DNA of 43,755 nucleotides from contig JAQBNI010000078.1 in assembly GCA_028288625.1 (NCBI GenBank), positions 1-43,755 on the forward strand. Direction: 5' to 3'. The stretch comes from Bacteroidota bacterium (GTDB lineage: Bacteria > Bacteroidota > Bacteroidia > Chitinophagales > JADIYW01). The notes beneath the pieces were generated by a model that had not been told where the DNA came from, did no database searches, and saw only the letters and a list, made by a program, of their open reading frames with translations. The translations under genes were made by a program, and so were the position numbers. This document shows, piece after piece, positions 1 to 43,755 of this stretch; the first letter of the stretch is position 1, and the number at the start of each line of letters is the position of its first letter.

Positions 1-132
1 ATGGTACAAATACCTTTACTAAAAGAGCAATTAATACTTAATAATAATACAAATGAAATTAAGAATGAATTTTTCATGGCTATGTTTTTAAAAAATAAAA
101 AATATGTTTTATGGTGGTATAACTATATCTAA
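1..132 (+). CDS. C-terminal tail of a gene entering from the left edge
   Basis: The frame is open from the first base and stops with TAA at 130-132, giving 43 residues ending in a Trp/Tyr-rich segment (VLWWYNYI). An ATG happens to sit at position 1, so it could be a complete tiny ORF, but a tail of a larger gene is more likely. The neighbours are polysaccharide genes, so a glycosyltransferase or similar is possible. The tail is too short to identify and no motif can be recognised. Confidence 0.35.
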   Translation: MVQIPLLKEQLILNNNTNEIKNEFFMAMFLKNKKYVLWWYNYI

Positions 133-176
133 TATACAAAAACTGAGTTCAATAAACAAATGCGACACAAATAAAA

Positions 177-205
177 CTTTAAAGAGTGGTGGACCACTCT
201 TTAAG
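177..205 (-). terminator. Perfect 12-bp hairpin, probable terminator
   Basis: Positions 179-190 and 193-204 are exact inverted complements with only two bases between them (core AAAGAGTGGT / ACCACTCTTT). On the minus strand the stem is followed after two bases by TTTTATTT, as in an intrinsic terminator, and it lies about 30 bases beyond the minus-strand small ORF at 237-383. On the plus strand it lies 46 bases after the stop at 132 but has no T-run. It could serve both directions. Confidence 0.5.
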
Positions 206-236
206 GGATAAAATTTGAAAAATTTGTGTTGTTATG

Positions 237-383
237 CTAAAATTCTTTTTTCTTACCCCAAATCTGGTAAGAATGAGGAGTTGACAAAGCACGCGCGCTT
301 ATTGCCTTGCCATGCTTGCGCCAGATTTGTAGAGGATATGCGGAATAGTTAAACCCTTTCACTTTCATTTCTTGAGGCTTCAT
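237..383 (-). CDS. Candidate small ORF, 48 aa, function unknown
   Basis: Minus-strand ORF from ATG at 383-381 (alternative ATG at 368-366) to TAG at 239-237. It encodes a basic, aromatic-rich peptide that ends PHSYQIWGKKKEF. There is no signal peptide or recognisable domain. It occupies a region otherwise without genes and is followed by a hairpin plus T-rich tract (177-205) oriented as its terminator, which is the main reason to take it seriously. No good promoter box is visible upstream. It may be a real microprotein, a decayed gene end, or a chance frame inside a repeat or non-coding RNA. Confidence 0.3.
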   Translation of the reverse strand: MKPQEMKVKGFNYSAYPLQIWRKHGKAISARALSTPHSYQIWGKKKEF

Positions 384-453
384 GGAGATTATATTCTCAA
401 GAAATTTTCAACCCAAAAAATCGTACATTGTAAATCGTAAATCGTAAATTATA

Positions 454-2349
454 GTGTGTGGAATAGCAGGAACTTTTTCGTTTAAGAACAAGGTAGTGTC
501 AGACGAATGGCTGCAAAACGCTGCCACTTCACTAAATAAGCGCGGACCGGATAATCAGAATTTTATTACGATCGGCAAAACTTCTTTAGTGCATGCGAGA
601 TTATCAATTATCGATACTTCTGCAGCGGGCGATAATCCTATTTATGATGAAACCGGCAGGTATGCGATCATCTTTAACGGAGAAATTTTCAACTTTCAAC
701 CTTTAAGAAAAGAACTGGAGCAAAAAGGAGTGAACTTTAAATCTCATTCCGATACTGAAGTATTGCTGTATGCGTATATTCATTTCGGTGAAGCATGTCT
801 GCACAAGCTCAACGGCTTCTTTGCATTCGCTATCCACGACAAACAGGAAGAAAAACTTTTCATAGCCTGCGATCGCTTTGGCATAAAGCCTTTGTATTAT
901 TACAGCGATGAAGATTATTTTTTCTTCGGATCGGAGTTGAAAGCGCTGATGCAATTTCCAATAAAAAAAGAAATTGACTGGAGCGCAGTGTGCTTATATT
1001 TTCAACTCAATTATATTCCGGGAAAAAATTCCATCTTTCAAAATGTACACAAGCTCGAGCCTGGCTACTCTATTACCGTGGACCGTGGACTGTTGACCGT
1101 GGACCGCTGGTACAGCATTCCCTATAATGCCATACAAGCCGAAACCAACCAGCTTTCTTACGCAGATCAAAAAAAGAAATTAGTGGAGTTGATGGATGAT
1201 TCCGTGAGACTTCGTTTAATTGCAGATGTTCCGCTTGGTGCATTTCTTAGCGGGGGAATAGATTCATCAGTGGTTACCGCAATGGCAGTGCGCCATACTC
1301 AAAAGCTAAACACTTTTTCCATAGGATTTGAAGGCAATGATTATTTCGATGAAACGCCTTATGCAGATCTCGTTGCAAAACATTTTAAAACCAACCACAC
1401 GGTTTTTAAATTAAAGAATGATGATTTGCTTCAAAGCCTGGATGAGCTTTTAGAATATACAGATGAGCCGTTTGCAGATTCATCCGCATTACTGGTAAAT
1501 ATTTTGTCGAAGTACACACGGCAGCATGTAACCGTTGCTTTATCCGGCGACGGCGGCGATGAATTGTTTGCAGGCTATAATAAACATTACGGAGAGTTGC
1601 AGGTGCGAAATAAAAGCTGGCAGGCGAATTTTATTCATCTGCTACAGCCACTCTGGGAAAAATTACCGCAATCACGCAGTGGAAAAATTGGCAATAAGGT
1701 TCGCCAGCTGGAACGTTTCGCTGTTGGTATGGATATGTCGCCTGCTGATCGATGGTGGAGATGGTGCTGCATCAACGATATGGAATATGTGAATGCATTG
1801 CTCAACGGCAGGCAGGACAATGTAATGGTGGATATTATTGAGGCACGGCAGAAATTTTCTTCTCCCGTAAGTTTTGACGGCACCTTAAATGATTGTCTGC
1901 TGGCAGATGTGGGAATGGTGCTGCCGTATGATATGCTTGTTAAAGTGGATAGAATGAGCATGCGCAATAGCCTCGAAGTGCGTGTACCTTTCCTGGATTA
2001 CAGGATTGTAGAGTTTGCGTTTTCTTTGCCGGTATCCAGTAAGATCAATGGGAATATAAAGAAAAGGATCGTGCAGGATGCCTTCCGTGAAATTCTGCCG
2101 GCTGCGTTGTACAACCGTCCGAAGAAGGGTTTTGAAGTTCCGTTGTTGCAATGGTTTAAAACCGATCTGAAAGAGAAGATCCTCAATGATTGGCTGGCGG
2201 ATGATTATATTCGCGCTCAGGGCATTTTTAATCTGGAACATATCCGGCTTTTAAAAAAACAATTGTTTTCAAATAATCCCGGCGATGTCCACGCACAGAT
2301 CTGGGCATTAATTGTTTTCCAGAGTTTCTGGCGGAAGTACATGGAATAA
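454..2349 (+). CDS. asnB: Asparagine synthetase (glutamine-hydrolysing) type amidotransferase
   Basis: Converts aspartate to asparagine with glutamine and ATP; paralogues in polysaccharide loci amidate sugar carboxylates. The start must be the GTG at 454, because the catalytic Cys has to be residue 2 (MCGIAG) after Met removal. Residues 2-190 form the class II glutamine amidotransferase domain (RGPDN, VHARLSI, FNGEIFN, DRFGIKPLYY). From about 235 the synthetase domain follows, with the ATP pyrophosphatase loop SGGIDSS and later SGDGGDELF. The length (631 aa) is typical of the family. Residues about 207-219 are encoded by a short direct repeat (TVDR twice) that looks like the intergenic phrase repeats nearby. 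The gene is followed by a glycosyltransferase and a WecA-type transferase, so a role in surface glycan synthesis is plausible. Confidence 0.9.
   Translation: MCGIAGTFSFKNKVVSDEWLQNAATSLNKRGPDNQNFITIGKTSLVHARLSIIDTSAAGDNPIYDETGRYAIIFNGEIFNFQPLRKELEQKGVNFKSHSDTEVLLYAYIHFGEACLHKLNGFFAFAIHDKQEEKLFIACDRFGIKPLYYYSDEDYFFFGSELKALMQFPIKKEIDWSAVCLYFQLNYIPGKNSIFQNVHKLEPGYSITVDRGLLTVDRWYSIPYNAIQAETNQLSYADQKKKLVELMDDSVRLRLIADVPLGAFLSGGIDSSVVTAMAVRHTQKLNTFSIGFEGNDYFDETPYADLVAKHFKTNHTVFKLKNDDLLQSLDELLEYTDEPFADSSALLVNILSKYTRQHVTVALSGDGGDELFAGYNKHYGELQVRNKSWQANFIHLLQPLWEKLPQSRSGKIGNKVRQLERFAVGMDMSPADRWWRWCCINDMEYVNALLNGRQDNVMVDIIEARQKFSSPVSFDGTLNDCLLADVGMVLPYDMLVKVDRMSMRNSLEVRVPFLDYRIVEFAFSLPVSSKINGNIKKRIVQDAFREILPAALYNRPKKGFEVPLLQWFKTDLKEKILNDWLADDYIRAQGIFNLEHIRLLKKQLFSNNPGDVHAQIWALIVFQSFWRKYME
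1073..1110 (+). repeat. Short direct repeat inside asnB
   Basis: Two near-copies of a phrase built on ACCGTGGAC lie at 1073-1088 and 1093-1110, separated by a few bases. They encode TVDR-GLL-TVDR-W in frame. They resemble the GACTA/TTGAC phrase repeats in intergenic DNA at 2370-2399. The site lies in the linker between the amidotransferase and synthetase domains, where the family is variable. Confidence 0.6.
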
Positions 2350-2364
2350 AATTCTTGTATCGTT

Positions 2365-2399
2365 AACGATTGACTAATGACTATTGACCATCGACTATT
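2365..2399 (+). repeat. Degenerate phrase repeat between asnB and the glycosyltransferase
   Basis: The 50-base gap holds consecutive variants of GATTGACTA, ATGACTATTGAC and CATCGACTATT running up to the start codon at 2400. No hairpin or clear ribosome binding site is seen. The same style of repeat occurs before asnB (428-450) and, in frame, within asnB (1073-1110). Confidence 0.5.
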
Positions 2400-3515
2400 A
2401 TGAACATCGGCATTGTTGCAAATACAGCTTTTAATATTTATAACTTTCGTTTAGGATTGATCCAAGCGCTTCAGCAGGAAGGACACCATTTAATAGCGAT
2501 AGCGCCGGAAGATGAATATACATCCTTGCTTCAGGAGAAGGGCATTGAATTTGTTGAAGTAAAAAATCTTGCGAGAAAGGGTACAAATCCTATTAACGAC
2601 TTAAAATTGCTTAACGAATTCAGAAATATTTATAAAGACCAAAAGCTCGATGTCGCATTGCAATATACGATCAAGCCCAATATTTACGGAACACTTGCCG
2701 CGCGTTTCACCGGAACAAAAACAATTTGCACCGTTACCGGACTCGGCTATACTTTTTTGAATAAAAGCATGGCAAGTAAAGTATCGCGCTACCTTTATCG
2801 CTTATCGTTTTCTTTTGCCAATAAAGTTTTGTTTCAAAATGAAGATGACCGTGCCGTATTTGTAAATAATAATTTAGTTGATGAAGATAAAACACAGATC
2901 GTTCCCGGATCAGGTATCGACATTGAATATTTCCATCCTGGCTTTTGCAAGTCAGAAAAAAAAGATGAAACCATACGGTTTCTGATGATCGGTAGGCTAT
3001 TAAGAGATAAAGGAGTGTATGAATATGTTGAAGCCGCAAAAATTATTTTGCAAAAACATAAGGATGTTGAATTTCATTTGCTGGGAGAAATTGATAATGA
3101 CAATCCATCATCCATAAAACAAAAAGAATTACTATCCTGGGTCGATAGCAAAATAGTTTTCCATCATAAACATACTACAGATCCGCGCCCGTTTATTTGC
3201 ATGTCGGATTGCATTGTGCTTCCGTCTTACCGCGAAGGAATGCCAAGGGTTATTCTGGAAGGAATGGCGATGGGAAAGCCCTGTATCACAACCGATGTTC
3301 CCGGTTGCCGCGATGCAGTTATACAAGAAAAAACCGGGTTTCTTTGCCTTCCGGGAAATGTGGACGCTTTAGTTCTTGTTTTGGATCAATTTATTGCGCT
3401 CTCAAATGAATATAAAAAATCCTTATGTATAAATGCCAGAAAACGTGTAGAATCGATATTCTCAAATGAAAATATTAGTTCCGCTTACATCCAATTGATC
3501 AGAAATACCGTCTAA
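2400..3515 (+). CDS. GT4-type glycosyltransferase
   Basis: GT-B fold retaining glycosyltransferase of family 4, 371 aa, expected to add a sugar to a lipid-linked glycan on the inner face of the cytoplasmic membrane. The N-terminal domain opens with IGIVANTAFNIYNFRLGLI and contains the QYTIKPNIYGTLAAR segment typical of PglA/TuaA/CapM-like enzymes. The C-terminal nucleotide-sugar-binding domain starts near IRFLMIGRLLRDKG and has the EX7E motif in YREGMPRVILEG. The donor and acceptor cannot be read from sequence. It sits between asnB (50 bp upstream) and a WecA-type transferase, which is expected to make the lipid-linked primer. Confidence 0.85.
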   Translation: MNIGIVANTAFNIYNFRLGLIQALQQEGHHLIAIAPEDEYTSLLQEKGIEFVEVKNLARKGTNPINDLKLLNEFRNIYKDQKLDVALQYTIKPNIYGTLAARFTGTKTICTVTGLGYTFLNKSMASKVSRYLYRLSFSFANKVLFQNEDDRAVFVNNNLVDEDKTQIVPGSGIDIEYFHPGFCKSEKKDETIRFLMIGRLLRDKGVYEYVEAAKIILQKHKDVEFHLLGEIDNDNPSSIKQKELLSWVDSKIVFHHKHTTDPRPFICMSDCIVLPSYREGMPRVILEGMAMGKPCITTDVPGCRDAVIQEKTGFLCLPGNVDALVLVLDQFIALSNEYKKSLCINARKRVESIFSNENISSAYIQLIRNTV

Positions 3516-3543
3516 TGGTTAAAGGATTTAAAATAATTGTAGT

Positions 3544-3551
3544 TAACTTTG
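3544..3551 (+). promoter_or_regulatory. Bacteroidota -7 box (TAACTTTG) before the WecA-like gene
   Basis: TAACTTTG matches TAnnTTTG exactly. It ends 12 bases before the ATG at 3564, which would give a very short leader. I see no convincing -33 TTG/TTTG at the right spacing, so this is a candidate only. Confidence 0.4.
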
Positions 3552-3563
3552 TCTCTCTCTGAT

Positions 3564-4673
3564 ATGCACATCGATTATTTACTACTCGCGTCTGCGTTGT
3601 TGACGTCCTTCGTCCTCACTTACATGTTTATACCCTCGATCATCAAGATCGCAAACATCAAGCATTTATTTGACGCTGAAGATGAGAGGAAATCTCATTA
3701 TGGAGTTATTCCCACGTTAGGTGGTTTAGGAATATTTGGCGGGTTTATGATCAGCCTTTGTCTTTTTTGTAAATTTTATCCTGCCAACGGAATGCGATAC
3801 ATTCTTGCAGCATTGTGCTTCACATTTATGCTCGGTGCAAAGGATGATATAGTTCACCTTGTTGCCACAAAAAAATTCATCGGTCAGATTTTTGCAGCCT
3901 GTATCGTAGTGATTTTGGGAGATATTCGCCTGACAAGCTTATACGGTTTGTTCGGGGTTTCTTATATTGATTACATCCCAAGCGTCATACTTTCAATTTT
4001 CACAATTATTTTTATCATCAATGCCTTTAATATTATTGATGGGATAGATCTTTTAGCGGGCACTATATTCTTGCTGGCATCATTTGCTTTTGGTGCATGG
4101 TTTTATTTTTATGGTTTTTTTGATTATGCCATACTCTCCATGTCAATGGCTGGTGCAGTATTGGCTTTCCTGAAGTATAATTACACTCCTGCAAAAATAT
4201 TTATGGGCGATTCCGGGAGTCTGTCCATAGGTTTGTTAGCAGCAGTTCTGGCAATTCAGTTTATAGAAAAAAACGAAGTTGTTTTGCTGAGCCATAAGAG
4301 CGCAGGCATTCATATTGTTGCTTCTCCGGCTATGGCAATTGCAGTGCTTATTATTCCGCTATATGATACCTTAAGAGCATTTATTTTAAGGATATTAAAC
4401 AGAAAATCCCCGTTCTTAGCTGATAGAAATCACATCCACCATCGCCTCATCGATCTTGGCTTTTCTCACGTACAGGCAACTGTGATCCTCATCGCCGTGA
4501 ACATAGCAGTGGTTATTTCAGTATATTTTTTACAAAGCTGGGGGAATTTATACCTTATGTTGTTTGAGCTGGGATTATCCATGGCGCTCACCTTCGTGCT
4601 TTTTTCCTTTAAGTTTAAAAAAAAAGTTTCGAGACCACAGAAGATATCCTTTGAAATGGAGATCAGCAATTAA
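3564..4673 (+). CDS. Polyprenyl-phosphate sugar-1-phosphate transferase (WecA/TagO/MraY superfamily)
   Basis: Integral membrane enzyme that transfers a (probably N-acetyl)hexosamine-1-phosphate from UDP-sugar to undecaprenyl phosphate, starting O-antigen, capsule or teichoic-type glycans. About ten hydrophobic segments are visible. Family motifs are present: GAKDD (Asp pair), NAFNIIDGIDLLAG, FMGDSGSLSIG and HIHHRLIDLG, the His motif that separates WecA/TagO from MraY. An in-frame TTG at 3549 would add five residues, but ATG 3564 (MHIDYLLLASAL) is the better start. At 369 aa the length is normal. The end overlaps the convergent Nudix gene by four bases. Confidence 0.88.
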   Translation: MHIDYLLLASALLTSFVLTYMFIPSIIKIANIKHLFDAEDERKSHYGVIPTLGGLGIFGGFMISLCLFCKFYPANGMRYILAALCFTFMLGAKDDIVHLVATKKFIGQIFAACIVVILGDIRLTSLYGLFGVSYIDYIPSVILSIFTIIFIINAFNIIDGIDLLAGTIFLLASFAFGAWFYFYGFFDYAILSMSMAGAVLAFLKYNYTPAKIFMGDSGSLSIGLLAAVLAIQFIEKNEVVLLSHKSAGIHIVASPAMAIAVLIIPLYDTLRAFILRILNRKSPFLADRNHIHHRLIDLGFSHVQATVILIAVNIAVVISVYFLQSWGNLYLMLFELGLSMALTFVLFSFKFKKKVSRPQKISFEMEISN

Positions 4674-5314
4674 GTCAATATAATATTTCCTTCTTTCAGG
4701 ATCGAACATAATTCACTTACCATCATTGCCGTTGCTCCCCATAAAACTTTTCCGTTGATATCATAGTACGGCGCCATCAATGTAAAACCCAGCGCATTCT
4801 TAATCGGCTTTTCCTTAAGCACATCATGCTCGAAAAATTTAAATAGAGGAACTTCAAGCGTATTTGCCACTTCCTTTGCTTCCAATATCATTTTTGGTTT
4901 TTCTTTTAAATATCCTACGAAGGGATAAACAAGGAAATTACTTGCCAGAACATATACTTCCGTCAGTGGTCCTACAACTGTAATTTCTTCTTTGTCGATG
5001 CCCACTTCTTCCTGTGTTTCTCTTAATGCAGCCGCGAGAAATGTAGCATCTGTCTTTTCGATCTTACCTCCCGGAAAAGCAATTTGTCCGCTATGTACAC
5101 CGTCATAAACCGGTCGCTCAATAAACAATAAATGCGGGATCTCTTTTACGGGATATATCAATGCCATCACTGCGCCGGGTCTTGGTTTTAGCAGCTGTGG
5201 TGCGTCAATAAGTTTGCTGATCTTCAGATATGGTTTTAATAACGCATGCGAAGCGGCACCGGGCAAGGGTTGTTGAAATGCATGGTGTAGTGCCTCGGTG
5301 AATCTTTCAAACAT
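4670..5314 (-). CDS. Nudix hydrolase, CoA-pyrophosphatase type
   Basis: Hydrolyses a nucleoside diphosphate linked to another moiety; the subgroup resembles NudL/YeaB and peroxisomal NUDT7, which cleave CoA to phosphopantetheine and 3',5'-ADP. The Nudix box is complete at roughly residues 93-115 (GGKIEKTDATFLAAALRETQ, then EEVGI), preceded by the subgroup signature HSGQIAFPG. The length is 214 aa, it has no signal peptide and should be cytoplasmic. It is convergent with the WecA-like gene and divergent from the PhoD-like gene, so it is probably transcribed alone. The CoA specificity is inferred from the subgroup signature only. Confidence 0.82.
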   Translation of the reverse strand: MFERFTEALHHAFQQPLPGAASHALLKPYLKISKLIDAPQLLKPRPGAVMALIYPVKEIPHLLFIERPVYDGVHSGQIAFPGGKIEKTDATFLAAALRETQEEVGIDKEEITVVGPLTEVYVLASNFLVYPFVGYLKEKPKMILEAKEVANTLEVPLFKFFEHDVLKEKPIKNALGFTLMAPYYDINGKVLWGATAMMVSELCSILKEGNIILT

Positions 5315-5428
5315 GCTCCGAAATTAAGACAATAAAGCCCGTTTTACAACCGTGTAGGAATTGTGAAGAATTAAAGAAAAATTTATGTTAAAACTTATTT
5401 CATATAATTTAATCTTCACAAAAATTCA

Positions 5429-5436
5429 TAAATTTG
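5429..5436 (+). promoter_or_regulatory. -7 box (TAAATTTG) before the PhoD-like gene
   Basis: Exact TAnnTTTG match 25 bases upstream of the ATG at 5462, inside the 147-bp divergent gap with the Nudix gene. No strong -33 element can be picked out in the AT-rich flank. Confidence 0.45.
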
Positions 5437-5461
5437 AGTAACGATAAACAATCCATTCCCC

Positions 5462-6526
5462 ATGAAAAAAATTTTTACACTTTTTGCGATCAGTTCGTTA
5501 TTGTTCGGTTGCACAAAGAACGGTTCAGGCACTGGTGAAACGCCACTCTCCGTAATTTCCTTTGCATCCTGCAGCGAACAATTTTTAGGCGACAAAAAAA
5601 TATTCGACAGGATAGTTGAGAAGAAGCCACAACTTTATATTGCCTCCGGAGATAATATTTACGGCGACTTCTTTGCATTGGCTCCCGGAACTCCCGATTA
5701 TATCCAGGGCGCGTATGATCAATTGGCAGGAGATAAAGCATGGCAAAATCTCCGTTCAAATGTTCCAATGATTGCTATGTGGGATGATCATGATACAGGC
5801 GATAATGACGGAACTTCGAGCAACCCGGTAAAAGGTCCTGCAAAAAATCTTTTCTTTAAATTCTGGAACATTCCAAAAGATGCTCCGAGACACAACAGAC
5901 CGGATGGAGGAATTTATGATTCTTACTATTATGGTGATGATGACCATAAAGTGCAGATCATTCTTATGGATATAAGATGGAACCATACGCCGTATAAAGA
6001 AACACAGCATCCGGTTTTAAGTCATGATACACTCATGAGTCCTGATGCTACTATGTTGGGCGCGGAGCAATGGACATGGCTGGAAGGAGAATTGAAAAAA
6101 CCTGCGAAGGTTAGAATTATTTTGTCAACAGTACAATTTAACAGCCTGTATAATGGCGGAGAGAACTGGTCTACATTGCCCTTGGAAAAACAAAAAATGT
6201 TTGACCTTATAAAAAGCACGCAGGCAAATGGTGTATTCTTTATTAGCGGAGATGTACATTATGCTGAGCTAACGAAATTACAGCCGGCTGGCTTATACCC
6301 GATTTATGATCTAACATCCAGCGGTATTACACATCATGAAGATCACGTTCCAAATGGAAATGCATCGATACGTGTTGGTGATGGATGGCAGTTTGTAAAT
6401 TTTGGATTGATCACGATTGACTGGAATGCATCTCCCCAAACGGTTAAGCTTGAGATTTATGGCAACACAGATCCTTTGGATGCCAAGATCTCACATACTG
6501 TTTCACTGGATGAGCTGAAATTTTAA
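5462..6526 (+). CDS. PhoD-like metallophosphoesterase, lipoprotein
   Basis: Predicted exported phosphatase or phosphodiesterase of the PhoD family, which uses a metal centre on phosphoesters. The N-terminus is a lipoprotein signal with Cys17 (SSLLFGC). Metal-binding family motifs follow in order: FASCSEQ, YIASGDNIYGD, MWDDHDTGDND, MDIRW and FFISGDVHYAEL. At 354 aa it is shorter than Bacillus PhoD because the N-terminal beta domain is missing, as is common in Bacteroidota forms. It probably faces the periplasm or cell surface. It has its own -7 box and an intrinsic terminator at 6551-6580, so it appears monocistronic. Substrate unknown. Confidence 0.83.
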   Translation: MKKIFTLFAISSLLFGCTKNGSGTGETPLSVISFASCSEQFLGDKKIFDRIVEKKPQLYIASGDNIYGDFFALAPGTPDYIQGAYDQLAGDKAWQNLRSNVPMIAMWDDHDTGDNDGTSSNPVKGPAKNLFFKFWNIPKDAPRHNRPDGGIYDSYYYGDDDHKVQIILMDIRWNHTPYKETQHPVLSHDTLMSPDATMLGAEQWTWLEGELKKPAKVRIILSTVQFNSLYNGGENWSTLPLEKQKMFDLIKSTQANGVFFISGDVHYAELTKLQPAGLYPIYDLTSSGITHHEDHVPNGNASIRVGDGWQFVNFGLITIDWNASPQTVKLEIYGNTDPLDAKISHTVSLDELKF

Positions 6527-6550
6527 TAATAAATAATCATTAGAAAAGAT

Positions 6551-6580
6551 AAAGAGGCGTGTATTGCGCCTCTTTTTTTT
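6551..6580 (+). terminator. Intrinsic terminator after the PhoD-like gene
   Basis: AAAGAGGCG (6551-6559) pairs with CGCCTCTTT (6567-6575) around a 7-base loop, followed by a run of Ts to 6580. The T-run merges directly into the -7 box of pheS. Confidence 0.85.
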
Positions 6581-6587
6581 ATTTTTG
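6580..6587 (+). promoter_or_regulatory. -7 box (TATTTTTG) abutting the pheS start
   Basis: Exact TAnnTTTG match that ends three bases before the ATG at 6591. Since the box is centred near -7, the expected transcript start falls at or beside the start codon, suggesting a leaderless mRNA. It shares bases with the T-tract of the preceding terminator. Confidence 0.45.
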
Positions 6588-6590
6588 AGC

Positions 6591-7619
6591 ATGGATATTT
6601 TTTTGCAGGCGGAAACATTGTTGAAGGAAGCGAATGATGCTGTTATTTCTAATGCCGATGAACTGGAAAAATTCAGGATACGGTTTTTAGGAAGTAAGAA
6701 TGTATTGAAGGATGTGTTCGGACAAATTGCAAATGTGCCGAAAGAGAAAAAGAAAGAATTCGGTCAACTGGTAAATAGTGTAAAACAGGCGGCAGAGGGA
6801 AAATATACTTCATCAAAAGAAAGTTTCAGCGATTCATCAAAAGAACAAAAAGATATCCCCGATCTTACATTGCCGGGAGATGTTGTAAATACCGGTGCAC
6901 GTCATCCTATACAATTAGTAAGGAACCGCATCATTGATATTTTTAAAAGACTGGGATTCTCAGTAGAGGAAGACAGGGAGATCGAAGATGACTGGCACAA
7001 TTTTACCGCACTCAATATGCCGGAAGATCATCCCGCAAGAGACATGCAGGATACATTCTTTGTGCATTGCAACCCGGATATTGTTTTGCGTACACACACT
7101 TCCTCCGTACAGGTGCGCGTAATGGAAAAGCAAAAACCACCGATCCGCATTTTATCACCGGGAAGGGTTTTCAGAAATGAAACGATCTCCGCTCGCTCGC
7201 ATTGTTTTTTTCACCAGGTAGAAGGATTGTATATTGATGAGAACGTGTCGTTTGCTGACCTCCTGCAAACACTCGATTTCTTTGCAAAAGAATTATTCGG
7301 GAAAGATATAAAGATAAAAGTTCGTCCATCTTATTTTCCTTTTACAGAACCATCCGCAGAAGTGGATGTTACCTGTTTTATTTGTGGAGGAAAGGGCTGC
7401 AACGTGTGTAAATACTCGGGTTGGGTGGAAATATTGGGATGTGGAATGGTGGATCCGAAGGTATTGGAGAACTGCAACATCGATCCGAAAAAATATTCTG
7501 GTTTTGCTTTTGGTATGGGCGTGGAAAGAATTACGATGCTGAAATATCAGGTGAAGGATATACGCTTGCTTTCTGAAAACGATACACGTTTTTTAGATCA
7601 GTTTAAAGCAGCGATGTAA
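6591..7619 (+). CDS. pheS: Phenylalanyl-tRNA synthetase alpha subunit
   Basis: Catalytic subunit of the alpha2beta2 enzyme that charges tRNA-Phe. Residues 1-90 form the N-terminal coiled coil. The class II core follows, with motif 1 near HPIQLVRNRIIDIF, then MQDTFF, LRTHTSSVQVR, motif 2 PGRVFRNETISARSH and motif 3 GFAFGMGVERI. A CxxC...CxxC-type segment (CFICGGKGCNVC) sits in the catalytic domain, as in many bacterial PheS. The upstream in-frame TTG (6564) lies inside the terminator hairpin, so ATG 6591 is the start, giving 342 aa. pheT is not adjacent. Confidence 0.95.
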   Translation: MDIFLQAETLLKEANDAVISNADELEKFRIRFLGSKNVLKDVFGQIANVPKEKKKEFGQLVNSVKQAAEGKYTSSKESFSDSSKEQKDIPDLTLPGDVVNTGARHPIQLVRNRIIDIFKRLGFSVEEDREIEDDWHNFTALNMPEDHPARDMQDTFFVHCNPDIVLRTHTSSVQVRVMEKQKPPIRILSPGRVFRNETISARSHCFFHQVEGLYIDENVSFADLLQTLDFFAKELFGKDIKIKVRPSYFPFTEPSAEVDVTCFICGGKGCNVCKYSGWVEILGCGMVDPKVLENCNIDPKKYSGFAFGMGVERITMLKYQVKDIRLLSENDTRFLDQFKAAM

Positions 7620-7642
7620 TCCTGAATTTTTAATTATTTTTT

Positions 7643-8245
7643 CTAATTCTTCTTGACGAATTTTTTTATGAAGATCTCTTCTTTCTTTGTATAAACGGAG
7701 AACAGATATTCACCGTCAGCGAGATCGAGAATAGAAATTTTATTGCTGTTTTTCCCCAAAGAAATTTCTTTTACAATCTTTCCTTCAATATCTGTGATGG
7801 TGATTTTTTTTACATCGAGATCTTTCACATCAAAATAAATATTGTCCTTTGCAGGATTTGGAAAGATCTTAAATAGATCGCTTTCGCCGGTTTTTGTTTT
7901 TATTCCGGAAACAGCTTGAACGGTTATTGTTCCCTTCATAAACATGCTTGAAACGTGATTCTGACAAACAAAATAATGAGTGCCCACAGATAAGCCGGTT
8001 AATTCATGAGAGCCCGGACCGAAATTAAAGCCGGTGACCGGCGTTGGCTGATTTGAACTCCATGTTGACGAAGCAACTTCCGTCGCAGTATGTATGCTAC
8101 CCACATCAAAAACGATCGTATCCCCAAAATTGATGGTTGGATTAGCCGGACTAAATTCAAAGCCCGGAGTAGAAATAGTTATTGTTGCTGCAAAACCTGC
8201 TGCTGAAAGAATAAGTGTAAGAATAGAAAGTAAAACCTTTTTCAT
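7643..8245 (-). CDS. Plastocyanin-like cupredoxin with T9SS sorting tail
   Basis: Predicted secreted type 1 copper protein. Residues 1-20 are a signal peptide (MKKVLLSILTLILSAAGFAA). Residues 21-110 form a small cupredoxin domain with all ligands visible: His52, Cys94, His97 and Met101 (HYFVCQNHVSSM). Residues about 125-200 are a type IX sorting domain (IFPNPAKDNIYF ... LADGEYLFSVYT ... FVKKN). It should therefore cross the outer membrane and be attached to or released from the surface, where it could shuttle electrons or bind copper. ATG at 8245 is chosen over an upstream frame extension because it begins a clean signal peptide. It lies 55 bp after the Fe-S carrier gene and may be co-transcribed with serS. 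Confidence 0.85.
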   Translation of the reverse strand: MKKVLLSILTLILSAAGFAATITISTPGFEFSPANPTINFGDTIVFDVGSIHTATEVASSTWSSNQPTPVTGFNFGPGSHELTGLSVGTHYFVCQNHVSSMFMKGTITVQAVSGIKTKTGESDLFKIFPNPAKDNIYFDVKDLDVKKITITDIEGKIVKEISLGKNSNKISILDLADGEYLFSVYTKKEEIFIKKFVKKN

Positions 8246-8300
8246 AAAGTCATTTTTAGTAAATGAATTTAAGAAATTTTCTGCAATTCTGAAACGAATA

Positions 8301-8627
8301 TTATAAACTGAAACTTTCCCCGCAGCTGCAGGTACGCGAAGCATTTGGATTGTTAAAATAAAAACCTTTCCCCTCAAGACCTTCGGAAAAATCTAAGGTT
8401 GTGCCCAGCAAGTAAAGAATGCTTTTTGGATCTACAACTAATTTCACATCCTTGTCTACAAATACTTCGTCGGTGGGTTGTTGTGCGTTATCAAATTTCA
8501 TGTTATATGTCAGCCCGCTGCAGCCACCGCTGGTTACCGAAACACGGACAAAGTGATCTTCGGAGAGATGATCATCTTCCCACATTTTTAAAACGCGCTC
8601 TTTTGCTTTATCTGAAATGTATATCAT
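8301..8627 (-). CDS. A-type Fe-S cluster carrier (IscA/SufA/ErpA family)
   Basis: Accepts and delivers [2Fe-2S]/[4Fe-4S] clusters to apo-proteins in the cytoplasm. The protein is 108 aa with the three family cysteines in place: Cys36 in SGGCSGL, and Cys100 and Cys102 in the C-terminal CSCGESF. The rest fits the HesB-like fold. The start ATG at 8627 begins MIYISDKAKERV, matching family N-termini. It lies 61 bp downstream of serS on the same strand. No iscS/sufBCD genes are in the window, and family membership alone does not decide between IscA, SufA and ErpA roles. Confidence 0.9.
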   Translation of the reverse strand: MIYISDKAKERVLKMWEDDHLSEDHFVRVSVTSGGCSGLTYNMKFDNAQQPTDEVFVDKDVKLVVDPKSILYLLGTTLDFSEGLEGKGFYFNNPNASRTCSCGESFSL

Positions 8628-8688
8628 AGTAGTAATTAGTATTTAGTAAACATTGTTTGAAATTTTTTAGTTCATATCTTCCTCGATC

Positions 8689-9966
8689 TTATTCCACCCC
8701 AATGTGTGAAAATTTAGTATAAGGAATTAACGCAGCCGGAATTTTTATACGGTTTTCAGTTTGATGGTTTTCCAACAAGGCAGCCAAAATACGCGGCAAT
8801 GCAAGTGCGCTTCCATTCAATGTATGTGCCAGCGATTTTTTATTGTCCGCATCCTTGATCCGCAGCTTTAAGCGATTTGCCTGGAATGTTTCAAAGTTCG
8901 ACACCGAGCTCACTTCCAGCCATCTTTTCTGTGCGCCGGAATATACTTCAAAATCATACGTCAGTGAAGATGAAAATGTCATATCTCCGCCGCATAATCT
9001 TAGTATGCGATACGGAAGCTCCAACGCTTTCAGTAAGCCTTCTACATGCTTCAGCATTTCTTCCAAAGCGGCATATGAGTTTTCCGGCTTTTCAATTCTT
9101 ACAATTTCTACTTTGTCAAATTGGTGCAGGCGATTTAATCCACGCACATCTTTTCCATAACTGCCGGCTTCCCTGCGAAAGCAAGGCGTATAGCCAACAT
9201 TCTTTACCGGCAAATTTTTTTCATCGAGGATCTCATCCCTGTACATATTCGTGATAGGTACTTCTGCTGTGGGGATGAGATAAAAATCATCTTCGGTCAC
9301 ATAATACATTTGTCCTTCCTTGTCCGGCAGCTGACCCGTGGCAAACGCAGAATCTTTGTTCACCATGTGCGGCACCTGAACTTCGTTGTATCCGGCTTCA
9401 CTAGCTTTATCCAGAAAAAAAGAGATCAATGCGCGCTGAAACACAGCGCCTTTTCCTTTGTATACAGGAAATCCTGCACCGGTCAATTTGTTTCCGAGTT
9501 CGAAATCAATGATGTCGTATTTTTTAGCCAATTCCCAATGCGGCAGTGCGGTTTCAGGTAATTCCGGAATTGATGGAACGGTATATGTGACCTCATTTTC
9601 TTCGGGACTTTTTCCTTTTGGAACAACACTATTTGGGAGGTTTGGTAGTTTTACAAGATGCGTGAAGATCTTTTCTTCCATTAATTGAAATTCACTTTCA
9701 GCAGCATCCGCGTTTTCCTTTATTTCAGCAATTTTATTTTTCAGATCTTTAGCTTCAGCCTTCTTTCCGTTCTTCATCAAAATTCCAATTTCTTTGGAAA
9801 GGGAATTTCTCTGCGCTAATAATTCATCCAGTTTTGTCTTAACAGATTTCCTGTGATCATCAAGTTTTATGATCTCATCTACTAAATCAACTTCCTTAAA
9901 ATTTTTATGACTCAATCGCTCTTTCACGAAAGCCGTATCTTTTCTTAATTGTTCTAAAGTGAGCAT
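8689..9966 (-). CDS. serS: Seryl-tRNA synthetase
   Basis: Charges tRNA-Ser (and tRNA-Sec where present). Residues 1-110 form the antiparallel coiled-coil arm that contacts the long variable arm of tRNA-Ser (MLTLEQLRKDTAFVKERL start). The class II core includes the TAEVP serine-binding segment, motif 2 CFRREAGSYGKDVRGLNRLH and motif 3 near LNGSALALPRILAALLENHQ. The frame extends upstream to 10071, but ATG 9966 matches the family N-terminus and a -7 box lies just before it. Length 425 aa is normal. It heads the minus-strand group with the Fe-S carrier and cupredoxin. Confidence 0.95.
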   Translation of the reverse strand: MLTLEQLRKDTAFVKERLSHKNFKEVDLVDEIIKLDDHRKSVKTKLDELLAQRNSLSKEIGILMKNGKKAEAKDLKNKIAEIKENADAAESEFQLMEEKIFTHLVKLPNLPNSVVPKGKSPEENEVTYTVPSIPELPETALPHWELAKKYDIIDFELGNKLTGAGFPVYKGKGAVFQRALISFFLDKASEAGYNEVQVPHMVNKDSAFATGQLPDKEGQMYYVTEDDFYLIPTAEVPITNMYRDEILDEKNLPVKNVGYTPCFRREAGSYGKDVRGLNRLHQFDKVEIVRIEKPENSYAALEEMLKHVEGLLKALELPYRILRLCGGDMTFSSSLTYDFEVYSGAQKRWLEVSSVSNFETFQANRLKLRIKDADNKKSLAHTLNGSALALPRILAALLENHQTENRIKIPAALIPYTKFSHIGVE

Positions 9967-9988
9967 ATTTTTTACAAAAATTGTTTTG

Positions 9989-9996
9989 CAAAGATA
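9989..9996 (-). promoter_or_regulatory. -7 box (TATCTTTG) for serS
   Basis: On the minus strand TATCTTTG matches TAnnTTTG exactly, 22 bases before the serS ATG. This supports the shorter serS start, because a start at 10071 would lie upstream of the promoter. Confidence 0.55.
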
Positions 9997-10071
9997 ACTT
10001 TTAGCCAACAGCGAACAGCTGATTCCACGTCTGAAATTGATTTTTTTTGAAAAAAAAGTAATCCGAAACAT

Positions 10072-10290
10072 GCTTTTCTCATAAAAAATTCGTTAATTTG
10101 CTATATCAATCAATATTTCGTGTGCGTATAGTTTGATTTAATTGATATACTCACGGAATAGCCGTCAACAGTTTCAACTTATATTTATTGTTCAGTTCAT
10201 TGGCGTTTCCACCCGTTTTATTGATTATTAAGTAAACGAATCCAGAATCCAGACTTTGCTTTCACTTTCCCAATTCAAGTAGTTCTACGT
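10072..10290 (+). promoter_or_regulatory. Region upstream of rho with interleaved complementary segments
   Basis: Together with the serS leader this is a 324-base divergent gap (9967-10290) with no gene. Positions 10102-10110 (TATATCAAT) pair with 10141-10149, and 10114-10122 (TATTTCGTG) pair with 10152-10160 with one G-U. The order A-B-A'-B' means the two 9-bp hairpins exclude each other. TTAATTTG at 10093-10100 is one base off the -7 consensus. rho leaders in other bacteria are autoregulated, so a leader switch is a reasonable hypothesis, but transcription of this segment is not shown. Confidence 0.35.
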
Positions 10291-11907
10291 ATGTATGATA
10301 TTTCCTCCTTAACAGAAATGTTATTGCCTGAATTGAAAGAAGTGGCAGAGAATTTGAAAATCTCAAAGGCAACAGTCGCCAAATCCAAGAAACCTGAACT
10401 AATAGAACTTATTCTCAAAAAACAAGATATGCAAGAGACAAATGATGACGAAGAGATCGTCGTAAATGGTGAAAACAATGACGATGATAAAAAAGGTAAG
10501 CGTGAAAGGGTACGAATCCCACGTAAAGCAGCGGAAAAAGTAATACCGCAAAAAAAAGCCAAAGAAAATCCCTTTTCCGACAGGAATGCAATGAATGCAG
10601 AATTTGCGCGTGAAGATATTGTTTCCACTACGGAGGCGCCGGTTTACCAGCCTAAGAAAGAAGTCGAAAAAAGAGAAACGATCAGGACAGAAGACGCGGA
10701 AGTTAATTCTGCTAATGTCGCTGATGAAACTGAGGATGACGGCAATGAACGCGAGGAACGCGAAGAAAGAAAAGTAGATTTTAATATCGACCTCGATGGT
10801 GTGATCTTAGGTGAAGGCGTTTTGGAAATTATCCCGGAAGGCTATGGTTTCCTGAGGTCTTCAGACTATAATTATTTATCTTCTCCTGATGATGTATATG
10901 TATCGCCATCCCAAATAAAGCTGATGGGATTAAAAACCGGTGATACTATTGTGGGTGCAATTCGTCCTCCGAAAGAAGGAGAAAAATATTTTGCATTACT
11001 CCGCGTAGAAAACATCAACGGAAAAACGCCGCAGGAGATCAGGGATAGAATTCCGTTTGATTACCTGACGCCATTATTCCCGGAAGAAAAACTGGATCTT
11101 TTCCAGGATGCCACTAATTATTCTACACGTATTGTAGATCTTTTTACGCCGATAGGCAAGGGACAGCGTGGTATGATCGTTGCACAGCCTAAAACAGGTA
11201 AGACGATGTTGTTGAAAGACATTGCAAATTCCATCGCTAAAAATCACCCGGAAATTTATCTTATTATTTTATTGATCGATGAGCGTCCTGAAGAAGTAAC
11301 AGATATGCAGCGCAGCGTAAATGCTGAAGTCGTAGCTTCTACTTTTGATGAACCAGCTGACCGTCACGTGAAAGTGTCGAACATCGTTTTGCAGAAAGCA
11401 AAGCGTTTGGTAGAATGCGGTCATGATGTGGTGATTCTATTGGATTCCATTACGCGACTGGCGCGTGCGCATAATACGGTTGCGCCATCTTCCGGCAAGG
11501 TATTATCCGGTGGTGTGGAGGCTAATGCGCTTCATAAGCCAAAACAGTTCTTCGGAGCAGCGAGAAATATCGAAAACGGGGGTTCTTTAACTATTATTGC
11601 CACCGCATTAACAGATACAGGCTCCAAAATGGATGAGGTGATCTTTGAGGAATTCAAGGGAACCGGTAATATGGAGCTTCAACTGGAGCGTAAGCTGTCC
11701 AACAAGCGTATCTTCCCTGCAATTGACGTAATTTCTTCTTCTACCCGACGGGACGACCTGTTGCTGGATAAGGACGCATTACAAAAAATGTGGGTGTTGC
11801 GTAATCACTTGGCGGATATGAATTCGGAAGAATCAATGAAATTTCTGTTGCAGCAAATGAAAGGAACGCGCAGCAATGAGGAATTCCTGATGACGATGAA
11901 CAGGTAA
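10291..11907 (+). CDS. rho: Transcription termination factor Rho
   Basis: Hexameric RNA-dependent ATPase/translocase that ends transcription. Residues 1-45 are the Rho N-terminal helical domain ([20 protein letters not shown]). About residues 48-165 are a highly charged, probably disordered insertion rich in Glu, Asp, Lys and Arg, absent from E. coli Rho and common in Bacteroidota. The RNA-binding cold-shock-like domain follows ([10 protein letters not shown]...YVSPSQI). The ATPase core has Walker A PKTGKT at 300-305, [25 protein letters not shown] and the Q/R-loop regions [10 protein letters not shown] and [11 protein letters not shown]. Length 538 aa versus about 420 in E. coli, due to the insertion. 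Confidence 0.96.
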
Positions 11908-12046
11908 CAATTTGAAGATGAGCAATTTGAATAGTTGAAAATTGAGTTTAAGAAGAGTTCAGTTTTCTAAATAGTTAAATTATTGATTTTCTGCACCAAA
12001 ATGGCATTTTCAAATTTTTCAAGTTCCAAATTTTCAAATTAAACAC
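11908..12046 (+). repeat. AT-rich phrase repeats between rho and rpmH
   Basis: Repeated variants of CAATTTGAA, TTTTCAAA and CAAATTTTC occur in both orientations and continue past the rpmH promoter to about 12104. No gene and no clear terminator for rho is visible. The pattern is low-complexity rather than a spaced array. Confidence 0.45.
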
Positions 12047-12054
12047 TATCTTTG
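12047..12054 (+). promoter_or_regulatory. -7 box (TATCTTTG) for rpmH-rnpA
   Basis: Exact TAnnTTTG match, the same sequence as the serS box, 57 bases before the rpmH ATG. The -33 region (about 12020-12028) has only a weak TTC. It predicts a leader of roughly 50 bases. Confidence 0.55.
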
Positions 12055-12060
12055 CAATCC

Positions 12061-12084
12061 GAAAATTTGGGAAGTCAAATTTTC
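12061..12084 (+). promoter_or_regulatory. Hairpin in the rpmH leader
   Basis: GAAAATTTG (12061-12069) and CAAATTTTC (12076-12084) form a perfect 9-bp stem with loop GGAAGT, just after the predicted transcript start. It is AT-rich and is not followed by a pure T-run. It could stabilise or regulate the leader, or simply reflect the local repeats. Confidence 0.35.
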
Positions 12085-12111
12085 AATTTTCAATTTTTCA
12101 ATTAGAATACA

Positions 12112-12267
12112 ATGAAAAGAACGTACCAACCATCGGTAACCAAGAGAAAGAATAAGCACGGTTTTCGTGAGCGTATGAAAACGAAAGGCGGCAGAGCAGT
12201 TCTGAATGCACGCCGTGCAAAAGGAAGAAAGAAGTTGTCTATTTCTGATGAAATAACGAAAAAATAG
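12112..12267 (+). CDS. rpmH: 50S ribosomal protein L34
   Basis: Small, very basic ribosomal protein of the large subunit, 51 aa. It begins [20 protein letters not shown] and continues with the diagnostic [20 protein letters not shown]. The C-terminus [11 protein letters not shown] is slightly longer than in E. coli. The stop TAG at 12265-12267 overlaps by two bases an ATA codon at 12264-12266, the best candidate start of rnpA. The rpmH-rnpA order is the common bacterial arrangement. Confidence 0.97.
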
Positions 12268-12668
12268 TCGGAGCAGATAAAAATACCGGACTAACCTTCA
12301 CTAAGAATGAACGCCTGAAAAGCAAGAAACGGATAGACGAACTTTTCAGCAACAAACTCTTTATACAAAATCCCGTTCTCAGAATTTATTATGCAGCAAC
12401 TGAATTAGATCCCGGTCTTCCGGCTCAGTTTGCGTTTGCAGTTTCAAAAAAAACTTTTCCGTTAGCAAAGGATCGCAACAGGTTAAAAAGGTTGTTGCGT
12501 GAAAGTGTGCGGCAATTCAAGCCGGATTTTTATCAATTACTGAAAGAAAAAAATATGCAGATGATCCTGCTGCTGCATTATCATTCAAAACAAATACTTT
12601 CCTTTAAAGAAGTAGATAGCGCAATTACACGCATGCTGCAAAAACTTGCAACACAAGATTCAAAATAA
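12264..12668 (+). CDS. rnpA: Ribonuclease P protein component, non-canonical start
   Basis: Protein subunit of RNase P, which assists the M1-type RNA in 5' maturation of pre-tRNA. The frame reads [15 protein letters not shown], then [14 protein letters not shown], then the RNR signature [15 protein letters not shown], and ends [10 protein letters not shown]. This is a full RnpA of normal length (about 134 aa from 12264). The frame opens after a TGA at 12249-12251 and contains no ATG, GTG or TTG before the conserved N-terminus; the first such codon is TTG 12492, inside the RNR motif. ATA at 12264-12266, overlapping the rpmH TAG, is proposed as start, like an ATGA coupling with a near-cognate codon. 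A sequence error or -1 slippage in rpmH are alternatives. The identity is firm; the start is not. Confidence 0.85.
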
Positions 12669-12669
12669 A

Positions 12670-14307
12670 TTATTGTTTTATTACGGTGATCTTTTGTGTG
12701 ATCAGTTTTTCTTTTAACTGGACCGTACAAATATAATTTCCTGAAGGCAGCATACTCAGATCAACTTGCTGCTGTAAATTCTTATCCGTATAAATTTCTT
12801 TTATTAATCCGCCCACCATCGTATAAATATTAATCCGCTCGATCATTTCATTTGCTTCAACAGTAATAAAATTTCCTGCAGGGTTCGGATATACTTTTAA
12901 ATTTTCTGATCCGCTGATATTTTCTTTCACCTTAGTTATTATAATCGCATGTCCTTCGCAGTCCGTATTCCTTAAAATATAGTATCCTATAGGAGCTGCA
13001 TAAGTAAAAGAATCACGCGGTTGAATATAAAATGTTCCGTTCTGAAATATTGATGCTGTATTTGAAATTGCAGGCTGAATAAAATCACCGATCACATAAC
13101 CAACTTCACTTACCTGCGTCATCATGTAAGAGAAATAATGCAGCAATGTATCCGTTAGTTTGGTTTGGAAATATGAATTGCTGCTGCTGAGATCTGCAGG
13201 TGGTTCCGGCATATAAAGCCATTGGAATTGCGGAAGACAGTAAGGATTGCTATAGCCGCAGACTTGTGTAAGAAATGAATGTCCGCTTGTGCAATTCACA
13301 AAAAGTTTGGTCTTTGTCGTCAGGTCGTCATGCATTATATTATTCATTAGAGCACGCGGACCTTCCCCGAAAAAATAATCGGTAGACGTATCTGTTTCAC
13401 TGATTTTTGTTAGATCGAATGAAACAAAGTTATCGGTGCGTCCATGGAAAAATAAAATAGAAAGATTAGAATCATCACGGTTTATAAATTTTCCCATTTT
13501 ACTATTGTGTAACGAAACAGTATCATCTTTTGGCAAACCACCACCAATTGCAAAAACGCGGTTGATATTTTTTGTGTATACATTGTTATATAAAGATTTA
13601 GCGTTGTAATTTCCCTGCATGGAAAAAATTGAATCTGTAAAATTTTTACCGGCATCAGCAGTTGCAAGCATCAAGGAACAATATGCACCGAAGCTGAAAC
13701 CCCCGGCAAATATTTTTGTAGTATCAACATTCAGGGAATTTGAAAAGTGTTTTACAAAAATGTCCGCAGCTACAGCAGATTGAAAGCCGTTATAAAAAGC
13801 ATTTCTCGGGTGCGCGAGCAGCTGGTTAAAGTTACTGCTGATATGCACGCTAATCTCCTTTGCTTCAAAACTACTTGGGTTCTCATAATAGGCTACGCAA
13901 AAGCCCCGCATCACAAGATCATTTACATAAAAATTCAAGGTTTCATTCCAACTGCTGCGATATTTTGCATTGTTGCCATGCGTCATTAAAATACAAGGAC
14001 GCGTGATCGTATCTGCGGGACGAATAAAAAACATAAGCAGAGAATCCTTCGTGTAGATTGTTTTCTGCCCGATCAATCCATTCCATACAAACACAGTATC
14101 TCTTGGAGAACTGATGATGTGCTGCATATCAAAGCTGCGCTTCAGGATGCTTAAAAGATATTTCTGATCATTATTCCATCCCTGCATTGGAATAAACGTT
14201 TGCGTATTTATATTTTTGTAATCGAAATTATTATTGTACTGGCTGAGTTGCCCGAATGAAATGATGAAATATGAAATACAAATAAGTAGTAGTCCTGCTT
14301 TTTTCAT
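12670..14307 (-). CDS. Secreted alpha/beta hydrolase with T9SS sorting tail
   Basis: Predicted extracellular serine hydrolase of unknown substrate, 545 aa. Residues 1-19 are a signal peptide. The alpha/beta-hydrolase region shows an oxyanion-type ILMTHGNN (His110-Gly), the nucleophile elbow GGFSFG with Ser205, and a later ILFFHGRTDNFVSF segment that probably holds the acid residue. SGHSFL is a candidate for the catalytic His. The last ~80 residues are a type IX sorting domain (VYPNPAGNFITVEAN ... LPSGNYICTVQ ... KITVIKQ). It is convergent with rnpA with one base between stops and separates rnpA from yidD, which are commonly neighbours, so it may be a lineage-specific insertion. Confidence 0.75.
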   Translation of the reverse strand: MKKAGLLLICISYFIISFGQLSQYNNNFDYKNINTQTFIPMQGWNNDQKYLLSILKRSFDMQHIISSPRDTVFVWNGLIGQKTIYTKDSLLMFFIRPADTITRPCILMTHGNNAKYRSSWNETLNFYVNDLVMRGFCVAYYENPSSFEAKEISVHISSNFNQLLAHPRNAFYNGFQSAVAADIFVKHFSNSLNVDTTKIFAGGFSFGAYCSLMLATADAGKNFTDSIFSMQGNYNAKSLYNNVYTKNINRVFAIGGGLPKDDTVSLHNSKMGKFINRDDSNLSILFFHGRTDNFVSFDLTKISETDTSTDYFFGEGPRALMNNIMHDDLTTKTKLFVNCTSGHSFLTQVCGYSNPYCLPQFQWLYMPEPPADLSSSNSYFQTKLTDTLLHYFSYMMTQVSEVGYVIGDFIQPAISNTASIFQNGTFYIQPRDSFTYAAPIGYYILRNTDCEGHAIIITKVKENISGSENLKVYPNPAGNFITVEANEMIERINIYTMVGGLIKEIYTDKNLQQQVDLSMLPSGNYICTVQLKEKLITQKITVIKQ

Positions 14308-14429
14308 AAAATAAAAGTCCGCATAAATTATCGATTAAGCAAAAACAAATAAAATCTCTAATTTATATTCACAAGGAACTAATTATTATATATAGCTGTT
14401 AGGCAATTAGTTACATTTTATTCTGTACT

Positions 14430-14663
14430 ATGGAGATTTTAAAAAAGATACTTATTTTTCCTTTTATCCTTCTGATAAAGATCTATAAGTATTCAGTTTC
14501 CCCTTTGCTAGGAATAGGTAAATGCAGGTATCAGCCATCATGTTCTACCTATTCTATAGAAGCTTTAAAAAAGCATGGGTTATTCAAAGGCGGTTATCTC
14601 GCGGTGAAACGCATTTTATCATGTCATCCGTGGGGCGGCAGCGGTTATGATCCTGTCCCTTAG
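14430..14663 (+). CDS. yidD: Membrane protein insertion efficiency factor YidD
   Basis: Small amphipathic membrane-associated protein that aids YidC-dependent insertion. It is 77 aa with one N-terminal hydrophobic segment ([20 protein letters not shown]), then the family signature [19 protein letters not shown] and the C-terminal [13 protein letters not shown]. In many bacteria it follows rnpA directly; here a minus-strand T9SS hydrolase lies between them. A near -7 sequence, TACATTTT, occurs about 20 bases upstream. Confidence 0.93.
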
Positions 14664-14765
14664 CGTATTGATGTTTTTTAACCATTATCACAACACTATT
14701 TTTAGTAGTTTTAAACTTCTTAATTAAGGCGAGAGCCCTCCTCAAAAAATAAATAAATAGAAACA

Positions 14766-16409
14766 ATGAAAAAACTATTCACCATTCTTTGTCTGTGTTT
14801 ATTGCTGAATGTGAATGCGGCAGACCAGGGACGTTATTTTGAAATTGCGAAAAACATGGAATTGTTTACGCAACTGTATAAAGAACTCAACACTTATTAT
14901 GTGGATGATATCGATCCGAATAAATTAATGACGGATGGTATTACGAAGATGCTCGACGGGCTTGATCCTTTTACAAATTATATAACAGGCGCCGATCTGG
15001 ATGAATACCAGTTGCAAACTACCGGCAAGTATGGCGGTATTGGCGCGCGTATCGGTAAGATCGGCGATCGCGTCGTAATTACAGATCCTTATGAAGGTTA
15101 TCCTGCGCAAAAAGCCGGATTAGAATCCGGAGATGCGATCTTGGAAATAGATGGCAAGGTGGCAACGAAATATAATTCTGATGAAGTAAGTCAATTGTTG
15201 AAGGGAGAACCGGGAACAAAGATCACCGTAAAAATTCAGAAAGCAATTTCAAACGAACAAAAGACGATCACTTTTAACCGCGAAGAAATTAAAATAGAAA
15301 ATGTTCCTTATTCCGGGATGATCAATGATAAGATCGGTTATATTAAGCTGACGATGTTTACCGATAATGCAGCGCAGGAAGTTCAGGATGCATTAAAGGA
15401 ATTAAAGAAAAATCCGAATATCAAGGGCGTAGTCTTAGACTTACGGGGCAACGGAGGCGGACTGCTGAACGAAGCGATCAATATCTGCAACACTTTCGTA
15501 GATAAAGGAACAAACATTGTAAGCACAAAAGGAAAAATTCCGGAATCAAATATGCAGTACCCAACAACGGGAAAGCCTGTAGATACTGACATTCCGTTGG
15601 CTGTGTTGACCGATGGCGGTTCTGCTTCAGCATCAGAAATTGTTTCCGGATCTATCCAGGATCTCGACAGAGGAGTGATCATCGGACAAAATACTTATGG
15701 AAAAGGACTCGTGCAGGTAACCCGCCCGATCGCATACAAATCAAAATTGAAAGTAACGATCTCTAAATATTATATTCCAAGCGGAAGATGTATTCAGCGC
15801 ATTGATTATTCTCACAGAAGTCTTGAAGGTGTTGCAAGTGCAGTTCCGGATTCCGTAAGAAAAGAATTTAAAACAAGAAGCGGAAGAACAGTAAAAGATG
15901 GTGCAGGAATAGAACCCGATATCAAAACAGATGAGCAAAGAATATCGCCGCTATCCATTGCTTTGTATACGAACAATCATATTTTTCAATTTGCAAACCA
16001 GTATAAACATGATCATTCGACATTGAGAGATGCAAATAAATTTTCAATGACCGATGAAGAATACAATCAATTTACAGATTTTCTCAAAGGGAAAGATTAT
16101 GATTACACAACGCCGAGCGAAGTAAAATTAACCGATCTGAAAAAGACGATCAAGGATGATGATTATTCAGCAGAAGTGCAAAAAGTAATTACCGATCTCG
16201 AAGTACAGATCAAACACGATAAGTCAAAAGATCTGGTGAAATATAAACCGGAGATCAAACGCCTTATCGAACAGGAAATTGTAAGTCGTTACAGCTTTGA
16301 AAAAGGAAGAATAGCGAATAGCCTGAAAGATGATATTGACATCAAAAAAGCTGTTGAGGTGTTAAGTGATAACTCACGCTACAAAATGATGCTCACTGCA
16401 CAAAAATAA
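14766..16409 (+). CDS. S41 family C-terminal processing protease
   Basis: Periplasmic serine protease of the Ctp/Prc family with an N-terminal signal peptide (MKKLFTILCLCLLLNVNAA), 547 aa. A PDZ domain lies at about residues 80-165 (YGGIGARIGKIGDRVVIT ... AGLESGDAILEIDG). The catalytic domain contains GGSASASEIVSGSIQDLDRG and TYGKGLVQ; by alignment to Prc, Ser288 and Lys313 form the Ser-Lys dyad with Asp299 nearby. The C-terminal ~150 residues are a charged helical extension seen in Bacteroidota homologues. tsaB follows after four bases, so the two are probably co-transcribed. Substrates unknown. Confidence 0.92.
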   Translation: MKKLFTILCLCLLLNVNAADQGRYFEIAKNMELFTQLYKELNTYYVDDIDPNKLMTDGITKMLDGLDPFTNYITGADLDEYQLQTTGKYGGIGARIGKIGDRVVITDPYEGYPAQKAGLESGDAILEIDGKVATKYNSDEVSQLLKGEPGTKITVKIQKAISNEQKTITFNREEIKIENVPYSGMINDKIGYIKLTMFTDNAAQEVQDALKELKKNPNIKGVVLDLRGNGGGLLNEAINICNTFVDKGTNIVSTKGKIPESNMQYPTTGKPVDTDIPLAVLTDGGSASASEIVSGSIQDLDRGVIIGQNTYGKGLVQVTRPIAYKSKLKVTISKYYIPSGRCIQRIDYSHRSLEGVASAVPDSVRKEFKTRSGRTVKDGAGIEPDIKTDEQRISPLSIALYTNNHIFQFANQYKHDHSTLRDANKFSMTDEEYNQFTDFLKGKDYDYTTPSEVKLTDLKKTIKDDDYSAEVQKVITDLEVQIKHDKSKDLVKYKPEIKRLIEQEIVSRYSFEKGRIANSLKDDIDIKKAVEVLSDNSRYKMMLTAQK

Positions 16410-16413
16410 TTTT

Positions 16414-17109
16414 GTGAAGGACGACCTCGTTTATATTTTATGTATTGAAGTTGCAAATTCAGTTACATCGGTTGCTATTTCAGAAAACGGGAAATGCATA
16501 TATACAAAAGAAATTGCGGAAGAAAATAAAGCCGCAGATAAGCTCCATCTTTTGATTAATGATTTACTGACATCTTCAAATCTTCTTTTTTCACAACTCC
16601 ATGCTGTTGCCATTAGCTCCGGTCCGGGCTCTTACACAGGGTTGAGAATTGCAACTTCTGCTGCCAAGGGATTTTGTTTTGCGCTTGATATTCCCATGAT
16701 CGCCATATCTACCTTTGAAGCCATGGTTTATGGCGTTCAGGAAAGATATAGATTAGCTGATATTGATCAGTATGTTCCGATGATAGATGCCCGGAGGATG
16801 GAAGTATTTACTTCTTTTTATAAGAAAGATTTAAGTGTTACGCAATCATTTACAAGCCTTATACTGGATGAAAAAGCAAGCCTTTTATTTGATGCAAATC
16901 AAGATTATCTGCTTTTTGGAAATGGAGCGAAAAAAGCTAAGATGGTTTTATCCGGTAATAAAATAAATTTTTTTGATGATTACGTGCCTGCAGCACACGA
17001 TTTGTGTTTATTGGCTTATAAAGCGTTTAACAACAATAATTTTGTTGATATAGCATACTTTGAACCTCAATATTTGAAAGCCTTTTATTCTACGGAAGTT
17101 AAATTGTAG
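16414..17109 (+). CDS. tsaB: tRNA threonylcarbamoyladenosine biosynthesis protein TsaB
   Basis: Partner of TsaD and TsaE in making t6A37 on ANN-decoding tRNAs. It is an ASKHA-fold protein of 231 aa with the family marker SSGPGSYTGLRIATSAAKGF near residues 68-87 and an N-terminal ILCIEVANSVTSVAI strand-loop. The start is GTG at 16414, four bases after the protease stop; the nearby ATG is out of frame. The N-terminal half is conserved, while the C-terminal half is divergent, as is usual. Confidence 0.92.
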   Translation: MKDDLVYILCIEVANSVTSVAISENGKCIYTKEIAEENKAADKLHLLINDLLTSSNLLFSQLHAVAISSGPGSYTGLRIATSAAKGFCFALDIPMIAISTFEAMVYGVQERYRLADIDQYVPMIDARRMEVFTSFYKKDLSVTQSFTSLILDEKASLLFDANQDYLLFGNGAKKAKMVLSGNKINFFDDYVPAAHDLCLLAYKAFNNNNFVDIAYFEPQYLKAFYSTEVKL

Positions 17110-17234
17110 TAATATTTAACAAAATGAACAATTTTATGTTATAAATATGCAACCTTTTGCGATCAAATATATTCTAATAGAAGAATTTGTAATGCAAAGA
17201 GTATAGCATATTATAAACGTTTAAATTAAAAGTC

Positions 17235-17558
17235 ATGTCAGTAAATAGCAAAAGCATTATGCAACCTGAACTTAAAATAGATTACCAGGTTTTACGAAAA
17301 TCAGTCTTAGTACTACGAGCGATAAATCATAAATTACGACAGGAAATGATTCGCTTACTAAACCAGGAAGGTAAAATGACCGTAACTGAGTTATATGTAA
17401 AATTGCGCTTAGAGCAATCCGTAGCATCTCAGCATCTCGCGTTATTAAGACGTGCCGGTGTGGTGACAACTTCACGTGATGGAAAATTTATTTATTATTC
17501 CGTCGATCATGAAAGAATGGATGAAATTTCCAGGCTTCTTCAGGAATTAGTGAAGTAA
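17235..17558 (+). CDS. ArsR-type winged-helix regulator, cysteine-free (copy 1)
   Basis: DNA-binding repressor-like protein of 107 aa. The winged helix-turn-helix is visible: helix pair around LRAINHKLRQEMIRLLN, recognition helix LEQSVASQHLALLRRAG and wing VVTTSRDGKFIYYSV. There is no cysteine at all, so the classical As/Cd/Zn site of ArsR/SmtB is absent and the signal must be different. The 125-base upstream gap contains short inverted sequences (ATATGC near 17145 and GCATAT near 17207) that could be operator halves, but this is weak. A paralogue follows 143 bp downstream. Confidence 0.85.
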   Translation: MSVNSKSIMQPELKIDYQVLRKSVLVLRAINHKLRQEMIRLLNQEGKMTVTELYVKLRLEQSVASQHLALLRRAGVVTTSRDGKFIYYSVDHERMDEISRLLQELVK

Positions 17559-17668
17559 TTATCTGCAATCATTCTACTAAGACTTTTCATTGGAAGCTTA
17601 TACAATTGATTTGTGTTAAATAATCCTTTACCGTAATCTTATTCCGTATTACTTAGCAATTATTTCGA

Positions 17669-17676
17669 TATATTTG
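17669..17676 (+). promoter_or_regulatory. -7 box (TATATTTG) before the second ArsR-type gene
   Basis: Exact TAnnTTTG match 25 bases before the ATG at 17702, suggesting that the second regulator has its own promoter. A GTAAT / ATTAC dyad about 15-35 bases upstream of it could be an operator. Confidence 0.5.
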
Positions 17677-17701
17677 TCCCGAACTAATTGTAAATGTTTT
17701 T

Positions 17702-18034
17702 ATGGAAAATTTTGAATTTAACACCGAAAAAATCGAGAAGGCTGCTGAGCTCTTACGCGCAGTAGCCCATCATCTCAGACTAAAGATTATTAAACTAATC
17801 CATGACAAAAAAGAAGTGAATGTAAATGTGATTTACAACACGCTTAAAATTGAACAATCGATCACTTCACAGCATTTAAAAATACTAAGAGGTGTTGATG
17901 TGGTACGTACGCGTAGAGAAGGTAAAAAGATCTATTATTCTTTGAATTATGACAGGTTAGAAGCCATGCACCGGGGTATTGATTTGTTTGAAGAATGGAC
18001 GCAAGCACGCAAGTCTGCAAAAAAGAAAAAATAA
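17702..18034 (+). CDS. ArsR-type winged-helix regulator, cysteine-free (copy 2)
   Basis: A 110-aa paralogue of the preceding regulator with the same fold: LRAVAHHLRLKIIKLIHD, recognition helix IEQSITSQHLKILRG and wing VVRTRREGKKIYYSL. Like copy 1 it has no cysteine. It differs in a longer C-terminal helix ending in a lysine-rich tail (ARKSAKKKK). The following gene encodes an AhpD-like protein with a redox CxxC, so regulation of an oxidative-stress function is a possible but unproven link. Confidence 0.85.
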   Translation: MENFEFNTEKIEKAAELLRAVAHHLRLKIIKLIHDKKEVNVNVIYNTLKIEQSITSQHLKILRGVDVVRTRREGKKIYYSLNYDRLEAMHRGIDLFEEWTQARKSAKKKK

Positions 18035-18063
18035 CACACTTACTTTTTCAAAAACAATTTATA

Positions 18064-18110
18064 AGACTATTATTTGTCGTATTTTAGACGGGTAATAGTC
18101 TATTTTTTTT
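18064..18110 (+). terminator. Hairpin plus T-run directly before the next start codon
   Basis: AGACTATTA (18064-18072) pairs with TAATAGTCT (18093-18101) around a 20-base loop, followed by A and eight Ts (18103-18110). The ATG of the AhpD-like gene begins at 18111. As placed it could end transcripts from the ArsR-type gene or act as an attenuator or translation-blocking hairpin for the downstream gene. Confidence 0.6.
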
Positions 18111-18455
18111 ATGGAAGACATAGTAAAAGAATTCAACGAGTACCGGACAAAAATGAACGATGTACTCTTCGAACAAAAAAACCTTACACTCAACCGCTTC
18201 TTTAATCTTGATATGCACGCTTATGCCGATGGCGCAATAGATGCGAAAACCAAGGAAATGCTGGGTCTGGTAGCATCTATGGTGCTGCGCTGCGACGATT
18301 GTATAAAATATCATCTTGGTAAATGCAAGGAGCAATCAGTTTCTACAGAACAGGTATATGAAGTATTTGCAATTGCAAACCTCGTAGGCGGAAGTATATG
18401 CATCCCGCATACAAGAAGAGCAGCCGAATACTGGGATGCATTAAACGGTAGCTAA
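18111..18455 (+). CDS. Carboxymuconolactone decarboxylase / AhpD-like protein
   Basis: All-alpha protein of the AhpD-like superfamily, 114 aa. The redox motif CDDCIKYH gives Cys61, Cys64 and His68, the CxxCxxxH arrangement of alkylhydroperoxidase-type members. This makes a thiol-dependent peroxidase or disulfide role more likely than true decarboxylation. It is cytoplasmic, with no signal peptide. The start lies immediately after a hairpin/T-run, and polA begins 16 bases after the stop, so the two may be co-transcribed. AhpC or a dihydrolipoyl partner is not in the window. Confidence 0.85.
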   Translation: MEDIVKEFNEYRTKMNDVLFEQKNLTLNRFFNLDMHAYADGAIDAKTKEMLGLVASMVLRCDDCIKYHLGKCKEQSVSTEQVYEVFAIANLVGGSICIPHTRRAAEYWDALNGS

Positions 18456-18470
18456 ATAATAATTTGATTG

Positions 18471-21284
18471 ATGAAAAAATTATATCTCTTCGACTCTTAC
18501 GCACTTATTTTCCGGGCATATTTTGCATTGCAAAAAAATCCATTGATTAATTCCAAAGGCGTAAATGTTTCTGCAATTACCGGTTTTATCAATACCCTGT
18601 GGGAGATCAAAACAAAATATAGTCCTACACATTTTGCGATCGTATTTGATGCTGCCGGACAAACAGACAGGCAGGCAGAACATGACTTTTACAAAGCTAA
18701 CCGCCAGGAAACGCCGGATGATATTGTTATCTCTATTCCGTATATAAAATCTATCGTTCAGGCGATGAACATGCCTGTTGTAGAAATAAAGGGATATGAA
18801 GCAGATGATCTTATTGGCACGCTTGCTGAAAAAGCAGCGCGTGAGGGTGTGGAGTGTTATATCGTTTCACCCGATAAAGATCTCGGTCAGGTAGTTTCAG
18901 AAAATATTTTTATTCACAAGCCGCCGTTCATGAAAAATCCGGCAGAAGTACTTGGGATCAATGAAATGAAGGAAAAGTGGAGTATAGAATATCCAAAACA
19001 GATCATCGATATTCTTGCACTTTGGGGTGATGCAGTGGATAATATTCCCGGCGTAAAAGGCATCGGTGAGAAAGGAGCCAAGGAATTGATCAAGCAATTT
19101 GGCACACTCGAAAATATCTATGAAAATATTGAAAGCGTAAAAGGAAAGATAAAGGACAAATTAATAGAGCATAAAGAAATGGCGATCATCTCCAAGCAGC
19201 TTGCAACAGTGGTGCTCGATGCGCCGATTGAATGGGATGAAGAAGCTTATCGCCTTAAAGAATTTGATAAAGAAAAATTAGCTGAAATTTTTGCAGACCT
19301 TGAATTCCGTACACTCGGAAAAAGAATATTAGGCGAAAGCTATTCTTTTAATGAAGTGGCTGCAAAGAAAGCGGCAGTTCCAAAAACATCGCAATTTTCT
19401 TTATTCGGTGGACAAGAGCCAAACGAAACTGCAGTAGAAGAAATTCCGGAAGTACCGACGATCACGTATTCCAAGAATATTACTAATACAGAGCACGAAT
19501 ATTTTTTAGCAGATACCCAGGAACAAATTGAAGCGCTGCTGAAGAAATTGGTAAATGCTGAAAGAATTTGTTTTGATACGGAAACTACTTCCGTTGATGC
19601 AAATAATGCAGAGCTCGTGGGTTTGTCGTTCAGTGTAAAAGAATTTGAAGCATACTATGTTCCGGTTCCCGCAAACCGTGAAGATGCTTTGAAACTCCTT
19701 GAATATTTTAAGCCTGTTTTTGAAAATGAAAACATTATTAAGATCGGGCAGAATATAAAATTCGATCAGCTCACATTGAAATGGTATGATGTTGAATTGA
19801 AGGGCGTATTCTTTGATACCATGCTTGCGCATTACTTGATGGACCCGGACACCAAGCACAACATGACAGTGCTTTCGGAAAATTATTTAGCGTATTGCCC
19901 GGTCCCGATTACTGATTTAATTGGTAAGAAGGGTCCTGCACAAGTAACAATGCGCGATGTTCCGATCGAGAAGATAAAGGACTATGCAGCGGAAGATGCA
20001 GATGTAACCTTTCAGTTATTCAATATTTTTAAAACCGATATTGACAACACGCATTTACATAAATTATTTTATGATGTCGAAACACCGCTGATCTCTGTAT
20101 TAACCGACATGGAATTTGAAGGTGTGAGATTGGATACCGTTTTTTTAAAAACATATTCCGATGAGATAGCAAAAGATATTACGTTGCTCCAGGATGAGAT
20201 ACAAACTATTTGCTGTTCAAAATTCAACATTGATTCTCCGAAACAACTGGGAGAAATATTATTTGAAAAAATGGGAATCCCCTATCCGGGAAAAAAAACG
20301 AAAACCGGGCAATATTCTACAGATGAGGAAACACTTCAGAAACTGATCCATGCTCATCCCATCGCAGAAAAATTACTCGACTACAGGGAGTTTACCAAAT
20401 TAAAAAATACGTATGTAGATGCGCTACCAAGTCTCCTCAACAAAAAAACAAACAGGCTGCATACTACGTTCAACCAGGCAGTCGCAGCCACCGGCAGACT
20501 AAGTTCAACCAACCCAAACCTGCAAAACATTCCTATACGCACCGAGCGGGGCAAAAAAATTCGACAGGCATTTATTCCGAGAGATGAAGAGCATGTAATT
20601 TTCTCTGCGGATTATTCACAGATTGAATTGCGTATCGTTGCTTCCATCAGCAACGATGAAAATATGATGGACGCATTTACAAAAAATCTCGACATCCATG
20701 CGGCAACCGCTGCGAATGTTTTTAATGTTGCTTTAGAGGAAGTGACATCAGAAATGCGAAGACAGGCAAAAATGGTCAACTTCGGGATCATCTACGGTAT
20801 TTCCGCATTTGGTCTTGCTCAAAGGCTTGGAATTGCGCGCACAGAAGCAGGCAATCTTATCGAGCAATATTTCCAGAAGTATAGCGGTATCAAGGCTTAC
20901 ATGGATAACACCATAAAATTTGCAAGAGAGAATGGTTATGTTGAAACGCTATTGCAGCGAAGGAGATATCTGCGCGATATCAACGGGGGCAACTGGACAG
21001 TGCGCGGTTTCGCGGAGCGGAATGCTATCAATGCCCCCATCCAGGGCACTGCAGCCGATATGATAAAGGTGGCGATGATCCATATACATGAGCAATTAAA
21101 GCAAAGGAATATGAGATCAAAGATGATCTTACAGGTGCATGACGAATTATTGTTTGATGTGTATGTGCCGGAAAAAGAAGATCTGCAAAAAATCGTCACA
21201 TGGGAAATGCAAAATGCTTTACCTTTGCAGGTACCAATTGAAGTGTCTGCAGGATTTGGCGCTAATTGGTTAGAAGCACATTAA
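18471..21284 (+). CDS. polA: DNA polymerase I
   Basis: Family A polymerase for Okazaki-fragment processing and repair, 937 aa from ATG 18471 (an in-frame TTG three bases earlier is unlikely). Residues 1-290 are the 5' nuclease (DSYALIFRAYFAL, GYEADDLIGTLAE, WGDAVDNIPGVKGIGEKGA). About 345-540 is a 3'-5' exonuclease domain with its acidic residues apparently intact (CFDTETTS, IGQNIKFDQLTL, YAAEDADVTFQLF). The polymerase domain has motif A FSADYSQIELRI, motif B RRQAKMVNFGIIYGIS and motif C VHDELLFDV. Proofreading is therefore probably active, unlike in Taq-type enzymes. Confidence 0.97.
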   Translation: MKKLYLFDSYALIFRAYFALQKNPLINSKGVNVSAITGFINTLWEIKTKYSPTHFAIVFDAAGQTDRQAEHDFYKANRQETPDDIVISIPYIKSIVQAMNMPVVEIKGYEADDLIGTLAEKAAREGVECYIVSPDKDLGQVVSENIFIHKPPFMKNPAEVLGINEMKEKWSIEYPKQIIDILALWGDAVDNIPGVKGIGEKGAKELIKQFGTLENIYENIESVKGKIKDKLIEHKEMAIISKQLATVVLDAPIEWDEEAYRLKEFDKEKLAEIFADLEFRTLGKRILGESYSFNEVAAKKAAVPKTSQFSLFGGQEPNETAVEEIPEVPTITYSKNITNTEHEYFLADTQEQIEALLKKLVNAERICFDTETTSVDANNAELVGLSFSVKEFEAYYVPVPANREDALKLLEYFKPVFENENIIKIGQNIKFDQLTLKWYDVELKGVFFDTMLAHYLMDPDTKHNMTVLSENYLAYCPVPITDLIGKKGPAQVTMRDVPIEKIKDYAAEDADVTFQLFNIFKTDIDNTHLHKLFYDVETPLISVLTDMEFEGVRLDTVFLKTYSDEIAKDITLLQDEIQTICCSKFNIDSPKQLGEILFEKMGIPYPGKKTKTGQYSTDEETLQKLIHAHPIAEKLLDYREFTKLKNTYVDALPSLLNKKTNRLHTTFNQAVAATGRLSSTNPNLQNIPIRTERGKKIRQAFIPRDEEHVIFSADYSQIELRIVASISNDENMMDAFTKNLDIHAATAANVFNVALEEVTSEMRRQAKMVNFGIIYGISAFGLAQRLGIARTEAGNLIEQYFQKYSGIKAYMDNTIKFARENGYVETLLQRRRYLRDINGGNWTVRGFAERNAINAPIQGTAADMIKVAMIHIHEQLKQRNMRSKMILQVHDELLFDVYVPEKEDLQKIVTWEMQNALPLQVPIEVSAGFGANWLEAH

Positions 21285-21295
21285 AACTCAATACA

Positions 21296-24004
21296 ATGAA
21301 AAAAACATTTTTTTTATGCTGTATGTCCCTAACGCTTTTATGCTCTGCAAAGAAATGGGATGCTACCTACATTGCTAAACTCATTGCAAGCGGCGGAATT
21401 GATAAGGTCATCGAATATTATCAGCAAAAATATTATAGTCCCAACCGCGATCCGCAGGATGCTTTTAAGATCGCTGAATTGTATGTAAAGAAAAAAGATT
21501 ACCAGACCGCGATGCAATGGTATGATAAAGAAGGACAGCTTATCAACACTTCCAAGGTAAATTTATTTAATTATGCGAATACGAACCGCTTGATGGGAGA
21601 GTACCAAAAAGCGTTGGACGGTTACCTGATGTATGCCGCGTTAACAGGCGACGTAGCAAAGGTGATGGATTATGCAAACCAGTGTGAGCAGATCCTAAAG
21701 GCATCAGCACAGGCAGATAATTATAAATTCGAGAACTATACATACAATACCCTTACGGATGAAATTATACTCACAGTTTTAAGGACGAATCCCATCTATG
21801 CAATGCTTGAGAATGGAAGCGATGGAAAACCGGTGTATAATTTATTGCAGGTCGTTCGCGATTTTCAAAATTTTGCCGAACCTGCAAAAGTAACTTATGG
21901 TACTACCGCACAGCTAAAGATTACTGACCTTACGTATACGCGCGATGGAAATATGGTTGCGTTTTCTGTTAAAGAAAAATCTAAAAATAAAGGTGCAAAA
22001 GAAATTGAAAAAATATTTATTGCGGATAATCTCGGTGGGAATTTTTTGAAGATAAAGCCATTTCCTTTTAATTCTGATCTCAACGCGTTAAAGCATCCTG
22101 CGTTTAACAGCGATGGCACCGTCCTTTATTTTTCTTCTGATTTGCCCGGCGGCTCCGGCGGTTTTGATATCTGGAAGAGCGTTTATCAAAATGGCAGGTG
22201 GATGAAACCTGTGAACTTAGGAAAATTGCTGAATTCAAAAGAGGACGATATTAGCCCGTTTATTGTACAGGATACAAAGGACAATACAATTTATTTTTCT
22301 TCGGAGAGAGAAGGCGGCTTTGGAGGATTTGATATTTATGCAGCTAAAAATATTGATGATGTATGGCAGGCAGTAGAAATGCAGCCGGCTCCTATAAATT
22401 CTGCAGGTGATGACATCAGCGTAATTTATGATAACGAGATCAACACAGGTTACGTTTCTTCTAACAGGCGTGGCGGCAAAGGTGGGTTTGATGTGTACCG
22501 GTTTACGCCTTTTAATTTGCGGATCATCGTCAGCACAAATGATTCTGCAACCGGAAAGGCTATAGATTACGCATTAGTTCAGTTAAATGAAAAGGAACTT
22601 AAAGTAAATGAAAGTGTGACTAACGAAAATGGTAAAACCAGCTTCCAGGTTGGGAAAGATAAAACATTCACCCTGAATATTTCTAAAGACAATTACAGAC
22701 CGGTCACTATAAATTTAAACACGAATGGCAAGATCAGCGGAGATTCAGTGGAGGCAAATATCTCTTTAAAACAAGATGCACAATTCAGTATACAGAAAGG
22801 TGCTACGAATAATTTATCGATGGACAACTATATTATATTCACCGGGCAAATTATCGATGGCTATACAAATAAACCGGCGCGTACTTCAAAAATGCGCATG
22901 GTGAATTATACGACGAAGAAATTACGGGAGCTCGATATTGATGAAGATGGAAGGTTCCAGATAAAATTACTGATGAACAATAGTTATAAAGTAATTATAG
23001 AAAATGCAGATAGCCGTATCACGGACGAGTTAACTACTTATGGCTTGGATAAGCTGGATGTGAAGGTGCGCGATTATTTGATCAGTGGGACTAAATTTAA
23101 ATTAACAGTAAACAAAGTATACAAGCCGGACAATCTTCCTCCTACTGTTAAGTTGAGAGATTTAAATGCGCCGATAGTTTCACTACAGCAGGTGGATTCA
23201 CTTGTAAAAACAATTTCAAAAAATAATACTACATCAAAAAAATCTACTTCTAAAAGTGTTTCAAAGGCTTCGGTAAAGCCCGCTCCTAAAACAGTAGAGA
23301 AACCGGTTGTTACAGAGAAAAAGAAAGTAATTAAACATATCGATACGCTTGCAAAAGCAGAACAGACAAAACCCGATACCATTGCAAAAATAGTACAACA
23401 AAAAACGGAGATAAAAACTCAACCGGTTCAGAATACCACTACTAATAAACCAGTTGCTAATAAGCCTTCGGCATCTTCAACAACAACTCCAAGCTTAGAG
23501 CAATCTATTGCAGAATGGAAAGAGAAAGTGAAGAAGGAAGGAATTCCTGAACCCGGCGCAGATATCCTTAAATCGAAACCCACACCAAAACCTAAAAAAC
23601 AAACTAAAGTAAAAGAGGAAGAAATTAAGACTCCGCCGGGAGAAGTTATAATTAATGTTCAGGAGACACCCGCGCTCGTTGAAGAAACACCAAAAATAAA
23701 TACCTCTCCCGAGCCTGTCGTAAAAAATACTTCGTCACCGGCCGTTGATAATGTTGTTCATCCTGACATCTATTATAAAATACAATTAGGCAGCTATCCT
23801 GACGCTACTATTACATTTCCCGAATTCCAGGATATGGGAAAAGTGGAAACGATACAATCTTACGGACAATATATTTATCGTTTAGGAGATATTTATAGTC
23901 TTGATGATGCGAAAGCTATGCTGGATAAAGTAAGAAATAAAGGGTATTACGTTGCTTTCATTTTGCAGTACAATAAAAATAAGGTGACAGGCATTGTAAA
24001 ATAA
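21296..24004 (+). CDS. PorE-like multidomain envelope protein with SPOR-like C-terminus
   Basis: Exported 902-aa protein (signal MKKTFFLCCMSLTLLCSAKK; ATG 21296 preferred over an upstream in-frame start within polA). Residues about 20-140 are TPR-like helices. About 190-425 is a PD40-type beta-propeller with repeated YFSSDLPGGSGGFDIW, YFSSEREGGFGGFDIY and YVSSNRRGGKGGFDVY motifs. Two carboxypeptidase-regulatory-like beta domains follow (about 425-500 and 520-600), then a Lys/Thr/Pro-rich linker (630-815). The last ~80 residues (YYKIQLGSYPD ... DDAKAMLDKVRNKGYYVAFI) look like a SPOR domain, which binds peptidoglycan. The T9SS component PorE has TPR, propeller, CRD and an OmpA-type end, so this is a variant anchor or a PorE relative. 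Confidence 0.75.
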   Translation: MKKTFFLCCMSLTLLCSAKKWDATYIAKLIASGGIDKVIEYYQQKYYSPNRDPQDAFKIAELYVKKKDYQTAMQWYDKEGQLINTSKVNLFNYANTNRLMGEYQKALDGYLMYAALTGDVAKVMDYANQCEQILKASAQADNYKFENYTYNTLTDEIILTVLRTNPIYAMLENGSDGKPVYNLLQVVRDFQNFAEPAKVTYGTTAQLKITDLTYTRDGNMVAFSVKEKSKNKGAKEIEKIFIADNLGGNFLKIKPFPFNSDLNALKHPAFNSDGTVLYFSSDLPGGSGGFDIWKSVYQNGRWMKPVNLGKLLNSKEDDISPFIVQDTKDNTIYFSSEREGGFGGFDIYAAKNIDDVWQAVEMQPAPINSAGDDISVIYDNEINTGYVSSNRRGGKGGFDVYRFTPFNLRIIVSTNDSATGKAIDYALVQLNEKELKVNESVTNENGKTSFQVGKDKTFTLNISKDNYRPVTINLNTNGKISGDSVEANISLKQDAQFSIQKGATNNLSMDNYIIFTGQIIDGYTNKPARTSKMRMVNYTTKKLRELDIDEDGRFQIKLLMNNSYKVIIENADSRITDELTTYGLDKLDVKVRDYLISGTKFKLTVNKVYKPDNLPPTVKLRDLNAPIVSLQQVDSLVKTISKNNTTSKKSTSKSVSKASVKPAPKTVEKPVVTEKKKVIKHIDTLAKAEQTKPDTIAKIVQQKTEIKTQPVQNTTTNKPVANKPSASSTTTPSLEQSIAEWKEKVKKEGIPEPGADILKSKPTPKPKKQTKVKEEEIKTPPGEVIINVQETPALVEETPKINTSPEPVVKNTSSPAVDNVVHPDIYYKIQLGSYPDATITFPEFQDMGKVETIQSYGQYIYRLGDIYSLDDAKAMLDKVRNKGYYVAFILQYNKNKVTGIVK

Positions 24005-24028
24005 TAACAGTCAAAATGACAACTGTTA
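24005..24028 (+). other. Small hairpin directly after the PorE-like gene
   Basis: TAACAGT (24005-24011) pairs with ACTGTTA (24022-24028) around a 10-base loop, starting at the base after the stop codon. There is no T-run, so it is at best a weak terminator or 3'-end stabiliser. Confidence 0.3.
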
Positions 24029-24066
24029 AAAGACAAATCAGTTTAGAATTTTTAAACAAATATTTA

Positions 24067-24074
24067 TAGTTTTG
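24067..24074 (+). promoter_or_regulatory. -7 box (TAGTTTTG) upstream of a hairpin
   Basis: Exact TAnnTTTG match, 86 bases before the ATG at 24161. The predicted transcript start is at about 24079, exactly where a 10-bp hairpin begins. Confidence 0.4.
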
Positions 24075-24078
24075 TATC

Positions 24079-24105
24079 AACAGTTTGCATGGGCAAACTG
24101 TTTTT
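24079..24105 (+). terminator. Strong hairpin with T-run, terminator or attenuator
   Basis: AACAGTTTGC (24079-24088) and GCAAACTGTT (24093-24102) form a perfect 10-bp stem with loop ATGG, running into TTTTT (24101-24105). It can terminate transcripts from the PorE-like gene. Because a -7 box sits immediately upstream, it may instead form at the very 5' end of the next transcript. Confidence 0.7.
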
Positions 24106-24160
24106 ATTTAAAGACTACGATTACACAGATTGATTAAATACGGGTACTAAAACGGTTATA

Positions 24161-25762
24161 ATGAACACACGGTTGGTTTTATGGGGCGATATCGGTACAG
24201 ATAGAAAAGCGCTCGTCGCGATTTACCTCCAGGAAGAAACAGCAAAGATCCACATCTACGCATTTCCCAAAGAAACAGTTACGAAAGAGATCCAGGATGC
24301 ATTATTTGTAGAATGGAAAAACGGCGGAGAGTATGAATTCCCTGAAGATGCGATTCATTGGGAAGTAGATGCCAACAGTGATACTATCCTTCCGGAAAAT
24401 TTAAAAGTTGATCGCCCGGAAATTGTTTTGCAGTCACAGCATAAATGGAGCAAGAAATTAATGGGCTCTAAAATAAACCAGTTGCTTGCTGATGAAACAA
24501 AATTACTGGAAGAAAAAGCTTCCACCGCTGCTGAGTTTGATCAATCGTTATGGGATAAAGCAAAAGCACAATGGGAGAAGATCTCATCTTATCAAAAGAA
24601 AAATGAAATTTCGTGGGAACAGACAACAGTATTAAAAGAAAAGATCAATGGTGTTTTTGATACGTTGAAAGCGATCAAGAGGATCAATAATGAAAATGAC
24701 GACCAGGCAAATTCCGTACTCGTTAAACAGTTTTATCAAAGAGTGGAAGAGCTTCAATCCAAATTGATTTATTCTGATCAATGGAAATATATTTTTGAAG
24801 AATTGAAAAAGATGCAACAGGAATTAAAAGAGGCATCTATCCGCTGGAATCATAAGAAGGCACTGTACAATGGCGTCAATACTCTTTTTGATGATCTCAG
24901 GAAATACCGGATGACAGAAGTGGTGAGTAAAACAAAGGGGCGCATCAGTCAATTGTCCAAAATATTGGATGGCTTAAAAGATTCTATTGCGAGAGATCAT
25001 GAGAGCTATAATATGCAGGTAGAAAAAATGCAGCATTATACAAGGGGAAAGTTGCCGGAAGATGAAATAAAATCGAGATTCAGTTTTGTGTTTGACAAGA
25101 TAAAGGAGAAAGAAGTGAAAGCGGATGGCATCAAACAAACTATTGAACAATTGAAAAAAGATATTGAAAAAGAAAAAATACAACAGGAAGAGCGTGAGCA
25201 GCAAAAAGTGAAACGCGAGCAGGATGCGGAGAACAAAAAGCAATCAAGACAAGAAGAAACTGCAGAAAAAGAAGAGATAGAAAAAAATGTGCAGAATACC
25301 GAACAGCCGGATAAAAATAAAAGTACTTCGGTTAAGAAAAGACCAAGAAAGATTGTGATACCTGAAAACGAAGATGCACAAAAACAAGAAGAAAAACCTG
25401 TCGAAAATTCTGAAGAAGAGAAAGCTGAAGAAAAAACTGATGTAGAAACTTCTAATGTTCCTAAAGTTGTTGAAAGGGAAGAAAAACCTCAAGAAGAAAC
25501 TATTGAAGCGCCGGAAGATATAGAAGAACCTGCGAATAAAATTATTAAAGAACAAGAAGCAGAAGAAAAACAAACAGAAGAAGCAGTTGAAGTGCCAGAA
25601 GCAGAAAAAATATTAGCGGAAAATAATGCAGACCTCGAACATATTGTAGAAACCAGTGCACATCCTGTTGCAGAAGAAAACGAAGAAACAGAAAACAAGG
25701 ACGATGCTTTAGAAGAAGAGATTGCAAAAACTACAGCCGCAGCAAAAAATAATCCGGATTAA
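24161..25762 (+). CDS. Coiled-coil protein with acidic repetitive tail, function unknown
   Basis: A 533-aa protein I do not recognise. It has no signal peptide. Residues 1-100 are a globular N-terminal part (TRLVLWGDIGTDRKALVAIY ... IHIYAFPKETVTKEIQDALF). Residues 105-360 are largely helical with regularly placed Trp and Leu (LWDKAKAQWEKI, YSDQWKYIFEELKKMQ, ALYNGVNTLFDDLRKYR), faintly reminiscent of DUF349-type helical repeats. From 340 onward it is a Glu/Lys/Gln-rich coiled coil, then an acidic tail with many EE and EK pairs. The tail is low-complexity and explains the long antisense frames there. It is probably cytoplasmic and transcribed alone; it ends two bases before the convergent murF-alr stop. 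Confidence 0.7.
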   Translation: MNTRLVLWGDIGTDRKALVAIYLQEETAKIHIYAFPKETVTKEIQDALFVEWKNGGEYEFPEDAIHWEVDANSDTILPENLKVDRPEIVLQSQHKWSKKLMGSKINQLLADETKLLEEKASTAAEFDQSLWDKAKAQWEKISSYQKKNEISWEQTTVLKEKINGVFDTLKAIKRINNENDDQANSVLVKQFYQRVEELQSKLIYSDQWKYIFEELKKMQQELKEASIRWNHKKALYNGVNTLFDDLRKYRMTEVVSKTKGRISQLSKILDGLKDSIARDHESYNMQVEKMQHYTRGKLPEDEIKSRFSFVFDKIKEKEVKADGIKQTIEQLKKDIEKEKIQQEEREQQKVKREQDAENKKQSRQEETAEKEEIEKNVQNTEQPDKNKSTSVKKRPRKIVIPENEDAQKQEEKPVENSEEEKAEEKTDVETSNVPKVVEREEKPQEETIEAPEDIEEPANKIIKEQEAEEKQTEEAVEVPEAEKILAENNADLEHIVETSAHPVAEENEETENKDDALEEEIAKTTAAAKNNPD

Positions 25763-25764
25763 AT

Positions 25765-28227
25765 TTAATCCAGGAAATATAATCGCTTTACCCTTGAAGA
25801 AATTCGCGTGAGCAATTCATAAGATATGGTGTCGATCTTTTCCGCCTGTTCAATGATCGAAATTTCTTTTCCATAGATCTCCGCTTCATCACCTTCATGC
25901 GTTTCATCAATATGTGTAATATCCGCCATGCACATATCCATGCAAATATTACCCACGATCTTTGCTCTTTGTCCTGCAATAAATACCTCACCTACGCCAT
26001 TGCCAAATCTTCTGTCGTAGCCATCTGCATATCCAATGGCAAGCACCGCGATCTTAATATTTTTCTCAGCCAAACCCTTTCTCGAATAACCAATGGTTTC
26101 TCCTTTCTGCACATGCTTGATCTGCGAGATCCTTGTTTTCAGTGTGCCTATAGTTTGTAATTGCTGTTGAATGCTTGAAGTGCTGTCGACACCATATAAA
26201 CCGATGCCTAAGCGGACATAATCATAGTGAGCTTGCGGGAAACGGAGAATACCGGACGAATTCAGCAAATGTTTTTTTACAGAATAATTTAGATTAGAAG
26301 TTATCTTTTCAGAAAGCGAATTGAAAGTACTGATCTGCTGGTTTGTAAATTCATCGAGATGTGCATCTTCACTTCCTGCAAGATGAGAAAAAATGGTTTT
26401 AATCGTAATATTTTTATGCTTGCTTAATTCAGTATTTAATTCATCAATATCATTTTCGACAAACCCTAAGCGGTTCATACCGGTTTCGATCTTTAAATGA
26501 ATATTGATATGTCGCCCTGAAGCTTTTTCAATAAGCTCACGCAAAATTTGCAGGGAATAAATTTCAGGCTCAAGATCATTATCCATCATGCGGTCGAAAT
26601 CCACGGCATCGGGATTTAATACCATGATTGGTGTGGCAATTTTATTTTTACGCAAGTGAATTCCTTCATCCGCGTAAGCTACGGCAAGGTAGGAGACGCG
26701 CTGGTTCTCCAGCAATCCTGCAACTTCCACGCTGCCGCTCCCGTATGAAAACGCTTTCACCATCGCAATAATACCGCAATCCTTGCCGAGATAACTTTTG
26801 TAAACATTCAGGTTGTTCGTCAGCGCATTCAGGTTGATCTCGAAAACAGTGGCGTGCGTTTGCCCGATCAGCTGTGCGGTAATTTTTTCAAAACCAAAAC
26901 TACGTGCACCTTTTAATAGGATTAACTCGTTCTCAAATTTCAACACATGAAATTGCTCAAGTAATTTTTCCGTACTTTCAAATACATACCATTCTTTCAC
27001 ATTATACGCAAGCGATTCGATCTGCTGCATAAACACTTTGCCAACGCCGATCAGCTTATCGAAAGCATTTTGCTGCAGGATATTTTTTAATCTCAGGATA
27101 TAATCTTTATCACTTAAGCCGGTTTCTTCAAATGCAGAAATGATCAGTGTTTTCTTTTTATGCGTTTCCTGCTGGTTTAAAAAATTCAGTGCAATTTGCA
27201 GGGAGTGGAAATCGGCGCTGTAGGAATCGTCGATGATCGTACAATTATTGATGCCATACTTTAACTCCAGGCGCATCGGCAGATTTCGCAACGCGTGAAT
27301 CTTTTCCTGTATTTTTTCAACCGGATATTTAAACAGCAATAAAATTGCGATGCAATGAATACAATTTTCAATGGATGCAGTATCGGCAAAAGGAATTGTT
27401 AGTGCAGAATGAGAAATGTTGAACTTTGCACTGTTGAGCGTTACCGTGCAATTACTTTTCCCCATCTCGGAAACAGAAACGTTTATGGTTGCGTTTTTCT
27501 TTAAACTCCACGAGATACAATTTGATTTGCCGTTAAGTTCTTTTTCTATTTCTTCATAATCGGAACAATAAATGATGGTCGCAGCGTTCTTAAACAAAAG
27601 TAATTTCTCTTTTACTTTTTGCTCACGGCTTTCGAAACCTGCGTCGTGCGCTCCGCCGATATTTGTAAATATTCCTATGGTCGGCTGTATGATCTGTTCG
27701 AGGTTTTGCATTTCATTCACTGTAGAAATTCCAGCTTCAAAAATTGCAAGCTCATTTTTCTCTTCCATATTCAGCACCGACAAAGGCACACCGAGCTGTG
27801 AATTATAACTTTTAGGGCTCTTTACAATATTTTTTTCAGCAGACAACAACTGGTACAGCCATTCTTTAACGATCGTTTTTCCGTTGCTTCCTGTAATACC
27901 AATAACGGGGATCTTAAATTGTTCGCGGTGAAATTTTCCGAATTGCTGCAACGCTTTTAATGTATCATCCACCAAAATAAAATTGGCGTCCCCATATTCT
28001 TCCGTTGCAATATTTTTTGAGATGATAAAATTGCGGATACCTTTTTGATATGCAGCCGGTATGTACTGATGACCATCGCTGCGTGCCGTAAGACAAAAGA
28101 ATAAAGTATGCTGCGGAAACGTTAGCTGTCGCGTATCCACAGAAACATGGGCTATCATCGCTTCTTTAATGCCGCTAAGCGTTTTGCCGGATACGATTTT
28201 ATTTATTTCTGAGATACTGTAGTGCAC
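25765..28227 (-). CDS. Fused MurF ligase / alanine racemase
   Basis: Bifunctional cell-wall enzyme of 820 aa. The N-terminal half (1-445) is MurF, which adds D-Ala-D-Ala to UDP-MurNAc-tripeptide; its ATP loop is GSNGKT (113-118). The C-terminal half (about 450-820) is a PLP-dependent alanine racemase that supplies the D-Ala. PLP Lys491 lies in MVKAFSYGSG (usually VKANAYGHG), and the catalytic Tyr is probably Tyr714 in GETIGYSRKG. RLGIGLYGVD is also typical. The fusion is widespread in Bacteroidota. The start is GTG at 28227; no in-frame ATG is near. A Rieske gene lies 23 bp upstream on the same strand, so co-transcription is likely. Confidence 0.93.
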   Translation of the reverse strand: MHYSISEINKIVSGKTLSGIKEAMIAHVSVDTRQLTFPQHTLFFCLTARSDGHQYIPAAYQKGIRNFIISKNIATEEYGDANFILVDDTLKALQQFGKFHREQFKIPVIGITGSNGKTIVKEWLYQLLSAEKNIVKSPKSYNSQLGVPLSVLNMEEKNELAIFEAGISTVNEMQNLEQIIQPTIGIFTNIGGAHDAGFESREQKVKEKLLLFKNAATIIYCSDYEEIEKELNGKSNCISWSLKKNATINVSVSEMGKSNCTVTLNSAKFNISHSALTIPFADTASIENCIHCIAILLLFKYPVEKIQEKIHALRNLPMRLELKYGINNCTIIDDSYSADFHSLQIALNFLNQQETHKKKTLIISAFEETGLSDKDYILRLKNILQQNAFDKLIGVGKVFMQQIESLAYNVKEWYVFESTEKLLEQFHVLKFENELILLKGARSFGFEKITAQLIGQTHATVFEINLNALTNNLNVYKSYLGKDCGIIAMVKAFSYGSGSVEVAGLLENQRVSYLAVAYADEGIHLRKNKIATPIMVLNPDAVDFDRMMDNDLEPEIYSLQILRELIEKASGRHINIHLKIETGMNRLGFVENDIDELNTELSKHKNITIKTIFSHLAGSEDAHLDEFTNQQISTFNSLSEKITSNLNYSVKKHLLNSSGILRFPQAHYDYVRLGIGLYGVDSTSSIQQQLQTIGTLKTRISQIKHVQKGETIGYSRKGLAEKNIKIAVLAIGYADGYDRRFGNGVGEVFIAGQRAKIVGNICMDMCMADITHIDETHEGDEAEIYGKEISIIEQAEKIDTISYELLTRISSRVKRLYFLD

Positions 28228-28250
28228 TATGTAAATATACTTTAGAATAA

Positions 28251-28571
28251 TTACTCCGACATATACAATTTATCCTCTTCAATTTTAAAGTGATAGTGCG
28301 CGATCTTATAATTATTCCCGTCTGCGCTTCTCCCTGTTTTAATATCAAATTTATAGCCGTGTAGGGGGCAGCTTACTACGCCCCGCCTATTGCAATGCCC
28401 ATGATGTAGTAGTGCTCCCGCATGCGGGCAGGTATCTTGAATTCCGAAGAAACCGTCTTCCAGTCGTGTAATACAGATTACTTTCTCATCCACAGTTAAT
28501 TTTGCCAGTTGGAATAAATGGATCTTCTCAAAAGCAATTTTCAAATCATCGGAAAGCGCTCTCCATTGCAT
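28251..28571 (-). CDS. Rieske [2Fe-2S] protein, NirD-like
   Basis: Small soluble Rieske ferredoxin-type protein, 106 aa. The cluster ligands are Cys48 and His50 in DTCPHAG, and Cys68 and His71 in SCPLHGYKFD, separated by the typical ~17 residues. The fold resembles the nitrite reductase small subunit and dioxygenase ferredoxins, but no reductase or oxygenase gene is adjacent, so its electron partner is unknown. It lies upstream of murF-alr on the same strand. It has no signal peptide. Confidence 0.88.
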   Translation of the reverse strand: MQWRALSDDLKIAFEKIHLFQLAKLTVDEKVICITRLEDGFFGIQDTCPHAGALLHHGHCNRRGVVSCPLHGYKFDIKTGRSADGNNYKIAHYHFKIEEDKLYMSE

Positions 28572-28690
28572 ATTGTTGGTTCTGGTAACGAAGATAATAT
28601 TTCTTCTAAGAATAGAACGCGGCAGATGAATAGTTAAAGAATGAGTTAAAATGATTGAATTTTTTTACATTAGTATTAAAATCAACAGCT

Positions 28691-29389
28691 ATGAAAAAAA
28701 TATTCGTTATGGCAGGTGCAGTAATTATTTTTACTTCCTGCAACCAGAAACCAACAACTTCTTCCACTTCGGAAACCGCAGCCACGAAAACTACTGAAAC
28801 TTCGTCCTCTGCAGCTCCCAAGGGTCAATACGAGTTTAAGTCGGGTATACTCGAGGCTGAAACAATAATGCCGGGAGGTATGGGCACTACAACGATGAAA
28901 ATTACTTTTGACGATTATGGTAAACTAAAAGTTACAGAAACAAATATGGCAATGTCAATGGGTGGACATCATATGAACACTACATCTAAATCGCTGGTTA
29001 AAGACGATTATATATATAGCTGGTCAAGCGCGTCTAAAGCAGGAATGAAATTTAAAATGGATCCTTCCAGGATGGATCCTAAGAAGGATATGGACTTCTC
29101 TAAGATGACGGATGAAATGAAAGCAAAATTACACATGCAGGAGGTAGGTAACGAAACGATAGACGGAAAAGATTGCAAGGTGTTTACTTACGAAGCTGAA
29201 ACAATGAAAGGAAAAATGTGGATATGGAAACAGCTTCCGTTACAATCTGAAATGACCATCTCAGGTAAAACGATCACAACAAAATATAAGAGTTTCCGGG
29301 AAAATCCGAGTATTCCGGCAGGCACTTTTGATGTTCCGTCAGATATTGAATTTAAAGAAATGAATTTACCGGCGACGGCATCTAAGTAA
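28691..29389 (+). CDS. Lipoprotein, DUF4412-like
   Basis: Exported lipoprotein of 232 aa with Cys17 (VIIFTSC) followed by a Ser/Thr-rich spacer (about 20-45). The mature domain (KGQYEFKSGILEAETIMPGG ... DGKDCKVFTYEAETMKGKMW ... LPLQSEMT) resembles DUF4412-type outer-membrane lipoprotein domains of Bacteroidota, where a reporter of ligand or lipid binding has been suggested but no function is settled. It is unusually rich in Met and His (MAMSMGGHHMN, KMDPSRMDPKKDMDFSKM), so metal binding is possible. ATG 28691 is preferred over an upstream in-frame ATG at 28655. Its end overlaps the convergent aminotransferase by eight bases. Confidence 0.7.
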   Translation: MKKIFVMAGAVIIFTSCNQKPTTSSTSETAATKTTETSSSAAPKGQYEFKSGILEAETIMPGGMGTTTMKITFDDYGKLKVTETNMAMSMGGHHMNTTSKSLVKDDYIYSWSSASKAGMKFKMDPSRMDPKKDMDFSKMTDEMKAKLHMQEVGNETIDGKDCKVFTYEAETMKGKMWIWKQLPLQSEMTISGKTITTKYKSFRENPSIPAGTFDVPSDIEFKEMNLPATASK

Positions 29390-30497
29390 TCGATTCTTTG
29401 ATACAGTTAGCCAGGTTTCTTAAGCCTTGCTGCAATTCTTCTTCATTCGGATACCCGAAGCCGATACGCATATAGCGGTCATCCTGTTCAAACCAATGAC
29501 CTGCGCCAACAAGTGTTTTATATTTTTCATAAAGCACAGCATAAAACTTTGCGGTATCAATTGCAAATTGTTTTTTGATGCGTGGAAAGCAAACAACTCC
29601 GGCTTTGGGCTCTATCCATTCAAAATATTTCTGCTCATTTTCCATCCAGTTTTTAAGAACGGAAAAATTTTGTTGAATATGCTGATGCGAAGGCGATAAA
29701 AATTGTTGCGCATTTTTTAAAATATGCAGCGCGATCTCTTCATCAATGACAGAATTGGTGATGATGATCTGTTCCTTTGCGGCAAGTAGATCTATCTGCA
29801 GTTTACGATGTTTACAAATCAGCCATCCCACGCGAATTCCCGGAACACCGAAAGCTTTCGATAGAGAGCACACCGAGATCACGTGATCAGAAAATGAAGC
29901 GTAATAGGGAATAAGCTCTGTTTGAAAATTCAGGTAGCGATAAGTTTCATCCACCAATACAAAAATATTTTTCTCTTCTGCAATACTTATAATTTCTTTG
30001 ATCAATTCATCTTTAAAAATAATTCCTGTGGGATTATGAGGCGAAGTGATACTGATGAGTTTAGTCTGCGGCTGAATGGCATCCTTGATTTGTTGAATAT
30101 CGAATTGAAATTCATTTTCAAACGATAGATCTATATACGAAATATCACATCCGATTGCTTTTGGTGTTTCAATATTCGTCGCATAATTGGGACGAAGTAC
30201 AATTAAGTGATCGTCCTTATTCAGCATTATTGTAGAAACAATAAACAATGCGGTTGCCGCGCTCGGACAAACAAGAACATCCCCTTCACTTAAATTTTTC
30301 TCATCTCTTATAATCTCTTCTCTCAAATCTTTCTTGCCGCGATGTTCTCCATAACAAATAAATACATCATCTAAATTTATTTTCAGATCACGAAAATAAA
30401 TATCACGGACAGAGCTTTCCGCTAAGTTAAATTGAATAGTATCATAACCCATTTCTTCAGGAGATTCAACTTCTATGGGCATTCGTTTGTACTTCAT
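29382..30497 (-). CDS. PLP-dependent class I/II aminotransferase
   Basis: Fold-type I aminotransferase, 371 aa, cytoplasmic. Key residues are visible: Asn155 in SPHNPTG, Asp183 and Tyr186 in LVDETYRYL, the PLP Lys214 in SLSKAFGVPGIRVGW, and a C-terminal Arg in DRYMRIGFG. The overall sequence is nearer to capreomycidine-synthase/MalY-like branches than to aspartate aminotransferases, but the substrate cannot be assigned. It is the last gene of a minus-strand operon, 14 bp after a beta-helix lipoprotein gene. This is an odd partner for secreted proteins and may reflect only positional linkage. Confidence 0.85.
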   Translation of the reverse strand: MKYKRMPIEVESPEEMGYDTIQFNLAESSVRDIYFRDLKINLDDVFICYGEHRGKKDLREEIIRDEKNLSEGDVLVCPSAATALFIVSTIMLNKDDHLIVLRPNYATNIETPKAIGCDISYIDLSFENEFQFDIQQIKDAIQPQTKLISITSPHNPTGIIFKDELIKEIISIAEEKNIFVLVDETYRYLNFQTELIPYYASFSDHVISVCSLSKAFGVPGIRVGWLICKHRKLQIDLLAAKEQIIITNSVIDEEIALHILKNAQQFLSPSHQHIQQNFSVLKNWMENEQKYFEWIEPKAGVVCFPRIKKQFAIDTAKFYAVLYEKYKTLVGAGHWFEQDDRYMRIGFGYPNEEELQQGLRNLANCIKESIT

Positions 30498-30511
30498 AAA
30501 TTATGCTATAA

Positions 30512-31750
30512 TTAATTCCCGCTGCCGGTAATATGGTTGATGCTGCAATCAAAAGCAACTGAGTTGTTGTCGTACGTTTTCAAAACATGCTCGATCACCG
30601 GAGACTGATATGCATTCAGGTTAAAGAATTTAATTTTGCCGTTATTCGAAAAACAAGACCTGTATTGCGCTTTTAAACTACCATCGGCGTTGCTCATCTC
30701 TTTGGAATAATTGTTATCGTAAATAATATCTGCAGGAGATTTTGACATCGCTAATATCAATCTTCCAAGATCCGAACTCAGATCAGGCACCAATAATAAT
30801 TTCCGTGTGAAAATATTATCATGAATAAATATGGAAGTACAGTACGGCGTAAACAAAGAGTCGTTGATAGGTCTTCCCGTTGCCTGGTAGCTCACTGCGC
30901 AGCAACCTAAAGTTTTGTTATTGATGAAAGTATTTTTAAAAACTTCTACACTGTCATACGACATAATGATCAGTCCGCTTCCCGGCGGAATATCTGAAAC
31001 ATAACTTCCCGGTTTTGCAAAATTTTTTGAATTGTTGGCTTCTACCTTATTGTTGAACACCCTGCAATTCTTACCGTCTTTCAAGGGTAAGCCGGGAAGG
31101 TCATAAACGACGATGCCGCCGCTGTTGTGGTAGGAATAATTATTGTATACATCCGAATTGATACAATTTTCAATCTCAATGCCGCATACATTTTGGTGTG
31201 CAACACAATTCCTGATCGTTACGCCAATGGATTGACCGACATAAATGCCGGCATCGGCACAATAAGAAACCTCGCACCTTTCAATCAACACATTTTTACA
31301 TGCAACGGGGTAGTAACCGTAATTCCCGTTGGCAGAATCCGTGCCGGTGGTCCAGGTGGAATTCATATCTCTTATCGCCACATTATTACAATCCTTTAAT
31401 TTTATATTATCTCCTTTCGCATCCTGGATCGTAAATCCTTCAATAGAAATATTATTGCAATTGGTGATGTTGATGCCTTCTGCGCCATCGGTTTGTCCGA
31501 GAAATGATAGTATGGTTTTACCTGTTCCTTTTCCGCGAATGATCACATTATTTTTTCCTTCGAGTGATAAGGTCTTGCTGAATAAAAAATGTCCTTCGGG
31601 TAATTCTATTACGCCGCTGTCTTCGAGCAAAATAAATTTCTCCTGGAATTCATTTTCTATTTTTTTGTTTTTTATAAACTGGGAAGATGAATTTTGCCTG
31701 CATGAGGACAGCAACATTGTGATAATGAAAATGACAGAAAATATTCTCAT
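30512..31750 (-). CDS. Parallel beta-helix lipoprotein (copy B)
   Basis: Exported lipoprotein of 412 aa; Cys17 in MLLSSC is the lipobox. The body is a right-handed parallel beta-helix with repeated N-rich turns (NISIEGFTIQDAKGDNIKLK, NVLIERCEVSYCADAGIYVG, IGVTIRNCVAHQNVCGIEIE). Such folds bind or cleave polysaccharides or act as surface scaffolds. It is closely similar to the other beta-helix protein at 32834-34108, sharing long blocks such as NSTWTTG and NGNYGYYPV. It lies 16 bp after the di-heme cytochrome gene. I recall a family pairing beta-helix proteins with this cytochrome type (TIGR03805/TIGR03806); the function is unknown. Confidence 0.85.
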   Translation of the reverse strand: MRIFSVIFIITMLLSSCRQNSSSQFIKNKKIENEFQEKFILLEDSGVIELPEGHFLFSKTLSLEGKNNVIIRGKGTGKTILSFLGQTDGAEGINITNCNNISIEGFTIQDAKGDNIKLKDCNNVAIRDMNSTWTTGTDSANGNYGYYPVACKNVLIERCEVSYCADAGIYVGQSIGVTIRNCVAHQNVCGIEIENCINSDVYNNYSYHNSGGIVVYDLPGLPLKDGKNCRVFNNKVEANNSKNFAKPGSYVSDIPPGSGLIIMSYDSVEVFKNTFINNKTLGCCAVSYQATGRPINDSLFTPYCTSIFIHDNIFTRKLLLVPDLSSDLGRLILAMSKSPADIIYDNNYSKEMSNADGSLKAQYRSCFSNNGKIKFFNLNAYQSPVIEHVLKTYDNNSVAFDCSINHITGSGN

Positions 31751-31766
31751 GTATTTGATTGAAGAA

Positions 31767-32837
31767 TTATTTCATTTCTGCGATCCATTGTTTGATCAGT
31801 GCAACGGCTTCCACATGAATTAAGCGCCTGCCTAATTCGGGCATCATGATCTCTGGGTCAGCGCTGTTCATACGGTAAGGTAAAATTGATTCTTCCGGTT
31901 TTCCCGGCACAACATCGTACAATGAATTTCCGCTCGCTCTGCCAGCTGCAACAGGGCTTTTCATCACACCCCAGCTTTCGGGGTTCTTTTCACTCAGCAA
32001 TAAATACAAGCCGGAAGTATTTGCCGGACCTTCCTTGCGATGGCAGTTGGAACAGTTTACTTCGAGATATGCTTTTGCTCTTTCTTCTACCGTGCCTGTT
32101 GTTGGATCATCCCATTGCGCTAATTTATTTGTTTTGTTATCTGCTTTGTTATAACCTGTGAGGTAGCCAACTTCTCTCCATTTATCCAGTTGATTTTTTT
32201 TGCCTTCAGCATAGATAACATCGCGGTTCATATTCCTGATCTTTGGTCCGATCGGAATTAAAGTTTCATTAAAACTATGACATCCCTTGCATTGATTTTT
32301 ATTCGGGATGAGAAAATTAGTATGATTTTGCACACCATGCGCATTTATCCAGTCTACTTTTTTATCATCGCCCACAATATTCAATGTGCCTTCTGTCTGA
32401 TCATCATTCCATTCGTAATCCAAAGCATCCCATTTATCTTTCCTTCGCACCAGCAATCGCGTCTCTAAGATCTTTCTTCCTTTTGCGTCATCGCGGAAAT
32501 CATTTGAATAATAAAAGTTCTTAATCAAAACTGTTCCTACCGGGAAATCAAGCGCTGCTGTTTTATTATATTTTGCGGAAGTTCCTTCAGGCATCCACAC
32601 GAAACGCGCTTTCTTTGCGTAATCGGAAAATAAAGTGGTGATGAGATCATAAGGCAATACCTTGTCGTTCGGAATAAGATCCTTAAGATTTCCTTTAAAG
32701 AAATGATACTCGGATAATTTCTCAAACGGTTTTGCATCAACATCTACTGTGACTTTGCCATTGGAAATTTTACACTGATTGAAAATGACCAGGCACGTAA
32801 AAGAGATTATAAAAAGAGAGATCGTTAGTTTTTTCAT
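31767..32837 (-). CDS. Di-heme c-type cytochrome, SO2930/HNE_0200-like
   Basis: Exported 356-aa protein with two c-heme motifs, Cys183-Lys-Gly-Cys186-His187 and Cys262-Ser-Asn-Cys265-His266, and a Met-rich PEIMMPELG (Met331/332) that could supply an axial ligand. The N-terminus is hydrophobic (LTISLFIISFTCLVIF) followed by NQC, a weak lipobox, so it is either a lipoprotein or periplasmic. The upstream 170 residues form an unassigned domain (WMPEGTSAKYNKT, RLLVRRKDKWDALDYEWNDD). The start ATG overlaps the stop of the preceding beta-helix gene (ATGA), implying translational coupling. It matches my memory of the family always paired with beta-helix proteins. Confidence 0.87.
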   Translation of the reverse strand: MKKLTISLFIISFTCLVIFNQCKISNGKVTVDVDAKPFEKLSEYHFFKGNLKDLIPNDKVLPYDLITTLFSDYAKKARFVWMPEGTSAKYNKTAALDFPVGTVLIKNFYYSNDFRDDAKGRKILETRLLVRRKDKWDALDYEWNDDQTEGTLNIVGDDKKVDWINAHGVQNHTNFLIPNKNQCKGCHSFNETLIPIGPKIRNMNRDVIYAEGKKNQLDKWREVGYLTGYNKADNKTNKLAQWDDPTTGTVEERAKAYLEVNCSNCHRKEGPANTSGLYLLLSEKNPESWGVMKSPVAAGRASGNSLYDVVPGKPEESILPYRMNSADPEIMMPELGRRLIHVEAVALIKQWIAEMK

Positions 32838-34108
32838 TTTGCATCCGAGGGTTTTAATCCATTGCCGTTGATACCTGTATAAGCGCAGTCGAACTTAGTC
32901 ATGTCATTGTCTTTATATTTCATAATATCTTCCCTGCCGTGCGTTTTCCATCCATTTAGATTGCCGAATTTCACATCGCCGTTGTTGCGTATGCAGATCT
33001 TTTTTCCTTCCGGCAGTTGTCCGTCTTTATCGCGGAGTTTCGGATCGGCAGTTCCATCCACAAAAATATCCAACGGACCTTTAAAAGTTGCCGCGAGTAA
33101 TTTGCCGAGATCGGTAGAAAGATCAGGAATAGAAAACTTTCTCACAAAAATATTATCGTGAATAAATATCGACGTACAATAAGGACCGTAAGTGGTGTCG
33201 TTCAATTGCTTGCCCGTCATATAATAACTTACTGCAGCAACACCGATAGTTTTATTGTCAGTGATCCTGTTATTAAATACATCAACGCTGTCTGTTGCCA
33301 TAATGATCATACCGCTCCCCGGCGGTATCATTGCCACAATACTTGCAGGTTTCCCGAAATTCTGAAAGTTATTCGTGATGCAGTCGTTATCCCATACTTT
33401 TGCATTTCGCCCGTTTGCCTGGAATAATTTTGGAAGATCAAAAATGAGAATACCGCCTGAATTATTTTCAGAACGGTTTTTGTAAATATCTGAGTTGATG
33501 CAATTTTCAATTTCGATTCCCGCAACATTGTTATGTGCGTAACAATGCCGAACGGTTACGTTTGTAGATTGACCGATGTAAATTCCTGCATCCGCGCAAT
33601 AAGACACTTCACAATTTTCTATCAATACATTTTTACATTCCACAGGATAATAACCGTAATTCCCATTGGAAGTATCAGCACCCGTAGTCCAGGTAGAGTT
33701 CATGTTTCGGATAGTTACGGTATCGCAATCTTTTAATTTTAAATTATCGCCCTTTGCATCCTGTATGGTAAAACCTTCCACGGTAATATTAGAACAATTC
33801 GTAACACTGATGCCTTCAGCGCCATCCGTTTGTCCGTAGAAGGAAAGAAAGGATTGCTGAGCTCCGGCGCCTTTTAACGTTACATGCTTCTTGCCTTCCA
33901 GCGAGAGTGATTTTTTAAGAAGGTACTTTCCCGCGGGAATTTCCACCGTACCACCATCTTCCACTAAGATCAATTGCTCCTGCAAGCTTTTCTGAAATTT
34001 TTCGGAAGATTCAAAGCCTTCTGTATTTCCTTTCTTCTTAGAAGATTTACAGCCTGACACACTCACCATAACCATAGCGGTTATAAAGAACAAAAAGAAT
34101 TTATGCAT
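32834..34108 (-). CDS. Parallel beta-helix lipoprotein (copy A), first gene of operon
   Basis: Exported lipoprotein of 424 aa; Cys20 in VSVSGC is the lipobox, followed by a Lys-rich spacer (KSSKKKG). The beta-helix repeats are clear (NITVEGFTIQDAKGDNLKLK, NVLIENCEVSYCADAGIYIG, TNVTVRHCYAHNNVAGIEIE). It is a paralogue of copy B, most similar through the central helix (for example DGAEGI, NMNSTWTTGA, PPGSGMIIM, YCTSIFIHDNIF). It overlaps the cytochrome gene by four bases. No -7 consensus is evident in the 178-bp divergent gap before it. It is predicted to sit on the outer membrane; substrate unknown. Confidence 0.85.
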   Translation of the reverse strand: MHKFFLFFITAMVMVSVSGCKSSKKKGNTEGFESSEKFQKSLQEQLILVEDGGTVEIPAGKYLLKKSLSLEGKKHVTLKGAGAQQSFLSFYGQTDGAEGISVTNCSNITVEGFTIQDAKGDNLKLKDCDTVTIRNMNSTWTTGADTSNGNYGYYPVECKNVLIENCEVSYCADAGIYIGQSTNVTVRHCYAHNNVAGIEIENCINSDIYKNRSENNSGGILIFDLPKLFQANGRNAKVWDNDCITNNFQNFGKPASIVAMIPPGSGMIIMATDSVDVFNNRITDNKTIGVAAVSYYMTGKQLNDTTYGPYCTSIFIHDNIFVRKFSIPDLSTDLGKLLAATFKGPLDIFVDGTADPKLRDKDGQLPEGKKICIRNNGDVKFGNLNGWKTHGREDIMKYKDNDMTKFDCAYTGINGNGLKPSDAK

Positions 34109-34261
34109 TTGGAAAAAATTTATGTGAATATAGGAAATTCCGTATTATCGGTTTCATAATGATTGCTAATTATCAGGGCATGTGCTGGCTCTTTACCACT
34201 TCGCTCGGAATCCCATGATGATTACTTTTCTCATATGTAACAAATTAACGTTTTATTCTAT

Positions 34262-34269
34262 TATTTTTG
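34262..34269 (+). promoter_or_regulatory. -7 box (TATTTTTG) before the binding-protein gene
   Basis: Exact TAnnTTTG match 17 bases before ATG 34287, in the 178-bp divergent gap with the beta-helix operon. No good -33 element is seen. Confidence 0.45.
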
Positions 34270-34286
34270 TTGCCTAAATAATTTAT

Positions 34287-36062
34287 ATGTTGAAGAAATC
34301 AGGTTTTATTTGGATAGTTGTGGCATTAGCCTTGTCTCTATCCGGTTGCAGGGGCAACAAAGGTTCTAACAAAGTATATAAAGACCAGGTCGTGGTGCAC
34401 GGCTTGTCAGATGCAAAAGGCTTAAACCCTATTACGACGAGTGATGCCTATGCAAACGAATATATCATTCCAAACATTTTCCAGAGCTTACTTTCTTACA
34501 ATCACCAGACAATGGAATTGGTGCCTGTTCTTGCAAAATCAAGACCTGTGATGAGGCTCAATGGCGATGTTGCAGAAATGGATTTTGAATTGCGTCCGGA
34601 AGCTACATGGGATGATGGAACACCTGTAACTGTTGATGATATTTTATTTTCTTTCAAAACTATTTTTTGTCCGAAAGTAAATAATGATAACGTGAAGCCC
34701 GGCGTGGATTATGTAAAGGATGTAAGAACGTACCCTGATAACAACAGGAAATTTACCGTGGTCTGCAGCAAATATATTGGCATGGAACATGGTGTTGGTT
34801 ATGATGTTAAGATGATGCCTGAGAACGTGTACGATCCGAAAAAAGTATTGCGTAAATATTCGTTAGCAAGTTTAATTTCCGGCGATAAGAAAGCGGAAAG
34901 CGATCCGGACATTAAAACTTTTGCAGAATTTTTTAATTCTGAAAAAGTAGCACGCGACAGTTCACTCGTGAAAGGATCAGGTGCATACAGATTAATTTCT
35001 TTTGAAACCGGTCAGCGGCTAATTATTGAGCGCAAGCCGAATTGGTGGGGTGATAAAGTGAACAAGGAAAATGAATATTTTGAGGCATACCCGAAACGAC
35101 TCGTCTTTGAAACAATCAATGACTTTAATACTGCGCTCACGGCGCTCGTTGATGAGAAACTCGATTTCATTTATGTAACCCCTGTGAAGGAATATGTGGA
35201 ACTGGATAACTCTCCCAAATTCCGGGAGAACTTTGTAAAATCAGAACCACAGATGCTGGCGTACCAGGCGATCGGCATGAACGTAAAAGATAAGATACTA
35301 AAAGATGTAAAAGTGCGACAAGCACTATGTTACCTTACGAATGTAGACCAGATCATCGATAAAGTATTATACGGAAAAGGAAAACGCACCATCGGTCCGG
35401 TCTTGCCTTCTAATAAGGACGCTTATAACAACGATATTAAGCCATATCCTTTCGATGTAGCGAAAGCGAAATCATTATTGGCAGAAGCAGGCTGGGCGGA
35501 TTCTGACGGCGACGGCATTTTAGATAAAGTAATAGACGGCGAAAAAACAAAGTTTGAAATTTCATACAGCTATAATGCCGGAAATCCCTTAAGAGAAACT
35601 GTGGGACTTTTGATCCAGCAAACGTATAAACAAGCCGGACTTATTTTAAATATCAAGGCGCTCGACTGGAGCTTGTATCTTGATGAATTAAAGAAACATA
35701 ATTTCCAGTTATTTTACCAGGGTTGGGTGAAACAGCCACGACCGGATGATGACAAGCAGATCTTCCATACTTCTTCTATGAACGGCGGTTCGAATTATAT
35801 GAGTTTCGGAGATGCAAGAACTGATGCATTGCTGGAGCAGATCAGAACAGAACTCGACGAATCAAAAAGAAATGTGCTCTACAAACAATGGCAACAGATC
35901 ACACACGATGAAGTACCTTATATTTTCATGTACGTGCAGAATTTCAGGAACTGCGTTCACAAAAGATTTGAAAATACCAAAGCCGGTCCCGTTTATCCAG
36001 GTGTATGGTTTGCCGCTTTCAAAGTGAAAAAAGGATATAAAGTAGAAGGCAGAGATAAATAA
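34287..36062 (+). CDS. Oligopeptide-type ABC transporter substrate-binding lipoprotein
   Basis: Solute-binding protein of the SBP_bac_5 (OppA/DppA) class, 591 aa, tethered to the membrane by Cys21 (LSLSGC). Family features include an N-terminal GLSDAKGLNPITTSDAYANE, VDDILFSFKTI, VKGSGAYRLISFETGQRLII, NPNWWGDK-like KPNWWGDK, VRQALCYLTNVDQIIDKVLYG and AKSLLAEAGW. A DSDGDGILDK loop after AEAGW resembles an EF-hand-like calcium site, as often found here in this family. The ligand is probably a peptide but is not certain. An intrinsic terminator follows at 36082, and the permease genes start from a separate promoter. Confidence 0.88.
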   Translation: MLKKSGFIWIVVALALSLSGCRGNKGSNKVYKDQVVVHGLSDAKGLNPITTSDAYANEYIIPNIFQSLLSYNHQTMELVPVLAKSRPVMRLNGDVAEMDFELRPEATWDDGTPVTVDDILFSFKTIFCPKVNNDNVKPGVDYVKDVRTYPDNNRKFTVVCSKYIGMEHGVGYDVKMMPENVYDPKKVLRKYSLASLISGDKKAESDPDIKTFAEFFNSEKVARDSSLVKGSGAYRLISFETGQRLIIERKPNWWGDKVNKENEYFEAYPKRLVFETINDFNTALTALVDEKLDFIYVTPVKEYVELDNSPKFRENFVKSEPQMLAYQAIGMNVKDKILKDVKVRQALCYLTNVDQIIDKVLYGKGKRTIGPVLPSNKDAYNNDIKPYPFDVAKAKSLLAEAGWADSDGDGILDKVIDGEKTKFEISYSYNAGNPLRETVGLLIQQTYKQAGLILNIKALDWSLYLDELKKHNFQLFYQGWVKQPRPDDDKQIFHTSSMNGGSNYMSFGDARTDALLEQIRTELDESKRNVLYKQWQQITHDEVPYIFMYVQNFRNCVHKRFENTKAGPVYPGVWFAAFKVKKGYKVEGRDK

Positions 36063-36081
36063 TAATTTATTTATAAGATTT

Positions 36082-36111
36082 AAGCCCGCACCTGTTGCGG
36101 GCTTTTTCTTT
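36082..36111 (+). terminator. Intrinsic terminator after the binding-protein gene
   Basis: AAGCCCGCA (36082-36090) pairs with TGCGGGCTT (36096-36104) around loop CCTGT, followed by a T-rich run. This is the clearest GC-rich terminator in the window. Confidence 0.92.
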
Positions 36112-36171
36112 TTAAATGCCTGGCGTAGTTCTAAAAAACCATAAAACACGTGAAATAATCAACTAAAATTG

Positions 36172-36179
36172 TATTTTTG
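36172..36179 (+). promoter_or_regulatory. -7 box (TATTTTTG) for the permease operon
   Basis: Exact TAnnTTTG match 47 bases before ATG 36227, after the terminator of the binding-protein gene. It implies that the permeases are transcribed separately. Confidence 0.5.
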
Positions 36180-36226
36180 AAAAGAGCTGCAGATGCCTTG
36201 AGAAGAAAATCTAAAGAGATACAAAC

Positions 36227-37648
36227 ATGCTGAAATACGTTTTAAAACGCATTGCCATATTCATTCCAACATTATTTGTTATTTCCTTAATTACATTTTA
36301 TTTAAGCGTGAATGTTCCCGGTGATCCTGTGGAGCAAATGCTGAACAACAACAGCGATCTCGGCAGCTCTGCAAATGCGCAGGCTTCGGAAAGGGCATAC
36401 GTTGATAAAAGAGCACAGCTGGGATTAGATCTTCCTCTTTTTTATTTCAGTTTGGGAAATGCAGCAGAACCCAAAAATTTGTATGAAGTACCGAAGAAGT
36501 TTCACCGCCAGAATTTAGAAAGACTTATTGATAAATACGGTGACTGGACGGAGATCAGAAAATATTATCAATCGCTTAAAGATTTTGAAGTGGCGATCGC
36601 AGGTATTCCGCGGGATTCCGCAAACGCAGATGCGCTGATCAACATCAAGGGCAACATCCAGAAATTATACATCAGCTATGATGATAACGCGATCAGATCG
36701 GATTTTAAAGAAATAACTCCTGCTATTAATGAGCACGCGTCACTTCAACTCGCCCGTCCCGCGTACCAGGCGGTTCTGGATGATTATGAAAAAGGTGTGA
36801 AAGGAAAAGCGACACCGATGAAAAAGTATATTCCCGCATTGCATTGGTATGGGTTGAATAATCAATATCATCAATGGATCACAAAATTTATGAAAGGAGA
36901 TTTCGGAATTTCCTACCAGGATCAGCGACCTGTAAAAACGGTGATCTGGGAAGCGGTTCACTGGACGGTGATGCTCAGCATTTTTTCCATCATCCTCACC
37001 TATTTAATTTCAATTCCATTAGGTATAAAAGCGGCAGCAAAAAAAGACAGCCGGAGAGATAAGATCATGTCGACCATTTTATTCATGCTGTATTCGTTGC
37101 CGGTATTCTGGGTGGCAACATTGCTGATCATGTTCCTGGGCGGCGGAGATTTCTTAAGCTGGTTCCCGGCATATGGTGTTGGTGAGATCAGCAGTGATGA
37201 TAATTTCTTTCAAATTTTTGGCATACGCTTTTATCATCTCGTTTTACCGATGATCTGTTTCACGTATGGTGGATTAGCCTTTTTATACAGGCAGATGCGC
37301 GGTGCTATGATCAACACACTCACACAGGATTACATACGTACCGCGCGTGCGAAGGGGCTTGATGAAAACAAAATATTATGGAAGCACGCGTTTAAAAATT
37401 CGCTGCTGCCGATCATCACTTTATTTGCAAATGTTTTTCCATTGATCATCAGCGGAGCGATCATCATCGAAAATAAATTTTCCATTCCCGGGATGGGAAA
37501 AACTGCGATAGAAGCAATACATGCGCGGAATTACCCCATGATCTATACGATCGTGATGTTTTCTGCGATCCTGACGATGATCGGTTATCTCATCGCGGAT
37601 ATTTTATATGCAATGGTGGATCCGAGAATATCCTACAGTAAAAAATAA
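36227..37648 (+). CDS. ABC transporter permease, DppB/OppB type, enlarged
   Basis: Inner-membrane permease subunit, 473 aa versus about 310-340 for DppB. The N-terminus (MLKYVLKRIAIFIPTLFVIS, then VNVPGDPVEQML) and QLGLDLPLFYF are standard. About 130 extra residues (77-205) are then inserted, on the periplasmic side by topology, before WITKFMKGDFGISY and the remaining membrane helices. The EAA loop that contacts the ATPase is present (YIRTARAKGLDENKILWKHA), as is IENKFSIPGMG. The insert has no recognised motif and looks helical. It is followed five bases later by the DppC-type gene. No ATPase gene is in the window. Confidence 0.9.
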   Translation: MLKYVLKRIAIFIPTLFVISLITFYLSVNVPGDPVEQMLNNNSDLGSSANAQASERAYVDKRAQLGLDLPLFYFSLGNAAEPKNLYEVPKKFHRQNLERLIDKYGDWTEIRKYYQSLKDFEVAIAGIPRDSANADALINIKGNIQKLYISYDDNAIRSDFKEITPAINEHASLQLARPAYQAVLDDYEKGVKGKATPMKKYIPALHWYGLNNQYHQWITKFMKGDFGISYQDQRPVKTVIWEAVHWTVMLSIFSIILTYLISIPLGIKAAAKKDSRRDKIMSTILFMLYSLPVFWVATLLIMFLGGGDFLSWFPAYGVGEISSDDNFFQIFGIRFYHLVLPMICFTYGGLAFLYRQMRGAMINTLTQDYIRTARAKGLDENKILWKHAFKNSLLPIITLFANVFPLIISGAIIIENKFSIPGMGKTAIEAIHARNYPMIYTIVMFSAILTMIGYLIADILYAMVDPRISYSKK

Positions 37649-37653
37649 AAAGA

Positions 37654-38934
37654 ATGACAACGCCGACAAAACAGGATTATTGGTCATACATAAAACGACA
37701 GTTCAGAAAAAACAGGCGTGCTTTGTATTCTATGTACATCGTTATTTTTATGGCGGTCATTGCATTGCTTGCTGATGTGCTTGCCAATGAGAAACCTCTT
37801 TACTGCAGTTACCACGGGCATACTTATTTTCCTGTTTTCAAAGAATACGCTGTTGATCTTGGTCTTGCAAGATGGCCAAAGGAATTATTGAATATCAACT
37901 GGACGGATACAAAATTTGACCACGAACTTCGCCCGCCGGTTCCGTATTCTCCCACTACGCAGGATTTTTTTAATTCAGGTTTCGTTTCTCCGTTCGGCAA
38001 GCAAAATGTGGCATCCACGCGCTGGCGGCACTGGTTTGGCACCGATGATATCGGTAGAGATATTACTGCGGGCTTGATCCACGGCACACGTGTGGCATTT
38101 ATGGTGGGAATTATTTCTATGTCGATAGCATCCATCATCGGAATTTTATTAGGAGCATTCGGCGGTTTCTTTGGCGATAATAAAATTCGCGTTTCGCGCG
38201 CGAATGTGCTCATGGGAATCATATTTTTTATTCTTGGATGGTTCAACGCTTTCAGCACGCGCAGTTATATTTTGAGCGATACGATCGGTGTGTCGGTCAT
38301 AAAATTCTTAGGTGAATTTGCCTTAAGCCTTTTTATATTTTTTGTGTCGATGCTGATCGGGTACCTGCTTGCGTTTGTTTTAAAGATCATTCCATTTTTC
38401 AGGAAGAAAGTAAATATTCCGGTCGATCTCATCGTGCAGCGTGTTATTGAAATATTAGTTTCTATTCCTCGTTTATTTTTGATCATAGCGGTAGTGGCAA
38501 TTTCAAAACCCGGCATCGCATTAATTATGGTGATCATTGGACTAACATCGTGGACGGAAATTGCGCGCTTTATTCGTGCGGAATTATTGAGGGTGAGAAG
38601 CCTTGAATATATTGAAGCATCTGAAGCGTTAGGATATTCACGAATGCGAATATTATTTAAACACGCTATTCCAAATGCCATCGCACCGGTATTGATTACG
38701 ATTGCGTTTGGTATTGCAGCGGCGATATTAATTGAATCGAGCTTATCTTTCCTCGGAATCGGCGTGCCGGCGGAAGTGATCACGTGGGGAAAAATACTGG
38801 CGAAGGCGCAGGGAAGCAAATCCCAGTTATGGGTGGCGATTTTTCCGGGTTTCGCGATCTTTTTAACGGTAACTTTGTTTAATTTAATAGGCGAAGGATT
38901 AACAGACGCCCTGGATCCCCGCCAGAAAAAATAA
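37654..38934 (+). CDS. ABC transporter permease, DppC/OppC type, with extra segment
   Basis: Second inner-membrane permease, 426 aa versus about 300 in DppC. After the first helix (about 25-42) there is a longer periplasmic segment up to HWFGTDDIGRDITAGLIHGT. A second insertion of roughly 80 residues (176-254) between GAFGGFFGD and VDLIVQRVIEILVSIP contains two additional membrane-type stretches (about 186-200 and 219-245). The EAA loop YIEASEALGYSRMRILFKHAIPN and ESSLSFLGIGVP are intact, so coupling to an ATPase is expected. The start ATG is five bases after the DppB-type stop. Confidence 0.9.
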   Translation: MTTPTKQDYWSYIKRQFRKNRRALYSMYIVIFMAVIALLADVLANEKPLYCSYHGHTYFPVFKEYAVDLGLARWPKELLNINWTDTKFDHELRPPVPYSPTTQDFFNSGFVSPFGKQNVASTRWRHWFGTDDIGRDITAGLIHGTRVAFMVGIISMSIASIIGILLGAFGGFFGDNKIRVSRANVLMGIIFFILGWFNAFSTRSYILSDTIGVSVIKFLGEFALSLFIFFVSMLIGYLLAFVLKIIPFFRKKVNIPVDLIVQRVIEILVSIPRLFLIIAVVAISKPGIALIMVIIGLTSWTEIARFIRAELLRVRSLEYIEASEALGYSRMRILFKHAIPNAIAPVLITIAFGIAAAILIESSLSFLGIGVPAEVITWGKILAKAQGSKSQLWVAIFPGFAIFLTVTLFNLIGEGLTDALDPRQKK

Positions 38935-38939
38935 TTAAA

Positions 38940-40442
38940 ATGAAATTTAAAGTTTCAAGCGATGCATATAGATGGAAGATGACTGTCATCTTTATATTCA
39001 GCTTATATATTTCTTATTCTTCTTACGCTCAGAAAATACTCCGCTCCACCCCCGATAAAGTTGCGAGTCGCTTTTCAGATTATGACATTATAGGGAAGAA
39101 TAACATGGGACTTGTTGTACATTATTTCGGATCGAATGAAAGTGAAATTGTAATCTACGACGCGAACCTTAAGATATCAAACAGGAGAGAAATGCCCTTT
39201 AAATCTAAAGGCGTAAGTCTTGAAGGTATTGTGCTTCTGCCCGACAACATTTTATTGTTTTATACCACGAACAGTGAAACATATCAATATTTTAAACTCA
39301 AGGTATTAGATAACAGGTTGAATATTCCTAACGAAACTATTTTACTGGATTCGCTTCCTATGGCGAGCGTTGGCAACGGCAAGGTGTTTTATGTAAAAAC
39401 TTCTCCTGATAAATCTAAGATACTAACCTTTAGTATACTGAAGAGTAAGGTCTCCTATTATGTGCGGTTCACCATTATGAGTGATTCCATAAGAGTATTG
39501 AACAGAAATTTATTTTCTATGACCGAAGGGAATAATATTGCTTTAAAATCCATCAAAATAAATAATGAAGGAAATGTTATTGCGTTACTGGGAAGTGGAA
39601 ATGGAAATGCGGATGGTGATTACAATTTCGATAAGTATACTTCGATATCTTTTAACAGGTCAACTAATACAATTGCAGAGCAGGTATTGCAGGATCCTGA
39701 TTATATTTTTAAAAATGTGATCAGCGAAGTAAGTACGCGAAGAAACTTTGCTTATATCGCCGCATGTTACAAGAACACGAAGAATAAAAATGATGTAGGT
39801 ATATATTACCAGATCATCGACCTCAGGACGAACACAGTTTTGCTGAATTCTAAAATGCCGTTCAGCGATGAGATTTTACAAAGGTCGCAAACAGGTGAAT
39901 TTAAAACATGGCAGGACAAGGCAGAGCTGGTTCGCCCAAAGCGTATTATTCCGCGCAGCGACGGAGGCTTTGTTCTCGTAACGGAAGGTGAATATAAATT
40001 TACAAGAGTAGAGCGTTTGCCGGTAAACACTTATGGTTACTACAATGCAACGCCATACACCTCCTCCGTAAAATATGTGGATCAGAATTATTACTATGAC
40101 ATCGGCGTGTTTTCTATCAACAATGACGGCACGCTGGACTGGCAAACGAATATGCCTAAATCGCAGGTTTCCGAAAATGACGACGGATATTTTTCCTCCT
40201 TTGCTTTTTTCGAGGTCGATAATGTGCTCAAATTTTTATACAATGAAGATTTCTATAACATCGGAAATTTTGTGGAATATAATGTAAATCCAAACGGGTT
40301 AACAAAAAGGCAAAGTGTGTTGAACACTGAAAAACAAAACGTGGTATTGGTGCCGCTTAAAGCAAAACAGCTGGATGCACATACGATCGTTTTTCCAAGC
40401 GAGCAAAAGCGTACCCTCCAATTTGTGATGTTTCAATATTAA
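38940..40442 (+). CDS. Exported protein of unknown function, possibly beta-propeller
   Basis: A 500-aa protein I cannot assign. Residues about 14-30 are a signal peptide ending SYAQ. The rest consists of many short beta-strand-like segments with recurring patterns of the type IVIYDANLKISNRREMPF, NILLFYTTNSETYQYFKLKV and DIGVFSINNDGTLDWQTNMP, suggestive of a multi-bladed propeller. There are no obvious catalytic motifs. It starts five bases after the permease stop, so it is almost certainly in the same transcript, but a role in transport is not implied by sequence. The weakly conserved signal is the only firm localisation evidence: periplasm or surface. Confidence 0.75.
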   Translation: MKFKVSSDAYRWKMTVIFIFSLYISYSSYAQKILRSTPDKVASRFSDYDIIGKNNMGLVVHYFGSNESEIVIYDANLKISNRREMPFKSKGVSLEGIVLLPDNILLFYTTNSETYQYFKLKVLDNRLNIPNETILLDSLPMASVGNGKVFYVKTSPDKSKILTFSILKSKVSYYVRFTIMSDSIRVLNRNLFSMTEGNNIALKSIKINNEGNVIALLGSGNGNADGDYNFDKYTSISFNRSTNTIAEQVLQDPDYIFKNVISEVSTRRNFAYIAACYKNTKNKNDVGIYYQIIDLRTNTVLLNSKMPFSDEILQRSQTGEFKTWQDKAELVRPKRIIPRSDGGFVLVTEGEYKFTRVERLPVNTYGYYNATPYTSSVKYVDQNYYYDIGVFSINNDGTLDWQTNMPKSQVSENDDGYFSSFAFFEVDNVLKFLYNEDFYNIGNFVEYNVNPNGLTKRQSVLNTEKQNVVLVPLKAKQLDAHTIVFPSEQKRTLQFVMFQY

Positions 40443-40478
40443 ACGTTTTACTTTTCTGTAAATATTGTAAATTTACTC

Positions 40479-41453
40479 GTGCTATCTTATTTTAAAACTC
40501 AACGATCTACTACCATATTTGTCTTCGTCCTTTTTTTTATCTTATTAAAAATTCCTTTTTTTATTTCTGCGAAACTGGTGCCGGTAGCGAATGTGCAGAA
40601 TCTATGGAATGCGGTAGGCATACTATTGTCGGGCAGCATTTTCCTTAATTTTTTACTTGCACAGGTTTGTCTTTTATTACAGGCAATCGCTTTCAACTTT
40701 TTATTTCATAAAGCAAATTACCACGAAGGCAACAGCCTTATTCCGGGTGTTTATTTTGTATTGGTAACGTCTTTAATTCCGCAATTCAATGAATTCACTG
40801 TTTACATAATTCTTGGCTTTATTTTATTGTGGATGTTCCAAACTTTACTGCTCATCACTATAAAAGAAAGTACGCGTTTTGAATGTTTTAACCTTGGCTT
40901 CACCGGCGGTTTATTGGTGATCCTCAACGCGCATTTTATTTTATTTATTCCATTCCTGTTGGCGATGTTATTCGTGATGAAGCCATTCCGGTTTAACGAA
41001 TACCTGATGTTGTTGTTCGGAATACTTTGCCCGGTTTACCTGGCGCTGAGCGTTAGTTACCTTTCAGATCTTACGCTAAATATCGGTGCGTTTTCTCTTT
41101 CCAAATTTCACTTCTTCCGTTTTCAAAGAAATGTTTTCCATGCAATTGATTTTATTCTAACGGCTGCATATCTCTTATTTGGTTTTATCAGCCTTCGTGG
41201 CATCATGTATTCAACAGGTTTCAAAAGAAGAAAAAATATCAATATGCTCATCTTTTTCTTTATCGGAATGGTGACAACCGTATTATTTTGCGGCGATCTC
41301 GATGAAACAGCTTTTATGCTGCTTGCTATTCCTGTAAGTATCTTCCTGTCGTTGTTTATGTTAAGAATTCGTAAAAAGAAGTTGGGCGAAATACTGAATG
41401 CTATCTTTGTCGTAACTATATTTATATTGAATCTTATAAGGATATTTAAATAA
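40479..41453 (+). CDS. Integral membrane protein, DUF6427-like
   Basis: A 324-aa protein of about ten hydrophobic segments with little soluble sequence. It starts from GTG at 40479 (MLSYFKTQRSTTIFVFVLFF). The pattern, including NYHEGNSLIPGVYFVLVTSL and the paired FILLWMFQTLLLI / GLLVILNAHFILFIPFLL helices, resembles the Bacteroidota-specific DUF6427 family that is often found near purine or cell-envelope genes. The function is unknown. TGTAAATTTACTCG just upstream is one base off the -7 consensus. It precedes purQ by 20 bases and may share its transcript. Confidence 0.7.
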   Translation: MLSYFKTQRSTTIFVFVLFFILLKIPFFISAKLVPVANVQNLWNAVGILLSGSIFLNFLLAQVCLLLQAIAFNFLFHKANYHEGNSLIPGVYFVLVTSLIPQFNEFTVYIILGFILLWMFQTLLLITIKESTRFECFNLGFTGGLLVILNAHFILFIPFLLAMLFVMKPFRFNEYLMLLFGILCPVYLALSVSYLSDLTLNIGAFSLSKFHFFRFQRNVFHAIDFILTAAYLLFGFISLRGIMYSTGFKRRKNINMLIFFFIGMVTTVLFCGDLDETAFMLLAIPVSIFLSLFMLRIRKKKLGEILNAIFVVTIFILNLIRIFK

Positions 41454-41473
41454 ACCCGTCTAAACCAAGAGAT

Positions 41474-42175
41474 ATGAAATTCGGTATTGTAATCTTCCCA
41501 GGCTCCAACTGTGATCAGGATATTATTCATGTTTGCAGGGAAGTGATGCAATGTGAAACCCGCATTTTGTGGCACAAAGATACTTCATTACAGGATCTGA
41601 CAACAGACGATTGTATCATGCTACCCGGTGGTTTTTCTTATGGAGATTATTTGCGCTGCGGTGCGATAGCGCGATTTTCGCCGATCATGGAAAAAGTAAT
41701 TGAGCATGCGAATAACGGCGGATATGTTTGGGGAATATGTAATGGCTTTCAGATCTTATGTGAAAGTCATTTGCTGCCCGGCGCACTTTTGCAAAATAAA
41801 GATCAATCATTTATTTGTCAAAATCAATATTTAATTCCGGTGACAAATAATTCAGCTATTACAAAAAGCCTGGATCTTAAGGAACCCTTGAAGATCCCGA
41901 TCGCGCATGGAGAAGGAAGATATTACGCTGCCCCTGAAGTGATGAAAGAATTAAAAGCGAACGACCAGGTATTATTTAAATATTGTGATGAGAACGGAAA
42001 TATAGATGATGCTTCCAATCCAAATGGCGCGATAGAAAATATTGCGGGCATCTGTAATAAGAACCGGAATGTATTTGCGATGATGCCGCACCCGGAAAGA
42101 GCCTCAGAAGATATTTTGAGTAACACGGATGGAAAGAAATTATTTGAATCTCTTTTAAATTTAGTTGTTGCATAA
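41474..42175 (+). CDS. purQ: Phosphoribosylformylglycinamidine synthase, glutaminase subunit
   Basis: Supplies ammonia from glutamine for the fourth step of purine synthesis (FGAR to FGAM). It is a class I amidotransferase of 233 aa with nucleophile Cys89 in GICNGFQIL and catalytic His206 and Glu208 in MMPHPERA. The N-terminus FGIVIFPGSNCDQD and PGGFSYGDYLRCGAIA are diagnostic. The separate PurQ implies that PurL is of the small, multi-subunit type with PurS; neither gene is in the window. A DsbD-type gene starts nine bases downstream. Confidence 0.96.
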   Translation: MKFGIVIFPGSNCDQDIIHVCREVMQCETRILWHKDTSLQDLTTDDCIMLPGGFSYGDYLRCGAIARFSPIMEKVIEHANNGGYVWGICNGFQILCESHLLPGALLQNKDQSFICQNQYLIPVTNNSAITKSLDLKEPLKIPIAHGEGRYYAAPEVMKELKANDQVLFKYCDENGNIDDASNPNGAIENIAGICNKNRNVFAMMPHPERASEDILSNTDGKKLFESLLNLVVA

Positions 42176-42184
42176 TTTTTTTGC

Positions 42185-43755
42185 ATGAAAAAGTATCGGC
42201 AGTTTCTTTTTAAATTATTTTTTCTAAGCGTCTTGTGGATGATATCTTTTTCATCCCAGGCAGCATTCCAGGAACATCTTTCCTGGAAGAGTGAAATTGA
42301 AAAGATCAGCGAAACAGAATTTAAAGTAAAGATCATTTGTTCACTGGATGATGACTGGCATGTCTATTCTCAATTTACAGACCCGGGCGGACCATTGCCG
42401 ACAGAATTTCGATTTGAAAAAAATAAAGACATTGAACTCGTTGGAAAAACTGAAGAAATAGGAAAGATCAAAAAAGAATTTGATGAATTGTTTGGAGTTA
42501 ACGTGGCTTCTTATTCCGACCAGGTAACCTTTGTGCAAAGAGTAAAGATTAAAAATTCGGATGCAATTTTAAAAGGAGAATTCGACGGACAGGTGTGCAA
42601 GGATGAAGTAGGCTGTATGCCGATGGGACCTGAAAAATTCGCGATCTCTTTTAATGGCAAAGCAATACAAACTTCAGTTCCCGCAGTTAAAGAAACTGTT
42701 CCCGGCGTTCAGCTTTCTGCGCCAATTACCGATACACATGCGGTTGCATCCGTTGAGAAGCTTCTAAAATCCATAGACAGGTTTGACACCATGTATGCTA
42801 ACAATTCGTGCAGTGTAAAGCCTGAGAAAAAAGATAAAAGTTACTGGTGGATATTCATAGCAGGATTTTTAGGCGGCTTGCTTGCCCTGCTTACTCCCTG
42901 TGTATTTCCTATGGTTCCCCTTACCGTAAGTTTTTTTACGAAAGGTGGAAAAGACAGAAAACAAGGGATCCGAAAAGCGCTGATCTACGGTGTTTCTATA
43001 ATCGTGATTTATGTATTGCTCGGAATTATTATCACCGGAACATTCGGCTCTGATGCATTAAATGCAATGTCGACGAATATCTGGTTCAACCTTTTATTTT
43101 TTATTGTCTTTGTATTTTTTGCATTTTCGTTTTTCGGTTATTACGAAATTACGCTTCCATCTTCGTGGGCAAACAGGTCTGATGAGTTGTCGAGCCGCGG
43201 TGGAAATATCGGCATCTTCTTTATGGCGTTTACATTGGCACTCGTTTCTTTCTCCTGCACCGGTCCGATCATCGGAACATTATTAGTGCAGGCAGCAACA
43301 GGCGGCGGACCTACGCTATTACATCATATTCCATTAAAGCCATTGCTGGGTATGTTTGGATTTTCACTTGCGCTTGCATTGCCGTTTACTTTATTTGCAT
43401 TGTTTCCGCAGTGGCTGCAATCACTGCCAAAGTCAGGCGGCTGGCTGAATACCGTAAAAGTTATTTTAGGATTTTTAGAGCTTGCATTAGCATTTAAATT
43501 TTTATCCGTTGTAGATCTTACACAAAACTGGGGATTATTCCGCATTGAAATATTTTTAGGAATATGGATACTCATCTTTACATTCATGGCAGTTTATTGT
43601 TTTGGATTGATAAGATTTCCGCATGATAATCCGAAAGAAAAACCGGGGAAGACAAGGTTATTTGTTGGAGTGGTATCCGCGGCATTTGTATTTTATTTGC
43701 TCACCGGTTTTTCATACAAGCCATTGAAATTATTAAGCGGTCTCGCGCCGCCGGC
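42185..43755 (+). CDS. DsbD-type thiol-disulfide transport protein, truncated by right edge
   Basis: Moves reducing power across the inner membrane to periplasmic proteins. The frame is open from ATG 42185 to the end (523 codons). Residues 1-28 are a signal peptide. About 30-170 is an N-terminal DsbD-like domain with Cys138 and Cys143 (QVCKDEVGC). The membrane domain starts at about 220 and holds the two redox cysteines in LLTPCVFPMVP and SFSCTGPIIG. At least seven membrane segments are visible. A C-terminal thioredoxin domain is expected beyond the edge. It lies nine bases after purQ. Confidence 0.88.
   Translation, partial: MKKYRQFLFKLFFLSVLWMISFSSQAAFQEHLSWKSEIEKISETEFKVKIICSLDDDWHVYSQFTDPGGPLPTEFRFEKNKDIELVGKTEEIGKIKKEFDELFGVNVASYSDQVTFVQRVKIKNSDAILKGEFDGQVCKDEVGCMPMGPEKFAISFNGKAIQTSVPAVKETVPGVQLSAPITDTHAVASVEKLLKSIDRFDTMYANNSCSVKPEKKDKSYWWIFIAGFLGGLLALLTPCVFPMVPLTVSFFTKGGKDRKQGIRKALIYGVSIIVIYVLLGIIITGTFGSDALNAMSTNIWFNLLFFIVFVFFAFSFFGYYEITLPSSWANRSDELSSRGGNIGIFFMAFTLALVSFSCTGPIIGTLLVQAATGGGPTLLHHIPLKPLLGMFGFSLALALPFTLFALFPQWLQSLPKSGGWLNTVKVILGFLELALAFKFLSVVDLTQNWGLFRIEIFLGIWILIFTFMAVYCFGLIRFPHDNPKEKPGKTRLFVGVVSAAFVFYLLTGFSYKPLKLLSGLAPP

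Follow-up and report, generated by a model that had tools for sequence, protein, structure and literature searches.

Four closely packed genes on the minus strand of a Bacteroidota contig encode two paralogous beta-helix proteins, a diheme cytochrome c between them and a PLP enzyme, and the arrangement raises the question of which of these genes form one system and what such a system might do. In the window (the whole stretch of 43,755 nucleotides that was analysed) the first beta-helix gene, BH1, overlaps the cytochrome gene by 4 bp and gaps of 16 and 14 bp follow, just as an earlier note on this DNA had described (Table 1). The family names that it had given also stand: both beta-helices exceed the NCBIfam cut-off for TIGR03805 (141.5 bits) and the cytochrome exceeds that for TIGR03806, 'SO2930 family diheme c-type cytochrome' (313.3 bits), with the two CxxCH motifs present as claimed. 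Because of this tight packing together with the scores against curated models, the four-gene observation lies far beyond chance. A Pfam scan gave NosD scores at the locus as well. Judged by eye, the lipoboxes of BH1 (VSGC) and of the second beta-helix, BH2 (LSSC), look canonical, in agreement with the lipoprotein nature proposed for both, while the cytochrome has a Cys past a hydrophobic segment but in a non-canonical FNQC context. No other TIGR03805 or TIGR03806 gene was found in the same genome at E<=0.001. In the papers searched, no function for the pair of families was found; TIGR03805 is named in two of them, TIGR03806 and the two product names in none.

Table 1. Features of the locus (positions in the window)
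Feature	Position	Strand	Basis
BH1, TIGR03805 right-handed beta-helix, probable lipoprotein, usual upstream partner	32834..34108	-	424 aa; 318.1 bits; placed as in 60/80 named loci
Diheme cytochrome, TIGR03806 (SO2930 family)	31767..32837	-	356 aa; 384.3 bits; AF2 model pLDDT 93.3
N-terminal heme domain of the cytochrome (residues 30-235), P460/c'-beta-like by prediction	32133..32750	-	ten best VIA-align rows; profile comparison with controls
Heme 1 motif CKGCH, residues 183-187	32277..32291	-	sequence; conserved in 137/137; aligned on P460 motif
Codon of K106, which aligns with the heme-linked lysine of P460	32520..32522	-	same register in five P460 profiles; conserved in 137/137
C-terminal cytochrome c domain, residues 236-356	31770..32132	-	AF2 model and sequence; weak matches of Pfam cytochrome c families
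Heme 2 motif CSNCH, residues 262-266	32040..32054	-	motif in 137/137
BH2, TIGR03805 paralogue of BH1 retained in this genus	30512..31750	-	412 aa; 320.0 bits; own clade, support 1.0
PLP enzyme resembling GntC/VioD under the cut-offs; taken to be a neighbour outside the system	29382..30497	-	371 aa; Pfam Aminotran_1_2

A conserved two-gene core

The core unit consists of two genes, the TIGR03805 beta-helix and the TIGR03806 cytochrome, which form a conserved pair and are also found fused. Among 392 Bacteroidota genomes TIGR03806 scores above its cut-off in 23, every one of which also carries TIGR03805, and the two genes lie side by side in 19 of these. Adjacent pairs were likewise found in 60 of the 80 best named loci, which come from several phyla and include one fused pair (Ca. 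Binatia); the natural beta-helix–cytochrome fusion is represented by locus L118. The pairing asserted in the earlier note is thus systematic. In two genomes with low-scoring beta-helices (G056 and G420) no heme neighbour was seen beside TIGR03805. The window follows the general rule in having both genes above the cut-offs and in the usual order, but differs from pairs elsewhere by its downstream second beta-helix and adjoining PLP enzyme, both of which accompany the pair only in this genus.

These two additions had been taken as extensions of the system, a view that the comparison does not bear out for the PLP enzyme. BH2-type proteins were seen in this genus only, where they form a separate clade. 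For the PLP enzyme, the best 25 of 96 NCBIfam matches are all under cut-off, with GntC, PRK07324 and VioD at the top (224.9 bits for GntC, with a cut-off of 415, and 180.7 bits for VioD, with a cut-off of 390.9). Orthologues with at least 48% identity occur in 6 of 60 relatives, a count that takes in this genome itself, and adjoin the pair in three of the six, all belonging to one genus (G003 and G006 are among them); in G007, G010 and G019 the aminotransferase is not next to the pair. The sole other match in the 392 genomes of the phylum, G180, has the pair on contig C45 and the aminotransferase on C23, and G007 carries the aminotransferase without the pair, yet retains the flank on the lipoprotein/Rieske/murF side. 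Given its linkage in a single genus and its independent movement, we judge the aminotransferase a neighbour and not a part of the system; outside the genus it was absent or unlinked. Sporadic pairing and an aminotransferase never linked in other genomes were the two outcomes said beforehand to speak against the four-gene picture: the former was not seen, while the latter is nearly what was found, as no linkage appeared beyond this genus.

Both members of the core exchange partners. The cytochrome also occurs joined to a GSDH (PQQ-type sugar dehydrogenase) domain, which lies in the same polypeptide in 4 of 4 such proteins scanned; these fusions share the diheme module of the window with its invariant residues, but GSDH replaces the beta-helix and the cytochrome scores lower (173-203 bits). 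The beta-helix, for its part, is fused to a MauG-type diheme protein in L253 and adjoins one in L250 and L251, so that MauG / di-heme cytochrome c peroxidase (PF03150) is also a diheme partner of the TIGR03805 family, though as a heme-protein family it is distinct from the cytochrome studied here: at E<=10 the window cytochrome is absent from the PF03150 matches, which include 6 of 65 relatives with a best E of 0.16. Among other gene neighbours (families that carry an argument are named by Pfam), GH88, sulfatase or 3-keto-disaccharide hydrolase genes occur at a minority of loci, at most 3/58 and 3/61 for each hydrolase family.

The two heme domains of the cytochrome

The N-terminal heme domain (residues 30-235) appears to resemble P460 and cytochrome c'-beta in its predicted structure, and resembles them in profile comparison, a new assignment for the family. 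With the cytochrome model, the ten best VIA-align rows are all c'-beta or P460, at Z from 7.4 to 5.2 and hence all below 8, and the next row falls to Z 3.6; Foldseek alone gave nothing at E<0.001. The Pfam family P460 (PF16694) does not list the window cytochrome at E<=10 and lists 22 of 65 relatives, the best at E 0.0054. A search of PDB sequences with the cytochrome alignment gave 6 matches, none better than E 0.6. When profiles were compared with the heme motifs removed, the score against P460 was 33.8, versus no more than 13.8 for any of 40 column-shuffled controls, 12.2 for the reversed control and 21.1 for an unrelated family; it should be noted that a true heme tail on a shuffled body still scores 36.9 versus 46.1. 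By sub-class, short K-type P460s (93%) and the pooled K set (91%) give strong profile matches, and the McP460-like (12%) and c'-beta-like (4.5%) sets taken alone give weak ones.

Five P460 profiles agree on one register, in which the CxxCH motifs are aligned, K106 falls on the position of the lysine cross-linked to heme and R78, where aligned, on the cap position (Arg50 of McP460). According to a review (PMC11928373), this lysine is Lys70, Lys78 or Lys106 in three P460s, and a distal proton-accepting carboxylate is Glu96 or Asp102, NsP460 lacking it and having Ala131 instead. In every profile covering it, the carboxylate position is occupied by Arg127 here, with the invariant Glu125 two residues ahead. 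K76, R78, K106, F108, E125, R127 and both heme motifs are conserved in 137 of 137 sequences. The apparent likeness to P460/c'-beta lies in a predicted beta-rich heme domain that ends in a c-heme motif, and in the lysine and cap arginine; the differences are a very low sequence similarity with no Pfam match, the arginine at the carboxylate position, and the addition of a second cytochrome c domain and a beta-helix partner. The sequences in the review come from proteobacteria in a nitrogen-cycle setting; hydroxylamine is oxidised by P460, and gas binding has been proposed for c'-beta (PMC11928373). If our assignment holds, the range of this heme type would extend to Bacteroidota, Planctomycetota and Acidobacteriota, where it is coupled to proteins of carbohydrate type.

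Heme 2 sits in an ordinary cytochrome c domain. Met332, kept in 136 of 137 sequences with one gap, is its likely sixth ligand.

Fold and polar face of the beta-helix

The TIGR03805 beta-helix probably has the fold of polyuronate-active enzymes. In the model of the L118 fusion (not BH1 itself) it is a right-handed beta-helix of the AlgE A-module type, and the best fold matches are the mannuronan C5-epimerases AlgE4/AlgE6 and an alginate epimerase/lyase (2pyg, 5lw3, 8ja4), the nearest being 5lw3 with Z 33.7 over 299 residues, 2.6 Å and 22% identity; NosD structures are among the other matches, at Z 28.3. Unlike AlgE, the beta-helix of the window has a heme partner and no AlgE match by sequence profile: a profile search with the beta-helix alignment gave 7 PDB matches at E<=1, namely three phage appendage proteins, RbmB, a pectinesterase, an alpha-1,3-glucanase and a myosin, with no AlgE chain among them. 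Acids, Tyr and Asn gather in an invariant polar face on the PB1-type strands, PB1 being the usual active-site face in beta-helix enzymes of this kind, and all 98 beta-helices compared have Y151 and Y177.

A proposed redox role and its alternatives

We propose, giving it an even chance of being right, that the two proteins work outside the cytoplasm as subunits of one redox system, the heme enzyme acting as oxidant on whatever the carbohydrate-type beta-helix holds. The beta-helix would hold, and perhaps deprotonate, a substrate of carbohydrate type; heme 1, which has a polar pocket and a lysine potentially able to form a bond to the porphyrin, would be the oxidising centre; and heme 2 would relay the electrons onward. 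BH2 may serve a second substrate in this genus. With a MauG/peroxidase-type partner on record, electron flow could also be the reverse of that proposed. Folds and partners fit the surface redox or polysaccharide-modifying role that the first reading of the locus had suggested. A bolder version, which we regard as doubtful, would make TIGR03806 a new P460-type branch with a heme-lysine cross-link, oxidising a polyuronate-like glycan or sugar acid on the AlgE-like beta-helix while the second heme exports electrons, in effect an extracellular carbohydrate dehydrogenase built on heme, whose substrate module (beta-helix, GSDH domain or FG-GAP/ASPIC protein) can be swapped.

MauG and MbnH make protein-derived cofactors by oxidising residues of a partner, and the diheme protein might similarly convert residues such as Tyr or Trp of the beta-helix. 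This is consistent with the fused and adjacent MauG-type partners of the beta-helix, with the retention of Y151 and Y177 in MauG-linked copies and with the Phe found at both positions in L252b, a copy without a heme neighbour; we nevertheless consider maturation unlikely, as the other such copy, L252a, retains both Tyr, W140 is not kept in L253 and the GSDH fusions have no obvious need for it. A small-ligand role for heme 1, with NO, peroxide or hydroxylamine bound or converted there and the beta-helix as a scaffold or surface tether, is similarly improbable. The P460/c'-beta-like domain and the known activities of its relatives favour such a role, but it would not explain why the cytochrome is so strictly coupled to an AlgE-like beta-helix, nor the GSDH fusions, and the carboxylate described as required for hydroxylamine oxidation (PMC11928373) is Arg127 here.

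The cytochrome might also do no more than carry electrons, either at the outer membrane or on the surface of the cell, with the beta-helix as its anchor: in papers from among PMC5829830, PMC10986466, PMC12175506, PMC4837345, PMC5955497 and PMC5357785, SO_2930 and SO_2931 are listed as outer-membrane or extracellular cytochromes, and SO_2931 with Fe/Mn oxide reduction. We hold this to be quite unlikely, since the pocket residues invariant in 137/137 besides the heme ligands point to chemistry and the polar face of the beta-helix is invariant too. NosD acts in N2O reductase maturation, and the NosD scores and fold matches, together with SCO1-type neighbours in 2 of 61 loci, could mean that the beta-helix works in the manner of NosD, with the cytochrome as the redox source in copper or iron handling. 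This is very unlikely: AlgE-type enzymes match better, and the neighbour families present in at least 4 loci include no NosF/NosY-like ABC partner. A four-gene operon for surface-polysaccharide modification that includes the aminotransferase accords with the packing in the window and with the linkage in G003 and G006, but is scarcely probable given that the aminotransferase is absent or unlinked elsewhere.

The L118 fusion model (pTM 0.56) contains no confident beta-helix/cytochrome interface and was unusable for placing one. For the redox system that we propose, candidate residues can now be named, K106, R78, E125 and R127 in the cytochrome and D173, E199 and E201 in the beta-helix, and the natural fusion at L118 offers a handle for structure work on the pair.

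The beta-helix/cytochrome pair and its exchanged partners

The core of the system is two genes, one for a TIGR03805 beta-helix protein and one for a TIGR03806 diheme cytochrome. The earlier note had described their pairing, and our counts agree with it. Among 392 Bacteroidota genomes, TIGR03806 exceeded its cut-off in 23 and TIGR03805 in 27; all 23 cytochrome genomes also carry the beta-helix, with the two genes neighbouring by coordinates in 19 and apart in four (G071, G090, G185, G243). A cytochrome relative below cut-off (counted at E<=1e-30) occurs in 18 further genomes, of which just G188 has TIGR03805 above cut-off. Four genomes have the beta-helix and no cytochrome above cut-off: a CCP_MauG gene directly precedes the beta-helix in G188 and G428, and no heme neighbour was seen beside it in G056 and G420. 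In 60 relatives the cytochrome exceeds its cut-off in 31 and the beta-helix in 33; both do so in 30 of the 31, and the remaining one (G039) has a beta-helix fragment at a contig end.

Our named loci are the best 80 of at least 585 confirmed stretches from a genome scan. In these 80 the beta-helix lies within 300 bases of the cytochrome in 60, at 1.2 kb in one and fused to it in one; in the remainder the cytochrome stands at a contig edge (5), has no beta-helix in the locus (12) or has an unusable gene call (1). Adjoining pairs are found, for example, in loci titled Saprospiraceae, Isosphaeraceae (L121), Bryobacterales (L138, L141), Kordiimonas (L150) and Neomarinimicrobiota (L154). The fusion (L118, Ca. 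Binatia) joins a TIGR03805-type beta-helix to the cytochrome through a proline-rich linker, within a single 824-residue frame. At L101, L165 and L167, where no beta-helix adjoins the cytochrome, SCO1- and AhpC-looking genes come after it.

Both members also occur with other partners. All four long cytochrome proteins scanned, out of seven, contain a GSDH domain (L176, L209, one of L211, L212), and at L076 a separate GSDH gene lies downstream of the cytochrome. In Flavobacteria-type loci a secreted protein stands next to the cytochrome, with FG-GAP repeats, UnbV_ASPIC and a type IX secretion tail in 3/3 scanned; L198, L203 and L206 have this order, cytochrome first, and L201 has tandem cytochromes. 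The beta-helix, in turn, directly follows a CCP_MauG gene at L250 and L251 and is naturally fused to a CCP_MauG diheme domain at L253 (genome G307). L250 also has a LytTR-domain gene before CCP_MauG, and a TonB receptor and SusD-like protein after the beta-helix. Given conservation, fusion and partner swapping together, beta-helix and cytochrome very likely form a functional unit.

Clustering of neighbours recovered cytochrome plus beta-helix in 76/99 loci; the largest other cluster, short-chain dehydrogenases, reached 11/99 at scattered positions. Upstream neighbours (58 of 82 genes) include GH88 three times, and downstream neighbours (61 of 93 genes) include sulfatase (3), 3-keto-disaccharide hydrolase (3) and SCO1 (2). 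The sugar context of the pair is limited to some lineages. At L120 a GH88 gene and the beta-helix gene flank a gene for a 572-aa protein that matches no Pfam family at E<=1e-5; L132 and L134 have similar genes.

A probable P460-like domain at heme 1

The AlphaFold2 model of the cytochrome is confident (pLDDT 93.3, pTM 0.89). With VIA-align, residues ~28-233 superpose on cytochromes c'-beta and P460: 7s5o gave Z 7.4 (124 residues, 3.6 A), 7ead 6.5, 9hqt and 7zqz 6.2, and P460 entries Z 5.6 to 5.2 before a drop to 3.6, all values below 8, which may reflect a common arrangement. Foldseek alone gave no match to the model at E < 0.001. We therefore checked the likeness by sequence profiles. Against Bacteroidota PF16694 proteins the cytochrome profile matched at 95.8% with whole alignments and at 91.7% (score 46.1) with the domain only. 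Removing the heme motif from both sides left a score of 33.8; the controls gave a maximum of 13.8 across 40 column-shuffled profiles, 12.2 when the profile was reversed and 21.1 with the beta-helix family. Counting against the likeness, shuffled bodies with the true heme tail (30 profiles) scored up to 36.9, and the cytochrome C-terminal domain reached 24.8 over 13 columns. Sub-class matches were 93% (short K-type), 91% (pooled K set), 12% (McP460-like) and 4.5% (c'-beta-like); the Pfam P460 model found 22/65 relatives at E<=10 (best 0.0054), the window cytochrome itself being unlisted. Since profile support comes with these weaker sub-class scores and Pfam result, we describe the heme 1 domain as probably P460-like and stop short of classing it as a P460 member.

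The register is identical across all five P460 profiles. K106 (in FPVGTVLIK) aligns with the position held by K in P460 and F in c'-beta types; in the McP460 chain 6hiu the aligned lysine is residue 78 by count, and the P460/c'-beta review (PMC11928373) names Lys78 as the cross-link lysine of McP460, two other P460s having Lys70 and Lys106, and two c'-beta proteins Phe61. R78 falls on the Arg50 cap position that the review gives for McP460, where the McP460-like and pooled K profiles both have Arg, and Arg127 occupies the distal carboxylate position (Asp102/Glu96), Glu125 being two residues earlier. With K106 and Arg127 at these places, the pocket has the P460 lysine and lacks the P460 carboxylate at the aligned position. 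The same review describes natural in-between P460/c'-beta proteins, states that its sequences are from proteobacteria, and contains no mention of diheme, fused or Bacteroid. All 137 distinct cytochromes compared (118 beta-helix-type, 12 Flavobacteria-type, 7 long fusions) share K76, R78, P83, K106, F108, E125 and R127 as well as the two heme motifs, and Met332 is kept in 136, with one gap.

We give an even chance to a reading in which heme 1 would oxidise a substrate and heme 2 would act as electron relay. Literature passages (among PMC5829830, PMC10986466, PMC12175506, PMC4837345, PMC5955497 and PMC5357785) list SO_2930 and SO_2931 as outer-membrane/extracellular cytochromes and tie SO_2931, a diheme outer-membrane cytochrome, to Fe/Mn oxides; these passages give no function for SO_2930.

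The conserved face of the beta-helix

In the L118 fusion model (mean pLDDT 75, pTM 0.56) the beta-helix is confident and the remainder is not. Its closest folds are the AlgE6/AlgE4 A-modules (Z 33.7/33.6, 21-22% identity, ~300 residues), followed by an alginate epimerase/lyase (32.9) and RbmB (30.7); many other beta-helix proteins, including NosD, match at Z 26-30. The modelled fold suggests that the beta-helix binds carbohydrate. Y151, Y154, D173, Y177, Q180, E199, E201, N202 and N216, on or at the ends of long PB1-type strands, are invariant in 98/98 beta-helices. MauG-partnered copies keep D173, E199, E201, N202, N216, N246 and N250 and do not keep D121 and K124, a difference suggesting that these two residues may face the P460-like partner. 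One G056 copy (L252), TIGR03805-like and without a heme neighbour, has Phe at Y151 and Y177.

The window cluster and its local additions

The tight packing described earlier, four minus-strand genes with a 4-bp overlap and gaps of 16 and 14 bp, is borne out on the sequence, as are the family names: both beta-helices and the cytochrome exceed the curated cut-offs. The fourth gene encodes a PLP enzyme, with GntC, PRK07324 and VioD as top NCBIfam models, each below cut-off, and 8fft as best solved relative.

Coordinates of features in the window and in compared loci
Feature	Location	Strand	Remark
Upstream beta-helix	window 32834-34108	-	
Cytochrome	window 31767-32837	-	
Downstream beta-helix	window 30512-31750	-	
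PLP aminotransferase	window 29382-30497	-	
Oligopeptide-type ABC binding-protein gene	window 34287	+	divergent from four-gene cluster
ABC binding-protein and permease genes	window 34287-37648	+	
Small gene	window 28655		convergent with four-gene cluster, 8-bp overlap
Small Rieske and lipoprotein-like genes	window 28251-29389		latter overlaps aminotransferase end by 8 bp
572-aa protein	L120:7067-8785	+	
Tandem cytochromes	L201:8617-10918		
CCP_MauG locus	L250:6748-15092	+	
CCP_MauG locus	L251:8163-10884	+	
Beta-helix without heme neighbour	L252:17381-18652	-	
CCP_MauG fusion	L253:2686-4980	+	

The proposed extension of the pairing by the second beta-helix and the aminotransferase was not seen outside this genus; both linkages are local. 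The downstream beta-helix is present in the window, G002, G003, G004 and G006 and was not seen in the G001 or G005 loci; in G007 the cytochrome is cut off by the contig end. A tree built from 98 beta-helices groups the downstream copies in a single clade (support 1.0) and the genus's upstream copies in another (1.0), which joins the G010 copy first, weakly (0.65), so that the duplication may slightly predate the genus. An aminotransferase orthologue occurs in 6/60 relatives, own genome counted, and adjoins the pair in just three of these, G000, G003 and G006; among the 392 Bacteroidota genomes it occurs in two, our own and G180, where it lies away from the pair. G007 retains the other flank of the aminotransferase without the pair.

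The ABC genes of the window adjoin the pair in related genomes too, and at L082 the operon itself includes, upstream, a binding-protein gene from the same neighbour cluster. The Rieske/lipoprotein-like flank remains with the aminotransferase in G007 (L249).
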